DNA from: Gammaproteobacteria bacterium
Lineage (GTDB): Bacteria; Pseudomonadota; Gammaproteobacteria; Ga0077554; Ga007554
DNA length: 64,000 nucleotides
Reading direction: 5' to 3'
Assembly: GCA_021731145.1 (NCBI GenBank)
Contig: JAKFXX010000002.1
Location: forward strand, 62,001-126,000
The first letter of the stretch is position 1. Each line of letters opens with the position of its first letter. This document shows positions 1 through 64,000 of this stretch, in pieces. The position numbers were made by a program, and so were the translations under genes. A model generated the notes under the pieces. The model saw only the letters and a program-made list of their open reading frames with translations. It was not told the origin of the DNA and made no database searches.

Positions 1-51
1 AATCGGGAACCTGGACCAGGGCCGAACAAGGCTAACGCATTCGAGGACTGA
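1..51 (+). CDS. 3' end of an unidentified gene (partial)
   Basis: The window opens in a frame that reads 16 codons, ending in PNKANAFED, then stops with TGA at 49-51. It lies just upstream of moaD and in the same direction, so it may be another molybdenum-cofactor gene. Too little is present to identify it. The frame is short enough to be chance. Confidence 0.3.
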   Translation, partial: NREPGPGPNKANAFED

Positions 52-150
52 ACATGAACATCAAAATACGCTCTACGCTAAACCTTTATATACATGCTGG
101 CACAGTCTCCGCGAACTTTTAAAGATGCCCTTAGCCCAGAGGTTGTTATT

Positions 151-387
151 ATGAACGTCAAAATACGCTATTTCGCCAGCATGCGTGATCGTATGGGCCG
201 CGCCGAGGAAACCGTCTCGGTTGATGGCGATGCTGTCACCGTTGCAGATCTTTGGAAAAAAGTCTCCTCCGGCCAGGATCTGCCCGGCAGCACGTTGATT
301 GCCGTCAATATGGAATATACCAACGGTGCGGCAACCGTGAAAAACGGTGACGAAGTCGCCTTCTTTCCGCCTGTCACGGGAGGCTGA
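151..387 (+). CDS. moaD: Molybdopterin synthase sulfur-carrier subunit MoaD
   Basis: This 78-residue protein has a ubiquitin-like fold and carries sulfur, as a C-terminal thiocarboxylate, for conversion of cyclic pyranopterin to molybdopterin. The sequence ends in the required Gly-Gly (PPVTGG), starts MNVKIRYFA and has the usual family length. An ATG at 94 is in frame, but the added residues do not look conserved; ATG 151, preceded by AGAGG, gives the normal N-terminus. moaE starts 2 bases after the stop, so the two subunits of molybdopterin synthase are co-transcribed and probably translationally coupled. Confidence 0.93.
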   Translation: MNVKIRYFASMRDRMGRAEETVSVDGDAVTVADLWKKVSSGQDLPGSTLIAVNMEYTNGAATVKNGDEVAFFPPVTGG

Positions 388-389
388 TC

Positions 390-890
390 ATGAACGCAAA
401 AACCGGCATTACAGTCCTGGTTCAAGAGGAATCCTTTGATCCTTGCCAGCTCACCGCAGCACATCAAGCCACACTTGATGCCAGCAAATGCGGAGGCATC
501 GTAACCTTCGTCGGCACCATGCGCGACTACAATGACGGTCACAGCGTGTCATCGATGTACCTGGATCACTATCCGGGCATGACCGAGCGCCATGTTGAAA
601 AAGTATGTCAGGAAGCCGCTGAAAAGTGGGAAGTGATCGACATCCTGGTGGCGCACCGCTACGGAGAGATTAAACCTTCCGATGCTATCGTGCTGGTCGC
701 CGTATGGTCAGCCCACCGCGCCAACGCCTTCGACGCCTGCCGCTTCGTGATCAACTACCTGAAAGAACGCGCGCCGTTCTGGAAGCGTGAATCAACCCCC
801 GCAGGCGAACGCTGGGTGGAGCACAACACCAAGGATCCTGCTGCCGAGGCTGCGGCTGCGAGCGCAGCCAGTATCCGCCGCACGGGCTAA
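390..890 (+). CDS. moaE: Molybdopterin synthase catalytic subunit MoaE
   Basis: This is the large subunit of molybdopterin synthase, which transfers sulfur from MoaD thiocarboxylate to precursor Z in the cytoplasm. The conserved block HRANAFDACRFVI followed by KERAPFWKRE holds the catalytic lysines known in this family. It is 166 residues long, slightly longer than the E. coli protein because of an Ala-rich C-terminal tail (EAAAASAAS). It follows moaD by 2 bases. No molybdoenzyme gene lies in this window, so the cofactor's user is elsewhere. Confidence 0.94.
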   Translation: MNAKTGITVLVQEESFDPCQLTAAHQATLDASKCGGIVTFVGTMRDYNDGHSVSSMYLDHYPGMTERHVEKVCQEAAEKWEVIDILVAHRYGEIKPSDAIVLVAVWSAHRANAFDACRFVINYLKERAPFWKRESTPAGERWVEHNTKDPAAEAAAASAASIRRTG

Positions 891-966
891 CCCCCGCCCG
901 ATCTTCTTTTCCAGAAGTGCACTCTCAAAACACTACACGCTGTGAAGTTGTAATGCCCTGAAAAAT

Positions 967-999
967 CCGTCCCGGCGCGCATCACATACGCCGGGACGG
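967..999 (-). terminator. Hairpin terminator for the 1014-3113 gene
   Basis: A perfect 11-bp stem (967-977 with 989-999, GC-rich) and an 11-nt loop lie just past the stop of the minus-strand gene. Read on the minus strand the stem is followed by ATTTTTC. It sits between the converging moaE and 1014-3113 genes and may stop both. Confidence 0.65.
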
Positions 1000-1013
1000 G
1001 ATACATCTCAGCC

Positions 1014-3113
1014 TTAACCTTCTATCGGCTCCTCCAGACAGAAACCGGCGCTGTCCGAGTTAGGATGCCCTATCCACTGGCTATCGACGATAGCACGATC
1101 CACCGCGACGACACGGATCACATAACCGCAGGGCTTCATGCCCGTGGTATCGAGCGTCCAGGCATCGCCCGGCGCGGGTAAGGTATTGACCAAACCCGAA
1201 CTCGGACTCGGTATCGCCTCGCCGGGATCATTGACTGTGGGTTCGACACCCAGGCTGTAACTGCCAAGATAATCATCGCGCGCGATGAAGTTGCCGGAGA
1301 GCACAGTACCGGGCTGGAATTTGCCGCAGTTTCCAGCGCCGATGGTGATGTCGATCGACGCCTCCGGCCCGGTGTTGTCGAGTTGGATCACATGGGTATC
1401 GGTGCCTTGCAGGATACCGCCGCCATCATAGGTGGATAGCCTGACATACCACCTGGCGTCGCCCGCCGTGTCCCACTGGGCGAGCAATAGCATCGCGTTT
1501 TGCGTGAACGGCAGATAATCGAAGCGTTTGGTGATGGAATTGGCCTTGTGGGTACTGAAAATCCCGTTCTGATCTTCCACTAACAGGTCGGTGAGTACCG
1601 GCGTCCAAATCAACTGATCCTGACTAACCTCGACAACGTAGCTGTAACCAGAAACCGGGAACCCTTGCACTGTCACACGACCGGCAAAGGGACAAGGTCT
1701 GCCCAGCGTATCGGGTGGCAAATTATTAAGGGCGAACTTGGCATCGGGTGTTGTCAGGCCGGTAACGCCATTGATATAAGGGACAGGTATGCCACCCATA
1801 TTCAAGATCTTACCCGCCGGAGCCAGAGAAGACGGCGCGATATTGATTAGCGTCTCCTCGCGATTACCCCACGTCGGCACCTGGTTCGGATTGGCGCAAG
1901 GCACGGGTTCGCTCCACGACAGAATGGCGCGGATGCGCACCACCTTTGGCCCCTTCTTGCAGTTTTGGCGATACTGGTTGAGATCAACTGGCAGGCGCAC
2001 CGCGTAGTACACGCCTTCGGGCGGGATGTTGGCAAGATCATAAACACGCACGCTCGCTGTGCCCAGACAGGTTTCGAAGCTGCCATTGCCGTCGAAATCT
2101 CCCCAGAAAGTCACATACTCGCGGCTGCCGTCGGTGCATGGCCCGCCGGAAAAACCCGAGGACTTCTTGATCTGGATCACGCCCACCAGGGTGTCGGGGA
2201 AGTTGGGATCCAACCCGATGCACTTGAGTTCTTCGAAGCTGGTGTCGCCATCCGTCTTGGGAAACAAGAGATCATTGATATCAGGGTTGATCTGGATACC
2301 CGGCAGGAGTTTCGTGAACGCCTCGGCGCTTAGCGTGGTCTGCGCGTTGGCGAATGCCGAAAGCTCCTTGAAGGCGAAACGGTGTACCGGCACACCCTTA
2401 CCCTTGTACAGCGTTGACAGCTCCGCCGCGCCAAGGCTCTTCATCTTGGTGGGGATGGGCTTTTCGAGATCAAGTATCTCCTCGATATTGGGTGGCAGTT
2501 TGACCTTCGCCGCCACGAAATCCTTGGCGCCGAGGAACCAGCGGCGCGGCTCGACCTGAATCGTTTCCTGACGCACATTCCCCCACACCGGCTTCCAGTT
2601 GGGCTGATTCGGCGGCGGCGGATTGTTCCAGGACAGGATCGCGCGCACCAGAATCATATGATTGAAAAAACACAGCTTGCGCTTCGGGTCGACCTTCAGC
2701 GAAGCCGCATATTCCAGCCGCTTGCCGCCGTCCGTCCCTTCCGGGATGTTGTGGGCCTGGAAGCTGGTCATGCCCTGGTCGTCCCAGGTCGCACCATTGT
2801 CGAAGGAAAGGTAAAAACGCACATATTCCGTGCTGCCCAAACCGCAGATATTGCTACCGTAACCCGACGGCTGGTAGATATAGACCACAGCTTCCAGATA
2901 TTCCTGCTGCGGGTGATAGCCCACGCAGCCCAGCGCCTCGTAATGGGTGTTGCAGCAGATCGGCAGGATCGGCGTGAACATGCTTTCGGCAAGATTGCCG
3001 AAGTAATTCGGATTGGAGAGCAATAGCGGCTTGAATGCCGCACGCTCCTTGGGATGCGCCTCTTGCAACACTGTTTGGGATTTCTGGACAGCCTTTTTTA
3101 TCTCGTCATTCAT
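1014..3113 (-). CDS. Unrecognised 699-residue protein with an internal duplication
   Basis: I do not recognise the family. The start at 3113 is chosen because AAGGAG lies 8 bases upstream; an ATG 21 bases further out overlaps that site. There is no signal peptide or membrane segment. Two related modules are visible: roughly residues 70-195, ending in RAILSW...PVWGNVRQETI, and roughly 310-430, ending in RAILSW...PTWGNREETL. Each contains a stretch resembling a beta-sandwich with an asparagine/aspartate-rich turn (FDNGATWDD, FDGNGSFET). The C-terminal third has further beta-rich sequence (VQGFPVSGYSYVVEVS). It is transcribed alone and flanked by hairpins. A secreted or surface role is conceivable but nothing shows export. 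Confidence 0.8.
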   Translation of the reverse strand: MNDEIKKAVQKSQTVLQEAHPKERAAFKPLLLSNPNYFGNLAESMFTPILPICCNTHYEALGCVGYHPQQEYLEAVVYIYQPSGYGSNICGLGSTEYVRFYLSFDNGATWDDQGMTSFQAHNIPEGTDGGKRLEYAASLKVDPKRKLCFFNHMILVRAILSWNNPPPPNQPNWKPVWGNVRQETIQVEPRRWFLGAKDFVAAKVKLPPNIEEILDLEKPIPTKMKSLGAAELSTLYKGKGVPVHRFAFKELSAFANAQTTLSAEAFTKLLPGIQINPDINDLLFPKTDGDTSFEELKCIGLDPNFPDTLVGVIQIKKSSGFSGGPCTDGSREYVTFWGDFDGNGSFETCLGTASVRVYDLANIPPEGVYYAVRLPVDLNQYRQNCKKGPKVVRIRAILSWSEPVPCANPNQVPTWGNREETLINIAPSSLAPAGKILNMGGIPVPYINGVTGLTTPDAKFALNNLPPDTLGRPCPFAGRVTVQGFPVSGYSYVVEVSQDQLIWTPVLTDLLVEDQNGIFSTHKANSITKRFDYLPFTQNAMLLLAQWDTAGDARWYVRLSTYDGGGILQGTDTHVIQLDNTGPEASIDITIGAGNCGKFQPGTVLSGNFIARDDYLGSYSLGVEPTVNDPGEAIPSPSSGLVNTLPAPGDAWTLDTTGMKPCGYVIRVVAVDRAIVDSQWIGHPNSDSAGFCLEEPIEG

Positions 3114-3491
3114 TGGTGTACTCCTTGTACGCATGAAGTTAATGACAATCCATCGAGCAAACCAGCCCGGTTAACCGGGCCGGAAAAACGGGATCAGGCG
3201 CAAGAATGGCAAATCCATTGAAGGTGTGACAGGGCAAACAAGCCTATCTTCCGGGAGCATTCCTCCGCCGGAAAAGATAGCCATCCATGGCCACAAACCT
3301 TATCCCTGGAAGGAGGGGTACCCAGGAAAAAGCGGGATCGGAATCCCGCAGGCTCTGCACATCCTTACGCTGAAACTGCTCCATGTCATGATCGAGGCAC
3401 TCCTCGATGGACTCAGAGTACCGCAGGGGGCGTTACAGATCGGTTACAGATTCGAAAAAAAACGAGGATGCGCCGTGAGGGGAATCGTGCG
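3114..3491. other. Intergenic region with a 16-bp palindrome and a hairpin
   Basis: This region separates two minus-strand units. A perfect 16-bp palindrome (GCCCGGTTAACCGGGC) lies at 3165-3180, about 50 bases upstream of the 1014-3113 gene, where an operator would be expected. A second dyad, GCGGGAT-CGGA-ATCCCGC, lies at about 3333-3350. No coding sequence with conserved features was found here. Confidence 0.4.
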
Positions 3492-4427
3492 CTACGGGCG
3501 AGATTGCCCGGATTCTTCCCGGTCGGCCTCATCATGCTGTTCATGCCGAGGACCGTGAGGATGGGAGTGGATGACGTCGCCGTGGCGATGGATGTGCTCG
3601 TGGAGGATGAAGCGCTCTTTGATGTAATTGAATAGCAGCACCAGGCAAAACAGGCTGGCGCCGAACAGCACGATGGTTGCGCCGGAGGCGGCGTTGAAGA
3701 TATAGCTCAGATACATGCCCACCACACCCATGACGGCGCCGATGAGGGTGGAATAGATGATCATCCGGCTGAAGCTGTCGGTGAGCATGCGCGCGGTGAT
3801 GGCCGGAATGACCAGGGTGGCGGCAATCATGGTGACGCCGACAATGTTCATCGAGGCGATGATCGCCAGGGTGAGGATGAAGGAAAACATCAACTGCACA
3901 ACTCCGGTCTTGATGCCGAAGACGCGCGCCGCTTCGTTGTCGAAGGTGGAGAACAGTAACGGCTTGTACATCAAAAATACCGTTACCATGGTAAAGGCGG
4001 TGACCAGCGCGATGACAGTCAGATCCTCGCTGGTGACGCCCAGGATATTACCGAACAACGCCGCCTCGAAGCTCTGGGTAAAGGTGCGCACACGGCTGAT
4101 GATGGCTATACCCAGCGCAAAGAAGGCGGTGGTGACTATGCCGATGGCGGCGTCGGATTTGATCTTGCCACCCTTCGCTACCTGATTGATCAAAACAGCA
4201 GCCAGCAAGCCCATTGCGCCCGCGCCGACATAGAAATTCAGTCCAAGGGTAAAACCTACCACGGCGCCGCCGAAGGCAGCGTGGGATAGCCCGTGACCGA
4301 TATAACTCATGCCGCGCAGCACGATATACACGCCGATCAGCCCGCACAGCGCCCCTACCATCAGGGAGGCAAGCAGGCTGTTCCTGAAAAACTCGTAGGC
4401 GAGCGGCTCAAGCAAAAAATCCATCAT
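3492..4427 (-). CDS. znuB: Zinc/manganese-type ABC transporter permease (ZnuB family) with His-rich tail
   Basis: This is the integral membrane subunit of a cluster A-I metal ABC importer. The 311 residues contain about eight hydrophobic segments and the conserved sequence GLSHAAFGGAVVG typical of ZnuB/MntB permeases. After the last membrane segment comes an unusual tail rich in histidine (HEHIHRHGDVIHSHPHGPRHEQH), likely cytoplasmic and able to bind metal. The gene follows znuC and znuA. A palindromic element has inserted between znuC and this start; its end supplies the sequence upstream of the ATG, including a GAGG 8-11 bases away. Substrate could be zinc, manganese or, given the NikR context, nickel. 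Confidence 0.88.
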   Translation of the reverse strand: MMDFLLEPLAYEFFRNSLLASLMVGALCGLIGVYIVLRGMSYIGHGLSHAAFGGAVVGFTLGLNFYVGAGAMGLLAAVLINQVAKGGKIKSDAAIGIVTTAFFALGIAIISRVRTFTQSFEAALFGNILGVTSEDLTVIALVTAFTMVTVFLMYKPLLFSTFDNEAARVFGIKTGVVQLMFSFILTLAIIASMNIVGVTMIAATLVIPAITARMLTDSFSRMIIYSTLIGAVMGVVGMYLSYIFNAASGATIVLFGASLFCLVLLFNYIKERFILHEHIHRHGDVIHSHPHGPRHEQHDEADREESGQSRP

Positions 4428-4663
4428 CCTAGAAACCTCAGTTGGACGGGGTGGAGTGTGCGGTTATGGGGGTGCAGGGCAAGGCGCAACGACGCGGAAT
4501 GGTTATTCCATTCCAAGGAGTTGCAACGCAGCCATGCGCCGCCATAACCGTGCAATCCGCCCCGTAGCGCGCCCGCCCAATCGGTGCAATGGTAAAACAA
4601 CACACAAGCCATCTTAGTCATTGCCCTATGCGCTCCAATGAGCGGTCAACTGAGGTTTCTAGG
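4428..4663. repeat. Palindromic MITE-like element inserted at the znuC/znuB junction
   Basis: The 236-bp element has inverted ends (CCTAGAAACCTCAGTTG at 4428 and its complement ending at 4663). Inside are long imperfect inverted arms around a perfect hairpin, GGAATGG-TTATT-CCATTCC. One arm carries about 85 extra bases that include a small dyad (CCGCTCATTGGAGCG). The flanking bases are ATCAT on both sides, consistent with a 5-bp target duplication. Removing the element and one ATCAT restores an ATGA overlap between the znuC stop and the znuB start. No transposase gene is present. Confidence 0.8.
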
Positions 4664-4667
4664 ATCA

Positions 4668-5456
4668 TCATTTTTCTTTCTCTGCGAGATGCAATGGCGT
4701 GCCACTGGCAATCAGGAAATGATCGCCATGCTCCACAATCACGATATCACCGCCATAGGTTTTGGTCAGTATGCCGTTGGTGAAGATGTCGCGTGGCTTG
4801 CCCTGTGCAACCAGCCCTTTGTTGAAGCAGATCACCCAGGGCAGATGCGATGCGACGGCGTTCAGATCGTGGGTGGTGAGAAGGATGGTGATCCCCTCTT
4901 GATTCAGATCGCCCAACAGATGCAGCACGTCGTGCTGGGTTTTTATATCGACCCCGGCGGTAGGCTCATCGAGCACCAGCAGCTTGGGATTGTTGATCAG
5001 GGCGCGTGCCAGAAAGGCGCGCTGACGCTGTCCGCCTGAGATGTTGACGATGTGGTGATGCAGACAGTCGTGGATGCCGAGCCGATCCGCCAGATCGTGA
5101 ACCTTGTTGCGCTCCTGCCGCGTGGACCAGGGCCAGATCCCCTTGTTGGTGTACAACCCCATGAGGATCACCTGCTCGACGGTGACGGGGAAGCTCCAGT
5201 CCACGCTTTCGAGCTGGGGAACGTAACCGATGCTGCCCGGCGGGAGCTTGTCCACGGGCAGTCCCAGCAGCCGCACATCACCCGAAAACACCGGCTGAGT
5301 ACCGAGAATGGTTTTTAACAGCGTGGTCTTGCCTGATCCGGTCGGCCCCACAATGCCGGCAAATTGGCCAGCGGGGATCTCCAGGGAGAGGCGGCTAAAA
5401 ATGACTTTGCGCTCATAACCTACCGATACGTCACGCAATCTGACAGCAGCGTCCAT
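4668..5456 (-). CDS. znuC: Zinc/manganese-type ABC transporter ATPase (ZnuC family)
   Basis: This is the ATP-hydrolysing subunit of the metal importer. Visible motifs are Walker A (GPTGSGKTT), Q-loop (YVPQ), signature (ISGGQRQRAFLARAL), Walker B (LLVLDEPTAGVD) and H-loop (LLTTHDL). At 262 residues it has the usual length. The start lies 9 bases after the znuA stop, with AAAGG upstream. The last codons (EKEK, then TGA) abut the inserted palindromic element; before insertion the stop codon overlapped the znuB start. Confidence 0.92.
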   Translation of the reverse strand: MDAAVRLRDVSVGYERKVIFSRLSLEIPAGQFAGIVGPTGSGKTTLLKTILGTQPVFSGDVRLLGLPVDKLPPGSIGYVPQLESVDWSFPVTVEQVILMGLYTNKGIWPWSTRQERNKVHDLADRLGIHDCLHHHIVNISGGQRQRAFLARALINNPKLLVLDEPTAGVDIKTQHDVLHLLGDLNQEGITILLTTHDLNAVASHLPWVICFNKGLVAQGKPRDIFTNGILTKTYGGDIVIVEHGDHFLIASGTPLHLAEKEK

Positions 5457-5465
5457 TTGTACCTT

Positions 5466-6449
5466 TTACATTTTCGGTTCGATATTCGCCGCGTCCACAT
5501 TGGCGGCGCAACCACGGCTGCCACCCAGCGCCTCGGTCATGATCTCGACATTGTTGGCCATCATACCGATGAAGGAATGCCTCGGGCCAGTGGGCGCGCC
5601 CGGCAGTTCATCATCCGACAATTGGTCGATAAACTTGACACCGGTCTCGCGTGCAATCTGCACCAGGGTCTTGCTGGGGAAGACCTCGGAGCCAAAGATT
5701 GCGGGCACCTTTTCCTGTTTGAGCTGTTTGATGATTCTGATGACTTCGCGCGGGCTGGGCTCGGAAAAGTCCGAAGGCTGGATGGCGGCGATAACCTTCA
5801 TGCCATAACGCGGTGCGAAATAGGCAAAGGAATCATGATACGTCACCAGCTTGCGGTTTGTTTCGGGGATGGTTTTGACGCACGCAAAAATGGCGGCATC
5901 CAGTTTTTTCAGCTTGGCCACATAGGCTGCGGTATTGGCAATATAACCCTCCTTGCGTACCGGGTCGATGGCGGCCAGATTATCCCGGACAGTCTCGGCA
6001 TAGCGTATCGCCAGCGCGATGTTCGGCCACAGATGTGGATTGGGATGACCGGCTTCGCGGGGGAAGCTGAAGTCATATTGCCAGTCTTCCTTGCGCAATG
6101 CGCTCTCACCAAGACGTACTATCGGCGTACGCGCTTTTTTAACCTTTTCCGCCAGTTTTACCGTGGGCAACTCAAGGTCAAGCCCGTTCACGACGATAAT
6201 ATCGGCAGCGGTCAACACTTTTGCATCCGCAGGCACAGGCTCGAAGGTGTGGGAATCGGTGCCGTCGGGAACGATTCCGGTGACGTTGACATACCCCGCG
6301 CCGACATTCCGGACAATATTGGTAATGGGGGCGACAGTGGTGACGATGTTGATTTTTTTTACTGCATCAACGGCATAGAGCTGCCCGGACATAAACAATG
6401 TCATCAGGGATGTCAAAAATAGAGCAGAAAACCGGAGCGGTTTATTCAT
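5466..6449 (-). CDS. znuA: Metal ABC transporter substrate-binding protein (ZnuA family)
   Basis: This is a periplasmic binding protein of cluster A-I. A signal peptide is clear at the start (SALFLTSLMTLFMSGQLYAVDA). Likely metal ligands are the histidines in GTDSHTFEP, NPHLWPN and VTYHDSFAY, plus an acidic residue near SDDELPG. The His/Asp-rich loop seen in many dedicated zinc ZnuA proteins is absent, so zinc is not assured; manganese or nickel are alternatives. A good ribosome site (AAGGGGAT) precedes the ATG. It is the first gene of znuA-znuC-znuB, divergent from the tonB unit over a 231-bp region. Confidence 0.88.
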   Translation of the reverse strand: MNKPLRFSALFLTSLMTLFMSGQLYAVDAVKKINIVTTVAPITNIVRNVGAGYVNVTGIVPDGTDSHTFEPVPADAKVLTAADIIVVNGLDLELPTVKLAEKVKKARTPIVRLGESALRKEDWQYDFSFPREAGHPNPHLWPNIALAIRYAETVRDNLAAIDPVRKEGYIANTAAYVAKLKKLDAAIFACVKTIPETNRKLVTYHDSFAYFAPRYGMKVIAAIQPSDFSEPSPREVIRIIKQLKQEKVPAIFGSEVFPSKTLVQIARETGVKFIDQLSDDELPGAPTGPRHSFIGMMANNVEIMTEALGGSRGCAANVDAANIEPKM

Positions 6450-6542
6450 GGGTATCCCCTTAATCCTTTACAACATATCGGCATCATCAGCGAAACTTGT
6501 ACCCTGGCTGGATTGACATCAATGAGACGGTCGTGATGTACT

Positions 6543-6569
6543 GTATGACGAATTATTTTTTAATCATAC
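6543..6569. promoter_or_regulatory. Candidate NikR operator in the znuA/tonB divergent promoter
   Basis: The sequence GTATGA-N15-TCATAC matches both half-sites of the E. coli NikR operator exactly; the inverted repeat extends to TGTATGA/TCATACA. The E. coli spacer is 16, so this site is one base shorter. A weaker second copy, GTATGA-N15-TCACAT, lies about 70 bases downstream, near 6623-6649. A nikR gene closes the plus-strand unit, so autoregulation and nickel control of tonB-exbBD-receptor are likely. The divergent znuACB unit could share the operator. Confidence 0.7.
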
Positions 6570-6680
6570 ATCTTTCAGGTAGCGACACGGCATGGCTTTC
6601 AAACTATTTTTATAGTCCGTATGAAAATCTGGCAACATTTCACATTATAGATAAAAGCAGCCTTAATACATAGATCAAAC

Positions 6681-7403
6681 ATGGGACTAGCGGCGCAAAA
6701 TGGGCACATCATTCTTCCATCACCAGAGCGGTCGCGCCTGGTGATGATGGCCGTGCTCGCGACCCTGATCGTACATGTGTTCGTGGTTTCGGTTTTGTGG
6801 CGCTTGTGGAGTGATCGACCCATGCTGCAACCCTCTCCTCCACTCGAAGTAAACCTTATCGTGCCGCCGCCTAAGTCTACACCGGTGACGCCGCCCCCAC
6901 CGGCCCCTCGCCCTCCACCTGCGGCCCAACAGCCGGTCAAGCAAACTCCTTCCTTACCTGCTCAGCAACCGGTCGCGCCGATGACAAAAGCGGCGCCCCC
7001 CTTGCCCGTGCCGGTAGAGCAGCATGTGGCGGAGCCGGTTAAACAGCCCGAGGCCGCCCCGCCGCCTGTGGTCCCGGAGGAGCCGAAAGCCGCGCCCGTC
7101 AAAACGGCACCGGCAGCAGAGATCGAGCCGCCGGGGTTTGGCGCCGCATATTTGAACAACCCGCCGCCCAAATACCCTCCTGCCGCACGGAAGTTTGGCC
7201 TGCAGGGCACGGTACTCCTGAGGGTGTTGGTCAGCCCGGCGGGGCTGCCGGAGAAAATAAGCGTTCTGACCAGTTCCGGCTCACCTGTACTGGATGATGC
7301 CGCCATAAATACGGTCAAGCAATGGACGTTCGTGCCCGCCCGTCAGGGAGACCACACAGTTGCCGGTTCGGTTAATGTGCCGATCCGTTTTGTTTTGAAT
7401 TGA
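6681..7403 (+). CDS. tonB: TonB energy transducer
   Basis: TonB couples the proton-motive force harvested by ExbB-ExbD to outer-membrane receptors. The 240-residue sequence has an N-terminal membrane anchor (about residues 20-40), a long proline-rich periplasmic linker (PPPPAPRPPPAAQQPV and similar) and a C-terminal TonB domain starting near PPPKYPPAARKFGLQG and ending VPIRFVLN. It is first in a unit with exbB, exbD, the receptor and nikR, so it is probably dedicated to that receptor. The ribosome site is weak. The NikR-like operator lies about 110-140 bases upstream. Confidence 0.93.
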   Translation: MGLAAQNGHIILPSPERSRLVMMAVLATLIVHVFVVSVLWRLWSDRPMLQPSPPLEVNLIVPPPKSTPVTPPPPAPRPPPAAQQPVKQTPSLPAQQPVAPMTKAAPPLPVPVEQHVAEPVKQPEAAPPPVVPEEPKAAPVKTAPAAEIEPPGFGAAYLNNPPPKYPPAARKFGLQGTVLLRVLVSPAGLPEKISVLTSSGSPVLDDAAINTVKQWTFVPARQGDHTVAGSVNVPIRFVLN

Positions 7404-7445
7404 ATCCACTTTCCAGCGCATACCCAAGCACGACCAGGAGAATTA

Positions 7446-8174
7446 ATGAACAGTACGCCTCAAACGACAACGTCCTTCATGGATCACCTGGGAAGTGCCG
7501 ACCCTATGGTCTCAGGCGTGCTCTACCTGCTGCTGATTCTTTCGCTGCTGACATGGTTTTTGATCATCTACAAAGGGTCGGAGCTATGGCGTGCCCGGCG
7601 TGCGAACGACGAGTATGCCAAACAGTTCTGGGAGAGTGCCGATGCCGTGCAATTTCTGAAAAAATCAGCCGCGTCACATTCCGCGTGCCCCTTGGCGCGA
7701 CTGACAAAAACCGGCGTTGAGGCCGTGGAACATTATCAATCTCACTACACCGACCCGAGCGATGCCGCCAAACACATCAACAACATCACTGACACACTCA
7801 CCCGCGCCTTGCGTCAGGCCATCCAGGACCAGATAACCCACTTTGAAGCGGGCTTGGGGATATTGGCGACCATCGGCAATACCGCGCCGTTTGTCGGCCT
7901 GTTCGGCACCGTGATAGGCATCATGTCGGCACTGGAAGGCATCGCCGGCAGCGGTTCGGCGGATCTGAACGTGGTTGCCGGCCCGATTGGCGAAGCGCTG
8001 GTCGCCACCGCGGCGGGCATTGCCTGCGCTGTCCCGGCTGTGGTGGCGTACAATAGTTTTTTGCGGCGCATGAAGGTGTTCAGCAATACACTGGATAGTT
8101 TTGCCTATGACTTGTTGTCTCACCTTGCCTCTGAACGTGCCGTTCGCGCTCTTGCGACAGAGGAGAAAAAATAA
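7446..8174 (+). CDS. exbB: ExbB/TolQ-family proton channel subunit
   Basis: This inner-membrane protein of 242 residues forms the proton channel with ExbD. It has three hydrophobic segments (near residues 20-45, 135-160 and 175-200) and the family motif GLGILATIGNTAPFVGLFGTV before the second. The ATG is preceded by AGGAG at good spacing. It ends in ATAATGG, where its TAA stop overlaps the exbD start region, which implies translational coupling. Confidence 0.94.
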   Translation: MNSTPQTTTSFMDHLGSADPMVSGVLYLLLILSLLTWFLIIYKGSELWRARRANDEYAKQFWESADAVQFLKKSAASHSACPLARLTKTGVEAVEHYQSHYTDPSDAAKHINNITDTLTRALRQAIQDQITHFEAGLGILATIGNTAPFVGLFGTVIGIMSALEGIAGSGSADLNVVAGPIGEALVATAAGIACAVPAVVAYNSFLRRMKVFSNTLDSFAYDLLSHLASERAVRALATEEKK

Positions 8175-8602
8175 TGGCATTCGGTCAACTTGATCGCGGC
8201 GGTGCGCCGCAACCCATGCACGAAATCAACGTCACCCCGCTGGTCGATGTGATGTTGGTACTTCTGGTGGTGTTCATCATCGCCGCTCCGCTGCTGACTC
8301 ATAAGGTCAAACTCAACCTGCCCAAGGCCACGGCCCAGCCATCATCGGTCATTCAGAAACCGCTCGTCCTCAGCCTGACGAAAGATGCGCAACTCTATCT
8401 TGATGGAAAACCCATCGGCCACGCGGCATTACAAACAATGTTGCAAGGTCTGGTCGCGGCCAATACTCCACCCACCGTGGAATTGCGCGCCGACGGTGAT
8501 CTGGCCTATCAGCATGTAGTGCGCCTTATGGCATTAGTACAAAGCACTGGGGTAACCAAGCTTTCGTTCATTACACAACCTGAAGCGGTAGGCGCACCAT
8601 AA
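8174..8602 (+). CDS. exbD: ExbD/TolR-family biopolymer transport protein
   Basis: ExbD is anchored by one membrane helix (about residues 22-42). It carries the conserved aspartate of the proton path in INVTPLVDVMLVLLVVFII. The periplasmic domain (LYLDGKPIGHAALQTML...VELRADGDLAYQHVVRLMAL) is typical, and 142 residues is the normal size. The first base overlaps the last base of exbB. Confidence 0.94.
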   Translation: MAFGQLDRGGAPQPMHEINVTPLVDVMLVLLVVFIIAAPLLTHKVKLNLPKATAQPSSVIQKPLVLSLTKDAQLYLDGKPIGHAALQTMLQGLVAANTPPTVELRADGDLAYQHVVRLMALVQSTGVTKLSFITQPEAVGAP

Positions 8603-8640
8603 AAAACACCTTCAACACCCAACAACGGGAGCGTTACACA

Positions 8641-10737
8641 ATGAAAAAAAACTCGCGGGTTCAACGGGCGTTACGCAGCGCCAGGGGCGCAACATTGACG
8701 TTGGCGGGAATCACATGCCCATTGCTAGCCATGGCGGCCGGCGTGCCGACGCTCGATGTGGTGGAAGTGAAATCCACAGCAGACAACCTGATCGGCGCCG
8801 CCGACTCGGCAAATCAGGGCACCGTGACCAAAAAGCAACTGGATGCACGCACCGTCTATCGCCCCGGAGAATTACTGGAAACCGTGCCGGGACTGATCGT
8901 CTCCCAACACAGTGGGGAAGGCAAGGCCAACCAGTTCTATGCGCGCGGCGTTAATCTTGACCACGGCACGGATTTGCGTACCAGCGTCGACGGCATGCTG
9001 GTCAACCAGCGCAGCCACGGGCACGGGCAGGGCTGGACCGATTTGAATTTTCTGATACCGGAGCTGGCGAGCGGCCTGCAATACAAGAAAGGGCCTTATT
9101 ATGCCGAGGAAGGCGATTTTTCGTCGGTGGGCAGCGTCAATATCGGCTATCTTGATGTCCTGCCGCGAGGCATTTCCAACATCGGCATCGGCCAGCAGGG
9201 TTACCGGCGTTTGCTGCTCGCCGATTCTCCCAGACTGGGCGCAGGCAACCTGCTCTATGCAGCCGAGATAAGCGCCAAAGACGGACCGTGGGTCAACCCC
9301 GACGACTACCGCAAATTCAATACCGTGCTACGCTACAGTCAGGGCGATGACCAGAACCGTTTCAATGTCACCGCCATGGCCTACCGGGGACTATGGAACG
9401 CCACAGATCAGATCCCGCTGCGCGCCGTGAACAGCGGCTTAATACCGCGACTAAGCACGGTTGACCCCAGTAGTGGCGGCGATGTCTCCCGCTACAGCCT
9501 ATCAACCGCATGGCAGCGCATGAGCGGCAATGGCATCACCCGGGCCAATGCCTATGTCATCCAGCATGACCTCAACCTGTTTTCGAACTTCACTTACTTT
9601 ATGAATGATCCCGTCCGCGGCGACCAGTTCTACCAGCCTGACAAACGCACCATGTCCGCCGCGAACATCAGCCAGGCATGGTTGAGCCAATGGGGTAGCC
9701 GTGATGTCGAAAATACCGTCGGGCTGCAACTGCAGAACGATAATATCTCCAATGGCCTGTTGAGCACCATCAAGCGGCAGGTATGGGACACCACCCGACG
9801 CGACCGTATCGTCGAGAGCAGCGCCGCTGTCTACGTTCAGAATAGTACACGCTGGACGGAGAAATTCCGCACTGTGGCGGGGCTGCGCAGCGACTTCTAC
9901 CGGTTTAACGTTCGCAGCGATAACGCCGCCAATTCAGGCGCCGAGAACGCCAGCATCACCAACCCCAAACTCAGTATGATCTTCGGCCCCTGGGCCAAGA
10001 CCGAGTATTACATCAATCTCGGCGGCGGCTTCCGCAGCAATGATGCGCGCGGCACGACCCTCACCGTCGATCCGAAGACCGGCAGCACGGTTGATGCCGG
10101 CGGCAATCCAATTCAAAGGGTCACCCCCCTGGCACGCACCAAGGGTGTCGATCTGGGGCTGCGCACCGCCATCATACCGGGCTTGCAGAGCACCTTCACC
10201 GTGTATCAACTGGACTCCGCCTCCGAATTGGTATTTCTGGGCGATGCCGGAACCACTGAGGCGAGCCGTGCCAGCCGCCGCACTGGCTTTGAGTTCGCCA
10301 ACTACTATGCGCCCACACCGTGGTTAACCATTGATGCGGATATCGCCTACGCCAGGGCACGCTTCAAGGGTAATGCCCCGGAGGGAGACCGCATTCCCGG
10401 CGCAGTGGAAGGCGTCGCTTCACTGGCAGCCTTGGTGGATAACGTCGGCCCCTGCTTCGGCAGCATGGCCCTGCGCTACTTTGGCCCACGCCCCCTGGTT
10501 GAAGACAACAGCGTGCGCTCAAACAACACCACCACGCTGAACGGCCAGATCGGCTACAAATTCCACAAAAACCTGCGTGTGGCGCTGCAAGTCTTTAATT
10601 TGTTGAACAGCAAGTCCAACGCCATCGACTACTATTACGAATCACAACTGCAAGGCGAAACGGCACCAAAGGCCGACAAGCACTTCCACCCCATCGAGTC
10701 ACGCTCGTTCAGGGTAAGTTTTATCAGCAATTTTTAG
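8641..10737 (+). CDS. TonB-dependent outer-membrane receptor (nickel candidate)
   Basis: This 698-residue porin-like receptor has a signal peptide ending near PLLAMAAG, a TonB box (LDVVEV), a plug domain (RPGELLETVPGLIVSQHSGEG, YARGVNLDHGTD, GLQYKKGPYYAEEGDF) and a 22-strand barrel ending in aromatic F (SFRVSFISNF). A histidine-containing plug loop, RSHGHGQGWTD, could contact a metal or metal chelate. Its position between exbD and nikR behind a NikR-like operator makes a nickel chelate the leading substrate. That is inference; cobalt chelates or other metallophores are possible. Confidence 0.88.
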   Translation: MKKNSRVQRALRSARGATLTLAGITCPLLAMAAGVPTLDVVEVKSTADNLIGAADSANQGTVTKKQLDARTVYRPGELLETVPGLIVSQHSGEGKANQFYARGVNLDHGTDLRTSVDGMLVNQRSHGHGQGWTDLNFLIPELASGLQYKKGPYYAEEGDFSSVGSVNIGYLDVLPRGISNIGIGQQGYRRLLLADSPRLGAGNLLYAAEISAKDGPWVNPDDYRKFNTVLRYSQGDDQNRFNVTAMAYRGLWNATDQIPLRAVNSGLIPRLSTVDPSSGGDVSRYSLSTAWQRMSGNGITRANAYVIQHDLNLFSNFTYFMNDPVRGDQFYQPDKRTMSAANISQAWLSQWGSRDVENTVGLQLQNDNISNGLLSTIKRQVWDTTRRDRIVESSAAVYVQNSTRWTEKFRTVAGLRSDFYRFNVRSDNAANSGAENASITNPKLSMIFGPWAKTEYYINLGGGFRSNDARGTTLTVDPKTGSTVDAGGNPIQRVTPLARTKGVDLGLRTAIIPGLQSTFTVYQLDSASELVFLGDAGTTEASRASRRTGFEFANYYAPTPWLTIDADIAYARARFKGNAPEGDRIPGAVEGVASLAALVDNVGPCFGSMALRYFGPRPLVEDNSVRSNNTTTLNGQIGYKFHKNLRVALQVFNLLNSKSNAIDYYYESQLQGETAPKADKHFHPIESRSFRVSFISNF

Positions 10738-10775
10738 GCTATATTTTTCGTCATGTCCGTTAAAGAGGGATTTCA

Positions 10776-11237
10776 ATGGAGCGCCTCACCATATCACTGG
10801 AAACCACACTCGCTAAACAATTTGACGAGTTTATCCGCGCGCGCGGATATTCAAACCGATCGGAGGCGATGCGCGACCTGATCCGGGAGCGTCTCGAAAC
10901 CGAACGCCTCCAGAAATGGGAAGAAGGCTATTGCATCGCCACGCTGAGCTATATCTACAATCATCACGAGAGTGAACTCGCAAGCCGCATCACTTCGGCA
11001 CAGCATGAGCATCATGATCTGACATTGTCCAGCATGCACGTACACCTGGACCACGACAACTGCCTGGAGATTGCCATACTGCGCGGCCCCACCCAGGAGG
11101 TGCGCAACTTTGCCAACACCGTGATCGCCGCGCGTGGCGTGCGGCATGGTAAGCTGCACATGGTGCCGGTGGAGATGAGGGAAGAAAAGCATCCCGCCTC
11201 GTCTCACGCGCATACCCATAGCTACCCCATCACCTGA
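10776..11237 (+). CDS. nikR: Nickel-responsive transcriptional regulator NikR
   Basis: NikR has an N-terminal ribbon-helix-helix DNA-binding domain (MERLTISLETTLAKQFDEFI...SRSEAMRDLIR-type sequence, residues 1-50) and a C-terminal ACT-like nickel-binding domain. The expected nickel ligands are visible: His in QHEHHD, two His in MHVHLDHD and Cys in NCLEIAILRG. The 153 residues include a His-rich tail (HAHTHS). The start follows GAGGG. It lies 38 bases after the receptor gene, so it is probably in the same transcript and represses its own unit when nickel is plentiful. Confidence 0.94.
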   Translation: MERLTISLETTLAKQFDEFIRARGYSNRSEAMRDLIRERLETERLQKWEEGYCIATLSYIYNHHESELASRITSAQHEHHDLTLSSMHVHLDHDNCLEIAILRGPTQEVRNFANTVIAARGVRHGKLHMVPVEMREEKHPASSHAHTHSYPIT

Positions 11238-11247
11238 CTGGCGACTT

Positions 11248-11877
11248 ATGCGATCCAAAGAAGCAAGCACCCGAATCATTTACGTGCGTCACGGCCAGAC
11301 TGATTTTCCGCTGGACCGCATTTACAACGACGACATAGAAGACCCTATATTGAATGCCGCAGGCGTTGAGCAAGCCCGGTACGCCACCGAATTATTGCGC
11401 AACACGAAAGTCGACCTGATCTGCGCCAGCCCCAGCAACCGCACCTGGGCGACGGCGCAAGCCATTGCGCAGGCTACCGCTGCACCACTGGAGGCAAATC
11501 CCGCGCTAAAAGAACGGCGCTTCGGGATCTGGGAGGGATTGTTCTTCGATGAAATCGAGCGCAACTATCCTGACCTGTATCAACAGTGGAAACAAAATCC
11601 CAGCGCCTTCAAACCGGAGGGTGGTGAATCGGTTTATGACCTGCTCGACAGGGTTAAGGCGGTGATTGATGGCCTTATTGAGCAGTACAAAGGAAAAACC
11701 ATCGTTGTGGTTTCTCACGTTGGCCCTATTCGTGTGTGCTTGACGGCAGCACTCCAGATGCCGGTGGAATCATACCGGCAACTGACGATTGATTACGCCT
11801 CGCTTTCCCGAATAGATTACGGCAGGAGCCAGAACAACTTTGTCTATATGAACATCTCAAGCAAGGGGCTTGGTTAG
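11248..11877 (+). CDS. Histidine phosphatase (phosphoglycerate mutase-like / CobC-like)
   Basis: The catalytic RHG motif (YVRHGQTDF), a downstream acid residue in LKERRFGIWEGL and the second histidine in VVSHVGPIRVCL identify the histidine phosphatase superfamily. At 209 residues it resembles alpha-ribazole phosphatase (CobC) and sugar-phosphate phosphatases; the substrate cannot be decided. It begins 10 bases after nikR and may belong to the same transcript. Its 3' end overlaps a possible TTG start of the next gene but not the start preferred here. Confidence 0.85.
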   Translation: MRSKEASTRIIYVRHGQTDFPLDRIYNDDIEDPILNAAGVEQARYATELLRNTKVDLICASPSNRTWATAQAIAQATAAPLEANPALKERRFGIWEGLFFDEIERNYPDLYQQWKQNPSAFKPEGGESVYDLLDRVKAVIDGLIEQYKGKTIVVVSHVGPIRVCLTAALQMPVESYRQLTIDYASLSRIDYGRSQNNFVYMNISSKGLG

Positions 11878-11929
11878 GACGCATCGCAAGCCCATCAAGC
11901 TGTCTTCGTACTTGTCCGATAATCTCACC

Positions 11930-13333
11930 ATGAGAACCCATACGCGCATTCCCCTGCTCCCAGCAATTGCACTCAGCTTGATGCTCCTTGCGAGCAGCCC
12001 GACAGCCACCGCTCAAATGGCAGCGCCGCCAGAAGAAGAAACCCCCTATGTGCTTGGGAAAAAGGCGCTCAAGGACAAGAATGGCGAGACCGCCATTGCC
12101 GAGTTTTCAAAATGCCTTTCCACCCAGCCGGATGACATTGAATGCCACTGGGAACTTGGGTGGTCTTTTTTCCTGGAGCATGAGTTTGAAAAAGCGCGCC
12201 TGGAATGGCTCACCGTCAAGAGACTGGCCCCGCAGCGTACCGGCCTCGACAAGGTATTAAAGACTATAAACAAGCATCTGGACATTCTCACAAAAGCGCA
12301 AGCCTTACGCAGCACCAGCCCCGCCAGCCTTGCGTCCAACCAGAGGCACGCGGGGCACACCGTCACAATCCGCGCGGTTGGCGACACCATGCTGGGAACC
12401 AACTTTCCTGACGACATGCTTCCCCGCAATGGCGCATCGCCCCTGATGCAGATCAAATCACTCATCAAAGGAGCCGACATTACTTTCGCCAATTACGAAG
12501 GCACGCTTTGTGACGGCGGACACTCTCAGAAATGTGCCGGAGCAACAGGAGGATGTTACGCGTTTCGCTCTCCGCGAAAATTCGCCGGGCTTATGAAAGA
12601 GGCCGGTTTTGATCTCATCTCACTGGCCAACAACCACATCCTTGATTTTGGCGAGACATGCCGCGATCAAACCGAGAAATCTCTCGATGAGATTGGCCTG
12701 CTATGGTCAGGCAGACTGGGGACAGTGGCCCAGTTCGAGCGCGATGCAATCAAATTCTCCTTCATCGCTTTTCATTCAGCGCAGCACACAAATTCCACCT
12801 TGGACATTGACCTTGCAAGTCAGATGATAAAATCTGAAAAAAGTCAGGGGCGCTTGGTTATAGTTTCATTTCACGGTGGCGCCGAGGGTGTAGACGCATT
12901 GCACACCCCTAAAACAACCCAATACTTCATGGGTGAAAACCGGGGCGATGTGCGGCGTTTTGCACGAGCATCAGTGGACGCCGGCGCAGACCTTGTTCTG
13001 GGGTCAGGCCCACATGTAGTCCGAGGAATGGAGCTTTATAAAGGCCGGCTAATCGCCTATTCCCTCGGTAATTTCACGACATACAAGGCCTTCAACATAT
13101 GGGGCCTTAATGGTGTGGGATTAATACTTGAAGCCGAAATAGACGACACCGGCCAATTTGTAGCAGGTAAAATCATCCCAACCAGGCAAGTGGAATTTGG
13201 CGTATCGGTTTTAGACAAACGAATGACGGCGGCTGATGTAATCCGGCTATTGTCCAAAGAGGATTTCCCGGAAACCGGCGTTGTTGTCGCCCAGGATGGC
13301 GCCCTGGGAAACCCTGAAAAATCTCATCATTGA
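11930..13333 (+). CDS. CapA-family protein with N-terminal TPR-like segment, exported
   Basis: The start at 11930 opens with a signal peptide (LLPAIALSLMLLASSPTATAQ). Residues 25-110 form a TPR-like helical repeat (GETAIAEFSKCLSTQPDDIECHWELGW). The rest is a CapA / poly-gamma-glutamate synthesis metallophosphatase-like domain: AVGDTMLGTNFP, FANYEGTLCD, LANNHILDFG, VSFHGGAEG and GSGPHVVRGME, the His/Asp motifs of that fold. At 467 residues it is a full-length member. CapB, CapC or other capsule genes are absent nearby, so the role is unclear. A TTG start at 11870 would lose the clean signal peptide. Confidence 0.85.
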   Translation: MRTHTRIPLLPAIALSLMLLASSPTATAQMAAPPEEETPYVLGKKALKDKNGETAIAEFSKCLSTQPDDIECHWELGWSFFLEHEFEKARLEWLTVKRLAPQRTGLDKVLKTINKHLDILTKAQALRSTSPASLASNQRHAGHTVTIRAVGDTMLGTNFPDDMLPRNGASPLMQIKSLIKGADITFANYEGTLCDGGHSQKCAGATGGCYAFRSPRKFAGLMKEAGFDLISLANNHILDFGETCRDQTEKSLDEIGLLWSGRLGTVAQFERDAIKFSFIAFHSAQHTNSTLDIDLASQMIKSEKSQGRLVIVSFHGGAEGVDALHTPKTTQYFMGENRGDVRRFARASVDAGADLVLGSGPHVVRGMELYKGRLIAYSLGNFTTYKAFNIWGLNGVGLILEAEIDDTGQFVAGKIIPTRQVEFGVSVLDKRMTAADVIRLLSKEDFPETGVVVAQDGALGNPEKSHH

Positions 13334-13352
13334 GCTTATTCTGTTTGCTGGT

Positions 13353-13516
13353 CAGCACACGCTACGCTTGCTGACGACCAGAGGGAATAAGACGGATAAG
13401 CACCACCGTGCGATGTTGCCTTGGATTGAGGAACATGGCAGCGGCGCAAGGCGTCAACAAATACGTTTAAGGAAGTCGATCCTCATGTCGATATGAATGA
13501 AATATTTCCATATCAG
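13353..13516. repeat. Direct repeat copy A (164 bp)
   Basis: This block is over 90% identical by eye to 14212-14374. It begins CAGCACACGCTACGCTTGCT and runs to TCCATATCAG. Copy A has one extra T in a TTTAAGG stretch and scattered substitutions. Its first part can fold through TGCTGGTCAGCA/TGCTGACGACCAG. One frame of copy B reads VNKYVKEVNPHVDMNE, which the extra T interrupts in copy A, so the repeat may carry a decayed coding fragment. The two copies bracket the 13694-14095 gene. Confidence 0.8.
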
Positions 13517-13518
13517 CA

Positions 13519-13613
13519 AGCGTAGCCCGGATGACAATCCGGGAACACGGTTGAAATAGACCACCGCCTCGCCGATGCTCCCCGGATTTCGCTCGCGCTT
13601 CATTCAGGCTACT
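13519..13613. repeat. REP-like palindromic repeat
   Basis: The left arm GTAGCCCGGATGACAATCCGG and the right arm, whose complement reads GTAGCCTGAATGAAGCGCGA then GCGAAATCCGGGG, form a broken inverted repeat about 95 bp long. Elements with a GTAGCCCGGATG core are common dispersed repeats in proteobacterial genomes. No gene lies in this stretch, which runs from the end of the CapA-like gene to 13693. Confidence 0.55.
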
Positions 13614-13693
13614 TGTTTGGTTAGCAGCGCGTACAGAATCGTGGGTTTCTATAACTATAGTTAGGCCACATTTCCACTTCGAAGGACTTTTCC

Positions 13694-14095
13694 ATGGCTA
13701 TCGGCTGGATTTCACTGCTAAAGATTGTTCCTTGGGTCGATGTCATATCGACCGCTCCAGCTGTTGTCGATGGAGCAAAAAAACTTTGGGACACTGTCGC
13801 ACGGAAGTCCCCGCCTGCACACGTTACATCTGAAGAGACGCCAGCCTCTCTCTCACCAGAAGCAGAGGCTGCCACACAGGTTAAGTCCCGACTCGCCTCG
13901 ATCGAAACAAAAACATCTGAGCTACATAATCAGATGCTCGCTTCCTCCGAGCTGATTAAATCGTTGGCCGACCAAAATGCTGAGTTGATCAAGCGAGTCG
14001 AGGCCAACCGCATTCGACTTCTTTGGCTGTCCGGTGCGATCGGTTTCTCAGTCGCTATCGCCGCAATTAGCTTGGTGCTGGTACTGGCCCGCTAG
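13694..14095 (+). CDS. Small coiled-coil protein with C-terminal membrane anchor
   Basis: I do not recognise a named family. The 133 residues contain a predicted coiled coil of about residues 60-105 (QVKSRLASIETKTSELHNQM...LADQNAELIKRVEANRIR) and one strong C-terminal membrane helix (LLWLSGAIGFSVAIAAISLVL) ending VLAR. There is no signal peptide, so it is probably tail-anchored with the coiled coil in the cytoplasm. It sits between two copies of a 164-bp direct repeat and has no functional neighbours. Confidence 0.7.
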   Translation: MAIGWISLLKIVPWVDVISTAPAVVDGAKKLWDTVARKSPPAHVTSEETPASLSPEAEAATQVKSRLASIETKTSELHNQMLASSELIKSLADQNAELIKRVEANRIRLLWLSGAIGFSVAIAAISLVLVLAR

Positions 14096-14211
14096 GCATT
14101 CAAATCACAACTATGCGCACGAAATGGGCGTGGCATACCATGAGGCGATGGGATGGGGCTGTGTGCACCAATAACACGCTCCATATTATCTTTGCGGGTA
14201 ATTAGTGCGCA

Positions 14212-14374
14212 CAGCGCACGCTACGCTTGCTGACGACCAGAGGGAATAAGACGGATAAGCACCACCGTGCGATGTTGCATTGGATTGAGGAACACGGCAG
14301 CGGCGCAAGGCGTCAACAAATACGTTAAGGAAGTCAATCCTCATGTCGACATGAATGAAGTATGTCCATATCAG
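14212..14374. repeat. Direct repeat copy B (163 bp)
   Basis: This is the second copy of the 13353-13516 block, in the same orientation, starting CAGCGCACGCTACGCTTGCT. It ends about 20 bases before the start of the WD40-like gene, so its 3' part may contribute to that gene's leader. The 116 bases between the 13694-14095 gene and this repeat show nothing notable. Confidence 0.8.
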
Positions 14375-14393
14375 CGTCTTCTGGGAGAGAAAA

Positions 14394-16037
14394 ATGCCTG
14401 GTCAGCGACCGAATACTCGTCCACCTACCCACCACACCACTGTGGCCGCCATTTTGTTGCTGGTGGTAACCGGCCTATTTCCCGCCGATCCGGTTCATGC
14501 GGCCCCCAAGGATGGAGACAGTCCAACCGTAGCGGCACAGGAATGGAAGGCTAAAGCAGATGAGAAAGACCAGGTAGCCCCTATGGGGCCAGGGGCTAAA
14601 ACAGCAGCAGACAATGCCAACCCCTTGTTGATTCCGCTGGGAAGCCTTGAAGCAAAGATAGAGACCTTGGAAGGACCTTACTCAGTGGTTAGGGCCTCCT
14701 ACAGTCCGGACGGACAAACGCTGGCCACTTATGATGTTTTATCCAACGTCATCCTGTGGGATGCGGCCAGCGGAAGAAAGCGCGCCACCGTGGAAGACAC
14801 GGTTAAAGCCTTCAGCCCGGACTGGCGAACGCTGGTCACTGATTATGACGGCGTCACCCTGTGGGATGCGGCCAGCGGAGGAAAGCGCGTCACCGTGAAG
14901 GGCGGGTTTGCTGCCTTCAGCCCGGACGGGCGAACGCTGGTCACTGATGATTATCACAATCACAGCGTTATCCAGTGGGACACGACCAGCGGAGGAAAAC
15001 GCGCCGCCGTGAAAGGCAGGTTTGCTGCCTTCAGCCCGGACGGGCGAACGCTGGCCACTGATGATGACGACGTCACCCTGTGGGACGCGGCCAGCGGAGG
15101 AAAGCGCGTCACCCTGAAAGGCCAGTTTCAAGCCTTCAGCCCGAGCGGACAAACGCTGACCACGCATTATGATGACGGTGTCACACTGTGGGATGCGGCC
15201 AGCGGAGAAAAGCGCGTCACCCTGAAAGGCCAGCTTCAAGCCTTCAGCCCGGACGGGCGAACGCTGGTCACTGAGGATCATTTCGTCGTCACACTGTGGG
15301 ATACGGTCAGCGGAGGAGAGCGCGCCACCCTGAAAGGCGAGTTTCAAGCCTTCAGCCCGGACTGGCAAATGCTGGTCACTGATGATGATGACGGCGTCAC
15401 CCTGTGGGACGTGACCAGCGGAGGAAAGCGCGCCACCATGAAGGGCAGGGTTATGTCCGTCAGCCCGGATGGGCGAACACTGGTCACTGCGAAGGACGTA
15501 AATAACGGACCGAGGGTGGTACTTTATAAAATTTGGTTAAAATGGCTGAATCCCGACGACCTGCACGCCACTGAAGAAGATGCCGCTCAGGCGCTAGGAC
15601 AGGCACGCGATGCCGAGATTGCCGCCCTGCATGCGCCCAAGGGGGAGTTCGAACCCACGCAGGCTTATCAGGCACGCTTGGCTGCGGCGAACGCCCGTAA
15701 ACAAGCGCTGCACAAAGAATACGAAGGCCGGATCCGGAAGGTGGAAGAGGACTGGCGACGGGACAACGCCCAGCGACGGGCAAAACTGCTTCCGTATTCC
15801 ACGACAGATATCACCTCGCTGGTCTACGATGCCGACGCAGGCTTCTTCAGAGCCGAGCTGAACGGCCAGAGTGTCACGATTCCCGTCCCACTCCTACAGG
15901 CCAAAGCCATCAAGGAACATGCCGGCGCCTGCAGGGTCGAGGGCAAGTTGCGCTATCACGATGCGGATCATGCCGAGCTCGTCGATGCCTATCTGGTGGA
16001 CACGGTTGAGAACCTGCGCTTTCCCTTCGGGACATAG
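14394..16037 (+). CDS. Exported protein with eight shortened WD40-like repeats
   Basis: The start at 14394 has GGGAGAG upstream, then a signal peptide (AAILLLVVTGLFPADPVHAAP). Residues about 102-375 hold eight tandem units of 35-38 residues with the core FSPDGRTLVT...VTLWDAASGGKR, the beta-strand signature of WD40/beta-propeller proteins. Each unit lacks the usual His-containing segment between blades, so it is shorter than a standard WD40 repeat. The DNA of the units is also very similar, implying recent amplification. The C-terminal domain (376-547) has a charged helix (EEDAAQALGQARDAEIAAL, EYEGRIRKVEEDWRRD) and a small beta domain. Partner proteins are unknown. Confidence 0.8.
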   Translation: MPGQRPNTRPPTHHTTVAAILLLVVTGLFPADPVHAAPKDGDSPTVAAQEWKAKADEKDQVAPMGPGAKTAADNANPLLIPLGSLEAKIETLEGPYSVVRASYSPDGQTLATYDVLSNVILWDAASGRKRATVEDTVKAFSPDWRTLVTDYDGVTLWDAASGGKRVTVKGGFAAFSPDGRTLVTDDYHNHSVIQWDTTSGGKRAAVKGRFAAFSPDGRTLATDDDDVTLWDAASGGKRVTLKGQFQAFSPSGQTLTTHYDDGVTLWDAASGEKRVTLKGQLQAFSPDGRTLVTEDHFVVTLWDTVSGGERATLKGEFQAFSPDWQMLVTDDDDGVTLWDVTSGGKRATMKGRVMSVSPDGRTLVTAKDVNNGPRVVLYKIWLKWLNPDDLHATEEDAAQALGQARDAEIAALHAPKGEFEPTQAYQARLAAANARKQALHKEYEGRIRKVEEDWRRDNAQRRAKLLPYSTTDITSLVYDADAGFFRAELNGQSVTIPVPLLQAKAIKEHAGACRVEGKLRYHDADHAELVDAYLVDTVENLRFPFGT

Positions 16038-16069
16038 ACCACCGCCGTGACGGCTGCACGCAAGTTTGG

Positions 16070-16170
16070 TAGGGTGGGCACGTTTTTGTGCCCACGCGAA
16101 TATGATTCGCCAAATATTTCAACCGACCCCACTTCTTTTAACGCGTGGGCACAAAAACGTGCCCACCCTA
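16070..16170. repeat. Inverted-repeat element with 29-bp arms
   Basis: The arms 16070-16098 and 16142-16170 are perfect complements of 29 bp (TAGGGTGGGCACG... and its complement). They flank a 43-bp AT-richer core. Each arm is itself a hairpin, GGGCAC-GTTTTT-GTGCCC. It sits between the converging WD40-like gene and hemB, where it could also act as a transcription stop. It resembles small dispersed palindromic repeats; no transposase is present. Confidence 0.75.
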
Positions 16171-16211
16171 AAAGCGGCGGCAGGCTCAAATCGCGCTTTT
16201 AAGATCCGGCA

Positions 16212-17231
<1,020 letters not shown>

Positions 17232-17304
17232 TCACCTCAAACTGCTTGCCACCTGGCGAGCTGCCGGGGAGGCAGCCTGCCAGGAAGACCCATCGTTAAT
17301 CCGC

Positions 17305-18768
17305 TTATTTTTTCTTGGCGGCTTTCTTGGCTACGCCCTTTTTCTTGGGAGCAGCTTTTGCCGGTGCGGCCTTTTTAGGAGCAGCTTTCTTTGGGGCTAC
17401 TTTCTTTGCTGCTGCTTTTTTTGCCACGCCTTTTTTAGGAGCGACCTTTTTAGGAGCGGCTTTTTTTACTATGGCCTTTTTCTTTGGAGTCACCTTTTTG
17501 GCCGGAGCCTTCTTCACGGGGACTTTCTTGGCTGGCGCCTTCTTGACCGGGGCTTTCTTCGCGGGAGCTTTCTTTATTGGCGCCTTCTTGGTCGGCGCTT
17601 TTTTAACAGATGCCTTCTTGGCTGGCGCTTTTTTCACGGCGGCCTTCTTCGCCACAGCCTTCTTGACGCCGGCAACCGCTTTTTTCACGGCCTTTACTAC
17701 TTTCTTCTCGGCGGCCTTCACCGTCTTCGCTACCACTTTCGCCTCTTTCTTGGCGCCCGCAATCGCTTTTTTGGTGGCCGTGACCACTTTCTTTTCAGCC
17801 TTTACCACAGCCTTCTTGGCAATCGCCACATCTTTCTGTGCAGTGGCAACGGCCTTCGTTGCGGCCTTGGTTGCCGCCTTGGCGACTTTCTTTTCAACGT
17901 CTTCGACAGTTTTCACGATGGCTTTTACCTCTTTCTTGATGGTGGCAACAGTTTTTTTCGCGGCGGGTGCCACTTTTTGCTCGGCTTTTTTCTCGACCGG
18001 CTTGGCGGCTTTCTCAACCGCTTTCACAACAGGCGCTGCCTTTGCCTCAACAACCGGCTTTTTCACGGCGGCGGGTTTGATGGGCTTGGCGGCTGGAGCA
18101 GGCTTTACCACAGGGGCTGGCGCAGGTTCACTGATGGCCTTTTGGATCGCCGCAAAAATATCGGAAATCTCACCCACGCCCTGCACAGTACGCAGCTTGC
18201 CCTGGTTGCGGTAATACGCTGCCACGGGCGCGGTCTGCGCCTCGTAGACGCGCAGCCGGTTGCCAATGGTTTCTTCGTTGTCATCGGCACGATGACGCAG
18301 GTTGCCACCGCATTTGTCGCAACGGTCATCGAGCCTGGAGGGTGAAGTGTAAATGTTGTATGTCTGACCGCATGACTCACAGGTGCGTCGACCCGTCAGA
18401 CGCTGCAAGAGTATTTCAAAATCGAGATCGATCAGCAGTGCAATCTCCAGGGATTGCTGGAGTTTGCCCAGCATTGCGTCCAACGCCTCTGCCTGGGGGA
18501 TGTTGCGCGGAAAACCATCCAGGATAAATCCTTCGCGCGCATCCGGCTGGGATAGCCGTTCCGCGATCATGCCCAAGACGATGTCGTCGGATACCAGTTG
18601 TCCGGATTCCATCACGGCCTTGGCCTGAAGGCCCAGCGGCGTGCCCGCCGCCACTGCAGCGCGCAGCAAATCGCCCGTGGAGATTTGCGGGATATGAAAC
18701 TTCTCGACGAGCAGCTTGGCTTGCGTGCCTTTCCCCGAGCCAGGCGCACCTAACAGTACAATTCTCAT
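17305..18768 (-). CDS. adk: Adenylate kinase with a long histone-H1-like C-terminal tail
   Basis: Residues 1 to about 218 are a complete adenylate kinase: P-loop GAPGSGKGTQ, STGDLLRAAV, DGFPRNIPQA and LTGRRTCESCG. The lid has a four-cysteine zinc site (C-x2-C-x16-C-x2-C). It interconverts AMP, ADP and ATP. From about 219 to 487 the same frame continues as a low-complexity tail of Lys, Ala, Pro and Val with repeats such as VKKAPAKKAPVKKAP and PKKAAPKKAAPAKAA. This is like the AlgP/PhaF and histone-H1 type DNA-binding tails. No stop or shift lies at the junction. Typical adenylate kinases end near residue 215-220, so this is a fusion of a metabolic enzyme to a nucleic-acid-binding tail. Confidence 0.93.
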   Translation of the reverse strand: MRIVLLGAPGSGKGTQAKLLVEKFHIPQISTGDLLRAAVAAGTPLGLQAKAVMESGQLVSDDIVLGMIAERLSQPDAREGFILDGFPRNIPQAEALDAMLGKLQQSLEIALLIDLDFEILLQRLTGRRTCESCGQTYNIYTSPSRLDDRCDKCGGNLRHRADDNEETIGNRLRVYEAQTAPVAAYYRNQGKLRTVQGVGEISDIFAAIQKAISEPAPAPVVKPAPAAKPIKPAAVKKPVVEAKAAPVVKAVEKAAKPVEKKAEQKVAPAAKKTVATIKKEVKAIVKTVEDVEKKVAKAATKAATKAVATAQKDVAIAKKAVVKAEKKVVTATKKAIAGAKKEAKVVAKTVKAAEKKVVKAVKKAVAGVKKAVAKKAAVKKAPAKKASVKKAPTKKAPIKKAPAKKAPVKKAPAKKVPVKKAPAKKVTPKKKAIVKKAAPKKVAPKKGVAKKAAAKKVAPKKAAPKKAAPAKAAPKKKGVAKKAAKKK

Positions 18769-19142
18769 AGCGGCGTTTACACTCCCTTCACTGGGTTTGT
18801 TGGTTATTGATAACTCGATTTATCATCAGCATTCGGCCCTCATCATGTTGCCGGTGGTGCCATCCCTATGCTTCGCCTGTGCTTTTCAACCGGAGGCTGG
18901 CAGGGTTCACCTTCACTGATTTAACACGCTCGAAGCCTCATGCTTTGAGCATACATGGTGACGTTGCCTAAACTACCCCGAGTCATATGCCTAAGTCAAT
19001 GAACCTCATGATAATAAATCATCATTAACATATTTTTTTGCGCAGCAGGCTTCAGGAACATCGTAACCCATCAATTTACGGGCGGTGCATCGCACCAAAA
19101 AATGGAATACAAGCGTTGGTATTCCTCATCGCCATATCCCGT
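18769..19142. other. Divergent intergenic region between adk and ppa
   Basis: This stretch contains the adk upstream sequence and a small AT-rich dyad (ATGAT-AATAA-ATCAT, about 19009-19026) followed by a T-run. No conserved reading frame or RNA gene was recognised. Confidence 0.4.
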
Positions 19143-19148
19143 TATAAT
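19143..19148 (+). promoter_or_regulatory. Likely -10 element of the ppa promoter
   Basis: A perfect TATAAT lies 47 bases upstream of the ppa start. A -35 box at ideal spacing is not obvious (TTGGTA is about 21 bases upstream), so the promoter is suggested by the -10 only. AAGGAT precedes the ppa ATG. Confidence 0.5.
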
Positions 19149-19194
19149 GCGTTTCCGGCTTCAACAAATCATTTCAACATGAAGGATATTTTCC

Positions 19195-19731
19195 ATGAGC
19201 TTCCACAACGTTACTTCCGGACGCGACGTCCCCAACGACATCAATGTCATCATCGAAATCCCCGCGCAAAGTGACCCGGTGAAATACGAGGTCGACAAGG
19301 AAAGCGGCGCACTGTTTGTGGACAGGTTCATGGCCACCGCCATGTTTTACCCCTGCAATTATGGTTACGTCCCCAGCACCTTGTCGGAAGACGGCGACCC
19401 GGTGGATGTGCTGGTTGTCACGCCAGTGCCCTTGATCAGCGGTGCAGTGATCCGTTGCCGTCCAATCGGCATGCTCAAGATGACCGATGAATCGGGCGTC
19501 GATGCCAAAATCCTCGCCGTTCCTGTCGACAAGCTCTCTCCTATATACACCAAAGTCCAATCACCGGAAGACATGCCTTCCCTGTTGCTGTCGCAAATCT
19601 CCCACTTCTTCGAGCACTACAAAGATCTTGAGCCCGGCAAATGGGTCAAGGTTGATGGCTGGGTAGGCACCGCTGAGGCCAAGGCCGAGATTCTGGCCAG
19701 TGTCGAGCGTTACAATAACGCCTCCGCTTAA
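19195..19731 (+). CDS. ppa: Inorganic pyrophosphatase (soluble family I)
   Basis: It hydrolyses pyrophosphate to phosphate, driving biosynthetic reactions. The metal-binding signature DGDPVDVLV and the upstream residues [12 protein letters not shown] and [16 protein letters not shown] match hexameric bacterial PPases. At 178 residues it is full length. The ATG follows AAGGAT at good spacing. It is transcribed alone; a GC-rich hairpin follows the stop by 16 bases. Confidence 0.96.
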
Positions 19732-19747
19732 CATCCCGCGCATTAAA

Positions 19748-19770
19748 GGGGCGGGCGTGAAGCCCGCCCC
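19748..19770 (+). terminator. GC-rich hairpin after ppa
   Basis: GGGGCGGGC-GTGAA-GCCCGCCCC is a perfect 9-bp stem with a 5-nt loop. No T-run follows, so strong intrinsic termination is not certain. It also lies 26 bases before the CDF gene start and could affect its leader. Confidence 0.5.
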
Positions 19771-19795
19771 TACAGTCAGCATTAGACCCTCCCCG

Positions 19796-20704
19796 ATGAG
19801 CGCGCACCACCACGCAGACCATCATCACGTTCACCACACCGGCAATCACCTGCTGGGCGCGCTGGTCTTTACCCTGGCGTTCGCCGTTGTTGAGGCGCTG
19901 GCGGGATGGTGGTCGGGCTCGCTGGCCTTGCTGGGCGATGCGGGGCACATGGTGTCGGACGCCACCTCGCTGGGGCTGGCGGCCTTTGCGGCATGGATCG
20001 CCAAGCGGCCGCCGTCGGCACGGCACTCGTATGGTCTGGGGCGCGCCGAGGTAATCGCCGCACTGGTCAACTCGATATTCATGCTGGCGGTAGTGGCCGC
20101 CATCGTGGTCGCCGCCATTCATCGCCTGCAAGCACCACACCCCGTCGCTGGCGGCGTAGTAATGATGGTCGCCGCCCTGGGCCTGGTTGTGAACATCATC
20201 GTCGCCTGGATGCTCAGCCACGGCGAGAAGACCCTCAACACCCGCGCGGCGCTACTGCATGTGCTGGGCGATCTACTGGGTTCAGTGGCGGCGTTACTCG
20301 CCGGCGTGGTGATCTATTTCACCGGCTGGACAGCCATCGACCCAATCCTGTCGCTGGTGATCTGCGCATTGATCCTGTTTTCCGGCTTCAACCTGCTGCG
20401 CGAAGCCTTGCATGTGCTGATGGAAGGCGTGCCCGCCTCGCTGGATCTGCCCGAGATCGGGCTGGCCATGGCAGGAGCACCAGGGGTAACATCGGTACAT
20501 GACCTGCATATATGGACCTTGTCCTCCGGCACGGTCATGCTCTCCGCCCACATCGTCATCAAGGATATGGCGCACTGGCAGGAGGTCCTTGCAGCACTGA
20601 AGGAGTTGCTGCATGACCGCTATGACATCGAACACATCACCCTGCAACCCGAGTCTCCGATAACACAAATTATCAGCCCGATGCTGCTGAAACCAGCAAA
20701 ATGA
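19796..20704 (+). CDS. Cation diffusion facilitator (zinc/cadmium/cobalt exporter family)
   Basis: This 302-residue inner-membrane exporter has an N-terminal His-rich stretch (HHHADHHHVHHTGNH) and about six membrane helices. The family metal-site residues are in helix II (LLGDAGHMVSDA) and helix V (LLHVLGDLLGSVAAL). A C-terminal cytoplasmic domain follows (VHDLHIWTLSSGTVMLSAHI). It most resembles ZitB/CzcD, which export zinc and related divalent cations in exchange for protons. The start at 19796 is preferred because upstream in-frame codons run through the ppa 3' end and the hairpin. Confidence 0.9.
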   Translation: MSAHHHADHHHVHHTGNHLLGALVFTLAFAVVEALAGWWSGSLALLGDAGHMVSDATSLGLAAFAAWIAKRPPSARHSYGLGRAEVIAALVNSIFMLAVVAAIVVAAIHRLQAPHPVAGGVVMMVAALGLVVNIIVAWMLSHGEKTLNTRAALLHVLGDLLGSVAALLAGVVIYFTGWTAIDPILSLVICALILFSGFNLLREALHVLMEGVPASLDLPEIGLAMAGAPGVTSVHDLHIWTLSSGTVMLSAHIVIKDMAHWQEVLAALKELLHDRYDIEHITLQPESPITQIISPMLLKPAK

Positions 20705-20769
20705 CCCCTGCCGCTCCCGCAATCTTCCGTGATAGACTGCCCTGTTACTGGTAAAGCCTGGATCACGAC

Positions 20770-21600
20770 ATGTTAATCAACTTCACCAAAATGCACGGAT
20801 TAGGCAACGACTTTGTCGTGATCGACGCCACGTCCCAGCCCGTTGCGCTGACTCCGGCGCAGATCCGCCAGATCGCTGACCGGCATTTTGGCGTAGGCTG
20901 TGATCAGGTGCTGCTGGTAGAAACGGCGCACGACCCAAGCGTTGATTTCCGCTACCGCATCTATAACGCCGATGGCGGGGAAGTGGAGCAGTGCGGGAAT
21001 GGCGCGCGTTGTTTTGCCCGTTTTGTGCTGGACCATCACCTGACTTCGAAACACGAGATTGCCGTGGAAACGGCGGGCGGCATTATCCACCCGCGCATCG
21101 AATCCGATGGCCAGGTGACCGTCAACATGGGCGTGCCACGCTTTGTTCCTGCGGACATCCCCTTCGTGGCCGACCTTCCATCAGACACGTATACACTGGA
21201 AGTGGCTGGGCAACGGCTGACGATAGGTGCGGTGTCGATGGGCAACCCGCACGCGGTTTTGCTGGTCGATAATATTGACACCGCACCGGTCGCCGAACTG
21301 GGGCCGCTGATCGAGAAACATGAACGCTTCCCCAATCGCGTCAACGCGGGATTCATGCAGATCATCAGCAGAAACCACATCCGGCTGCGCGTCTACGAGC
21401 GCGGCGCCGGGGAAACGCTGGCATGCGGCACGGGCGCCTGCGCAGCGGTGGCGGTGGGCCGGAAGCTGGGCATACTGGATCAAAAAGTGAAAGTGGATTT
21501 GCCGGGCGGGACACTTCTGATACGCTGGGAGGGAGAAGGAACCCCGCTGTGGATGACGGGTCCGGCGACGTATGTGTTTGAAGGGAAAATGGAATTATAA
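20770..21600 (+). CDS. dapF: Diaminopimelate epimerase
   Basis: DapF interconverts LL- and meso-diaminopimelate for lysine and peptidoglycan synthesis. Both catalytic cysteines are visible in [13 protein letters not shown] and [13 protein letters not shown]. At 276 residues it is full length. It starts a unit with a DUF484 gene and xerC, an order also found in E. coli (dapF-yigA-xerC). The next gene starts 2 bases after the stop. Confidence 0.96.
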
Positions 21601-21602
21601 AT

Positions 21603-22340
21603 ATGTCATATAACAAGCAAGAATTGCTGGGCACAGCGATGCCGGATGCGGCTGTCGTCGAACATCTTCGCGCCCACCCCGACTTTTTCGCCAAGCATCC
21701 AGATGTGTTGATGGAAGCGACGCTGCAACATTCCAGCGGACCTGCCATATCACTGATCGAACGTCAGGTTGCCGTGTTGCGCGAGCACAACCGGAAACTC
21801 AAACACCAATTGCAGGATCTGGTGCAAATCGCGCGCGACAATGATCGCCTCAGTGAGCGCATGCACCGATTGACGCTGGCCTTGATAGATTGCACGAGCC
21901 TGGAAGAGATTTTCATCGCCCTGCATGACAGTCTGCGCAATGAATTCCAGGCGGACGCGGTCACGCTCCGGCTCATCGCCCGCCCCCTGCAATCCACGGC
22001 TGACGAGCAAAGCGGATTTTCCGTCGACACTTTGTTTGCGGACAAGGACGATGCTTCATGGAGCGCCTTCAAAGGCATAATGAACAATGGCAAACCTGTC
22101 TGCGGCATACTGAACACAACACAGTTGAACCACCTGTTTGGCGACCAGGCCACAGATGTCGCTTCGGCGGCGCTGGTACCTCTGGCGAACCCCTCCTCCG
22201 CCGACAGGGCGATGCTCTCGCTGGGAATTGTGGCCATCGGCAGCTACGACGCCGAGCGCTTTCATGCCGGCATGGGAACACACTTTCTGTCTCAGATGAG
22301 CGAGCTTATCAGCCGCGCCATCCGTCCCTATCTGTCATAG
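21603..22340 (+). CDS. DUF484-family (GAF-like) protein
   Basis: The 245-residue cytoplasmic protein belongs to the DUF484 family, related to GAF domains. Signs are the N-terminal FLRAHPDFFAKHPDVL-type helix, a heptad-like stretch (VAVLREHNRKLKHQLQDLV) and a C-terminal GAF-like part (SLGIVAIGSYDAERFHAGMGTHFLSQMSEL). It lies between dapF and xerC as in many gammaproteobacteria. Its biochemical role is not established. Confidence 0.9.
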   Translation: MSYNKQELLGTAMPDAAVVEHLRAHPDFFAKHPDVLMEATLQHSSGPAISLIERQVAVLREHNRKLKHQLQDLVQIARDNDRLSERMHRLTLALIDCTSLEEIFIALHDSLRNEFQADAVTLRLIARPLQSTADEQSGFSVDTLFADKDDASWSAFKGIMNNGKPVCGILNTTQLNHLFGDQATDVASAALVPLANPSSADRAMLSLGIVAIGSYDAERFHAGMGTHFLSQMSELISRAIRPYLS

Positions 22341-22366
22341 GGGTGGGTTTTAAACAGCCCACGGAC

Positions 22367-23293
22367 GTGTCCGACACCAAAACCGAGTGGCTCAACAAGT
22401 TCCTCGCTCACTTGCGCGATGAGCGGCGTCTCTCGCCGTTCACGATTGAGAGTTACCAGCGCGACCTTGGCAAGGTCATCACGTTCTGCCATCAGCAACA
22501 AATCGATCATTGGCCGGTGCTCACCGGCCATCACGTGCGCGCGCTGGTAGCCGCCCAGCATCGCCTCGGCCTGGGAGGACGCAGCCTGCAACGCCTGCTG
22601 TCCGCGTTGCGTTCGCTCTGCGACTATCTGATCCGCCAAAACATCATCACCCATAACCCGGCAAACGGCGTCCGCGCACCCAAGTCACCGCGCAAACTGC
22701 CGGCAACCCTGGACGTGGATCAAATGGGGCGTCTATTGACGATGGATGGCATAAAGAATGATGCGGGAGAAATTGGCGCACTATTAACCTTGCGCGACTG
22801 CGCCATCATGGAGCTGATGTATTCCTCGGGGCTGCGCCTGAGTGAGTTGACCAACCTCGACTGCGCGGAAATAAACCTGGCTGACGCCACCGTGCGCATT
22901 ACCGGCAAAGGCAGCAAAACCCGCATCGTGCCGGTGGGCCGCTATGCGCGGGAAGCGGTACAAGCATGGATTGAGGCGCGTACTGCGCTGGCCGCGCCCG
23001 ATGAGCCCGCCCTGTTCGTGGGGCAGCGCGGCAAACGCCTTACGCCGCGCGCCGTGCAATTGCGCATGCGTGAATGGGCGATCAAGCAAGGTGCCGCCAC
23101 ACATGTCCATCCGCACATGCTGCGCCACTCCTTCGCCAGTCACTTATTGGAATCCAGCGGCGATTTGCGTGCGGTGCAGGAGTTGCTCGGCCATGCCGAT
23201 CTTTCCACGACACAGATCTACACCCACCTCGACTTCCAGCATCTGGCCAAGGTCTATGACAGCGCCCATCCACGGGCGAAAAAACGCTCCTGA
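22367..23293 (+). CDS. xerC: Tyrosine recombinase XerC
   Basis: XerC, with XerD and FtsK, resolves chromosome dimers at dif. The N-terminal SAM-like domain (FLAHLRDERRLSPFTIESYQRDL) is followed by the catalytic domain. The catalytic residues are Arg in YSSGLRLSEL, Lys in GKGSKTR, HxxR in HMLRHSFASHLL, His in LLGHADLS and the nucleophile Tyr in TTQIYTHLDF. GTG at 22367 gives a protein of the family's usual length (308 residues); GTG at 22343, 2 bases after the DUF484 stop, is an alternative. Confidence 0.94.
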   Translation: MSDTKTEWLNKFLAHLRDERRLSPFTIESYQRDLGKVITFCHQQQIDHWPVLTGHHVRALVAAQHRLGLGGRSLQRLLSALRSLCDYLIRQNIITHNPANGVRAPKSPRKLPATLDVDQMGRLLTMDGIKNDAGEIGALLTLRDCAIMELMYSSGLRLSELTNLDCAEINLADATVRITGKGSKTRIVPVGRYAREAVQAWIEARTALAAPDEPALFVGQRGKRLTPRAVQLRMREWAIKQGAATHVHPHMLRHSFASHLLESSGDLRAVQELLGHADLSTTQIYTHLDFQHLAKVYDSAHPRAKKRS

Positions 23294-23520
23294 CTGTCCT
23301 ATAAGATGATTGATTGCCGTCCACAGCAACTCACACCCTTCTTTTTCAGCTTCAGAACCAAACTTTGCATCGGTTTCGCTCTGAGCATCCCGGATTCTTG
23401 CAACTCCGCTCGTTCCTAATCCGCATTGGCAATACATCAATATTGCCATCACTCACAAAAATATATTATTTTTTTATTTAAATATCAATGATTTATTTCA
23501 TAAAAAAACATCCATGAAGT
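23294..23520. other. Intergenic region with a very AT-rich block
   Basis: After xerC the sequence has no recognised gene. From about 23455 to 23515 it is almost only A and T (for example TATTATTTTTTTATTTAAAT), unlike the GC-rich surroundings. This is suggestive of a promoter UP region or nucleoid-protein binding upstream of the leader that follows. Confidence 0.4.
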
Positions 23521-23524
23521 GATT

Positions 23525-23770
23525 CCGGCGGGTGACATAAAGAGTCGAACATAAAAGCCACTAAAGCTTGATTACGATGTGCCGATAACCTTGACGAGGG
23601 TCTTAATACCCGTAGGCGAGCCATGGATGAACGAGGTACGACTCCAGGGAGGGAGGAGGTAGAGCCGCGCCAGGAGCGGCAGTCGAGCGCAACGCACGGA
23701 GCAGTTGCCGAACCTTTACCAGTCTTTGTGGAGAGAAGCGGCAGGAGCCCATCTCTAATTTTTTTATTAA
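23525..23770 (+). ncRNA. Candidate structured 5' leader RNA of unknown class
   Basis: About 240 GC-rich, purine-rich bases lie between an AT-rich block and the next gene and contain no reading frame with conserved features. Local stems are visible: GGGT-CTTAAT-ACCC (about 23608-23621), GCCGC-GCCAGGA-GCGGC (about 23664-23680) and a weak AGAGA...TCTCT stem (about 23732-23756) followed by seven T residues, like a terminator. The secreted-protein gene starts about 35 bases on. I could not match it to a riboswitch or housekeeping RNA. Confidence 0.4.
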
Positions 23771-23795
23771 ATCTCACACGTGAGGAGAGATGATT

Positions 23796-24749
23796 ATGCG
23801 TAACACACTAAAAGCATTAAGTTCCGCCGGTTCCCTGGCGCTTGTCCTTTCGGGAACGGCCATGGCAGCCGGCGCCCCCGGCGGTTTCGATAATTGGACC
23901 GTCAACGGCTCAGGCGTGGTAACAGCAACCACAGGAGTATGTGCCATCGTCGGCACTACCTGCGCCACCGTGGTTAACGGGAACGGTTTTCTTCAACAGG
24001 AAGTAACCATGTCCGACGGCACGAGATATGTCAGGACGATGATTGCTGAGGGATATGCCACGGCAGGCGGCTCTCTCGCCAACCTGACATTTGCATCGGA
24101 AGATTTCGTGCGGATGGGAGGCGCTGCCCAGGGCCTAGCCTCAAAGATGAACATCAAGGAAGGTGTTTTGTCCCCAACCGGCACCGCCGCTGCCACCATT
24201 GATACCGGTTTTGGCGCAGGCGCAACGATATTGACCGGCTGGGGCGTCAACAACGTCCTCAACAGCGCCGAAGCAACGTTGACTCTGGGTTTGTCTGACA
24301 AGGGTACTACCAACACAGTAGCCGAAGGTAATGAGTTCCTCACCAACTTCAGCGTAACCACCAATACACTGGCGGCCGGTGGCGCAAACGTCACCTCGGC
24401 GTTGTCTGTCGATCAGACGATCTTTGTGGGCGGCACAAGCAATCCCCTTGACAAACAGCGTTTCGTCACCATAATTGATACTGCCGCAGCAGCCCAGACC
24501 GCGTTCAAGTTCGCCACCAACACAACCGACCCGGCCACTCTAGCCTATGCCTTGGGAGATAAGATCCAGGTAGTATGGGCAGGTCAGGACATCACTGGCG
24601 CTGGCGCATTCAGCACGCAGAGCCTGATTAAGGTCTCCGATGGCTCCTCCGTGCGGGCGTCCAATCTGACTTCTGCAAATACGTTTGAATGGACCTCGGC
24701 ACCAGCCACCGTTCTTAACTCAGAGTTTGGAGCCGCACCGGCATTCTGA
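23796..24749 (+). CDS. Secreted protein of unknown family
   Basis: The protein starts MRNTLKALSSAGSLALVLSG, a signal peptide cleaved near AMAAG, and the mature part is acidic, Ala/Gly/Thr/Ser/Asn-rich and low in charge. It has two cysteines near the N-terminus (GVCAIVGTTCATVV) that could form a disulfide. No sorting signal, anchor or lipobox is visible. ATG 23796 is preferred over ATG 23790 because AGGAG is then 8 bases away. It is transcribed alone, with a long GC-rich leader and a strong terminator, which suggests high expression. I do not recognise a family. Confidence 0.8.
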   Translation: MRNTLKALSSAGSLALVLSGTAMAAGAPGGFDNWTVNGSGVVTATTGVCAIVGTTCATVVNGNGFLQQEVTMSDGTRYVRTMIAEGYATAGGSLANLTFASEDFVRMGGAAQGLASKMNIKEGVLSPTGTAAATIDTGFGAGATILTGWGVNNVLNSAEATLTLGLSDKGTTNTVAEGNEFLTNFSVTTNTLAAGGANVTSALSVDQTIFVGGTSNPLDKQRFVTIIDTAAAAQTAFKFATNTTDPATLAYALGDKIQVVWAGQDITGAGAFSTQSLIKVSDGSSVRASNLTSANTFEWTSAPATVLNSEFGAAPAF

Positions 24750-24789
24750 ATCTTGTTCCACCCAAGGAACATAGGATAGGAAATCAGGA

Positions 24790-24837
24790 AAAGAGAAGGG
24801 CAACCCCATGAAGGGGCAATGCCCTTCTCTTTTTTTT
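24790..24837 (+). terminator. Strong intrinsic terminator
   Basis: AAGAGAAGGGCA pairs with TGCCCTTCTCTT around a further CCCC/GGGG stem and a short loop, followed by a run of eight T residues. It ends the secreted-protein transcript. Confidence 0.92.
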
Positions 24838-24843
24838 GGCTCG

Positions 24844-24982
24844 ATCATCTAATCCACACCGTTTTGGCATTAAGAAATTCGTGCATTCCATGATGCGATA
24901 ACTCACGCCCATAGCCGGAGGCCTTGATGTCGCCGAACGGCAGGCGCGGGTCGCTCTTTACCATGCCATTGACGAAACGGGC
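24844..24982 (-). pseudogene. Duplicated 3' end of an aldehyde dehydrogenase gene
   Basis: These 139 bases align without gaps to 26158-26296, the 3' end of the intact aldehyde dehydrogenase gene, in the same orientation and with about 10% mismatches by eye. The frame still encodes the C-terminus, ending LNAKTVWIR, then stop. It is cut at 24982, where it joins a different gene fragment. The divergence shows it is not a fresh copy of the neighbour. Confidence 0.88.
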
Positions 24983-25037
24983 GTTCGACGCTTACCTCAG
25001 CCTTTAGCCGCTCAATTTCTGCTTCGGGTATGCGCAC
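24983..25037 (-). pseudogene. 5' fragment of a CHC2 zinc-finger/primase-like gene
   Basis: Read on the minus strand from a GTG at 25037 the frame gives [19 protein letters not shown]. This is the start of proteins with a CHC2 zinc finger, related to DNA primase and often carried by mobile elements. The frame then runs directly into the aldehyde dehydrogenase remnant at 24982. Only the first 19 codons remain, so it is a truncation product. The match is from memory of the family. Confidence 0.5.
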
Positions 25038-25161
25038 CCTTCGTTTTCTCCAAAAATCTGTCAAGAATTAAAATTGACTCTTATTGAGAGCTATCATTAT
25101 ACTTTACAGGAGTATTATCCAATCCTTTCCAGGAACCACCTTTTACACTTGCGAGGTCACC

Positions 25162-25563
25162 ATGCAATCAGGGTTGCTCGTTATGCACGATGTCACGCTA
25201 CGCAAGGATTTCGGCGCACGCCTCAAGAGCCTGCGCAAACAGAAGAGTTGGCCGCAAAAGGAGTTGGCGGCCAAGGTGGGGCTGCGTTTTCAGCAACTGA
25301 ACAAGTACGAGAGCGGGCTGAACATCCCACCTGCCGAGATGCTGGTAAAATTAGCCGATGCCTTGGGCGTGTCGGTGGATTTTCTGCTGACGGGTAATCC
25401 GGTGGAGGATTTACCACTGGCAAGCGCACGGCTATTCCGGCGCTTCAAGGTGCTTGAGGCCTTGGATAGCGACGATCAGGAAACCGTAATCAAGGTGATA
25501 GATGCGATGATCGCCAAGCAGCGTATGACTTCGGCGCTCACGCCAGTGAATGTCGCCGCATGA
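25162..25563 (+). CDS. XRE-family helix-turn-helix regulator
   Basis: This 133-residue protein has a Cro/CI-type HTH at about residues 15-65 (FGARLKSLRKQKSWPQKELAAKVGLRFQQLNKYESGLNIPPAEMLVKLADALGVSVDFLLTG). A helical C-terminal part follows. ATG 25162 is preferred for its upstream GAGG; ATG 25183 is an alternative. Its TGA overlaps the brnT-like start in ATGA, so the two are translationally coupled. It probably regulates the toxin-antitoxin unit downstream. Confidence 0.85.
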   Translation: MQSGLLVMHDVTLRKDFGARLKSLRKQKSWPQKELAAKVGLRFQQLNKYESGLNIPPAEMLVKLADALGVSVDFLLTGNPVEDLPLASARLFRRFKVLEALDSDDQETVIKVIDAMIAKQRMTSALTPVNVAA

Positions 25564-25865
25564 CGGCAGGCGTGGATTACGAGTTTGAGTGGGACGACGT
25601 CAAGGCCGAAGCTAACGCGAGCAAGCATAGCGTGGAATTCATGGAGGCAATGACGGTGTTTGTCGATCCGCTGGCAATGACTCGTTATGATGATGGGCAC
25701 AGCGAGGACGAGGAACGCTGGGTGAGTCTGGGACGCTCAAGGAACGACCGGCTGCTGCTGGTTGTCCATACGTTTGCCAGCACCGGGCCGAACACGGCGC
25801 TGGTACGCTTAATCTCGGCACGCCTGGCTACACGGCGCGAGCGCGAGCAGTACGAGCAGGGTTAA
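25560..25865 (+). CDS. brnT: BrnT-family toxin
   Basis: The sequence VDYEFEWDDVKAEANASKHSVEFMEAMTVFVDP is the hallmark opening of BrnT, a RelE-fold ribonuclease toxin. The rest (EERWVSLGRSRNDRLLLVVHTF...VRLISARLATRREREQYEQG) includes the Arg-rich C-terminal helix RLISARLATRRER, typical of the family. It is 101 residues long. It overlaps the XRE gene by 4 bases and is followed 34 bases later by the BrnA-like antitoxin gene. The XRE gene in front is not part of the usual brnTA pair. Confidence 0.9.
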   Translation: MTAGVDYEFEWDDVKAEANASKHSVEFMEAMTVFVDPLAMTRYDDGHSEDEERWVSLGRSRNDRLLLVVHTFASTGPNTALVRLISARLATRREREQYEQG

Positions 25866-25899
25866 CGCCGCGTAAGCGGCAAGGAATAAAGGTGATCCC

Positions 25900-26103
25900 A
25901 TGAAAGACGAATACGATTTCAGCAACGCCGAACGCGGTAAGTTCTTCCGGCCAAATCTGCGCCTGATTCCGCCAGTGCGCTTAGAGCCGGAGGTATTGGA
26001 TTTCCTGGCGACTCGGGCTGAGGCGCGCGGCACGACAGTCAATCAGTTGATCAATCAACTGTTGAAGAATGATATTGAGTCGATTCGGGCAGCAGCGGGA
26101 TAG
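25900..26103 (+). CDS. brnA: BrnA-like antitoxin
   Basis: The 67-residue protein ends in a ribbon-helix-helix-like segment (VRLEPEVLDFLATRAEARGTTVNQLINQLLKNDIE), as in BrnA and CopG-type antitoxins. The N-terminal part (DFSNAERGKFFRP) is the BrnT-binding region of the family. BrnA neutralises BrnT and usually represses the operon. AAAGGTG precedes the start. Confidence 0.88.
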   Translation: MKDEYDFSNAERGKFFRPNLRLIPPVRLEPEVLDFLATRAEARGTTVNQLINQLLKNDIESIRAAAG

Positions 26104-26157
26104 GCGATACACAACCCCAATCCGCTAAACGGTTGTGGGGCCAATGAACAATATGGG

Positions 26158-26296
26158 ATTATCTAACCCATATCGTTTTGGCATTAAGAAACTCACGCAT
26201 TCCATGATGCGATAACTCACGCCCGTAGCCGGAGGCCTTGATGCCGCCGAACGGCAGGCGCGGGTCGCTCTTTACCATGCCGTTGACGAAACAGGC
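26158..26296 (-). repeat. Direct repeat partner of 24844-24982 (aldehyde dehydrogenase 3' end)
   Basis: This is the 3' 139 bases of the intact aldehyde dehydrogenase gene. With 24844-24982 it forms a same-orientation repeat pair 1314 bases apart, bracketing the XRE-brnT-brnA genes and the primase fragment. Confidence 0.85.
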
Positions 26297-27523
26297 ACCC
26301 GCCTCGACCCGTAGCGCCAAGGCCTCGCCGCGCTGGCTATTACGCGTCCAGACACTGCCCCCCAGCCCAAAACGCGAACCGTTTGCCAGTCGCAGGGCGT
26401 GCTCTTCGTCACGGGCGCGGATCACTGTCGCCACGGGGCCGAATAGCTCCTCGCCGAAGGCGCGTTGTTCGGCTGTTACGTGATCGATAATCGACGCCTG
26501 GTAATACGCACCCGGCCCATCGTGCGGTGCGCAGCCGGTGACGGCCACGGCGCCTTGACGGATGCTGTCCGTGACCTGCTGGTGCAGCTCATCACGCAGA
26601 TCAGGACGCGCCATCGGGGCAAGTGTGGCGGCCTCATCCAGCGGATCACCCGGCGCAAGCCGCTCCACTGCTGCCTTGAATTGCGCGACAAATACATCCG
26701 CAATCGCGTCCACCACGATAAAGCGCTTGGCAGCGATGCAGCTTTGTCCGGCATTGAGAAAACGTGAGGCCACGGCGTTTTTCACGGCAAGCTCCAGGTC
26801 GGCATCTTCCAGCACAATAAAGGCATCCGATCCTCCCAGCTCCAACACCAGTTTTTTCAGATGGGTTCCGGCGCACGCCGCCACGGCACGCCCTGCCGTC
26901 TCGCTGCCGGTGAGCGTCACGGCGTGAATGCGCGGATCGGCGATGACCCGCTCCACCTGGCCGCTCGCGATCATCAGGGTACGAAACACGCCCTGCGGAA
27001 ATCCGCACGCCTGGAATACCTGCTCGATAGCCAATGCGCACTGCGGCACGTTGGAGGCGTGTTTCAGGACGCCAGTATTGCCCGCCACCAGCGCGGGGGC
27101 TGCAAATCGGAATACCTGCCACAGAGGAAAATTCCATGGCATTACCGCAAGCACGGTGCCCAGCGGCTGGTAGGCGACATAGCTTTTAGCCGCGTCGGAG
27201 CCGATAAGCTCATCCGCCAGGAATGCCGGCCCGCGCTCCGCGTAGAAATCACACGCCGCAGCGCATTTTTCCACCTCGGCGCGGGCCTCTTTGATCAGCT
27301 TGCCCATTTCGAGGGTGATGATGCGCGCCAAGCGGTCACGGTGATCGCGCAGGTATTGCGCGGCCTTGCGCATCAACCGGCAGCGCTCTTCCAGCGGCGT
27401 AGCCGCCCACACCGGCGTGGCATGGGCGACTTCGTGCAGTGCGGCATCCAGTTGCGCGTCATTCCACACCGCAAATTCCTGGAGTGTCATACCGTTGGCC
27501 GGATTGACGGATTTGAACGACAT
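26159..27523 (-). CDS. NAD(P)-dependent aldehyde dehydrogenase (succinate-semialdehyde type)
   Basis: The 454-residue protein has the ALDH catalytic glutamate (LVLELGGSDAFIVLEDADLE) and catalytic cysteine (NAGQSCIAAKRFIV), a cofactor site (PWNFPLWQVFRFAAPALVAGN) and the C-terminal [14 protein letters not shown]. Length and motifs are closest to succinate-semialdehyde dehydrogenases of the GabD/YneI type. It oxidises an aldehyde to the acid; the exact substrate is unknown. It is divergent from the NDUFA9-like gene across a region with a dyad. Confidence 0.9.
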   Translation of the reverse strand: MSFKSVNPANGMTLQEFAVWNDAQLDAALHEVAHATPVWAATPLEERCRLMRKAAQYLRDHRDRLARIITLEMGKLIKEARAEVEKCAAACDFYAERGPAFLADELIGSDAAKSYVAYQPLGTVLAVMPWNFPLWQVFRFAAPALVAGNTGVLKHASNVPQCALAIEQVFQACGFPQGVFRTLMIASGQVERVIADPRIHAVTLTGSETAGRAVAACAGTHLKKLVLELGGSDAFIVLEDADLELAVKNAVASRFLNAGQSCIAAKRFIVVDAIADVFVAQFKAAVERLAPGDPLDEAATLAPMARPDLRDELHQQVTDSIRQGAVAVTGCAPHDGPGAYYQASIIDHVTAEQRAFGEELFGPVATVIRARDEEHALRLANGSRFGLGGSVWTRNSQRGEALALRVEAGACFVNGMVKSDPRLPFGGIKASGYGRELSHHGMREFLNAKTIWVR

Positions 27524-27540
27524 GATGGATCCCCCTCTAA

Positions 27541-27560
27541 TATACTATTGCGGTAGTATA
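27541..27560. promoter_or_regulatory. Dyad between divergent genes
   Basis: TATACTA-TTGCGG-TAGTATA is a perfect inverted repeat with 7-bp arms, 18 bases upstream of the aldehyde dehydrogenase start and 36 upstream of the NDUFA9-like gene. Position and symmetry suggest a shared operator. The bound protein is unknown. Confidence 0.5.
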
Positions 27561-27595
27561 GTCCGTTTGCCGGTATTCTTGTTTCGAGTCCATAA

Positions 27596-28552
27596 ATGAA
27601 AAAACATATGATCTGTATCCTGGGCGGCAGCGGCTTTGTCGGCCGTCACCTGGTTAATCAACTGGCCAAGGCGGGCCATCACGTGCGTTTGATTACGCGC
27701 CGCATTGAACGCCAACGGGATCTTTTGATTTGGCCCACGGTCGATGTAGTGGAAGCCAACATTCACGACGCACAAGCGCTGCGCACGCACTTTGCGGGCT
27801 GCGACACGGTCATCAATCTGGCCGCCATTCTCAATGAGAGCAAAAAAGCCACGTTTCAAACCGTGCATGTCGACCTGGCTCGCAACGTGGTACAAGCCTG
27901 CCTTGCCCAAGGTGTCAAACGCCTGCTGCACATGAGTGCACTTAATGCCGACGCCAGGCAAGGCGCCAGCGCATACCTGCGCAGCAAGGGCGAAGCTGAA
28001 GACATCGCACACAGCGCGGCCGAACATGGCCTGAGGGTAACCAGCTTCCGGCCCTCCGTAATCTTCGGCCCCAATGATCACTTCTTCAACCGCTTCGCTG
28101 GACTGCTCAGGTACGCGCCCGTCATCCCACTGGCCTGCCCTGACGCACGCTTCGCGCCGGTGTATGTCGGCGATGTTGTGCATGCTTTCATGGTGGCGCT
28201 CGATGAGCGTGCCACCATCGGTCAGCGTTACGATCTGTGCGGCCCGCGCACCTACACGCTGAAAGAACTGATGGAATACGCTGCCTCCGTCATCGGCGTA
28301 AAGCGCCCGATCATCGGCCTTGGCGACACCCTGTCGCGCATCATGGCGGGGATTATGGAGCATGCGCCCGGCAAACCGCTGACCCGCGACAATTATCTGT
28401 CGATGCAGGTAGACAGCGTGTGCCGTGGTGAATTTCCTGCGGTGTTCGGCACGCAGCAAACCAGCGTTGAGACTGCGGTGCCTTTATACTTGAACCGGCG
28501 TGACCAGCGTGCGCGTTATTACGATTTCCGGCGCGTCGCGGGTCGCGATTAA
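27596..28552 (+). CDS. NDUFA9-like NAD(P)-binding protein (atypical SDR)
   Basis: The Rossmann motif ILGGSGFVGRHLV and the sequences ARNVVQACLAQGVKRLLHMSAL and RPSVIFGPNDHFFNRFA identify an atypical short-chain dehydrogenase of the NDUFA9/complex-I-associated type. It is 318 residues long. The canonical YxxxK is represented by YLRSKGEAE. The enzyme activity is not established; bacterial relatives are often annotated as sugar epimerases. Confidence 0.85.
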   Translation: MKKHMICILGGSGFVGRHLVNQLAKAGHHVRLITRRIERQRDLLIWPTVDVVEANIHDAQALRTHFAGCDTVINLAAILNESKKATFQTVHVDLARNVVQACLAQGVKRLLHMSALNADARQGASAYLRSKGEAEDIAHSAAEHGLRVTSFRPSVIFGPNDHFFNRFAGLLRYAPVIPLACPDARFAPVYVGDVVHAFMVALDERATIGQRYDLCGPRTYTLKELMEYAASVIGVKRPIIGLGDTLSRIMAGIMEHAPGKPLTRDNYLSMQVDSVCRGEFPAVFGTQQTSVETAVPLYLNRRDQRARYYDFRRVAGRD

Positions 28553-28612
28553 CATAAGGGAGAAGTAAGAATTAGCGTGAGGGAGGTCTGACGTGAAGCA
28601 CGTGAGGCGAAA

Positions 28613-28647
28613 ATCAGGGATCGGAGCCAGTCTCTCCGATCCCTGAT
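28613..28647 (-). terminator. Intrinsic terminator of the 36-residue protein gene
   Basis: ATCAGGGATCGGAG pairs perfectly with CTCCGATCCCTGAT over 14 bp with a 7-nt loop. On the minus strand the stem is followed by TTTTCG. It follows the stop of the small gene by 16 bases. Confidence 0.8.
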
Positions 28648-28663
28648 GGGTAATGCTTTTTAC

Positions 28664-28774
28664 TTAGTGACCAGCCGGGAAATGCGCCAAGCTCATGCCC
28701 ACCATATACAGGAAGCTAACCATCCCGAACAAGTACGCCGGAATCAACATATCGCCTTTGGTTGCGCTCTTCAT
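28664..28774 (-). CDS. 36-residue single-span membrane protein
   Basis: From ATG 28774 the frame reads MKSATKGDMLIPAYLFGMVS, then FLYMVGMSLAHFPAGH, then TAA. Residues about 10-31 form one hydrophobic helix. The gene is preceded by GAGAGGAG at good spacing and followed by an intrinsic terminator, and the upstream sequence has two dyads, so it looks like a real monocistronic gene. It resembles the tiny accessory subunits of respiratory complexes in size, but no family was recognised. Confidence 0.75.
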   Translation of the reverse strand: MKSATKGDMLIPAYLFGMVSFLYMVGMSLAHFPAGH

Positions 28775-28816
28775 AAATAATCTCCTCTCTCAGGAATTTT
28801 TACACATAGATGTCAG

Positions 28817-28881
28817 CACCAAAGTTAATTTCCATAGTAACTTTGGTGGAAAAACCATAGCAAAATAGTTGGGTATTTTGC
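28817..28881. promoter_or_regulatory. Two dyads upstream of the 36-residue protein gene
   Basis: CACCAAAGTTA (28817-28827) and TAACTTTGGTG (28838-28848) are perfect 11-bp inverted arms with a 10-bp spacer. A second dyad, GCAAAATA-GTTGGG-TATTTTGC, spans 28860-28881. Both lie 43-107 bases upstream of the small gene's start, suggesting an operator. Confidence 0.55.
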
Positions 28882-29082
28882 AAGCCCTTTTGGAAAATAA
28901 TTTTTTCCGCACAAATCCCTTGTTTTAATTATGGTTTTTTAGGTGGATTCCATGAAAAAAAATGGTAATTTTCAAGCCTACTCACATATCGAAACCATCA
29001 TTTTCAGCAGGGTGATTGCCATAACGGATGGACTGATACAAAATCAATACCTTGTAAATCGCAGCTTGATCGTTCATTTTTG
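28882..29082. other. AT-rich region upstream of argA
   Basis: The region is AT-rich (for example TTTTGGAAAATAATTTTTTCC), consistent with divergent promoters for the small gene and argA. No arginine-box pair or other recognised operator could be identified by eye. No reading frame stands out. Confidence 0.35.
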
Positions 29083-30432
29083 ATGCCAAACCATACTATT
29101 CAAAAAAAATCCCTGGCCGACGGGCATGACGAATCACAGTTCGTCGCCTGGTTCCGTGGCTCCTCCCCCTACATCAACGCCTTCCGTGGCCGCACGTTTG
29201 TCATCATGTTCGGGGGCGAGGCGGTGGCGGATGAACGCTTTGCCAACCTGATTCATGATGTCGCCCTGCTCAACAGTCTGGGGGTGCGCCTGGTACTGGT
29301 GCATGGCGCTCGCCCACAAATCGAGCAGCGGCTGCGCGCCTCCGGCACCGCCATCGAATATGCCAGCGGCCTGCGGGTTACCGGCGACGCAGCACTGACC
29401 GGCGTCAAAGAGGCTGTCGGCATGTTGCGCGTGGAGATTGAGGCGCTGCTTTCGATGGGGCTGGCCAATTCGCCAATGGCAGGCGCGCGGATTCGCGTAG
29501 CGTCGGGCAATTTCGTGGCCGCAAAACCGCTGGGGGTCCGTGACGGGGTCGATTATTGCCATACCGGGGAGGTACGCCGCATCGATGCCGAGGCGATACG
29601 GCAGCGCCTGGACGACGGCGCCATTGTGCTGCTCTCGCCACTTGGCTATTCGACTACCGGGGAGGTGTTTAACCTCACCGCCATCGAGGTAGCCACGGCC
29701 ACGGCGGCGGCACTCAACGCCGACAAGCTGTTGTGCCTGGTGGAAACAGGCGGCCTGATGGATGCGCACAAAGATCTGGTACGGCAACTAACACTGGCCG
29801 AGGCGGAACAGTGGCTATCGACACAGCCTGTCGTCGAGGAAATGGCAGCTTATTTTAACGGTGCGGTGCAGGCATGCCGCCAAGGCGTGCGCCGCGCTCA
29901 TCTGGTCGACAGACATGTCGACGGCGCACTGTTGCTGGAACTGTTCACCCGCGACGGCATTGGTACGCTGATCACGGCGGACACCTACGAGGGCACACGC
30001 AAGGCCACTATTGACGACGTGGGCGGCATTCTGGAGCTGATTGCCCCATTGGAGGCGGAAGGCGTGCTGGTGCGCCGCTCCCGTGAACGGCTGGAAACGG
30101 AAATCGAGCACTTCACAGTGGTGGAGCGCGACGGCATGATTATCGCCACCGCCGCGCTCTACCCATTTGCGGCACAAGGCATGGGTGAACTGGCCTGCCT
30201 TGCCGTCCATCCTGCGTACCACAGCACGGGCAGGGGCGAGGCGCTGCTCGGTTATATCGAACGCGTTGCCGTGCAACAGGGAATACACCATCTGTTCGTA
30301 CTCACCACACGCACCCCTCATTGGTTTCAGGAGCGCGGCTTCCAGCCAGGGGAAGTCAACGATTTGCCCATGGCGCGCCAGCGCATGTACAACTACCAGC
30401 GCAAATCAAAGGTATTTATCAAGGGCATATAA
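29083..30432 (+). CDS. argA: Amino-acid N-acetyltransferase (N-acetylglutamate synthase)
   Basis: ArgA makes N-acetylglutamate, the first step of arginine synthesis. Residues 1 to about 300 form an amino-acid kinase-like domain (VIMFGGEAVADERFANLIHDVALLNSLGVRLVLVHG) that binds arginine in the family. The C-terminal GNAT domain has MGELACLAVHPAYHSTGRGEALL. At 449 residues it is full length. ATG 29083 is used; a TTG directly before it is in frame. Confidence 0.95.
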   Translation: MPNHTIQKKSLADGHDESQFVAWFRGSSPYINAFRGRTFVIMFGGEAVADERFANLIHDVALLNSLGVRLVLVHGARPQIEQRLRASGTAIEYASGLRVTGDAALTGVKEAVGMLRVEIEALLSMGLANSPMAGARIRVASGNFVAAKPLGVRDGVDYCHTGEVRRIDAEAIRQRLDDGAIVLLSPLGYSTTGEVFNLTAIEVATATAAALNADKLLCLVETGGLMDAHKDLVRQLTLAEAEQWLSTQPVVEEMAAYFNGAVQACRQGVRRAHLVDRHVDGALLLELFTRDGIGTLITADTYEGTRKATIDDVGGILELIAPLEAEGVLVRRSRERLETEIEHFTVVERDGMIIATAALYPFAAQGMGELACLAVHPAYHSTGRGEALLGYIERVAVQQGIHHLFVLTTRTPHWFQERGFQPGEVNDLPMARQRMYNYQRKSKVFIKGI

Positions 30433-30437
30433 GCAAG

Positions 30438-30632
30438 ATGAAAGAAATACTGGTTTACCTGTTTGTCGCCATTAGCTCGCTGCTGTTGTGGACGTATGTT
30501 GTGCATATGCTCATTGGGGGGCTGGTGAGTCCGGAAACCGAGCTGTGGGTGATGATTATCGCCGTGGCGATTGGCGCTGTTATCATGGGCGCCATGGCGT
30601 GGGATGTTGTCCGGCGACGGCGGAAAAGATAA
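30438..30632 (+). CDS. Small membrane protein, two helices
   Basis: This 64-residue protein starts 5 bases after the argA stop. It has two hydrophobic segments (ILVYLFVAISSLLLWTYVVH and LWVMIIAVAIGAVIMGAMAW) and a basic end, VVRRRRKR. It probably rides on the argA transcript. The family is not recognised. It is real if codon bias and the tight spacing are a guide. Confidence 0.6.
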   Translation: MKEILVYLFVAISSLLLWTYVVHMLIGGLVSPETELWVMIIAVAIGAVIMGAMAWDVVRRRRKR

Positions 30633-30715
30633 AAGCCTATCCGCGCACAAATCATCCTAAAAAAATAACGCGTAAACTCACGCAGGGTTGTGGCCTTACA
30701 AGTAGATGACAGCAT

Positions 30716-31387
30716 ATGGAAAATGATCCCGGCACTCACATCGCGGACTCCGCGCTTGAATCTTCAGAGCGCAAACGCTCGTCCACCCGCCGCAGTTCGC
30801 GTGGCCGACATCATACACGCAGCCACCAGGCAAACCCGCGCCTGGCGGTGATCATCATACTGCTCGGCATTTTTCTCGCATTGCTGCTGGTGATCACGGT
30901 TTATTTGGGACTGGAGCTTGCGCAAGTAACGAAAAATGCCAATAGGCTTGCTACTGAATTGACTGACGCAAAGCTGGCGTTATCGACGATGAAGCCGCGA
31001 CAGGAAGAAGCCTGGCAAGGTCCGCTACAGATCGCCAAGGAGCAGCCCCCCGCGCTCATCGACATGCAGTTCGACAAGGTGATTCCGATAAACAAAGGGT
31101 ACTTGAAGAATATCATGTTCTCGGTCGTCAACCGCAACGGCCAAAAGAGATACGAATACCGGTTGGTATTCGAGAATACCACGCCCCACCAGGTTTACCC
31201 TCACGCCCGGGTGACTCTATTCAACAAAAGCCAAACACAGATCGGCATGGATGAGATTAGTGACTATACCGAGCTTGCACCTGGCGAAAGCCGCTCTCAC
31301 TCAGCGCTGATGACGCATCTGGCCGATCAGGAACCACACCGTTTTTCAGTTGACACCAAGGGCGGGGTAAATCTACCCAGCCCTTGA
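30716..31387 (+). CDS. Single-span membrane protein of unknown function
   Basis: The 223-residue protein has an Arg/Ser-rich cytoplasmic N-terminus (ERKRSSTRRSSRGRHH), one membrane helix (LAVIIILLGIFLALLLVITVYL), a short coiled coil (VTKNANRLATELTDAKLAL) and a periplasmic beta-rich domain (IMFSVVNRNGQKRYEYRLVFENTTPH). That domain resembles immunoglobulin-like or FxLYD folds. It converges on sspB, from which its stop is 20 bases away. No family is recognised. Confidence 0.7.
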   Translation: MENDPGTHIADSALESSERKRSSTRRSSRGRHHTRSHQANPRLAVIIILLGIFLALLLVITVYLGLELAQVTKNANRLATELTDAKLALSTMKPRQEEAWQGPLQIAKEQPPALIDMQFDKVIPINKGYLKNIMFSVVNRNGQKRYEYRLVFENTTPHQVYPHARVTLFNKSQTQIGMDEISDYTELAPGESRSHSALMTHLADQEPHRFSVDTKGGVNLPSP

Positions 31388-31407
31388 CAAAAAGCGGGGT
31401 TCCCCTC

Positions 31408-31794
31408 CTATTTGACGACTTTCAACGCGGGCCGACGCGGCTTTTCAGGTGGCGTGGGTTCGGTGGGTTGTCCGCTGTCATCATCCTCACCAAACACCAT
31501 GCCCTTGCCGTTTTCCTTGGCGTATATGGCGAGTACGGAGCCAGGCGGCACGGCGACGTTCATCGGCTTTCCGCCGAAGCGGGCGCTGAAGCAGATGATG
31601 TCATTGCCCAGCACCAAGGCCTGCACGGCATGCGGGGCAACATTGAGAATGATCTTGCCATTTTCGACGAACTGCACGGGAACGCTCACCGCGGAGGATT
31701 GCGTACTCACCAGAATATGGGGGGTCATGCCATTATCGATTATCCACTCATAAATCGCACGGATCAGATAAGGGCGGCTGGAGGTCATGTTCAT
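31408..31794 (-). CDS. sspB: ClpXP protease specificity-enhancing factor SspB
   Basis: SspB delivers ssrA-tagged proteins to ClpXP. The substrate-binding domain is residues 1 to about 105 (SSRPYLIRAIYEWIIDNGMTPHILV, HAVQALVLGNDIICFSARFGG). After an acidic linker the sequence ends in the ClpX-binding tail PRRPALKVVK, typical of SspB. Its ATG overlaps the sspA stop in ATGA. It is 128 residues long. Confidence 0.95.
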   Translation of the reverse strand: MNMTSSRPYLIRAIYEWIIDNGMTPHILVSTQSSAVSVPVQFVENGKIILNVAPHAVQALVLGNDIICFSARFGGKPMNVAVPPGSVLAIYAKENGKGMVFGEDDDSGQPTEPTPPEKPRRPALKVVK

Positions 31795-32417
31795 CGTCTT
31801 ATTTCACGTTCGGCAAGGGACAGGCTGGCGCGGAACGCTTCGCGCGCAAAAATGCGTTCGGCGTATTGCATGAGTGGTTGAGCCTGCACCGGCAGCTCAA
31901 TGCCGTAGGACGGAAGCCGCCACAGCAAGGGGGCAAGACTGCAATCCACCAGGGAAATCTCATCACTCATGAAAAACGGTTTCTGTTTAAAGGTGGGGGC
32001 GACCACCGTCAGGCCATCGCGGAGGGCGTTGCGTGCCTTGCCCGCTGCCTTTTCGTCGCCGCCAGTAATGTCATTCAGCATGCTGTACCAGTCATGATCG
32101 ATACGATACAAAAACAGCCGGGTGCGCGCCTTCGACACCGGATCCACCGGCAGAAGGGGCGGATGCGGGTAACGGTCTTCCAGATATTCCATGATGATCT
32201 GCGAGTTATAAAGCGCCAGATCACGGTCTGTCAGTGTTGGAAGCGTGTTGTACGGGTTAAGGTCGAGCAGATCCTCCGGCAAGCTGGCGCCGTCAACATT
32301 GATGATATCGACGCTGACACGTTTTTCCGCGAGCACCATGCGCACCCGATGGCAATAGGGGCACGTCGCCCGCGAATACAACGTCATTACCGATCGTCTG
32401 CTGGCAGCTAGCGCCAT
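31791..32417 (-). CDS. sspA: Stringent starvation protein A (glutathione-S-transferase fold)
   Basis: SspA is an RNA-polymerase-associated factor of the GST fold that acts in stationary phase and stress. The N-terminal thioredoxin-like domain (MTLYSRATCPYCHRVRMVLAEKRV) and GST C-terminal domain (SPFTLVD-like region DEISLVDCSLAPLLWRLP) are present in 208 residues. A CPYC is present where some family members lack it. It lies upstream of and overlaps sspB, as in E. coli. Confidence 0.94.
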   Translation of the reverse strand: MALAASRRSVMTLYSRATCPYCHRVRMVLAEKRVSVDIINVDGASLPEDLLDLNPYNTLPTLTDRDLALYNSQIIMEYLEDRYPHPPLLPVDPVSKARTRLFLYRIDHDWYSMLNDITGGDEKAAGKARNALRDGLTVVAPTFKQKPFFMSDEISLVDCSLAPLLWRLPSYGIELPVQAQPLMQYAERIFAREAFRASLSLAEREIRR

Positions 32418-32481
32418 TGCGGGATTCTCCAGCTCGAACCTTCGAGTCTCCGCGCATTATAGCGTAATGCAACAATCGGCG

Positions 32482-33690
32482 TCAGCGCATTCCAGGCTGG
32501 GAAATAACGTCGAGTCCGCGCTGTAAATCCGCCTGAATATCCGCGACATCCTCCAGCCCCACGGCGATGCGCACCAATCCTTCAGTGATGCCCGCCGCCG
32601 CCCGTGCTTCAGGGCTGATACGGCCGTGGGTGGTGGTCGCCGGGTGGGTGATGGTGCTCTTGCTGTCGCCCAGATTGGCGGTGATGGAGATCAATCGCAC
32701 GGAATCGATGAGTTTCCATGCCGCCTCGCGTCCACCCTCCACCTCAAAAGACAGCACACCGCCGAACGCCGTCTGCTGACGCGCCGCCAGCGCGTGCTGG
32801 GGATGTGACGCAAGGCCGGGGTAATTGACGCGCGCGACGCCCGGCTGCCCTTCCAGCCATTGCGCCAACTGCAAGGCGCTGGCGCAATGCGCCTGCATGC
32901 GTAAACGCAAGGTCTCAAGCCCCTTGAGGAATACCCAGGCGTTGAATGGACTCATGCTTGGCCCCGCCGTGCGCAAAAAGCCATAGATACCTCCGCCCAC
33001 CAGCGCTTCGCTGCCCACTACCGCGCCGCCGATGCAGCGGCCCTGTCCGTCGATATATTTGGTGGCGGAATGGATCACGATATCGGCGCCCAGGGACAGG
33101 GGCCGCTGCAAGGCGGGCGTACAAAAACAGTTGTCCACCGCCAGCCAGCAACCATGCTGGTGCGCCACATCCGCCAATGCCGCAATGTCCGCAATCTCGA
33201 TCAGCGGATTGGAGGGCGTCTCCAGAAACAACAATCGGGTATTCGGGCGTATCGCCTTCTCCCACGCATCAACGTCGGTCTGCGGCACGAAAGTGGTTTC
33301 CACGCCAAAACGCGCCAGTATCGTGTTGAACAACAACACCGTCGGACCAAAGATGCTGCGCGAGGCAACAATATGATCGCCCGCCTTGAGCAACCCCATG
33401 CATGTGGTCAGAATCGCCGCCATGCCCGACGCGGTAGCCACGCAACGCTCGCCCCCTTCCAGGGCGGCAAGACGCTGCTCAAAAACGCGCACGGTAGGAT
33501 TAGTAAAGCGCGAGTAGATGTTGCCGACCGTGGCCCCGGAGAAACGCGCGGCGGCTTCAGCGGCGCTGCCGAAGGTGTAACTGGATGTGGCAAAAATCGG
33601 CTCGGACTGCTCGCCTTCATTGCTGCGCACGTGTCCCGCGCGCACGGCGCGGGTGTCGAAACCATATTCATCGAAATCAAAGTGTGGCAT
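32482..33690 (-). CDS. metZ: O-succinylhomoserine sulfhydrylase (MetZ type)
   Basis: This PLP enzyme makes homocysteine from O-succinylhomoserine and sulfide in methionine synthesis. The PLP lysine is in HSATKYIDGQGRC, with SRFTNPTVRVFEQRLAALEGG upstream and GDSKSTITHPATTTHG near the C-terminus, all typical of the Cys/Met-metabolism family. ATG 33690, with GGGAGA upstream, gives 402 residues. A SAM-II-type riboswitch and an intrinsic terminator precede it, so it is likely shut off when S-adenosylmethionine is high. Confidence 0.93.
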   Translation of the reverse strand: MPHFDFDEYGFDTRAVRAGHVRSNEGEQSEPIFATSSYTFGSAAEAAARFSGATVGNIYSRFTNPTVRVFEQRLAALEGGERCVATASGMAAILTTCMGLLKAGDHIVASRSIFGPTVLLFNTILARFGVETTFVPQTDVDAWEKAIRPNTRLLFLETPSNPLIEIADIAALADVAHQHGCWLAVDNCFCTPALQRPLSLGADIVIHSATKYIDGQGRCIGGAVVGSEALVGGGIYGFLRTAGPSMSPFNAWVFLKGLETLRLRMQAHCASALQLAQWLEGQPGVARVNYPGLASHPQHALAARQQTAFGGVLSFEVEGGREAAWKLIDSVRLISITANLGDSKSTITHPATTTHGRISPEARAAAGITEGLVRIAVGLEDVADIQADLQRGLDVISQPGMR

Positions 33691-33747
33691 GCCGCTGTTC
33701 TCCCTGGGGTTGGGTGTTATGCACGAGGCAGAGGGATTTTCAGGCAC

Positions 33748-33783
33748 AAAAAAACCCGCTTACAGCATTCGCCAAAGCAGGTT
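33748..33783 (-). terminator. Regulatory intrinsic terminator in the metZ leader
   Basis: On the minus strand AACCTGCTT pairs with AAGCGGGTT around a 13-nt loop, followed by about seven T residues. It starts at the 3' boundary of the riboswitch, 58 bases upstream of metZ. This placement supports transcriptional control by the riboswitch, though classical SAM-II elements often act on translation. Confidence 0.85.
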
Positions 33784-33835
33784 CCCCTCTTTAGCTGCAT
33801 TTATTACGCGCCCGCAAGCTGAATCAAATCGGCGC
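33783..33835 (-). promoter_or_regulatory. SAM-II riboswitch upstream of metZ
   Basis: The minus strand contains the conserved core of the SAM-II (SAM-alpha) aptamer: GCGCC-GATTTGA, CAGCTTGC, GGGCGCG, AATAAATGCAGCTAAAGAGG. P1 forms from GCGCC with GGCGC. The 3' AAAGAGGGG joins the pseudoknot in the known structure. Its gene context is right: SAM-II precedes metX/metZ-type genes. It is best known from alphaproteobacteria and rarer in gammaproteobacteria. Confidence 0.88.
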
Positions 33836-33949
33836 AAAAGAAGAATAGAAAATTGGGGGGTAAAAGTCAACCGCCCCTCAATATCTCAGGAGGTATCGCA
33901 CCACCTCCCCCTTTGAAAAAGGGGGGACTCCCACTTGCTTAGAACCTGT
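33836..33949. other. Short region with a repeat-like hairpin
   Basis: CTCCCCCTTTGAAAAAGGGGGGA forms a 9-bp stem (CCCCCTTT with AAAGGGGG) at about 33907-33929. It lies between metZ's leader and the FGE genes on the minus strand, and could terminate the FGE pair. Similar short repeats are common in some genomes. Confidence 0.5.
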
Positions 33950-34900
33950 TCACCGCGCTTCCTTCGCGCAACGCACACCAACGTCGCTGTAAGTATTGTT
34001 AGGTTCAAGAATGCCGCGATACGCTGTGCGCTGGAACAGGCTCAGGGCGTAATGGCCTTGACCACCTGAACCCGCACCCCTTACAACTTTATACTTCTCA
34101 CCAAATTCCTTGGCTTTGAAGACGGCGCCGGGATACGCCTTGTACCAGTCCGCCACCCACTCCCTGACATTACCGCCCATATCGTAAACATCATACGGAG
34201 ATTTATCGGTTTTGTAGGAGCCCACTGGCGCGGCGCCGTATTCCCATGATTCTTCACCGGTGTTGGAAAGGCCCGCCTTCCACTCCTCGCCCCACGGAAA
34301 TTCCTGGCCATGCTCGCCACGTGCGGCCTTTTCCCATTCCGCCTCGCTGGGCAGACGCTTGCCCAGCCATTTGCAGTAAGCACTGGCGTCCTGCCAGGAC
34401 ACATAAGTCACGGGCAGTTTGTCGATAGCCTGAAACTTCTTTTCGATTTCCTTCAGCAAGTCTTCCTTGCTCATGGCACGGGTGTCCATATCCAGGTGAA
34501 AAACCTTGACCGCCGTTTTTCTTAACTGCTCCACATCCAGTTCTTGAAGTTTCTCCTTCTTCATGCTGATGATGTAACCCGTCTCCATCCAGTGATCCGG
34601 CGGCGGGGCGTTGTTCTTGGCCATGAACTCCTTGTACTGTGCGTTGGTGACTTCATATTTATCGATCAGGAACGCCTTGAGATTGACTTTGCGCTCGGGA
34701 TGTTCGTCCTGATACCAGGGTTTGGTGGCACCAAATTCGCCCGCTTTCTTGGAGCGATCCACCTTGTTGCTGCCCATGACAAACTCACCAGCAGGCACTT
34801 TTACCATCTCAGCATCATGCGTCGCCGCAGCCATTGTCGCGCCGGGTAAAAACAGCGCTGCGAGTACCACGATTTTTTTTAGTTGCACACCTGCTTTCAT
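33950..34900 (-). CDS. Formylglycine-generating-enzyme-like (SUMF1) protein lacking the active-site cysteines
   Basis: ATG 34900 (GAGGG upstream) starts a signal peptide (LKKIVVLAALFLPGATMAAATH). The mature part is an FGE/SUMF1 domain: VKVPAGEFVMGSN, FLIDKYEVTNAQYKEFM, VTYVSWQDASAYCKWLGKRLPSEAEWEKAARG and DMGGNVREWVADW. The position of the two catalytic cysteines of true FGEs reads GAGSGGQGHYALSLFQRTAYRG, without a cysteine pair, so it is probably not a sulfatase activator. An insertion near residues 120-160 is charged and helical. It follows the paralogous 34917-36023 gene by 16 bases. Confidence 0.85.
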   Translation of the reverse strand: MKAGVQLKKIVVLAALFLPGATMAAATHDAEMVKVPAGEFVMGSNKVDRSKKAGEFGATKPWYQDEHPERKVNLKAFLIDKYEVTNAQYKEFMAKNNAPPPDHWMETGYIISMKKEKLQELDVEQLRKTAVKVFHLDMDTRAMSKEDLLKEIEKKFQAIDKLPVTYVSWQDASAYCKWLGKRLPSEAEWEKAARGEHGQEFPWGEEWKAGLSNTGEESWEYGAAPVGSYKTDKSPYDVYDMGGNVREWVADWYKAYPGAVFKAKEFGEKYKVVRGAGSGGQGHYALSLFQRTAYRGILEPNNTYSDVGVRCAKEAR

Positions 34901-34916
34901 TAAACCCTCCCCCACA

Positions 34917-36023
34917 TCATTGAAGTAGCGCCACTGCTGGTTTTGCATCTTTGGCGCATCTGAATCCGAAACTCTTGTTTTTGGTATTCCTCAAAAAAAA
35001 GGAGCGGTTGTACACGGGCGCGGAGATGCCGCACTTATAGAACGAACAATCCCACCATGAGCCGCCTTTCAGTGTCTTGTACTTTTCCCCGTAATTTTCC
35101 GTCGGCTTGGTATTCCCCGGATAGGCCTGATACCAGGAGTCCGTCCATTCCCACACATTACCGGACATATCATGGACACCATAAGGGCTGACACCGCCCG
35201 CAAAAGCACCTGCCGGCGTGGTATCGCCCTCAAGCTTTAATGTTTTCCACCGCACCGGGCTGTTTACCTTGTCTATATCAAAAACATTGCCCCACGGATA
35301 AGTTCTGCCGTCCGTGCCGCGCGCCGCCTTCTCCCATTCCTGATCGGTGGGCAGGCGCTTACCCGCCCATTCGCAATACGCCTTGGCATCGTACCAGGTG
35401 ACGAAAACAACCGGGTGATCCGCCTTGCCAGATGGGAACGTCCTGTTTTCAAAATGATCGGGGGATTTGCGATGGGTGGCGGCTATAAATTGCCCGTATT
35501 GGAGGTTGGTGACTTCATATTTGTCGATATAAAAATCGCCCAAGGACATGGTGTGCTGCGGGCCTTCGTCGGACAAGCGCTGGTTCGAACCCCGGATAAA
35601 CTCGCCTGCGGAGATCAGCGCCATCTCATTCGGTGCCGCGCCTATCCGGGTCTGCTCATAATACATGGGCACACTCATGCCCGGCCCCTGGCCTTCCGCC
35701 TTAGGAAAGGATTGCTCTTCCTGCTGTGGTTCGGGGAGTATTTCCAAGGCGGGCTCCGTCTTGGACTGAAACGTGCGCCGTGCGGTCTTTTGCAGACCAC
35801 CCGGCAGTCCCTCGCTATGGCACGACATACACTCGTTGGTGTATACCGTTCGGGAAACAGGGTGCTCCTTATCCTGATGACATTGCGCGCACTCTCCTGG
35901 CCGTAGCTGGGGCATCACACTGGCCACCCGGCGCGACTGGGCAGCAGCAACACCGCCGATGACCACCAGCAATACTGTCAAAAGAAAACCATGAAGAAAC
36001 CACATGTACTTGGCATGCAACAT
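34917..36023 (-). CDS. FGE/SUMF1 protein with two N-terminal haem-c sites
   Basis: ATG 36023 gives an uncleaved or cleaved N-terminal helix (FLHGFLLTVLLVVIGGVAAAQ), then two haem-c motifs, CAQCH and CMSCH, in residues 45-70. A linker and then an FGE domain follow: ALISAGEFIRGSN, FYIDKYEVTNLQYGQFI, VTWYDAKAYCEWAGKRLPTDQEWEKAARG and DMSGNVWEWTDSW. Its GGSWWDCSFYKCG has two cysteines spaced C-x4-C, as in the active site of human FGE. It may be an active oxidase with an added electron-transfer module. No sulfatase gene lies nearby. The fusion is unusual. Confidence 0.85.
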   Translation of the reverse strand: MLHAKYMWFLHGFLLTVLLVVIGGVAAAQSRRVASVMPQLRPGECAQCHQDKEHPVSRTVYTNECMSCHSEGLPGGLQKTARRTFQSKTEPALEILPEPQQEEQSFPKAEGQGPGMSVPMYYEQTRIGAAPNEMALISAGEFIRGSNQRLSDEGPQHTMSLGDFYIDKYEVTNLQYGQFIAATHRKSPDHFENRTFPSGKADHPVVFVTWYDAKAYCEWAGKRLPTDQEWEKAARGTDGRTYPWGNVFDIDKVNSPVRWKTLKLEGDTTPAGAFAGGVSPYGVHDMSGNVWEWTDSWYQAYPGNTKPTENYGEKYKTLKGGSWWDCSFYKCGISAPVYNRSFFLRNTKNKSFGFRCAKDAKPAVALLQ

Positions 36024-36491
36024 ACGACCCCACCTTCTCCCCAACTGTACGCCTCTTGCCGTAGCATTCCAGTCAACTATAAACAACCAAGCATAAAGCA
36101 TCCAACCAAGCCTTGCCTACTGGAAAATTCCTACAAAACAGAGCGGATGAATGCCTCATTCAAAAGCCCGCAGCTATATGACTGATACCAGCCCTACATG
36201 CCCTTGATTTCGTGATATTACGACCAGCCATTATCCACGGACGCCAAAATTCATTAGCTTTTTCTAAAGCTCTTGTGTATAGTGCGCTTCGTGCCGTAAC
36301 AAACGGACACTCCTCGTCTCTGACCTCTCCGCTGTCTAGTGCAGCATCATATTGGTTGGCGACGTTTCAGCAACCAGGCGGTCGCCACCAGCCACAGCGG
36401 TACCCGCCCTGCCAGATGTATTTTTTTATCTGGCCATATAAATTCATTCATCAATAATTTCCGTTCTGTGGCGGCGGAAGAGGGTATTACT
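36024..36491. other. Divergent region and long leader of rhlE
   Basis: No gene was recognised. A TATAGT box near 36281-36286 could begin the rhlE transcript, giving a leader of about 200 bases. It holds a hairpin, GCCAGAT-N10-ATCTGGC (36411-36434), with a T-rich loop. Long structured leaders precede many cold-induced DEAD-box helicase genes, but this is inference. Confidence 0.4.
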
Positions 36492-37991
36492 TTGTCTTTC
36501 CAAGAACTTAATTTAAGCTCCGACCTTATGCGCGCCATTGAGGCGAGCGGCTACACCACCCCTACCGAAATCCAGCGCCAGGCTATTCCTGTCGCCATTG
36601 CAGGCAGTGACCTGATGGCTTCGGCCCAGACCGGCACCGGCAAAACAGCATCCTTTGTGTTGCCCGCCCTGCAAAAACTACAGGAACCCTCCAAGGTTCA
36701 AGGCCGTGGGCCGCGCGTGCTGATCCTTACCCCGACCCGCGAGCTGGCTGCGCAGATCCAGGAGTCCATCAAGCGTTATGCACGCTTCACGAAACTGAGT
36801 TCCGGCTCCATCGTGGGTGGCGCGCCCTACCCTGTCCAGGAGCGCCTGCTGCGCTCTCCCCTTGATCTGCTGGTCGCCACACCAGGCCGCCTGATTGATC
36901 ACATGGAGCGCGGACGGGTGGATTTCTCCCGCCTGGAAATGCTGGTGCTGGACGAAGCGGACCGCATGCTGGATATGGGTTTCATCGAGCCTGTTGAACG
37001 CATCAGCGCGGCCACGCCTGCCTCACGCCAAATCCTGCTGTTTTCCGCAACGTTCGAAGGCAATGTGGAAAAGCTGGCGCGCACCCTGCTCAAGGATCCT
37101 GTCCGTATCCAGATCGCAGGCTCGAAAGAAAAACACACGCAGATCGAACAGCGGGTTCATCAGGCTGACGACTACAAACATAAACATCTGTTGCTGAGCC
37201 ATGTGCTGAACTCCCAGGATCTCAGCCAGGCCATCGTTTTCACCTCTACCAAGCGCGGCGCCGATGAGCTGGCCGGTGAGCTGAACGACCAGGGCCACGC
37301 CTGTGCAGCATTGCATGGCGACATGAAGCAGGGCGCCCGCAACCGCACTGTGCAGCGCATGCGCCGTGGCGATGTGAAAGTTCTGGTCGCCACCGACGTG
37401 GCGGCACGCGGACTGGACATCACCGGCATCACGCACGTCATCAACTTTGACCTGCCGATGGTGGCTGAAGATTACGTGCATCGCATCGGCCGTACCGGCC
37501 GTGCCGGCGCCTTTGGTGTGGCGGTTTCGCTGATCGGCCCACAGGATTGGGGCAAGCTGGCGCAAATCGAGCGCCTCACCGGGCATCGCCTGGAGCGCAG
37601 CGTTCTACCAGGCCTGGAGCCGACCCGTTCGGAGCCTAGAGGCGGTGCGGGTGGCGACAAGCCCCGTGGCGGCCGTCCGGGCTTCGCACGCAATGGCGCC
37701 GGTGCTGGCGCAGCGCGTCCCCGTTCGTCATCCTCGGCCCCTCGCTCACCGTCCTCCGCCCCTCGCGGCGGGCAATCCCGTGGCCAGGGCGAAGGCTTTA
37801 GCCAGCCTTATGCACAACAGCGTGCAAAAAGCACCGGGTACGGAAACAGCAACGGCAACAGCAGCGGCAATGCAAACGGGAACACGCGCTCCAACGATAA
37901 CGGCGCACCCCGTCATAAGACATTGGGCGACCGCCCAAAAATCTCCTTTGCAGCGCGCCCGCAGAAAAGGCCCGCACCGCGAAGCTTCTGA
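36492..37991 (+). CDS. rhlE: DEAD-box RNA helicase, RhlE type
   Basis: The helicase core has all motifs: Q motif (YTTPTEIQRQAIPVAI), Walker A (AQTGTGKT), PTRELA, TPGR, DEAD (VLDEADRML), SAT (FSATF), VATDVAARGLDI and HRIGRTGRAG. The C-terminal 120 residues are Gly/Arg/Ser/Asn-rich and disordered. The TTG start at 36492 is supported by AGAGGG 7 bases upstream and by the typical RhlE opening LSFQELNLSSDLMRAIEASG. It acts in RNA degradation, ribosome assembly or cold adaptation. It ends before an intrinsic terminator. Confidence 0.93.
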   Translation: MSFQELNLSSDLMRAIEASGYTTPTEIQRQAIPVAIAGSDLMASAQTGTGKTASFVLPALQKLQEPSKVQGRGPRVLILTPTRELAAQIQESIKRYARFTKLSSGSIVGGAPYPVQERLLRSPLDLLVATPGRLIDHMERGRVDFSRLEMLVLDEADRMLDMGFIEPVERISAATPASRQILLFSATFEGNVEKLARTLLKDPVRIQIAGSKEKHTQIEQRVHQADDYKHKHLLLSHVLNSQDLSQAIVFTSTKRGADELAGELNDQGHACAALHGDMKQGARNRTVQRMRRGDVKVLVATDVAARGLDITGITHVINFDLPMVAEDYVHRIGRTGRAGAFGVAVSLIGPQDWGKLAQIERLTGHRLERSVLPGLEPTRSEPRGGAGGDKPRGGRPGFARNGAGAGAARPRSSSSAPRSPSSAPRGGQSRGQGEGFSQPYAQQRAKSTGYGNSNGNSSGNANGNTRSNDNGAPRHKTLGDRPKISFAARPQKRPAPRSF

Positions 37992-38032
37992 TAGCTATAA
38001 CCTTCTGAAAACCCTTGAGGATTTCAGGTGAA

Positions 38033-38062
38033 AGGGGCGGGTATATACCCGCCCCTTTTTTT
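38033..38062 (+). terminator. Intrinsic terminator after rhlE
   Basis: AGGGGCGGGTAT pairs with ATACCCGCCCCT without a loop of more than a few bases, followed by TTTTTT. It lies about 40 bases after the rhlE stop. Confidence 0.92.
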
Positions 38063-38068
38063 GTCCTT

Positions 38069-38235
38069 AGAAACCGTTCACGATCTCGCTGAAGGGCGCA
38101 TCGCGGCGTTGCCATAATATACAAAGGCGGGTTCAAAATGCGGGGCCGTGAAACGGCAGACTCCGTGTAAACTCCGCTTTTTCGCCCGTTTCCGCCTAGC
38201 GCTGCATCCCTTGATCGAGATCGTGAACGGTTTCT
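38069..38235. repeat. MITE-like element with 20-bp inverted ends
   Basis: The ends AGAAACCGTTCACGATCTCG (38069-38088) and CGAGATCGTGAACGGTTTCT (38216-38235) are perfect complements and enclose about 127 bases without a coding gene. Imperfect pairing continues inward. The right end touches the midA stop codon (38235-38237). No transposase is present. A target duplication is not clear. Confidence 0.75.
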
Positions 38236-39524
38236 TACAACCGCCCGCGCTGATCCTGGAACGAAAAACCGGCAAGTGGCATGTCGATGCCGCGTGTCAG
38301 CGCAATCACCTTGAACAATTCGCCCATCTCGCTGGGCAGGGTCAGCTTCTTTACCTGCTGCGTCAACTGAAGGTGTTGGCGCGTGTCATCGGGATTGGAT
38401 GCTGCGGCCATCTCCATCAGACCGCTTCCCAGCAAAAAATAGGCCTGGGTAGCATACCCCGCCACGGCAAGACCCGCCTCCACAGCGGCCTCGGCCACCG
38501 CCGTGAAATCGACATGCGCAGTGATATCCTGCAAGCCTGTATGTATCAACGGGTCAGGGTGGGCGCGGTGGCGGTAGTGGCACATCAGCGTGCCACCAGC
38601 GCGCTCCGGGTGGTAATACTCGCGGCGCGGAAAACCGTAGTCGATGATCAGCACCAGCCCCCGCTCCAGCATTGCGGCGATACTGCGCACCCAATCCTCG
38701 GCGGCAAGGTTGATTTCCGAGGTGTAGCCGGGAGACGAATCGCCCAGCTCATCCACGATGACCGCAATCCGCCCCCCCAGACGCGGATCGCTCAACGGCC
38801 CGCTGCGCCAGGCGAAGCGATCATCCTCCCAGGCCACATAGAGTTCTTGCGGCCCCTCATCCTCGATGCGGAACAGATGCACAGGCATGGCATCGAGCAG
38901 CTCATTAGCCAATACTACGCCCTTAAATCCACTTTCGGGCAGACGATCCAGCCAGCGGACCCGCTCCACAAGGTGCGGAATGCGCCGCTCCAGCGTTTCC
39001 TTCTGGCGCTGCCGCAGATCCGCGCTCACATCGAGGATAAAATAATGATCAGGCAGACAACAGAGAGCCTCCATCTCAGCCAGCACATCCGCCGCCATCA
39101 CCCCCGAACCCGCACCGACCTCCAGGATATCGCCGCCCCCCAAGCCAGCCAGCACCTGGCAACACTGGCGCGCCACGCAGCGCGAAAACAGCGGCGAGAT
39201 CTCCGGTGCAGTTACAAAATCTCCCGCCTCGCCGAACTTGTGCGCCCCGGCGCTGTAATAGCCCAAACCGGGCGCATACAGCGCCAAAGCCATGTAACGG
39301 GCAAAGGTAATGTCTACGCCGCCAGCCTTGATCTCATCACGGATCAGGACGTGCAGCCGATCGCTATGGGCCTGCGCGGCGGCGGCTTCTGAGCATCCTT
39401 GCGACGCACAGGGATGTGCAAGTGTCGTGGGAGGCCGGATGCCGTAAGCGACCGCCCGCAGCATTTGTGCATCCTGCACGGCAGCATCCGGCGGGGGCAG
39501 GTTGTTAAAATCCGGAAAAGTCAT
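38235..39524 (-). CDS. midA: Class I SAM-dependent methyltransferase, MidA/NDUFAF7 family
   Basis: The MidA family (mitochondrial NDUFAF7) methylates an arginine in complex I. The sequence has the SAM motif GGGDILEVGAGSGVMAADVLAEM, the lead FARYMALALYAPGLGYYSAGAHKFGEAGDFVTAPEISPLF, and the C-terminal DYGFPRREYYHPERAGGTLMCHYRHR. Near residues 12-45 it carries an apparent in-frame insertion (AQMLRAVAYGIRPPTTLAHP) that interrupts the usual N-terminus. The start at 39524 is weakly supported. The stop lies at the end of a MITE-like element. Confidence 0.9.
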   Translation of the reverse strand: MTFPDFNNLPPPDAAVQDAQMLRAVAYGIRPPTTLAHPCASQGCSEAAAAQAHSDRLHVLIRDEIKAGGVDITFARYMALALYAPGLGYYSAGAHKFGEAGDFVTAPEISPLFSRCVARQCCQVLAGLGGGDILEVGAGSGVMAADVLAEMEALCCLPDHYFILDVSADLRQRQKETLERRIPHLVERVRWLDRLPESGFKGVVLANELLDAMPVHLFRIEDEGPQELYVAWEDDRFAWRSGPLSDPRLGGRIAVIVDELGDSSPGYTSEINLAAEDWVRSIAAMLERGLVLIIDYGFPRREYYHPERAGGTLMCHYRHRAHPDPLIHTGLQDITAHVDFTAVAEAAVEAGLAVAGYATQAYFLLGSGLMEMAAASNPDDTRQHLQLTQQVKKLTLPSEMGELFKVIALTRGIDMPLAGFSFQDQRGRL

Positions 39525-39686
39525 AACATGCCCTGGCATTTTTTCTGCGTGACACGGTGCGTACATTGCGCCCTTCATGGGTATAACGCATCTTTGCCAT
39601 GGCTAGCGATACACCTCGCGGCGATTGCCGACTCGCACCACAAGGGTTATCAATACACCGTCTCGTATGTCGCAAATCACCCGGAC

Positions 39687-39920
39687 TCAGCGTTCTCCCT
39701 TACTTTGCTCAAGATGCTGCTTGCTGCAAAAGTAATGATCGTTATCGCGTACCGCTTCGATTTTGGGGATATGCAGGCCACATTGCTCGCAACGCACCAT
39801 GTCACCAGGCTCAGGTGGAATGCGGGATGATGTTTTGGAAGGACGGTTGAGATAGCGTTTGACTATGCGAAAGATCAGCCAAATCGCCACCGCCAGTAGA
39901 ATGACGCGGAGAAGGTTCAT
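39687..39920 (-). CDS. PP0621-family small protein with a zinc-ribbon-like end
   Basis: The 77-residue protein has an N-terminal membrane helix (LLRVILLAVAIWLIFRIV) and a cytoplasmic tail with MVRCEQCGLHIP and HYFCSKQHLE, a CxxC-x-CxxH-like set of metal ligands. This matches the PP0621 family of small proteins in gamma- and betaproteobacteria. Its function is unknown. It lies between midA and tRNA-Pro, on the same strand as both. Confidence 0.85.
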   Translation of the reverse strand: MNLLRVILLAVAIWLIFRIVKRYLNRPSKTSSRIPPEPGDMVRCEQCGLHIPKIEAVRDNDHYFCSKQHLEQSKGER

Positions 39921-39935
39921 ACGGTACCGACTTAG

Positions 39936-40012
39936 TGGTCGGGGTGAGAGGATTCGAACCTCCGGCCCCTAGCTCCCGAAGCTAGTGCTCTACCAGGCTG
40001 AGCTACACCCCG
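39936..40012 (-). tRNA. tRNA-Pro (anticodon CGG)
   Basis: The 77-nt minus-strand sequence folds as a tRNA: acceptor CGGGGTG with CACCCCG, D-arm GTAGCTCAGCCTGGTAGAGC, anticodon stem CTAGC/GCTAG around the loop TTCGGGA (anticodon CGG), TFC-arm GGTTCGAATCC, and an encoded CCA tail. It reads CCG codons for proline. Confidence 0.97.
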
Positions 40013-40047
40013 TCATCAACTTAACCAGGATTTATGAAACATTCGGG

Positions 40048-41016
40048 TTAATAACTGCGGTTCACAGAAAATTCCGCCAATGCGTACAACGCATCCCGGT
40101 AAGGAGAATCGGGAATCACCGAGAGCGCCTCGGCGGCCTTGCGGGCCTCCGCTTGCGCAGAGCGCGCAGTGTACGCGATAGCGCCGGTAGATTCAATGGC
40201 CTGCGTAACCGCAACGATATTTTCCCGGCCACCGTTTTCGATGGCATGGCGAATGATGGCCGCCTCATCCGCTGTACCGGCGCGCATGGCATGGATCAGC
40301 GGCAGGGTGGGCTTGCCTTCGGCGAGATCATCACCCACATTTTTGCCCATCTCTTGCGATGAGGCGCTGTAATCCAGCACGTCGTCGATAAGCTGAAAAG
40401 CCGTGCCCAGATGCATCCCATAGGCGGCCATGGCACGCTCCTCCTCCTCCGGGCGCCCGCTTAGCACTGCGCCAAGCCGTGCCGAAGCCTCGAACAGCTT
40501 GGCCGTTTTGCAATGGATTACGTTGAGATAGCGCTCTTCGGTAGTATCGGCATCGTGGCAGTTAAGCAACTGCATCACCTCACCTTCGGCAATGGTATTG
40601 GTGGCATGGGCCAGAATCTCCATGACCCGCATGCTGCGCACGTCCACCATCATCTCGAAGGACCGGGAATACAGGAAATCGCCCACCAGCACGCTGGCCT
40701 CGTTGCCCCATATGGCATTGGCGGTATCCCTGCCCCTGCGCAACTCCGAGCCGTCCACCACATCGTCATGCAGCAGCGTGGCGGTATGGATAAACTCAAT
40801 GACTGCGGCAAGATCGACATGATGCGCCCCGCCGTAATTGAAGGCGCGCGCGCTCAACAACACCAGTTTCGGGCGCAGGCGCTTGCCGCCGCTGTTGATG
40901 ATGTAATGCCCAAGCTGGTTAATAAGTACAACGTCTGAATGCAACCGCTTGCGGATCAACGCGTCAACGGCACGCAGGTCGTCCTCAATCAGGGCACTTA
41001 CGGTTTCGAGGCTCAT
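40048..41016 (-). CDS. ispB: Polyprenyl diphosphate synthase (octaprenyl type)
   Basis: It elongates farnesyl diphosphate to the long side chain of ubiquinone. The two aspartate-rich motifs LLHDDVVDGSELRRGRDTAN and QLIDDVLDYSA are present, with GGKRLRPKLVLL near the N-terminus. From ATG 41016, which follows AAGG by 5 bases, the protein is 322 residues, the usual IspB length. It is divergent from rplU, as in E. coli. Confidence 0.93.
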   Translation of the reverse strand: MSLETVSALIEDDLRAVDALIRKRLHSDVVLINQLGHYIINSGGKRLRPKLVLLSARAFNYGGAHHVDLAAVIEFIHTATLLHDDVVDGSELRRGRDTANAIWGNEASVLVGDFLYSRSFEMMVDVRSMRVMEILAHATNTIAEGEVMQLLNCHDADTTEERYLNVIHCKTAKLFEASARLGAVLSGRPEEEERAMAAYGMHLGTAFQLIDDVLDYSASSQEMGKNVGDDLAEGKPTLPLIHAMRAGTADEAAIIRHAIENGGRENIVAVTQAIESTGAIAYTARSAQAEARKAAEALSVIPDSPYRDALYALAEFSVNRSY

Positions 41017-41136
41017 CATTGCCTTGTTATAATGGTAATGGGTAGTGTTTTTGGCGAGTTCTGGCATGCTGCCATTGTAGAAGCTATAAACGACGCCTTA
41101 CAAGGGCTAGTTCATGGTTTGTTTCAGCATTATTGT

Positions 41137-41165
41137 TTGACCTTTTCCCCGCCGGGCGTTAGAAT
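41137..41165 (+). promoter_or_regulatory. Promoter of rplU-rpmA
   Basis: TTGACC and TAGAAT are separated by 17 bases, a near-consensus sigma-70 promoter. Transcription would start near 41172 and give a leader of about 75 bases before rplU. Confidence 0.75.
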
Positions 41166-41246
41166 TCCCTTTTTACCAAAGCCCGAAGGCGAAAAACCGT
41201 TTGCGCCGGGGCTTGGTTACGAAGCAAGAATTTGGAGAAAAGAATT

Positions 41247-41561
41247 ATGTACGCGGTGATTGTAAGCGGCGGAAAGCAGTACCGGGTTGCCGAAGGCGAC
41301 GTGCTGAAGGTTGAGACACTGGCGGCGGAAGAAGGCGCCTCGCTCGACTTTGATCAGGTGTTGATGGTCGCCAATGGTGACGACATCAAAATCGGCGCTC
41401 CTTATGTTGCAGGCGGCAAGGTAACAGCCACCGTCAAATCACACGGGCGTGGCGAGAAAATCAAAATCGTCAAAATGCGTCGCCGCAAGCATTACCGCAA
41501 CATAACCGGGCACCGCCAGAATTACACGGAATTGCAGATCACCGGCATCAGCGCTGGTTAA
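41247..41561 (+). CDS. rplU: 50S ribosomal protein L21
   Basis: [23 protein letters not shown] is the conserved opening of L21, and [26 protein letters not shown] the conserved C-terminal block. The protein has 104 residues. ATG 41247 follows GGAG by 9 bases. It lies before rpmA, the normal ribosomal pair. Confidence 0.97.
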
Positions 41562-41600
41562 GCTCCTAAAATCATCACACGTTATTGAGGTCATACACAA

Positions 41601-41858
41601 ATGGCACATAAAAAGGCAGGCGGCTCTACTCGCAACGGCCGTGATTCAGAATCAAAACGTCTTGGCGTCAAATGCTTTGGCAGCGAGCGCGTACTGGCCG
41701 GCAACATCATTGTCAGACAGCGCGGCACACACTTTAACCCTGGCGTAAATGTTGGCTGCGGCCGCGACCACACCCTGTTCGCCAAAGCGGCGGGCACCGT
41801 GGTATTCGCAACCAAAGGGCCTAACAGTCGCAGGGTTGTAAGCGTTATTCCTGATTAA
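41601..41858 (+). CDS. rpmA: 50S ribosomal protein L27
   Basis: [24 protein letters not shown] is the conserved N-terminus, with [28 protein letters not shown] following. At 85 residues it is typical. It forms rplU-rpmA, with obgE downstream after a terminator. Confidence 0.97.
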
Positions 41859-41887
41859 AAAGCGGCTTAGTACAGCGCCCCGCAAAA

Positions 41888-41913
41888 AGCCCCGTCCCAG
41901 CACGGGGTTTTTT
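41888..41913 (+). terminator. Intrinsic terminator after rpmA
   Basis: CCCCGT pairs with ACGGGG around a 6-nt loop, followed by six T residues. It lies about 30 bases after rpmA and may reduce transcription into obgE. Confidence 0.85.
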
Positions 41914-41954
41914 GTTGCACAGATTGATATCCTCGCAATTTGCCGCCACTATAA

Positions 41955-43121
<1,167 letters not shown>

Positions 43122-43199
43122 CAAGAGTACAGAATTGGCTTGGGCGATTATGGAGCGCCTGGAGGATAGAAAAACAGGGGGAACCTCACAGCTGGCGTG

Positions 43200-43365
43200 T
43201 GATGGTCTAATAATTTTGGACAGTCTTCTGAAGAGTCACACTATTACTACAGACGAGCCAGAAGGAATTACCATGCCACAACACAAACAGCACACCCCGC
43301 ATTCAAGCTGGTCGAAAAGCGTAAGGGTAAATATGTGATCAGTGAGATCAGCGTGGCCAAGTAGC
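43200..43365 (+). pseudogene. Possible insertion-sequence remnant
   Basis: The stretch starts TGGTCTAATAATTTTGGACAG, which resembles a terminal inverted repeat of an IS3-like element. It is followed by a short start (MPQHKQHTP) that shifts frame into AFKLVEKRKGKYVISEISVAK, then stop. This could be the opening of an IS3-type orfA. The match is from memory and weak; no other part of an element remains. Confidence 0.25.
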
Positions 43366-43380
43366 CCGTTGTTCAGTGTC

Positions 43381-43410
43381 GCTGTCGCCAGCTTGCAGGC
43401 TGGCGACAGC
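43381..43410 (-). terminator. Hairpin downstream of cusA
   Basis: GCTGTCGCCAGC and GCTGGCGACAGC are perfect 12-bp arms with a 6-nt loop, just past the cusA stop. There is no T-run, so intrinsic termination is uncertain; it may stabilise the 3' end. Confidence 0.55.
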
Positions 43411-43414
43411 TGCA

Positions 43415-46400
43415 TCAGGGGCTGGATTCAGTGGTGCTGTTCCCTGTTTCACCCTTCAGTTTTCTCTCATGCCACCACAGGTAGACAACGGGCATGACGA
43501 TCAGCGATAGAAACGGTGCTGTCACCATGCCGCCGACCAGGGGGGCGGCGATGCGCTTCATCACGTCGGCGCCGATCTCATCGCCAAACATCACTGGCAG
43601 CAGCCCGGCGATGATCACGGCAACCGTCATCGTCTTCGGGCGCAGCCGCAGCACCGCACCCTGCACAATCGCCTCTCTGAGCATCGCTGCATTGGTCAGC
43701 CGTCCGGCGGTGCGGAACGATTCGATCATCTTGTCGAGATAGAGCAGCATCACCACGCCGAACTCGGTGGCGACGCCCGCCAGGGCGATGAAGCCAACCG
43801 CCACGGCGACGGAGATGGGATAACCGAGCAGATAGACCAGCCAGATGCCGCCAACCAGTGAAAATGGCAGACACAGCAATACCAGCAACACTTTTTCGAA
43901 GCGCCGGAAATGGAGATAGAGCAGGGCGCAGACCAGCAGTAACGTAATCGGGATGACCCAGGAGAGACGTTCACGGGCATGTTCAAGATTGGTGTACTGA
44001 CCTGACCAGGCGACAGCATAACCGGGTTTCGTGGCAACCGATTTTTCGATCAGGCGCTTGGCCTCTTCGACATAACCACCAAGGTCGCGGTTCTCGATGT
44101 TGATGTAGACATAACCGACCAGCCGGCCATTTTCGCTCTTGATCTCCGTCGGGCCATCGTGAAGGGTGAGGCGCGCCAAGTTGCCCAGCGGGATGGTCTC
44201 GCCGTTGGGCATCTTCACCCGGCTTTGCGCTAGCGCCGCGACCGAGTCACGGAACGAACGTTGATAGCGCAGGTTGATGGAGTAGCGCTCGCGCCCCGCA
44301 ATCATGGTGGAGATCTCCTTGCCGCCGCTGGCAACCTCGATCAGCGCTTCAACATCGGCAACGGTAACGCCGTAGCGCGCGGCCCGCTCCCGGTCGACCT
44401 CGATGTCGATGTAGTGTCCACCCTCGATGCGCTCGGCAAAGACGCTGCGCGTCCCCGCGATCTTCTGCAATACCGTTTCAATCTCTTGCGCCAGGGCCGA
44501 GATCCCCTCTGCGTCGGGGCCGCTGATCTTGATCCCCAGCGGCGTGCGGATGCCGGTGGATAGCATGTCGATGCGGGTGCGGATGGGGTAGCCCCAGGAG
44601 TTGGTGAGGCCGGGCAGCTTCACCTCGCGGTCGAGTTTGGCGATGAACTCTTCGACCGTCTCGCCCTCGGGCCATTCACTCTGTGGCTTGAGGCGGATCA
44701 CCGTCTCAAACATCGAGAGTGGCGCGGGGTCGAGCGCCGTGTCGGCCCGGCCCGCCTTGCCGTAGACATGTTCGACCTCAGGCATCTGGCGAATCAGGCG
44801 GTCGGTGATCTGCAACAGGTTGGCCGCTTCATCGATGGAGACGCCGGGCAGGGTCGTCGGCATGTAGAGCAGGTCACCTTCATACAACGGCGGCATGAAC
44901 TCGCTGCCGAGTTTGCTGGCAGGCCAGAGTGCGCTCAACAACAGCAGCAGGACAAAAGCGCCGAGCGCCAGTTTGTGGCGGAAGCAGAAATTCAGCAGTG
45001 GCAGATAGAGCGCCTGCAACATCCGGTTGAGTGGATTGCGCCGCTCCGGTCTGATCCTGCCTCTGACCAAATAGCCCATCAGCACCGGCGTCAGCGTAAT
45101 GGAGAGCAGTGCGGCCGCTGCCATGGCGTAGGTCTTGGTATAGGCGAGTGGGGTGAAGAGCTTGCCCTCCTGACCGATCAAGGCAAAGACCGGCAGGAAT
45201 GAGACGGTGATGACGAGCAGCGAGAAGAAGAGTGCCGGGCCGACCTCGCGGGCGCTCTCGCGGGCCGCTTGCCAATAGTCTGTTTGATCACCCATGCGTT
45301 CGAGATGTTTGTGCATGTTTTCGATCATGACAATGGCGGCGTCGATCATCGCGCCGATGGCGATGGCGATGCCGCCCAGTGACATGATGTTGGCCGTCAC
45401 CCCTTGCAGGTTCATCACCACAAAGGCGGCGAGAATGCCGACCACCAGCGTGGCGATGGCCACCAGCGCCGAGCGGAAGTGCAGCAGGAAGATCAGGCAG
45501 ACCAGCGCCACCACCAGCGACTCTTCGATCAGTTTGGTTTGCAGGGTGTTGACGGCGTCACGGATCAGGCCGGAGCGGTCATAGGTGACGACCAGTTCGA
45601 CCCCCTCAGGGAGTCCGCTCTTGATTTCAGCGAGCCGCGCTTTCACACCTTCGATGGTATCGAGGGCGTTGGCGCCATAGCGCATCACCACAATGCCGCC
45701 CGCTGCTTCGCCTTCGCCGTCGAGGTCGGTCACGCCGCGTCTCGATTCGGGGCCTGTCGTGATATGGGCGACATCACGCAGCAACACCGGCACGCCATTT
45801 TTATCGAGGGCGACGGGGATCGTGTCGAAATCGGCCAGCGATTTGAGATAGCCACGGGTGCGCACCATGAACTCGGCGCGCCCCATCTCGATGGCGGCGC
45901 CACCGCTGCTGCGGTTGCTGTTACGCACCGCCTCGGCGACCTGCTCCAGGGTGATGCCGTAAGCGGCCAGGCGGTTGGGATTGATCTCGATCTGGAACTG
46001 CCGCACCATGCCGCCGACGCTGGCCACCTCCGCCACCCCCGGCAGGCTTTGCAGTTCGTACTTGAGGTAGTAGTCCTGCACGGCGCGCAGCTGGTCCGGA
46101 TCGTAACGGTTACCACGATCCACCAGCGCGTATTGAAACACCCAGCCAACGCCGGAGGCGTCAGGCCCCACTGCCGGAGTCACACCTTGCGGCAGACGCG
46201 CAGCGATCTGGTTGAGGTATTCGAGCACGCGCGAGCGCGCCCAGTAGGGATCGGTGCCATCCTTAAAAATAATGTAAACGTATGACTCCCCAAACATGGA
46301 GAAACCCCGCACGGCGGTCGATTCGGGCACTGAAAGAAAGGCGGAGGTGAGTGGGTAGGTGACCTGATCCTCGACAATATCGGGTGGCTGCCCCGCATAG

Positions 46401-46573
46401 CTGGTCTTGACGATCACCTGGGTGTCGGAGAGGTCGGGGATGGCGTCAATCGTCATCACCTTTAACGAATAGCCGCCCCACAGCGCCAGCCCCAGTGAAA
46501 CGAACAGGACCAGCAGGCGATTGCGCAGCGACCAGTCGATGACCCGGTTGATCAGCAGGCCATCACTCGCCAT
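43415..46573 (-). CDS. cusA: Copper/silver RND efflux pump, CusA type
   Basis: This 1052-residue inner-membrane transporter belongs to the heavy-metal RND family. The proton relay is in GAMIDAAIVMIENMHKHLERM, and SYVYIIFKDGTDPYWARSRVLEYL near the N-terminus is typical of HME pumps. It pumps Cu(I)/Ag(I) from the periplasm through an outer-membrane channel. It overlaps cusB by 11 bases. No cusC-type outer-membrane gene is here, so a channel must be supplied from elsewhere. Confidence 0.93.
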   Translation of the reverse strand: MASDGLLINRVIDWSLRNRLLVLFVSLGLALWGGYSLKVMTIDAIPDLSDTQVIVKTSYAGQPPDIVEDQVTYPLTSAFLSVPESTAVRGFSMFGESYVYIIFKDGTDPYWARSRVLEYLNQIAARLPQGVTPAVGPDASGVGWVFQYALVDRGNRYDPDQLRAVQDYYLKYELQSLPGVAEVASVGGMVRQFQIEINPNRLAAYGITLEQVAEAVRNSNRSSGGAAIEMGRAEFMVRTRGYLKSLADFDTIPVALDKNGVPVLLRDVAHITTGPESRRGVTDLDGEGEAAGGIVVMRYGANALDTIEGVKARLAEIKSGLPEGVELVVTYDRSGLIRDAVNTLQTKLIEESLVVALVCLIFLLHFRSALVAIATLVVGILAAFVVMNLQGVTANIMSLGGIAIAIGAMIDAAIVMIENMHKHLERMGDQTDYWQAARESAREVGPALFFSLLVITVSFLPVFALIGQEGKLFTPLAYTKTYAMAAAALLSITLTPVLMGYLVRGRIRPERRNPLNRMLQALYLPLLNFCFRHKLALGAFVLLLLLSALWPASKLGSEFMPPLYEGDLLYMPTTLPGVSIDEAANLLQITDRLIRQMPEVEHVYGKAGRADTALDPAPLSMFETVIRLKPQSEWPEGETVEEFIAKLDREVKLPGLTNSWGYPIRTRIDMLSTGIRTPLGIKISGPDAEGISALAQEIETVLQKIAGTRSVFAERIEGGHYIDIEVDRERAARYGVTVADVEALIEVASGGKEISTMIAGRERYSINLRYQRSFRDSVAALAQSRVKMPNGETIPLGNLARLTLHDGPTEIKSENGRLVGYVYINIENRDLGGYVEEAKRLIEKSVATKPGYAVAWSGQYTNLEHARERLSWVIPITLLLVCALLYLHFRRFEKVLLVLLCLPFSLVGGIWLVYLLGYPISVAVAVGFIALAGVATEFGVVMLLYLDKMIESFRTAGRLTNAAMLREAIVQGAVLRLRPKTMTVAVIIAGLLPVMFGDEIGADVMKRIAAPLVGGMVTAPFLSLIVMPVVYLWWHERKLKGETGNSTTESSP

Positions 46574-47879
46574 TGTGCATCCCGGCGCGCATACGTTCTG
46601 CCGCGGCGCTCATGGAGGCCGCCGAGTCGAGCAGGAACTGGCCGTTGACCGCGACCTCGGCACCTTCAAGCAGGCCATCGACGATTTCGATATCGTCACC
46701 ATTTTCGATTCCGGTTTCGATGTAGGCGGGGAGGAAGTGGCCAGCGCCGCGTGACAGCATCACTCGGTCTCCATCACCGCCGCGCAGCACTGCTGAGCGT
46801 GGCAACAGCAGCGCCTCACGGGGTTGGGCGTGGATGGTCACATCAACAAAAGTGCCGGGGCGCAGATGGAGTTTGGCGTTGTTGATCGTCGCCCTGGCGC
46901 TGACCTTGTTGCTGTCAGCGATGGGGTTGATGAAATCGAGCATGGAGTTGATGTGCTGGCCGTTGGCGGCGGTGATGGTGACGGTATCGCCGTTTTTAAT
47001 CTGGCCGAGCTGGTCGGGATAGAGGGTGATATCAACCCAGACCTTGGCGACATTGGCGAGTGTAAAGAGGGTGGCGGCGGGCTCGATGAAGTTGCCCTCG
47101 CGCACATTGATCTGCGCCACCACGCCGGACTCTGCGGCGACTATCTTCACCACCTCAAAGGGCTGTTTGTTGTCTTCGATCTGACGCACGGTTTCGATGT
47201 CGATATCTTCTTGCAGGAATCGGGTCCGCTCCCTGGAGAGTTCCATCAGCAGCTCCATCACATACTCATTCTCCTGCAACCTGACGTCGCCGATGGTTTG
47301 CAGGATCTGGTTGCGCCGCGCCATGAATCTCAAATACTCCTTCTGGCGCATGATCAGGTCGGGTGAATAGATCTCGTAGATCACCTGCCCCTTTTGGATG
47401 CGCTGCCCGACAGAGTGGATGTAGAGCTTCTTGATCCAGCCATCATATTTAGTGTGGACGTTATGGAGCGCGCGTTGGTCGATCGTGACATTGCCGTAGG
47501 CGCGGATCTCCTGGCTGATCGCCGATTTTTTCAGGCTTGTCACCCTGACACCAAGTTTTTGCAGGGTGGCGCTGTCGACATGCACGCCAGGGGCGTGCTC
47601 GTGGAGTGTGCTGTTTATCGACTCTTCCACCAGCCCCATGCCGCAGATCGGACAGCTTCCCGGATGGTCCTGCATGATCTCCGGATGCATCGGGCAGATG
47701 TAAATCTTCTCTGGCGCGGTTTTAGTGATGCCTGGCAAGGCGGGTGCATGGATGGCGGGTGGTGTGATTTCAGTGCCGCGCCATGAGATGGAGATGTTCT
47801 GATTTAGAAAATATGAAGTGAGGATGACGATGCACAATAGCGCGATGCCTGCCGCTGTTCTCTTCGTCATATGTGCCAT
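46563..47879 (-). CDS. cusB: Copper/silver efflux membrane-fusion protein, CusB type
   Basis: CusB bridges CusA to an outer-membrane channel and binds copper. After an N-terminal membrane segment comes a heavy-metal-binding domain, YICPMHPEIMQDHPGSCPICGMGLVE, then a lipoyl-like/barrel-sandwich domain (VTIDQRALHNVHTKYDGWIKKLY) with a helical hairpin and beta-barrel. It is 438 residues long. It lies 55 bases after nirK on the same strand and may share its transcript. Confidence 0.92.
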   Translation of the reverse strand: MAHMTKRTAAGIALLCIVILTSYFLNQNISISWRGTEITPPAIHAPALPGITKTAPEKIYICPMHPEIMQDHPGSCPICGMGLVEESINSTLHEHAPGVHVDSATLQKLGVRVTSLKKSAISQEIRAYGNVTIDQRALHNVHTKYDGWIKKLYIHSVGQRIQKGQVIYEIYSPDLIMRQKEYLRFMARRNQILQTIGDVRLQENEYVMELLMELSRERTRFLQEDIDIETVRQIEDNKQPFEVVKIVAAESGVVAQINVREGNFIEPAATLFTLANVAKVWVDITLYPDQLGQIKNGDTVTITAANGQHINSMLDFINPIADSNKVSARATINNAKLHLRPGTFVDVTIHAQPREALLLPRSAVLRGGDGDRVMLSRGAGHFLPAYIETGIENGDDIEIVDGLLEGAEVAVNGQFLLDSAASMSAAAERMRAGMHNGE

Positions 47880-47934
47880 CCATAAAGGGTTAAAAAGAGG
47901 GGAGGCCTGCGCCTCCCCCGATACTACATCAACC

Positions 47935-48879
47935 TTACTTGATGAGAATCTGTTCGCCGCGCCCTTTTTTCGGGTCGGCGTCAGGTTTGTTCATCAGCAC
48001 GGTGATGGCGCCACGCAGTGCTGCGCCCATGGCATGGTCAACGATGGCAACGTTGGTTGCACGGTCAGCCGGAGAGACGATGTCAAATGTCTCGGCAGAG
48101 CCCACCCCTACGACGTGCGTCTGAACCCCGTACAGCGTGTTTTTAGGGTTGCCGCTGATGTAGACACGATCCCAGATTCCGGCGATAGGATGCAGGGAGA
48201 CCGGGTTGTTGATGTTGGCATTGACGAAGAAGATACGGACACGCTCGCCTGGCTTGGCTTCCAGTACCTGGGTGGCATTTGGCTCATGCACCGGGTCGTA
48301 ATGGAACATCTTGCCGTTGATGAGTGAACCGCTCCAGCCTGTGTTTTCAAGCAGGGCCGGGACGCTCTCGGTGTTGGGGAAGTACTGCTGCTGAACCAGT
48401 ACATATTCACGGTCGGCCTTGGGATAGTTCTTCTTATCCTTAGGTTCGACAATGATCACGCCGTACATGCCCTTGGCGATATGCTGCACCATGGGACCGG
48501 CGCCGCAGTGGTACATGAAGACACCCGGAAGCTTGGCTTCAAACTTGAAGTGTTTGCTCTGGCCTGGTTTGACTTCACCAAACTCATTCAGCACGTCAAC
48601 CTGGGCGGCATGGAAGTCCATGGCGTGTGAGTTTTTGTTTTCGGCTGGATTGATCAGGGTGAAATCAACGATATCGCCCTCTTCAACGCGCACAGGTCTG
48701 CCGGGAATGGAACCGTCGAAGGTCCAGGCGGCCATGGTGACGTCGCCCTTGTTGTTGACGGCCAGCTCAACTTCCTTGGCAGTCATGGTGACTTCAACAG
48801 TCTTTGCCGCAGCCTGCTGTGCCGACATCAGCGCAGCGGTGGTCATTATTGCAATTGTTGCTTTCTTAAATAGATGCAT
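47935..48879 (-). CDS. nirK: Copper-containing nitrite reductase (NirK, Nitrosomonas-like short form)
   Basis: NirK reduces nitrite to nitric oxide in the periplasm. After a signal peptide, two cupredoxin domains carry type 1 and type 2 copper ligands: SHAMDFHAAQVD (His for both sites), YHCGAGPMVQHIAKGM (His, Cys, His and Met) and DHAMGAAL (His). The cysteine-loop is one residue shorter than in Alcaligenes-type NirK. At 314 residues and with this loop it resembles the Nitrosomonas europaea form, which is also encoded with NcgABC. The 89 bases upstream link it to ncgC on the same strand. Confidence 0.88.
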   Translation of the reverse strand: MHLFKKATIAIMTTAALMSAQQAAAKTVEVTMTAKEVELAVNNKGDVTMAAWTFDGSIPGRPVRVEEGDIVDFTLINPAENKNSHAMDFHAAQVDVLNEFGEVKPGQSKHFKFEAKLPGVFMYHCGAGPMVQHIAKGMYGVIIVEPKDKKNYPKADREYVLVQQQYFPNTESVPALLENTGWSGSLINGKMFHYDPVHEPNATQVLEAKPGERVRIFFVNANINNPVSLHPIAGIWDRVYISGNPKNTLYGVQTHVVGVGSAETFDIVSPADRATNVAIVDHAMGAALRGAITVLMNKPDADPKKGRGEQILIK

Positions 48880-48968
48880 CTGTGTTCCCCTCGTTAATAA
48901 AGTTAACTACAAACAACTTCTCCTCCGTACAACTTCTCCCCCTACTATTACCACCAGGACTACTACCC

Positions 48969-49322
48969 TCAGGATCCGAATTTGCACTTGCACAACATGC
49001 GCAGGTGCTGCACCAGATCCGTGATCTCTTCGTCGCTCAGAGTGCCACCCCAGGGCGGCATCAATATTGATTTATCTATGGCCGGGCCACCCTCTTTGAT
49101 GGCTTTGAATATCGTCTCGTCGGAGCGCCCCGACATCGACTTTGCGTCGGTATGGTCGCGGGGGACCACCGACATGTCGCGGATGTTCACGCCGTTGCCG
49201 TTTCCTTGCAGACCGTGACACTGGACGCAATAGGCCTTGTAGTTGTCAGCCGCGCTCTCTTTGGCGTGGGCCTGCAGCGAGAGAGCCGTGAGCAGAATCA
49301 CCAGCCAGTATCTATTTGGCAT
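48969..49322 (-). CDS. ncgC: Monohaem cytochrome c (NcgC-like)
   Basis: The protein starts with a signal peptide (NRYWLVILLTALSLQAHA) and has one haem-c motif, CVQCHG, and a distal methionine near ILMPPWGG. It is a 117-residue class I cytochrome. Its ATG lies inside the last codons of ncgB (11-base overlap), so the two are coupled. In Nitrosomonas europaea ncgC is the third gene of ncgABC-nirK; the match here is by order and type, not alignment. Confidence 0.82.
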   Translation of the reverse strand: MPNRYWLVILLTALSLQAHAKESAADNYKAYCVQCHGLQGNGNGVNIRDMSVVPRDHTDAKSMSGRSDETIFKAIKEGGPAIDKSILMPPWGGTLSDEEITDLVQHLRMLCKCKFGS

Positions 49323-49992
49323 TTGCAGACTCCTTGCTGAGCAGATCGAGATAGCGCACCAGCTTCTGGATGTTGACATCCGAGAGATGTTTATTGGGCA
49401 TCCACGATTTTGGATCCCATGCCTGCGGGTTTCTGATGTAACTCGCCATGAACTCCGGTTGCAGGCGCTGGGTCGCTGTGTAGAGCTCCGGCCCCGAGAA
49501 GCCGCCGTATTCAGGTTCGATCAGGTGGCAGGCCATGCACCCCAGGAATTTGTTGAAGGTCATCTCACCCATCTGTTTGGAGATGGTGCCGGACTCGATC
49601 TTCTCCTTGGCGATCAGATCGTCATGGACCTTCAGTTTCATCAGCTCGGCGGCAACGGCGGTGGCATCGGCTTTGGAAAGTGCGAGATGAGGGGTGAGTG
49701 TCGCCGCGTCGATCTCATCCTCTTTTGCGCCAGCCTTGATGTGGTTGCCGTAGTAGATTCCGGTTGGACGGATGCGTCGCGGTTTTTGCAGCCACGACAC
49801 CAGCCACTGCTGGCGATATTTGTTGCCAGCGTAAAAAAGGTCAGGCCCCTTTTTGGCGAAGGCCTCGTTGAGTGTCTGCGCCGTCGGGCCGCTGATGTTG
49901 TGACAGGAGACACACTCCTTCTGGAGCAGCCCGCCATCGGCAAGGGCAGCTCCAGAGAAACCCAGCAGGGTTGCAAGCAGGATTCGTTTCAT
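49312..49992 (-). CDS. ncgB: Dihaem cytochrome c (NcgB-like)
   Basis: The 226-residue exported protein has a signal peptide (KRILLATLLGFSGAALA) and two haem-c sites, CVSCH and CMACH. Its second domain (LGCMACHLIEPEYGGFSGPEL) is followed by a WMPNKHLSD methionine. Two cytochrome-c domains suggest electron transfer between the neighbouring copper enzymes. It starts 2 bases after ncgA. In Nitrosomonas, ncgB has this position and cofactor. Confidence 0.82.
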   Translation of the reverse strand: MKRILLATLLGFSGAALADGGLLQKECVSCHNISGPTAQTLNEAFAKKGPDLFYAGNKYRQQWLVSWLQKPRRIRPTGIYYGNHIKAGAKEDEIDAATLTPHLALSKADATAVAAELMKLKVHDDLIAKEKIESGTISKQMGEMTFNKFLGCMACHLIEPEYGGFSGPELYTATQRLQPEFMASYIRNPQAWDPKSWMPNKHLSDVNIQKLVRYLDLLSKESANAK

Positions 49993-49994
49993 CG

Positions 49995-51083
49995 CTATCT
50001 CCGCTTTCTTGCCTGTTCAACCGGTTTGCCCATGAAAGGGGCGCTGTTGAAAAGACCGGAGCCCTGGGTCAGCGAGACGCTGTAGAAGAAGTTGGGATCG
50101 TAGACTTTGTCCTTCCAGGCGTACCAGTCATCCATCTTCACCCCTTCATATTCGAAAACGGTCATCGGCCCGCCCATCATGGCGCCGTTGTTGGTCATGT
50201 GTTTGTCGACATGGTCGTGCATCACGAAATAGCCAGGATTGTTCATCCCCACAATCACGTCGTAACGCTCACCTGGGCCTACTGGCACAGTGTCAACGTA
50301 GTAGGGGTTGGCGAGTGGATAGCCATCTTTGTGGGTGACGAGCATGTCGTGACCGTGCATGTGCATCTGGTGTGTCTCATCGCCTGCGCCATAGAGCCGC
50401 ATTCTCAACACATCTCCCTTCTTGACCCTGACCGGCTGGGTGTAGGGGAAGGATTTGGCGTTCACCGAGAAGTAGTCGGCCACGTCTTGCGGCATTCCGC
50501 CCTTGCCATAGCTGTTGGCATAAGCCGACTCCCAGGTACTCATCATCAGGATGGAGTCCTTGGTCACCCGCTTTTCGAGGGCGCTCGGCTCTTTGGGGTC
50601 GACGATCAGCGGGCCCCACATGCCGCGTGTCGCCACATGCTCCCAGACGTTGACATGGCAGTGGTACCAGAGGCTGCCAGGACGGTCAGCGTTGAATTTA
50701 TAGGTGAAGGATTCGCCGGGCTGGATCGCATCTTTCTGCGATACGCCTGGAACACCGTCCATGTGCCAGCTGTTGATCTGGTTGATGCCGTGCCAGTGGA
50801 TGGTGTGGGGGAGCGTGGTGTTGTTGGTGACATGGACAGTTACATCGTCACCCTCCTTGACATGGATGAGCGGCCCCGGCACCTGGCCATTGAAGGCAAA
50901 CACCTTGTTGGTAAAGCCTGGCGCCACCTCGATGGATACCTCGTCGATGGTCATGCTGAATTCGTGTTGCGCCGCCCAGGACTGACCGGCAAATAGCAGT
51001 CCTGCCAGGGTCATCGCCATAACGCCGATAAGCAGCCGCGCCTTGTCTGGATGGATCTTGTTCTTGATATTAACAGGCTTCAT
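49995..51083 (-). CDS. ncgA: Two-domain blue copper oxidase (NcgA-like)
   Basis: The 362-residue protein has a signal peptide (MTLAGLLFAGQSWAAQ) and multicopper-oxidase copper motifs: HWHGINQ, WYHCHVNVWEH, HQMHMHGHD and HDHVDKH. It is a small two-domain laccase-like enzyme, as is Nitrosomonas NcgA. It is first of ncgA-ncgB-ncgC-nirK-cusB-cusA on the minus strand, divergent from nsrR. Its role in nitrite reduction or copper handling is inferred from these neighbours. Confidence 0.85.
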   Translation of the reverse strand: MKPVNIKNKIHPDKARLLIGVMAMTLAGLLFAGQSWAAQHEFSMTIDEVSIEVAPGFTNKVFAFNGQVPGPLIHVKEGDDVTVHVTNNTTLPHTIHWHGINQINSWHMDGVPGVSQKDAIQPGESFTYKFNADRPGSLWYHCHVNVWEHVATRGMWGPLIVDPKEPSALEKRVTKDSILMMSTWESAYANSYGKGGMPQDVADYFSVNAKSFPYTQPVRVKKGDVLRMRLYGAGDETHQMHMHGHDMLVTHKDGYPLANPYYVDTVPVGPGERYDVIVGMNNPGYFVMHDHVDKHMTNNGAMMGGPMTVFEYEGVKMDDWYAWKDKVYDPNFFYSVSLTQGSGLFNSAPFMGKPVEQARKRR

Positions 51084-51129
51084 ACCTTCCTCTCATCGGT
51101 AACAAACGAACACGCGCATACCATCGCAT

Positions 51130-51180
51130 AAGATGCATTTACGCTACCACTTAAAATGATATACTGTCAATACATCTTTT
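51130..51180. promoter_or_regulatory. Candidate NsrR operator and ncgA promoter
   Basis: AAGATGCATTT at 51130-51140 matches the half-site bound by E. coli NsrR. On the opposite strand AAGATGTATTG lies at about 51168-51178. The minus-strand TTGACA of a possible -35 box overlaps the second half-site, so NsrR binding would block ncgA transcription until NO destroys its cluster. A -10 box is not clear. Confidence 0.55.
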
Positions 51181-51407
51181 GAAGGAATGAATTATTAAAG
51201 GTAAACACTCCGAATAATTAGCTTGTGTTGCCGGTAGGGATGGGGAAGAAGGGAATTTGAAGGGCGACAAACACAGAGGGGCAGTCGGCAAATATATACG
51301 AGCGTGAATAACGCAAAGTGATTGAATCTTGCAAAAATACCAAGAAAAATGGGCGTATTGTTAATATATGCGAGATAATCGGGCAAATATCAGCTACCCT
51401 AGCAATT
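51181..51407. other. Divergent region between ncgA and nsrR
   Basis: The region is AT-rich near 51340-51370 (for example TTGTTAATATATGCG), where an nsrR promoter is likely. No other gene was seen. The longer frame starting at 51318 is not needed; the NsrR start at 51408 fits the family. Confidence 0.35.
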
Positions 51408-51923
51408 ATGCAACTAACCTTATACACTGATTATTCACTTCGGGTTCTGCTTTATCTCGGCATACACAAAGGCGAGAAAGCGACCATCAGCGAAATCGCG
51501 GATTATTTCAAAATCTCGCGTAACCATCTGGTTAAGGTGGTGCATAATCTCGCCAACTGCGATTATATTCATACCATGCGCGGCAAGGGCGGCGGAATGT
51601 ACCTGGCGCGCGCGCCTGAAGAAATCAACATCGGCGATGTCATCCGGCATACTGAACCGAACTTTCACATTGTCGAGTGCTACAACACCCAGGCCAGCCA
51701 TTGCCCGGTTGTCAAGATGTGCGGCCTGATTGGCGTGCTAAATAGCGCCCTGGCCAGCTTCTTCTCCGTTCTAGACCAATACACCCTGGCGGATCTCCTG
51801 AAAAAGCAGGATGTCATTAGCGCACCGCTCCAGCTCATACCCCCTCCTACACGCACTGCGGCACATCAAACCATCGAAATAAAGCGAGAAAAAAGTGTAG
51901 CTGGCCAAAAACAGAAAAGCTGA
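51408..51923 (+). CDS. nsrR: Rrf2-family NO-sensing repressor NsrR
   Basis: The opening MQLTLYTDYSLRVLLYLG, HTH region (TISEIADYFKISRNHLVKVVHNLA) and GKGGGMYLARAPEEINIGDVIR are typical of NsrR. Three cysteines in ECYNTQASHCPVVKMCGL can hold the iron-sulfur cluster that NO destroys. It is 171 residues long, with a basic tail. It is divergent from ncgABC-nirK, as in Nitrosomonas europaea, whose cluster NsrR controls. Confidence 0.92.
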   Translation: MQLTLYTDYSLRVLLYLGIHKGEKATISEIADYFKISRNHLVKVVHNLANCDYIHTMRGKGGGMYLARAPEEINIGDVIRHTEPNFHIVECYNTQASHCPVVKMCGLIGVLNSALASFFSVLDQYTLADLLKKQDVISAPLQLIPPPTRTAAHQTIEIKREKSVAGQKQKS

Positions 51924-51947
51924 TTTTAGCCCGATCTTCGCAAAGCA

Positions 51948-52790
51948 TCATCCTTGAATTTGTTTTCGTAACTCCTCAATCACCGGCATAGTCTCCGGAC
52001 GCACACCTCGCCACAGAAAAAACGCTTCGGCAGCCTGTTCCACCAGCATCCCCAGGCCATCCAGCGCCTTTCGCGCACCGTGCTGCATTGCCCAAAGCAT
52101 GAAGGGTGTCGGCTCTGCACCGTACATCATGTCATAGCACCAGCAACCTTCACTCAGCACGGTAGCGGGCAGCGGCGGCACCTCTCCCTTCAGGCTGGCA
52201 GCCGTGCCATTGATGATGAGATCAAACCGTTGTGCGTCAATATCTTGATAGCCACATCCGCAAACCGGTCCGAAATCCGTCAATTCTTTGGCTAATGCGA
52301 TTGCCTTGTCCGCTGTGCGATTGGCGATGACGAGTTGAGCGGGATGCTCTTCCAGCAACGGGCCGAGCACACCGCGCACTGCACCGCCAGCCCCAAGCAG
52401 CAATACGCGCCGGTTGGCAATCTCTACGCCATGATTGGCACGCAGGTCACGCACCAGGCCGACACCATCCGTGTTATCGCCGTAGCTCGTGCCATCCGCG
52501 CGGAACAATAAGGTGTTCACCGCCCCCGCCCGCTCCGCGCGCGCGCTGCGCTCCTCGGCCAGCTCCCACGCCTCCCGCTTGAACGGCACGGTAATATTAA
52601 GCCCCTTGCCGCCGCCCTCCTCCACAAAGGCGGATACGGCTTCAGCGAAACGGCCCTGTTCCACCAGAATGGCGGTGTACACTAAATTCTGGCCGGTCTG
52701 GCGCGCGAACAGGGCATGAATCTGCGGTGACTTGCTATGAGCGATAGGGTTACCCATCACGGCATAGTGATCGGCTCTTGCGTTCATCAT
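51948..52790 (-). CDS. aroE: Shikimate dehydrogenase
   Basis: AroE reduces 3-dehydroshikimate with NADPH in aromatic amino acid synthesis. The substrate site NPIAHSKSPQIHALFARQTGQ and NITVPFKREAWE, the NADP motif VLLLGAGGAVRGVLGPLL and the C-terminal GLGMLVEQAAEAFFLWRG are all present. ATG 52790 gives 280 residues, near the usual 270-275. An ATG 3 bases downstream is equally possible. Confidence 0.93.
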   Translation of the reverse strand: MMNARADHYAVMGNPIAHSKSPQIHALFARQTGQNLVYTAILVEQGRFAEAVSAFVEEGGGKGLNITVPFKREAWELAEERSARAERAGAVNTLLFRADGTSYGDNTDGVGLVRDLRANHGVEIANRRVLLLGAGGAVRGVLGPLLEEHPAQLVIANRTADKAIALAKELTDFGPVCGCGYQDIDAQRFDLIINGTAASLKGEVPPLPATVLSEGCWCYDMMYGAEPTPFMLWAMQHGARKALDGLGMLVEQAAEAFFLWRGVRPETMPVIEELRKQIQG

Positions 52791-52930
52791 TCCAATAATC
52801 CTTGAGTAGCGTTTTGCGTTGCGTTTGTGTGATAAACAATAAAAATGATAACGTAGCACATGAATGGGTATGGATGTTGCTAATACCAGCTACAAGGAAA
52901 AGTTACATTTCAATTTCAGGTGTCGATGCA

Positions 52931-53413
52931 GTGGATCGCAACATAGCCTCAAGGGCGTGGCGGAAATTGATCAGCCTCTGTTGTATGGGGCTGCTGCTCA
53001 TGACGTTTAACCCTGCCGTTGCGGACCAGGTACGGCATATGGTGCTGGTTGCCGGCGCCAATGCCTACGTCCCGCCGCTCACCCCCGCCGAAGTGCGCAA
53101 GCTGTTCCTGGGCGTGGTCATAACCAAGGATGGCCAGCGCATTGAGCCGTTACTCAATCTGACCGATCCTTTACTGCACGAAGTATTCCTGCAGAAAGTC
53201 GTATTCATGTCATCTGAAAATTACCAGCGCCAACTGCTTGCCCGGATAAACCATTTGGGCGATCCGCGCCCCCAAGAATACTCCGATCCCTGGCAGTTAA
53301 TCAGCGCCCTGCGCAGCCGGCCCGGCGCGGTCAGCTATATGTGGGCGCAAGATACCCGCCCCCGGATGGGCCTGAAAATAGTACAAGAGCTATGGCAAAG
53401 CCGACAGGAATAG
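52931..53413 (+). CDS. Exported phosphate-binding-like domain protein
   Basis: GTG 52931 gives a signal peptide (WRKLISLCCMGLLLMTFNPAVA) and a 160-residue product; an upstream ATG at 52874 is possible. The mature part (AYVPPLTPAEVRKLFLGVVITKDGQRIEPLLN, SENYQRQLLARINHLG, ALRSRPGAVSYMW) resembles the small PstS-like/PBP-like domains found as partners of membrane signalling proteins. The 3' end overlaps the GGDEF-EAL gene by 22 bases. It may sense a ligand and act on that protein. Confidence 0.7.
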   Translation: MDRNIASRAWRKLISLCCMGLLLMTFNPAVADQVRHMVLVAGANAYVPPLTPAEVRKLFLGVVITKDGQRIEPLLNLTDPLLHEVFLQKVVFMSSENYQRQLLARINHLGDPRPQEYSDPWQLISALRSRPGAVSYMWAQDTRPRMGLKIVQELWQSRQE

Positions 53414-55320
53414 CGCGCCTTTCCAAGGGATTGATCGGCCGTCTGATGACGGTCGTGGTGGCCATCCATGCTATCCTGGTCCCTCTGCTGTTTGTCGGCG
53501 TGCTGTATATCGTGAAACAGGGCTATGAATCCCTGTTTATCAATCAGGTACGCTCCGACTCCCACATGCTCGCCGTACTGGCCGGACGGGATCTGCGTCC
53601 CGCCCGGCTACAGACACTTTTCGAAGAAGTGGCATTGAGCGGCAGCGTGGTTTTTTGGGAAATCACAGATACATCGGGACAGACCATCGCCAGCGCTCAC
53701 GGGCCAGATGTGCGCACAAATTTCCAGGAAGATTTTTTCTTTGACGAGCACGGGGATACGGTCTATCACATCTCCGTCCCTGTCAACGATGACGCCGGCA
53801 TACTGCGCGGTGTACTCCGGCTTGGCTACGATGAAACGCCAACCCAAGAGCAGATTGACAACACCTACCACCGTGGTTTCTACCTGGCGATAGGGTACAT
53901 TGCGCTTACCCTGTTCCTGACGATTTCCGGCGGCAGAATCCTCAACCTGATGCGCAAGGAACTGGTGACACAAGCCAGCGCGCTCGAACACCAGGCGCTG
54001 CATGACACCTTGACCGGCCTGCCCAACCGCGCCTTGCTGCATGACCGGTTAAAGCAATCCATTCTCGCCAGTCAGCGCGAACACGCACCGTTCGCCCTGT
54101 TCCTGATGGATCTGGACCGTTTCAAGGAAGTAAATGACACGCTGGGGCATCAGGCAGGCGATGTGATATTACAGCAGACCGCCGCACGCCTGCGTGAAGC
54201 GGTGCGGGAGTCCGACACCGTTGCGCGACTGGGGGGAGATGAGTTCGCCGTGGTATTGCCCAAGGTCGATGTGGATGGTGCAGTTCTGATTGCGGAGAAG
54301 ATACTCAGAACGCTGCAGGAGCCTTTCGTGGTGGAGAGCAGGACGCTACCGATTGGCGCCAGCATCGGCATTGCGCTATTTCCCGGCCATGGCGAAGATG
54401 CCGCCAGCCTGTTGAGCCGCGCCGATGTGGCCATGTATGCCGCCAAACATGCGGGCGGCGGCCTGACCGTATATGACCCCGATCTGGACCGGCACAGCAT
54501 GGATCGGCTCACCCTGACGGCGGAATTGCGTCAGGGCATCGACCACGATGAAATTGAGGTGTATTACCAGCCCAAGGCCGACCTCCATACCGGAGAGGTT
54601 TGCGGCGTTGAAGCCCTGGCGCGCTGGCGGCATCCACGGCTTGGGCTTATCCTGCCCGAGGAATTCATTCCACTAGCGGAACGGGCAGGCGTCATCAACA
54701 CGCTGACATTACGCATCATTGAAGCAAGCGCCCGCCAGTGTGCGCACTGGTCCAGCGGCGGCAGACGGATAAGCGTCGCAGTGAACCTCTCACCGTTGAG
54801 CCTGCTCGATGCAAAATTTGCTGAAAAGATTGCAGAGATCATCCGCAACTGCGGCCTGTCCGCCTGCACACTGATCCTGGAGGTCACCGAAGGCGCAATT
54901 ATGGCCGATACGCCACAGGTACAGGAACTGTTTACCCAGCTTGATGCCATGGGTGTGCGGATTTCCATCGACGACTTTGGCACAGGCTATTCCTCACTTG
55001 CCCGGCTGAAGAAACTGCCGGTGTCAGAGGTGAAGATCGACAAATCCTTTGTGATCGACATGCTTACCGATGACAACGACGCCGCCATCGTGCGCGCCAC
55101 CATTGATCTCGCACACAACCTCGGCATTAAAGTCGTGGCGGAAGGCGTCGAGACACAGGGACACCTGGAGATGTTGGCGGCCTTTGGCTGCGATATGGCG
55201 CAAGGCTACCACATCAGCCGACCATTACCGACGCTTGAAATCCGGCACCTTTTGGCCGTCGACAGAAAGATTATCACTATCGGAGGAAATGAAGATAAGC
55301 CACTGTTCAGCGGGCTGTAA
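53392..55320 (+). CDS. Membrane GGDEF-EAL protein (cyclic di-GMP turnover)
   Basis: The 642 residues contain two membrane helices (LMTVVVAIHAILVPLLFVGV and YLAIGYIALTLFLTISGG) around a periplasmic sensor of about 110 residues. A GGDEF domain has the intact LGGDEFAVV and an upstream RESD that fits the I-site, so the cyclase may be product-inhibited. An EAL domain has GVEALARWRHP, DDFGTGYSS, VKIDKSF and VAEGVET, all expected active-site blocks. Both activities could be present. It overlaps the upstream periplasmic protein gene, its likely sensory partner. Confidence 0.9.
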   Translation: MAKPTGIARLSKGLIGRLMTVVVAIHAILVPLLFVGVLYIVKQGYESLFINQVRSDSHMLAVLAGRDLRPARLQTLFEEVALSGSVVFWEITDTSGQTIASAHGPDVRTNFQEDFFFDEHGDTVYHISVPVNDDAGILRGVLRLGYDETPTQEQIDNTYHRGFYLAIGYIALTLFLTISGGRILNLMRKELVTQASALEHQALHDTLTGLPNRALLHDRLKQSILASQREHAPFALFLMDLDRFKEVNDTLGHQAGDVILQQTAARLREAVRESDTVARLGGDEFAVVLPKVDVDGAVLIAEKILRTLQEPFVVESRTLPIGASIGIALFPGHGEDAASLLSRADVAMYAAKHAGGGLTVYDPDLDRHSMDRLTLTAELRQGIDHDEIEVYYQPKADLHTGEVCGVEALARWRHPRLGLILPEEFIPLAERAGVINTLTLRIIEASARQCAHWSSGGRRISVAVNLSPLSLLDAKFAEKIAEIIRNCGLSACTLILEVTEGAIMADTPQVQELFTQLDAMGVRISIDDFGTGYSSLARLKKLPVSEVKIDKSFVIDMLTDDNDAAIVRATIDLAHNLGIKVVAEGVETQGHLEMLAAFGCDMAQGYHISRPLPTLEIRHLLAVDRKIITIGGNEDKPLFSGL

Positions 55321-55414
55321 TATATAAGCCCGGATTATCCATTAGCCCCAAAGCCGTTTACTTAATGTAGGCTGGGGCAAGCACAACGGACCCAATCTGC
55401 ATTCCTGAGCCGCA

Positions 55415-57232
55415 TTATTTCAGCCCTGATCTGGCCTTGATAAACTCCACAACCTGGATCAGTGGAATATTCTGACTCTCTGCATCACGCCGCCCCTTGT
55501 ATTCAATCATACCTTCGTCCAGCTTGCTCTCGCCGAGTACCAAACGGTGCGGGATGCCGATCAGCTCCATATCCGTGAACATCACGCCCGCGCGCTCCTT
55601 GCGGTCGTCGTATAACACCTCGATGCCTGCCGCCTGCAATTCACTGTAAAGGGCGTCAGCGGCATCGCGGATGCGCTGTGATTTGTGCATATTCATCGGC
55701 AACAGCGCAACCTGAAAAGGTGCGATAGCGTCGGGCCAGATGATGCCTTTGTCATCGTTGTTCTGCTCAATGGCGGAGGCGACAATGCGCGACACGCCGA
55801 TGCCGTAGCAGCCCATCGTCATCACGATGCTGCGTCCTTGCTCATCCAGACAGGTGGCGTTCAATGCCTTGCTGTACTTGTCGCCAAGCTGAAAGATGTG
55901 ACCCACCTCAATGCCACGGCGGATCGCCAGCCGTCCCTCGCACCGGAAAACTGCTCCTGCGTTTCCGGCACTTCCGCCATCCATGGCGGTCGCACGCGGG
56001 CATTGCTCGCCCGCACGCACTGTACGCAGATCGGCCACCGACGGCCGGAAAACCGCTCCTGCGTTTCCGGCACTACTGCCATCCATGGCGGTCGGCAGCG
56101 GAACGTCCTCACCCCAGTTGAGATTGATCCAGTGGTAATCCAGCTCGTTCGCGCCACTGGAAAAATTGCGCGCCTGCGCGGCCTGCTGATCCACCATCAC
56201 AGTCAAACCGGAGGGCAGTCCCAGCGGGCCAACAAAACCCGCCGGCGCGCCGGTGGCGGCGAATACTTCAGCAGCTTCCGCCATACGCAGATTGGTCGCA
56301 CCGAGAGCACGCGCCGCTTTTATCGTGTTGAGTTCGTCGCCGCCGCCGATAAAAAACACCACCGGCTTGTCATCGGCGATCATCACCACGCTCTTGACGA
56401 TGCGCTCAAAGGAGATACCAAGCATCTGCGCCTGTTCGTCGACAGTGCGGATACCCGGCGTAGAGACTTTCTCCTTCTCGCGCGGCGCTTCATGTGCGGG
56501 CGCGGGCAGGTGGCTGGTGGCCATTTCCACATTCGCGGCGTAGTTACAGCTATCGCAGAATGCGATGGCGTCCTCGCCCGAATCCGCCAGCACATGGAAT
56601 TCATGCGAATAACGCCCGCCGATGCTGCCGGTGTCTGCCTCCACGGGGCGGAATTCCAACCCAAGGCGGGTGAAGATACGCGTATAGGTTTGATGCATCA
56701 GATCATAGGTCTCTTGCAGCGAGGCCTGATCGAGATGGAAGGAATAGGCATCCTTCATGATGAACTCGCGGGCGCGCATCACGCCGAAACGCGGGCGGGT
56801 CTCGTCGCGGAACTTGGTCTGAATCTGATAAAAGTTGGAGGGCAACTGCTTGTAGCTGCGGATCTCGCGGCGGATCAAATCGGTGATGACCTCTTCGTGC
56901 GTCGGGCCAAAACAAAATTCACGATCGTGGCGGTCCTTGAGGCGCAGCAGCTCCGGTCCATACTGCTCCCAGCGCCCAGACTCCTGCCACAGCTCGGCGG
57001 GCTGCACGGCGGGCATCAACACCTCCAGCGCCCCCGCGCGATCCATCTCCTCACGCACAATGGCCTCCACCTTGCGCAGCACGCGCAGCCCCAAGGGCAA
57101 CCAGGTGTACAAACCGGCAGCCAGCTTGCGGATCATCCCCGCGCGCAGCATCAATTGGTGGCTGATGACTTCGGCATCGGACGGGGTTTCTTTGACGGTA
57201 GATAATAAAAATCGTGATACGCGCATGGTCAA
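55415..57232 (-). CDS. proS: Prolyl-tRNA synthetase with two in-frame repeat insertions
   Basis: ProS charges tRNA-Pro. The class II motifs are present ([65 protein letters not shown]), with the editing (INS) domain between, in 605 residues. Near residues 381-397 and 413-429 it carries two copies of a 17-residue insert ([16 protein letters not shown]) that do not belong to the family. Removing them leaves [20 protein letters not shown], the expected sequence. The inserts lie before the catalytic domain's third part, at the INS-domain side, and probably form tolerated loops. Confidence 0.93.
55943..55993 (-). repeat. In-frame 51-bp palindromic element in proS, copy 2
   Basis: Read on the minus strand the insert contains CCGCCATGGATGGCGG and the dyad CCGGAAA...TTTTCCGG. 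It is nearly identical over about 49 bases to copy 1 at 56039-56089 (about three or four mismatches). It encodes [17 protein letters not shown] and follows CPR in the synthetase. Confidence 0.85.
56039..56089 (-). repeat. In-frame 51-bp palindromic element in proS, copy 1
   Basis: This insert encodes [17 protein letters not shown] between PLPT and VADLR. The two copies lie 45 bases apart, separated by codons for [15 protein letters not shown], which are native. The element is a multiple of three and keeps the frame open. Confidence 0.85.
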
Positions 57233-57333
57233 TTCTTTCTTGGGTTAAGACGTGGAATTCTACTGGTGTATAAGCACCACGTACAGTGTCGCATAGCCAT
57301 TCGGCCGAGAGACAAACCTAAATGCACTTTTTT

Positions 57334-57347
57334 TGACTTATATCAAA
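57334..57347. promoter_or_regulatory. FNR/Anr-like box upstream of ccp
   Basis: TTGACTTATATCAA matches 9 of 10 defined positions of the FNR/Anr site TTGAT-N4-ATCAA. It lies about 180 bases upstream of the cytochrome c peroxidase start. Anr controls such genes in Pseudomonas. Confidence 0.55.
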
Positions 57348-57408
57348 CACCATGCGCGCTTTTTAATCCACTCTTCACATAGAGCCACCATTCGGCCCTA
57401 AAAATACC

Positions 57409-57452
57409 TAGACAAAGTCTAAATTATCTGTTTAAATTTAGATCAAGTCTAA
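57409..57452. promoter_or_regulatory. Paired dyads upstream of ccp
   Basis: TAGACAAAGTCTA (57409-57421) and TTAGATCAAGTCTAA (57438-57452) share the TAGAC/GTCTA half-site. They are 30 bases apart centre to centre, about three helical turns. This looks like a two-site operator. The bound regulator is not known. Confidence 0.55.
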
Positions 57453-57524
57453 TTCGTGAGCCGGATTGGGAAAAACTTACTTACATAACAGTGGCATTAG
57501 CAAAATCAACAGGAGGAGTAACAA

Positions 57525-58568
57525 ATGAAAATCATGATTCGCGCATTACCGTTTGTCATCGGCAGTGTCTTGTCCATAGGGTTGGCGCATACCGCATCGG
57601 CCTTTGAAGCCCTGCCCAAACAGCCGCCCGTCCCCAAAGACAACCCCATGAGCGCCGCCAAGGTGGAACTCGGCAAGCAATTGTATTTTGATCCGCGCCT
57701 GTCCGTGAACGGCACGGTCTCCTGCAACTCCTGCCATGACGTGAGCGGCAGCGGCACGGACAACCGCCCGGTATCCATCGGCGTGGGCGGCACGGCAGGC
57801 GGGCGCAACGCCCCCACCGTATGGAATGCGGCGTTTCTCACCGCTCAATTCTGGGACGGACGGGCCGCCACACTGGAGGATCAGGCCAAGGGACCGATCC
57901 TGAACCCCAAAGAGATGGCCATGCCCAACGAAAAGGCGGTGATCGACCGCCTTTCGTCGATACCCGGCTACAAGGAGCAGTTCGCCAAGGTATTCGGTGG
58001 CCCCAGCGCCCTGAGCTATGACAATGTCGCCAAGGCCATTGCCGCCTACGAACGCACGCTTATCACCCCCAACAGTGCGTTTGACCGCTTTGTGAAGGGC
58101 GATAAAAAAGCGTTATCAGCAGCAGCGCAGCGCGGCATGAAAACCGTGCAGGACGTGGGATGCACCGCATGTCACAACGGCGTGATATTCGCTGGCCCTG
58201 CATTGCCGATGGGCGAAGGGTTTTACCAGAAATTCCCCATGATGACGAACAACGACTATGTGACGAAGTACAAATTGGCCGAAGATGAGGGGCGTTTTGA
58301 AGTCACCAAGAACACGGCCGACAAACACATGTTCCGCGTGTCGACCTGGCGCAACGTGGCCTTGACCGCACCGTATTTCCACAATGGCGCCGTCAAGACG
58401 CTGGACGAAGCGGTACGGGTCATGGGCAAGACCCAGCTCAACAAGGACTTGAGCGCAGAACAGGTAAGCGACATAGTCGCATTCCTCAACAGCTTGACCG
58501 GGGAATTCCCCAAGCAGACCATGCCGAGGTTGCCAGCCACGCCGAACAGCAGCGTGGTGAGTGAGTAA
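57525..58568 (+). CDS. ccpA: Dihaem cytochrome c peroxidase
   Basis: This periplasmic enzyme reduces hydrogen peroxide with electrons from cytochrome c. After a signal peptide (PFVIGSVLSIGLAHTASAF) it has two haem-c motifs, CNSCHDVSGSG and CTACHNGVIFAGP, and the second haem's methionine region KHMFRVSTWRNVALTAPYFHNG. It is 347 residues long. The ATG follows GGAGG. An FNR-like box and a paired dyad lie upstream, and an intrinsic terminator follows. Confidence 0.95.
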   Translation: MKIMIRALPFVIGSVLSIGLAHTASAFEALPKQPPVPKDNPMSAAKVELGKQLYFDPRLSVNGTVSCNSCHDVSGSGTDNRPVSIGVGGTAGGRNAPTVWNAAFLTAQFWDGRAATLEDQAKGPILNPKEMAMPNEKAVIDRLSSIPGYKEQFAKVFGGPSALSYDNVAKAIAAYERTLITPNSAFDRFVKGDKKALSAAAQRGMKTVQDVGCTACHNGVIFAGPALPMGEGFYQKFPMMTNNDYVTKYKLAEDEGRFEVTKNTADKHMFRVSTWRNVALTAPYFHNGAVKTLDEAVRVMGKTQLNKDLSAEQVSDIVAFLNSLTGEFPKQTMPRLPATPNSSVVSE

Positions 58569-58585
58569 GTCAGGGTCTAAACGAA

Positions 58586-58609
58586 GGGGCGCGGAAGCGC
58601 CCCTTTTTT
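58586..58609 (+). terminator. Intrinsic terminator after ccp
   Basis: GGGGCGC pairs with GCGCCCC around a 4-nt loop, followed by six T residues. It also stands between ccp and the opposing small periplasmic gene. Confidence 0.92.
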
Positions 58610-58630
58610 GTGTGTGTGCTACTCAGCAAG

Positions 58631-58990
58631 TTATTTGACTACCGAAGCGGAAGAAACAAAAACGATCCTGTCGAATGTGCGATTCAGCGTTTTACTGGTG
58701 AACTTCTCCATCACCATGCTCTCGGCAAAGCGCACCTTATCGCCGACTTTGACCTTGGTAGTCGGCCCGGCAATCCAGAACCGTTTGCCATTGGCACCTT
58801 CCAGCTCCATGTAGGTGTAGATGGAAGCATCCTTAGTGGAGATCACCTTGCCTTCGCTGGGCGTACCAATCTGCGCAATGTTGCCGTGGGCTGCATCGGC
58901 AGGCGCTTTTTCCGCGCCTGCCGCCTGCAGCGGGCCGAACGAAACCGTCATTAGCAGGGCCATGGCAGCGGGTAAATAAGATATCTTCAC
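58631..58990 (-). CDS. Small periplasmic protein, NrfJ-like
   Basis: GTG 58990, with GGAGG just upstream, starts a signal peptide (PAAMALLMTVSFGPLQAAG) and a 119-residue product. The mature part (EGKVISTKDASIYTYMELEGANGKRFWIAGPTTKVKVGDKVRF) has the OB-like layout of NrfJ-type and related proteins found near cytochrome systems. The function is unknown. It converges on ccp. Confidence 0.7.
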   Translation of the reverse strand: MKISYLPAAMALLMTVSFGPLQAAGAEKAPADAAHGNIAQIGTPSEGKVISTKDASIYTYMELEGANGKRFWIAGPTTKVKVGDKVRFAESMVMEKFTSKTLNRTFDRIVFVSSASVVK

Positions 58991-59085
58991 AAAACCTCCA
59001 TAATTTATCGTATTAATCATCAATCCAGAGGCGCACAAGGCCTATTTCATTCACTGTGACAGACAACCGGGACACATGGTTCCGC

Positions 59086-59943
59086 TCAAACCAGCCAGTA
59101 CGTCTCGGTAAAGCGCATGGAAAGGTCAATCGCACGCAGGTGCTTGGTGATTGCGCCCAGCGAAATAAAGTCCACCCCAGTTTCGGCGATCTGGCGCAGG
59201 TTGTCCAGACCTATGCCGCCAGAGGCCTCCAGTTTAGCCTGTCCGGCGTTTAACGCAACCGCTGCGCGCATCTGTTCCAGGTCGAAATTATCCAGCAACA
59301 GGATATCCGCATGTGACGCCAGAGCCTCGCGCACCTCATCAAGCGTTTCAACTTCGACTTCAACAGGCAAGCCTTTGCCATGGACGCGCGCAGCCGCTAT
59401 TGCGTCCTGGATGGAACCTGCGGCGAGGATGTGATTTTCCTTGATCAGAATGCCGTCGTACAATCCATGCCGGTGATTGTGGCAGCCGCCGCAACGCACG
59501 GCGTATTTTTGCGCGTCGCGCAGACCGGGAATGGTCTTGCGGGTGTCGAGGATTTTTACCTTGGTGCCTTGCACTGTATCGGCATAACGCCGCGCCTGGG
59601 TCGCAGTACCAGACAAGGTTTGCAGAAAATTCAGCGCAGTGCGTTCCCCCGTCAACAGTGGTCGCGCCGGGCCATGCAGTGTACACAATGTCTGGTTTGC
59701 GGTGACAATATCGCCGTCGACGGCATGCCAGGTGACCTGAATGGTGGCGTCCATCTGCCGGAAAACAGCGTCAAACCACGCCGCACCACACAGCACGGCA
59801 TCCTCGCGGCTGATAACGGTGGCATCACACACCGCATCGACCGGGATCAGCATGGCGGTGACATCGCCGCTGCCAATATCCTCGGCCAGCGCGCGGCGCA
59901 CGGAGGCGTCAATATCGCTGGGTAATACGCGTTCTTCGCTCAC
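59086..59943 (-). CDS. nadC: Nicotinate-nucleotide pyrophosphorylase (quinolinate phosphoribosyltransferase)
   Basis: NadC converts quinolinate and PRPP to nicotinate mononucleotide in NAD synthesis. The conserved [22 protein letters not shown] and [18 protein letters not shown] hold the substrate-binding residues. The C-terminal [26 protein letters not shown] is typical. It is 285 residues long. Its start overlaps the hda stop by 4 bases. Confidence 0.95.
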
Positions 59944-60632
59944 GCTTCAATAATTCCCTTGATAAACGGTATGGTCAGTTTGCGCTGGGCCGCCAGGGAA
60001 GCATGGTCAAGGCGCTCCAGCAAGGCGAACAGAGCGGGCATGTCGCGGCGCTCGCGGCGCAACAGAAATTGCGCCACCTCATCCGGCAGCTCAAGCCCCC
60101 GCTGACGCGCGCGCAATTGCAATGCGGCGAGCACGCTCTCGTCATCAAGGGTATCAAGATGCAACACCAGTCCCCATGCCAGGCGAGAGGCAAGATCGGG
60201 AAGCGCCACACCCACCCCGCTGGGCGCGGCGCTGCCCGCAATCATGCAGTGCGTGCCGCTGTCGCGCATGCGGTTGTAGAGATGAAACAGCGCTGTTTCC
60301 CACGCCGCTTGCCCGGCTATCGCCTGGATGTCGTCGATGCACACCAATGCGAGCTGCTCGAATCCCTCCAGCAATCCGGGGGAAAACTCATCGGCCTGCG
60401 CCAATGGCACATAGGCGACAGCCTCGCCGCGCGCGTTTGCTTGATGGCAGGCGGCCTGCAACAGGTGGGTCTTGCCAACCCCCGGGGCACCCCACAAATA
60501 GATCATCTGCTCGCCTTCGGCACACGCGCTGCGCTGCACAGCGGAGACGGCCTCGCTGTTGGCGCCGGGGAAATAATTGGCGAACGCGGCATCATCGCGC
60601 ACGCCTATGCCGAGAGGGAGTTGCGCCGTCAT
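59940..60632 (-). CDS. hda: DnaA regulatory inactivator Hda
   Basis: Hda, with the clamp, makes DnaA hydrolyse ATP after initiation. The clamp-binding motif QLPLGIG near the N-terminus, Walker A ([13 protein letters not shown]), Walker B ([10 protein letters not shown]) and an AAA+ domain match. ATG 60632 gives 230 residues and the motif at residues 4-10; ATG 60647 adds five. It lies between an AI-2E-family gene and nadC. Confidence 0.94.
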
Positions 60633-60665
60633 TGGAGTGTCACCCATTGTCCTGCCGCAATGCCT

Positions 60666-61745
60666 TCACGGAGATTCGCCATTCCCGGCGTCATAGACCC
60701 GGCTGTGCATATAACGCTCATGTGCATGGCGCAGTAACACCATGACCACGGCGGCGACCGGCAGCGCCAACAGGATACCGAAAAAGCCGAACAACTGCCC
60801 GCCCGCCATGACGGCAAAGATCACCATCACCGGGTGCAGGCCGATACGGTCTCCGACCAGCCACGGCGTAAGCACCATGCCTTCCAGCATCTGCCCCACA
60901 CCGAACACCGCCAGCACCAGCAACAGATGGAACAGATCCTGATACTGGACAAGGGCAGCAATGCTGGCCACCAGCAGGCCGATAGCGAAGCCAAGATAAG
61001 GAACGAAGCTGAGCAGCCCCGCAGCCATGCCAATCAGCAGGGCAACATCCAGGCCGACCAGCCACAGACCAATGGAATAGATCGTCCCCAGTGCCAGCAT
61101 AACCAAGATCTGTCCACGTAAAAACGCCCCCAGCATCTCATCGCACTGACGCGCCAGACGGGTCACCACCGGCTCCGCAGTGCGCGGCAACAGCTCCTGG
61201 ATGCGAGACACAAGCACATCCCAATCACGCAGCAGGTAAAAGGTCACCACCGGGATCAGCATTAGATTCACCAGCCAGCCCAGCAGCGTCAAACCGGAAC
61301 GGGTCACGGAGGCCATCGCCCCCGCCACCACCCCCCCAGCGGTTTGCCAGTGTTCGGCAATGGCCTGTTTCAGGGTATCCAGATTCAGGGCACGCTCCTC
61401 AAGCTGCAATTTCGTCTGCAGCCAAGGCAACGCGGTATACTGGAGCCAGTCGACATAGCCAGGCAGCTTGCTTATCAATATCTCGAACTGGTGCGCCAGC
61501 AACGGGACGCCAATCAGCAATAGCAGCAGCAACAGCGCCAACAGCCCGGTAAAGACGATCACGACCGACATGGTGCGGGACAACCCCAGCTTTTCAAGGC
61601 GGTCGGCAAGCGGGTCCGTGGCATAGGCCAGCAGGGCCGCAACAAGAAAGGGCGTCAGCACCGGCGCCAGCAGGTACAACAGCGCGCCAACAGCCGCGAC
61701 ACCTAACAGCGCCAGCCACTTTTGTGAATCAGTCAGCGCCGGCAT
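60666..61745 (-). CDS. AI-2E family (PerM-like) membrane protein
   Basis: The 359-residue protein has about eight membrane segments. It carries the family features LLAYATDPLADRLEKLGLSRTMSV at the N-terminus and FVPYLGFAIGLLVASIAAL, GRQMLEGMVLTPWLVGDRIGLHPVMVIFAVM-like sequence toward the end. Members have been linked to autoinducer-2 export or sodium/proton exchange, but the substrate here is unknown. It precedes hda on the minus strand. Confidence 0.88.
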   Translation of the reverse strand: MPALTDSQKWLALLGVAAVGALLYLLAPVLTPFLVAALLAYATDPLADRLEKLGLSRTMSVVIVFTGLLALLLLLLLIGVPLLAHQFEILISKLPGYVDWLQYTALPWLQTKLQLEERALNLDTLKQAIAEHWQTAGGVVAGAMASVTRSGLTLLGWLVNLMLIPVVTFYLLRDWDVLVSRIQELLPRTAEPVVTRLARQCDEMLGAFLRGQILVMLALGTIYSIGLWLVGLDVALLIGMAAGLLSFVPYLGFAIGLLVASIAALVQYQDLFHLLLVLAVFGVGQMLEGMVLTPWLVGDRIGLHPVMVIFAVMAGGQLFGFFGILLALPVAAVVMVLLRHAHERYMHSRVYDAGNGESP

Positions 61746-61774
61746 TTATTCTCTATTTTTTATCAATGGTAGGG

Positions 61775-62338
61775 TTATCTGCAATGCCGCTCCGAGCGCA
61801 CGCGCATCGCCCGAAGGGTCCAGGTTCTAACATAATCCAGCCCGCTCAATACGGTGGTCGCCAGCACAAAATAGATCATGCCAGTGATAGCCCACGGAGG
61901 CAACGGCATCACGCTTAACGACATCACCAGTGCAAGCACCAGTACAATCTGGGCGAAGGTGTTGAGCTTGCTCACCAGGGTAGGCGCCATTTCAATATGG
62001 CCGATCAGATAGTGATAGGCGATGGCGCCGAACAGAATCAGCGCATCGCGGACAATCACTGCGGCCACCAGCCACACCGGAATGATGCCCAGCCAACCCA
62101 ACACCAGATACGACGACACCAGCAGCAGCTTGTCGGCGAGCGGATCCAGAATGGAGCCCAGGCGACTGGTCCAATGGAAATGCTTGGCGAGATAGCCATC
62201 CAGCGCATCCGACGCCCCCGCCACGGCGAACAGTAGCAACGCCTCGGCAAAACGCTCCTGCATGAGCAGCCACACCACCAGCGGCACGAGCAGTATGCGC
62301 GCCATGCTGATGATGTTCGGGATGTCGCGGCGGTTCAT
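61775..62338 (-). CDS. CDP-alcohol phosphatidyltransferase (PgsA-like)
   Basis: This 187-residue inner-membrane enzyme has the CDP-alcohol phosphotransferase motif DALDGYLAKHFHWTSRLGSILDPLADKL. Its usual DG-x2-AR reads DGYLAK, with Lys in place of Arg. It probably makes phosphatidylglycerophosphate or a related lipid. Its ATG overlaps the DUF2066 stop by 4 bases. Confidence 0.88.
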   Translation of the reverse strand: MNRRDIPNIISMARILLVPLVVWLLMQERFAEALLLFAVAGASDALDGYLAKHFHWTSRLGSILDPLADKLLLVSSYLVLGWLGIIPVWLVAAVIVRDALILFGAIAYHYLIGHIEMAPTLVSKLNTFAQIVLVLALVMSLSVMPLPPWAITGMIYFVLATTVLSGLDYVRTWTLRAMRVRSERHCR

Positions 62339-63471
62339 GGCCCCAAACGGTATTTCAATTCTGGCGTAGTGTTAGCGGGATCAGAACCGGCGGCGCTCAA
62401 GACGCTGCCTAATGCAATGGTTTGAGCAAGACCAGTATCGCTGCTGCGGGTCAATACACGGAATGTTACGCTGTCTGCTTTCACACGCACCACCCCTGCC
62501 TCCGTCACACCGGCCAGAGACTGCAAATAATTCATGGTCCGCGCATAATCATCGAGCGTTACAATATTCGTCACTGTCATCAACGCAGTGGTGGCGGCAG
62601 CGTCGCTCAACACCTGGGCAAACCTTTTGGCCAACACATCCGCCGCGCCATCGATGCCCGCCTCAAGCACATCCTGCGGCACACTGGCGACGCTCTCCCA
62701 GTTGACGGCCTCCCCGCTGCCTTGATAAAGCGTCCAGCGCACCCGCCAGGTGCCCGAGCGGAGGCTCAACCGGCCCGCCAGCACCGTCTCGGCCTGCTCG
62801 CGTACTGCGGCCTTGAGCAGGACATCCCGTGCATTATTCCAAACATCGGCAAAGCGCACGCCACCCTCTGTCTCCGCATCCTGCGGCAGCAGCACCGGCA
62901 GGCCGCGGCGGCGCGCGCGATTGTCCATGATCGACTGCAACTCGGGGCGGCTATCGGCCAGCAAAACGGCGCGCTGGTTCTGTTCTTCCATCGCCAGCAG
63001 GATCAATGTCGCCGGGCGCACCCGCCCCCATACCGGCAGCCCGGCTTGGCGCAACGCCTGATTCACCGTGGCAGGATCAAAGCTTGCCCATAATACCTGC
63101 CCCTTCGCCGCCACCGGCTTGCCGGGGGGCTGAGCTGCGGAGGGAACCACCGGGATGATCCGCGCCATATCCTCCGGCAGTGGGCGGTAGCGGTATTGCT
63201 GCGCCATCTGATCGGCGCGTTTGAACATAGGGGCCAACGCCGGAAGCGCCGCAACTCCGCGTCGTCCCGTCACCCTCATCACCACCTCCGCCAGCGCTGC
63301 ACGTATTGCTTCGCCCTGCTCCGTCTTGCCCTGACCCGCCACCTGGATCTCGGCCTCATACAGGCCTTCTACTTCGGCGGCAGACAGCAAACCTGGCATG
63401 GCACTACCCAACAGAACAAACAGGGCAATAACCCTATTGCGCAAATGCGTTTTACAATTTGACACCCGCAT
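62335..63471 (-). CDS. DUF2066-family exported protein
   Basis: The 378-residue protein has a signal peptide (RNRVIALFVLLGSAMPGLLSA) and then GLYEAEIQVAGQGKTEQGEAIRAALAEVVMRVTGRRGV, the hallmark of DUF2066. ATG 63471 is used; GTG 63465 has a better-spaced GAGG and may be the true start. The role is unknown. It sits divergent from purM, the usual place for DUF2066 genes in gammaproteobacteria. Confidence 0.88.
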   Translation of the reverse strand: MRVSNCKTHLRNRVIALFVLLGSAMPGLLSAAEVEGLYEAEIQVAGQGKTEQGEAIRAALAEVVMRVTGRRGVAALPALAPMFKRADQMAQQYRYRPLPEDMARIIPVVPSAAQPPGKPVAAKGQVLWASFDPATVNQALRQAGLPVWGRVRPATLILLAMEEQNQRAVLLADSRPELQSIMDNRARRRGLPVLLPQDAETEGGVRFADVWNNARDVLLKAAVREQAETVLAGRLSLRSGTWRVRWTLYQGSGEAVNWESVASVPQDVLEAGIDGAADVLAKRFAQVLSDAAATTALMTVTNIVTLDDYARTMNYLQSLAGVTEAGVVRVKADSVTFRVLTRSSDTGLAQTIALGSVLSAAGSDPANTTPELKYRLGP

Positions 63472-63506
63472 CCTCAAAAAATCATGCCCCTGAAAATAAC
63501 CCCGCG

Positions 63507-63521
63507 TATAATGGTTATAAT
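63507..63521 (+). promoter_or_regulatory. Candidate purM promoter
   Basis: Two perfect TATAAT boxes occur in tandem at 63507-63512 and 63516-63521, 39-52 bases upstream of purM. A clear -35 box is not visible. No PurR operator was recognised. Confidence 0.5.
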
Positions 63522-63559
63522 ACACCTTCCCCATAGAATAGAATAATGCGATTACCCTG

Positions 63560-64000
63560 ATGAATTCGAAATCCGATACTACCCAACACGGAACCAGCCT
63601 GAGCTACCGCGACGCAGGCGTCGACATTGAGGCCGGTAACAATCTGGTAAAAAAAATCAAGCCCATTGCCGCACGCACCACCCGCCCCGGCGTGCTCGGT
63701 GGCCTGGGCGGCTTTGGCGCGCTGTTTGAGCTGCCGCTCGACCGCTATCGCAAGCCGGTGCTGGTCTCCACCACCGACGGTGTCGGCACCAAGCTGAAGC
63801 TGGCGATAGAAATGGACAAACATGACACCATCGGTATCGACCTGGTGGCGATGTGCGTCAATGACCTGGTAGTGCAGGGTGCCGAGCCGCTGTTTTTCCT
63901 TGATTACTACGCCACCGGCCACCTGAGCATCGACCAGGCGGCGGACGTCATCAAGGGCATCGGCGCAGGCTGCGAACTCGCCGGTGCCGCACTGGTAGGC
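63560..64000 (+). CDS. purM: Phosphoribosylformylglycinamidine cyclo-ligase (partial, 5' part)
   Basis: PurM closes the imidazole ring of purines with ATP. The visible 147 codons include [49 protein letters not shown] and [25 protein letters not shown], the conserved ATP-grasp-like PurM core. The gene runs off the window end, at roughly two fifths of a usual 350 residues. Confidence 0.96.

Follow-up and report, generated by a model that had tools for sequence, protein, structure and literature searches.

The window, i.e. the whole stretch of 64,000 nucleotides analyzed here, contains at 3492-11877 the genes of a ZnuABC-type ABC transporter, lying back to back with genes for a TonB-dependent receptor and for the repressor NikR. 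This arrangement raises the question of which metal the transporter carries. An earlier note, made from the sequence alone, had suggested that it could import nickel, a reading supported by linkage to nikR, a conserved NikR box, linkage to ureE and co-occurrence with urease. Judged from this context, the transporter is most likely a nickel importer, belonging to a family without known nickel carriage, because it is wired to NikR and, in many ammonia-oxidizing relatives, to urease.

Organization of the locus

Nine ORFs were confirmed at the expected coordinates within 3492-11877, and the gene content given in the earlier note (tonB, exbB, exbD, receptor, nikR and phosphatase, with divergent ZnuABC-like genes) was recovered, all Pfam/NCBIfam families being the expected ones. 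The genes form two divergent units, a leftward SBP-ATPase-permease unit and a rightward tonB-exbB-exbD-receptor-nikR-phosphatase unit (6681-11877). The features are:

3492-4427, minus strand: ABC-3 (ZnuB/TroC-type) permease with a His-rich C-terminal tail (PF00950, 236 bits)
4428-4670, no strand: palindromic MITE-like insert between the ATPase and permease genes (inverted arms, fold z -10.5)
4668-5456, minus strand: ABC ATPase, ZnuC/AztA/MntA-like (Pfam/NCBIfam families)
5466-6449, minus strand: periplasmic SBP of cluster A-I fold, predicted nickel-binding (PF01297, 232 bits)
6543-6569, no strand: predicted NikR operator GTATGA-N15-TCATAC, exact (box scans, conservation)
6619-6645, no strand: second, degenerate NikR box, 2 mismatches, N15 (box scan)
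6681-7403, plus strand: TonB (PF03544, TonB_C)
7446-8174, plus strand: ExbB (PF01618)
8174-8602, plus strand: ExbD (PF02472)
8641-10737, plus strand: TonB-dependent outer-membrane receptor (PF07715 plug and PF00593 barrel)
10776-11237, plus strand: NikR, nickel-responsive ribbon-helix-helix repressor (NF002815, 203 bits, cut-off 83)
11248-11877, plus strand: histidine phosphatase, CobC-like (His_Phos_1; below family cut-off)

The inverted arms of the MITE-like insert were located at 4416-4444 and 4647-4675. The insert is also found in the sister genome Ga0074134 and is absent from locus L027, where the ATPase and permease genes nearly touch; a partial copy (89%) was detected at another locus of the genome (L121:527-656).

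NikR and its predicted operator

The NikR protein contains the PF01402 and PF08753 domains and scores well above the curated NF002815 cut-off, while its score against TIGR02793 (161.5 bits) is slightly under the cut-off of 175.5. The nickel ligands H76, H87, H89 and C95 (E. coli numbering) are conserved in the alignment to E. coli NikR (1q5v). Given the NF002815 match and these conserved His/Cys ligands, it should respond to nickel and recognize an operator of the GTATGA type.

Such an operator, already pointed out in the earlier note between the two units, is present in exact form as GTATGACGAATTATTTTTTAATCATAC at 6543-6569. Shuffling gives an expectation of 0.02 exact boxes per window, and this is the sole exact site with a spacer of 14-16 in the 2.9-Mb genome. 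The enterobacterial consensus is GTATGAT-N13/14-ATCATAC (PMC545781), which equals N15/16 in GTATGA-type notation, and the N15 spacer is therefore ordinary. The second box lies 76 bp from the first; taken alone, it is within chance for 2-3 mismatches, and for this reason it counts solely through its recurrence in relatives, where box pairs 75-80 bp apart were found at loci L025, L029, L030, L032 and L037 (75-77 bp in the last four), the second box of the sister locus L025 being at the place corresponding to 6619-6645. A promoter scan of the intergenic region revealed nothing above chance.

Conservation of the box was evaluated by scanning the 450 bp upstream of the SBP gene of related loci, allowing at most one mismatch. 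Of 46 loci linked to nikR or to the receptor, 37 have such a box and nine are without a near-perfect one; 3 of 5 other proteobacterial loci also have it, whereas none was found in this stretch at the 12 ureE-linked loci without nikR or at the 15 loci of Chloroflexota/Actinomycetota homologues. The rate in shuffled controls was 29 of 1560. Among 50 sites, 47 have a spacer of 15. From the comparison of the first class with the last two, the box accompanies nikR and not the transporter family as such.

Conservation of the paired units in relatives

A search for related loci produced 80 of them, and nine proteins were mapped on these and on loci taken from whole genomes. The divergent arrangement, with the SBP, ATPase and permease genes on one side and the receptor and nikR on the other, recurs in dozens of genomes from Nitrosomonas, Nitrosospira and gammaproteobacteria, MAGs included; the earlier note had asked whether relatives keep the two units together, and about 40 loci do. 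The tonB-exbB-exbD genes were found only at the gammaproteobacterial ones. When 85 SBP loci were classified by their neighbors (loci being counted rather than genomes, with a few loci in twice), nikR, receptor and ureE were all found nearby in 24, nikR and receptor in 16, nikR only in 5, the receptor only in 3, ureE without nikR in 12, and nikR with ureE in 2. The remaining 23 have none of the three and are mostly from Chloroflexota/Actinomycetota or on short contigs.

In the SBP tree a branch with SH-aLRT 99 splits the proteobacterial rows from the Chloroflexota/Actinomycetota rows. Given this split, and the FUR-family gene located directly upstream in the Chloroflexota homologue L098, the proteobacterial line may have changed its metal. 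L090, from Rhodospirillales, stands apart: here nikR and the transporter are immediate divergent neighbors, separated by a box with one mismatch and by no receptor gene, and the urease match in that genome is marginal (26 bits).

Four histidines of the receptor plug (H90, H108, H126 and H128) are invariant in 42 sequences. The structural model of the receptor (pLDDT 67) matches many TonB-dependent receptors, PqqU and Fiu first; sequence profiles matched PqqU and BtuB only, the likeness of the plug to BtuB being weak. In G005 the receptor (79% identical) stands alone, with its own exact NikR box, beside urtC/D/E-like genes.

A second NikR-linked unit, in which a tonB-like gene adjoins NikR boxes, was observed in sister genomes. 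At L123:29-5746 (box at 6190) and L125:2178-6928 (boxes at 7623, 7841 and 7916) the tonB-like gene is accompanied by DUF3526 permease(s) and an ABC-2 ATPase, and in L123 a TonB receptor lies between them; at L127:4764-5627 (boxes at 6142 and 6262) it lies beside another receptor and peptide-ABC-like genes.

The ABC transporter

The transporter combines a ZnuA-type SBP, an ABC-3 permease and an ABC ATPase, which is the make-up of a cluster A-I importer. None of the zinc/manganese equivalog cut-offs was reached, all ZnuA/ZnuB/ZnuC and AztA/AztB/AztC scores being below them (ZnuA 73 vs 268, AztC 181 vs 350). The AlphaFold model of the SBP (pLDDT 87.5) matches YfeA, MntC, AztC and TroA, and by its sequence, modeled fold and putative ligands the SBP is a cluster A-I protein. 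The putative ligands H67, H139, H205 and D279/D280 make a His, His, His, Asp set, the same as that of AztC/TroA-type proteins, and nickel selectivity therefore does not follow from the sequence. Since all 84 homologues compared, among them those of Chloroflexota, keep these positions, the first shell does not separate nickel from zinc.

Two features had been offered in the earlier note as hints of nickel transport. The lack of a His-rich loop in the SBP is real and weak as nickel evidence; many manganese, iron and zinc SBPs have no such loop. The His-rich tail of the permease is likewise real. Most of the proteobacterial relatives sampled share it, with 6-18 His among the last 55 residues, the Chloroflexota/Actinomycetota permeases being without it (0-3 His). 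It is nevertheless weak evidence, as the tail is lost in some nickel-linked relatives: at loci L050 and L074 nikR and ureE are kept and the tail is gone.

Links to ureE and urease

UreE is the nickel chaperone of urease. The 12 loci with ureE and, in the stretch examined, without nikR all belong to Nitrosomonadaceae. In 11 of them ureE is upstream of the SBP gene on the same strand, adjoining it in ten and lying about 0.5 kb further off in L056; in the twelfth (L068) it is downstream, together with ureABC and ureG. The UreE of locus L042 scored 157.6 bits against a cut-off of 144, and at L065 nikR and ureE are both present. The ureE linkage is a second link to nickel, which replaces the nikR linkage in the nikR-less subclade.

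Co-occurrence was evaluated in 125 Nitrosomonadaceae genomes. The SBP was matched in 73 of them, strongly in 72, and a urease is present in 75. Strong SBP and urease are both present in 68 genomes and both absent from 46, while 4 have the SBP only and 7, all of 1.0-2.0 Mb in size, the urease only; the association gives a Fisher p of about 6e-22, a value which ignores shared ancestry. The four urease-less genomes which keep a strong SBP count against the nickel reading. SBP and urease are less than 20 kb apart in 54 of the 68 genomes having both (median 8.0 kb), and a urease is present in 39 of the 45 genomes searched that hold loci of the set L025-L088.

Nickel enzymes and metal systems of the host genome

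The host genome encodes a urease, with urt-like genes, and a sulfhydrogenase-type [NiFe] hydrogenase, accompanied by genes resembling hypA and hypF. Of the other nickel importers, a NikA equivalog, NicO and CbiM were searched for, and none of these three was detected. The two SBP_bac_5 proteins of the genome are both far under the NikA cut-offs, so that the absence of NikABCDE claimed in the earlier note holds genome-wide as far as tested; the SBP of the window itself is of family PF01297 and not NikA-type.

Two FUR-family genes are present. One reads as Fur by sequence, and the other is Irr-like, below the Irr cut-off; no Zur was recognized among them. Control of the transporter by Zur through a Zur box, named in the earlier note as one finding that would refute its reading, is therefore unlikely. 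Contig 20 (L140:2370-5338) carries a further SBP of the ZnuA family together with a permease; upstream of them an outer-membrane-like protein is encoded, and the 8 kb read there show no adjoining ATPase gene.

Proposed function and alternatives

We consider it most likely that the region is a NikR-controlled locus for nickel uptake across two membranes, whose inner-membrane importer is of the ZnuABC type. A wider reading also appears likely: the proteobacterial cluster A-I clade would be nickel-specific, would bring nickel across the inner membrane in many ureolytic ammonia oxidizers and would form a full two-membrane pathway with a NikR-controlled TonB receptor. At the locus itself, nickel-loaded NikR would bind the box at 6543-6569, perhaps with help from the weaker one at 6619-6645, so as to repress both divergent units, which would be expressed when nickel is scarce. 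The TonB-ExbB-ExbD motor would then drive the receptor, and nickel, probably as a chelate, would cross the outer membrane, be captured in the periplasm by the ZnuA-type protein and be imported by the ZnuB/ZnuC-type permease and ATPase, for use by urease and [NiFe] hydrogenase.

The importer might instead carry zinc (or manganese), the two units just sharing an intergenic region in which the box serves the tonB side only. The family and the first-shell ligands are indeed those of zinc/manganese SBPs, and the distant homologue L098 has its FUR-family neighbor. This alternative is improbable, however, in view of the recurrence of the nikR linkage in many genomes, of the position of the transporter behind ureE in nikR-less relatives and its tracking of urease, of L090, where nikR faces the transporter across a box with no receptor between, and of the second ZnuA-family SBP and permease available to the host. 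A zinc importer placed here as a chance neighbor was thus rejected as the main reading.

Cluster A-I proteins can bind several metals, and the putative ligand set is the same as in relatives of other specificities. The transporter could accordingly take up divalent metals with dual or broad specificity, its repression by nickel via NikR being mainly a guard against nickel overload. We regard this too as quite unlikely, since the linkage to ureE and urease suggests nickel supply rather than protection.

The CobC-like phosphatase stays with nikR in the family of the host, and also in G028 and G077. That cobalt or a cobalt complex is carried, as hinted by this resemblance to alpha-ribazole phosphatase (141 bits, cut-off 163), suggestive of cobamide metabolism, and by the weak similarity of the receptor plug to BtuB, is very improbable, and a cobalt/cobamide system was rejected as the main reading, because NikR, UreE and urease linkage all indicate nickel and no phosphatase of this kind was detected at those Nitrosomonas/Nitrosospira loci which keep transporter, receptor and nikR.

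Relation to known systems

The nickel importer proposed here shares its fold, putative ligand positions and three components with ZnuABC, TroABC, MntABC, YfeABC and AztABC. The importers of cluster A-I carry zinc, manganese or iron according to PMC7731109 and PMC9820375; unlike those, the present one sits with nikR, ureE, urease and a NikR box. NikABCDE, NikMNQO and NiCoT have the same predicted job, with NikR control for several of them (PMC2667541, PMC545781), but belong to unrelated transporter families.

TonB-dependent receptors reported to act on nickel include FrpB4, FecA3, NikH and Daro_3944 (PMC11247825, PMC3856676). The likeness to these NikR-regulated or nickel-transporting receptors is one of context, a TonB receptor together with nikR and a NikR box; the inner-membrane importer paired with the present receptor belongs to another family. 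In Helicobacter mustelae, NikH and FecDE/CeuE, a receptor and an ABC importer, supply nickel to urease (PMC3856676), but FecDE/CeuE is a siderophore-type ABC importer, while the one described here is ZnuABC-type.

In a search confined to open-access papers, neither a cluster A-I importer for nickel nor this locus was found described. Predicted NikR regulons are reportedly the subject of Schauer, Rodionov and de Reuse 2008 and of Rodionov 2006.

If the clade carries nickel, many annotations of nitrifier genes as zinc, manganese or iron transporters would be wrong. The system would be a testable candidate for the nickel supply of urea-fueled ammonia oxidation, a step of the nitrogen cycle. The metal would also have changed with the putative first-shell ligands unchanged, which would make these proteins a natural set for the study of metal selectivity.

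Other features of the window

Genes resembling a copper/cation RND efflux pump are located at 43415-47879, followed, up to 51083, by two multicopper-oxidase or nitrite-reductase-like genes. The adenylate kinase (17305-18768) has a long, Lys/Ala/Pro-rich C-terminal extension, which is histone-H1-like. Within the prolyl-tRNA synthetase gene (55415-57232), a 70-nt repeat occurs in two similar copies, at 55943-56012 and 56045-56114, which make up an in-frame stretch.
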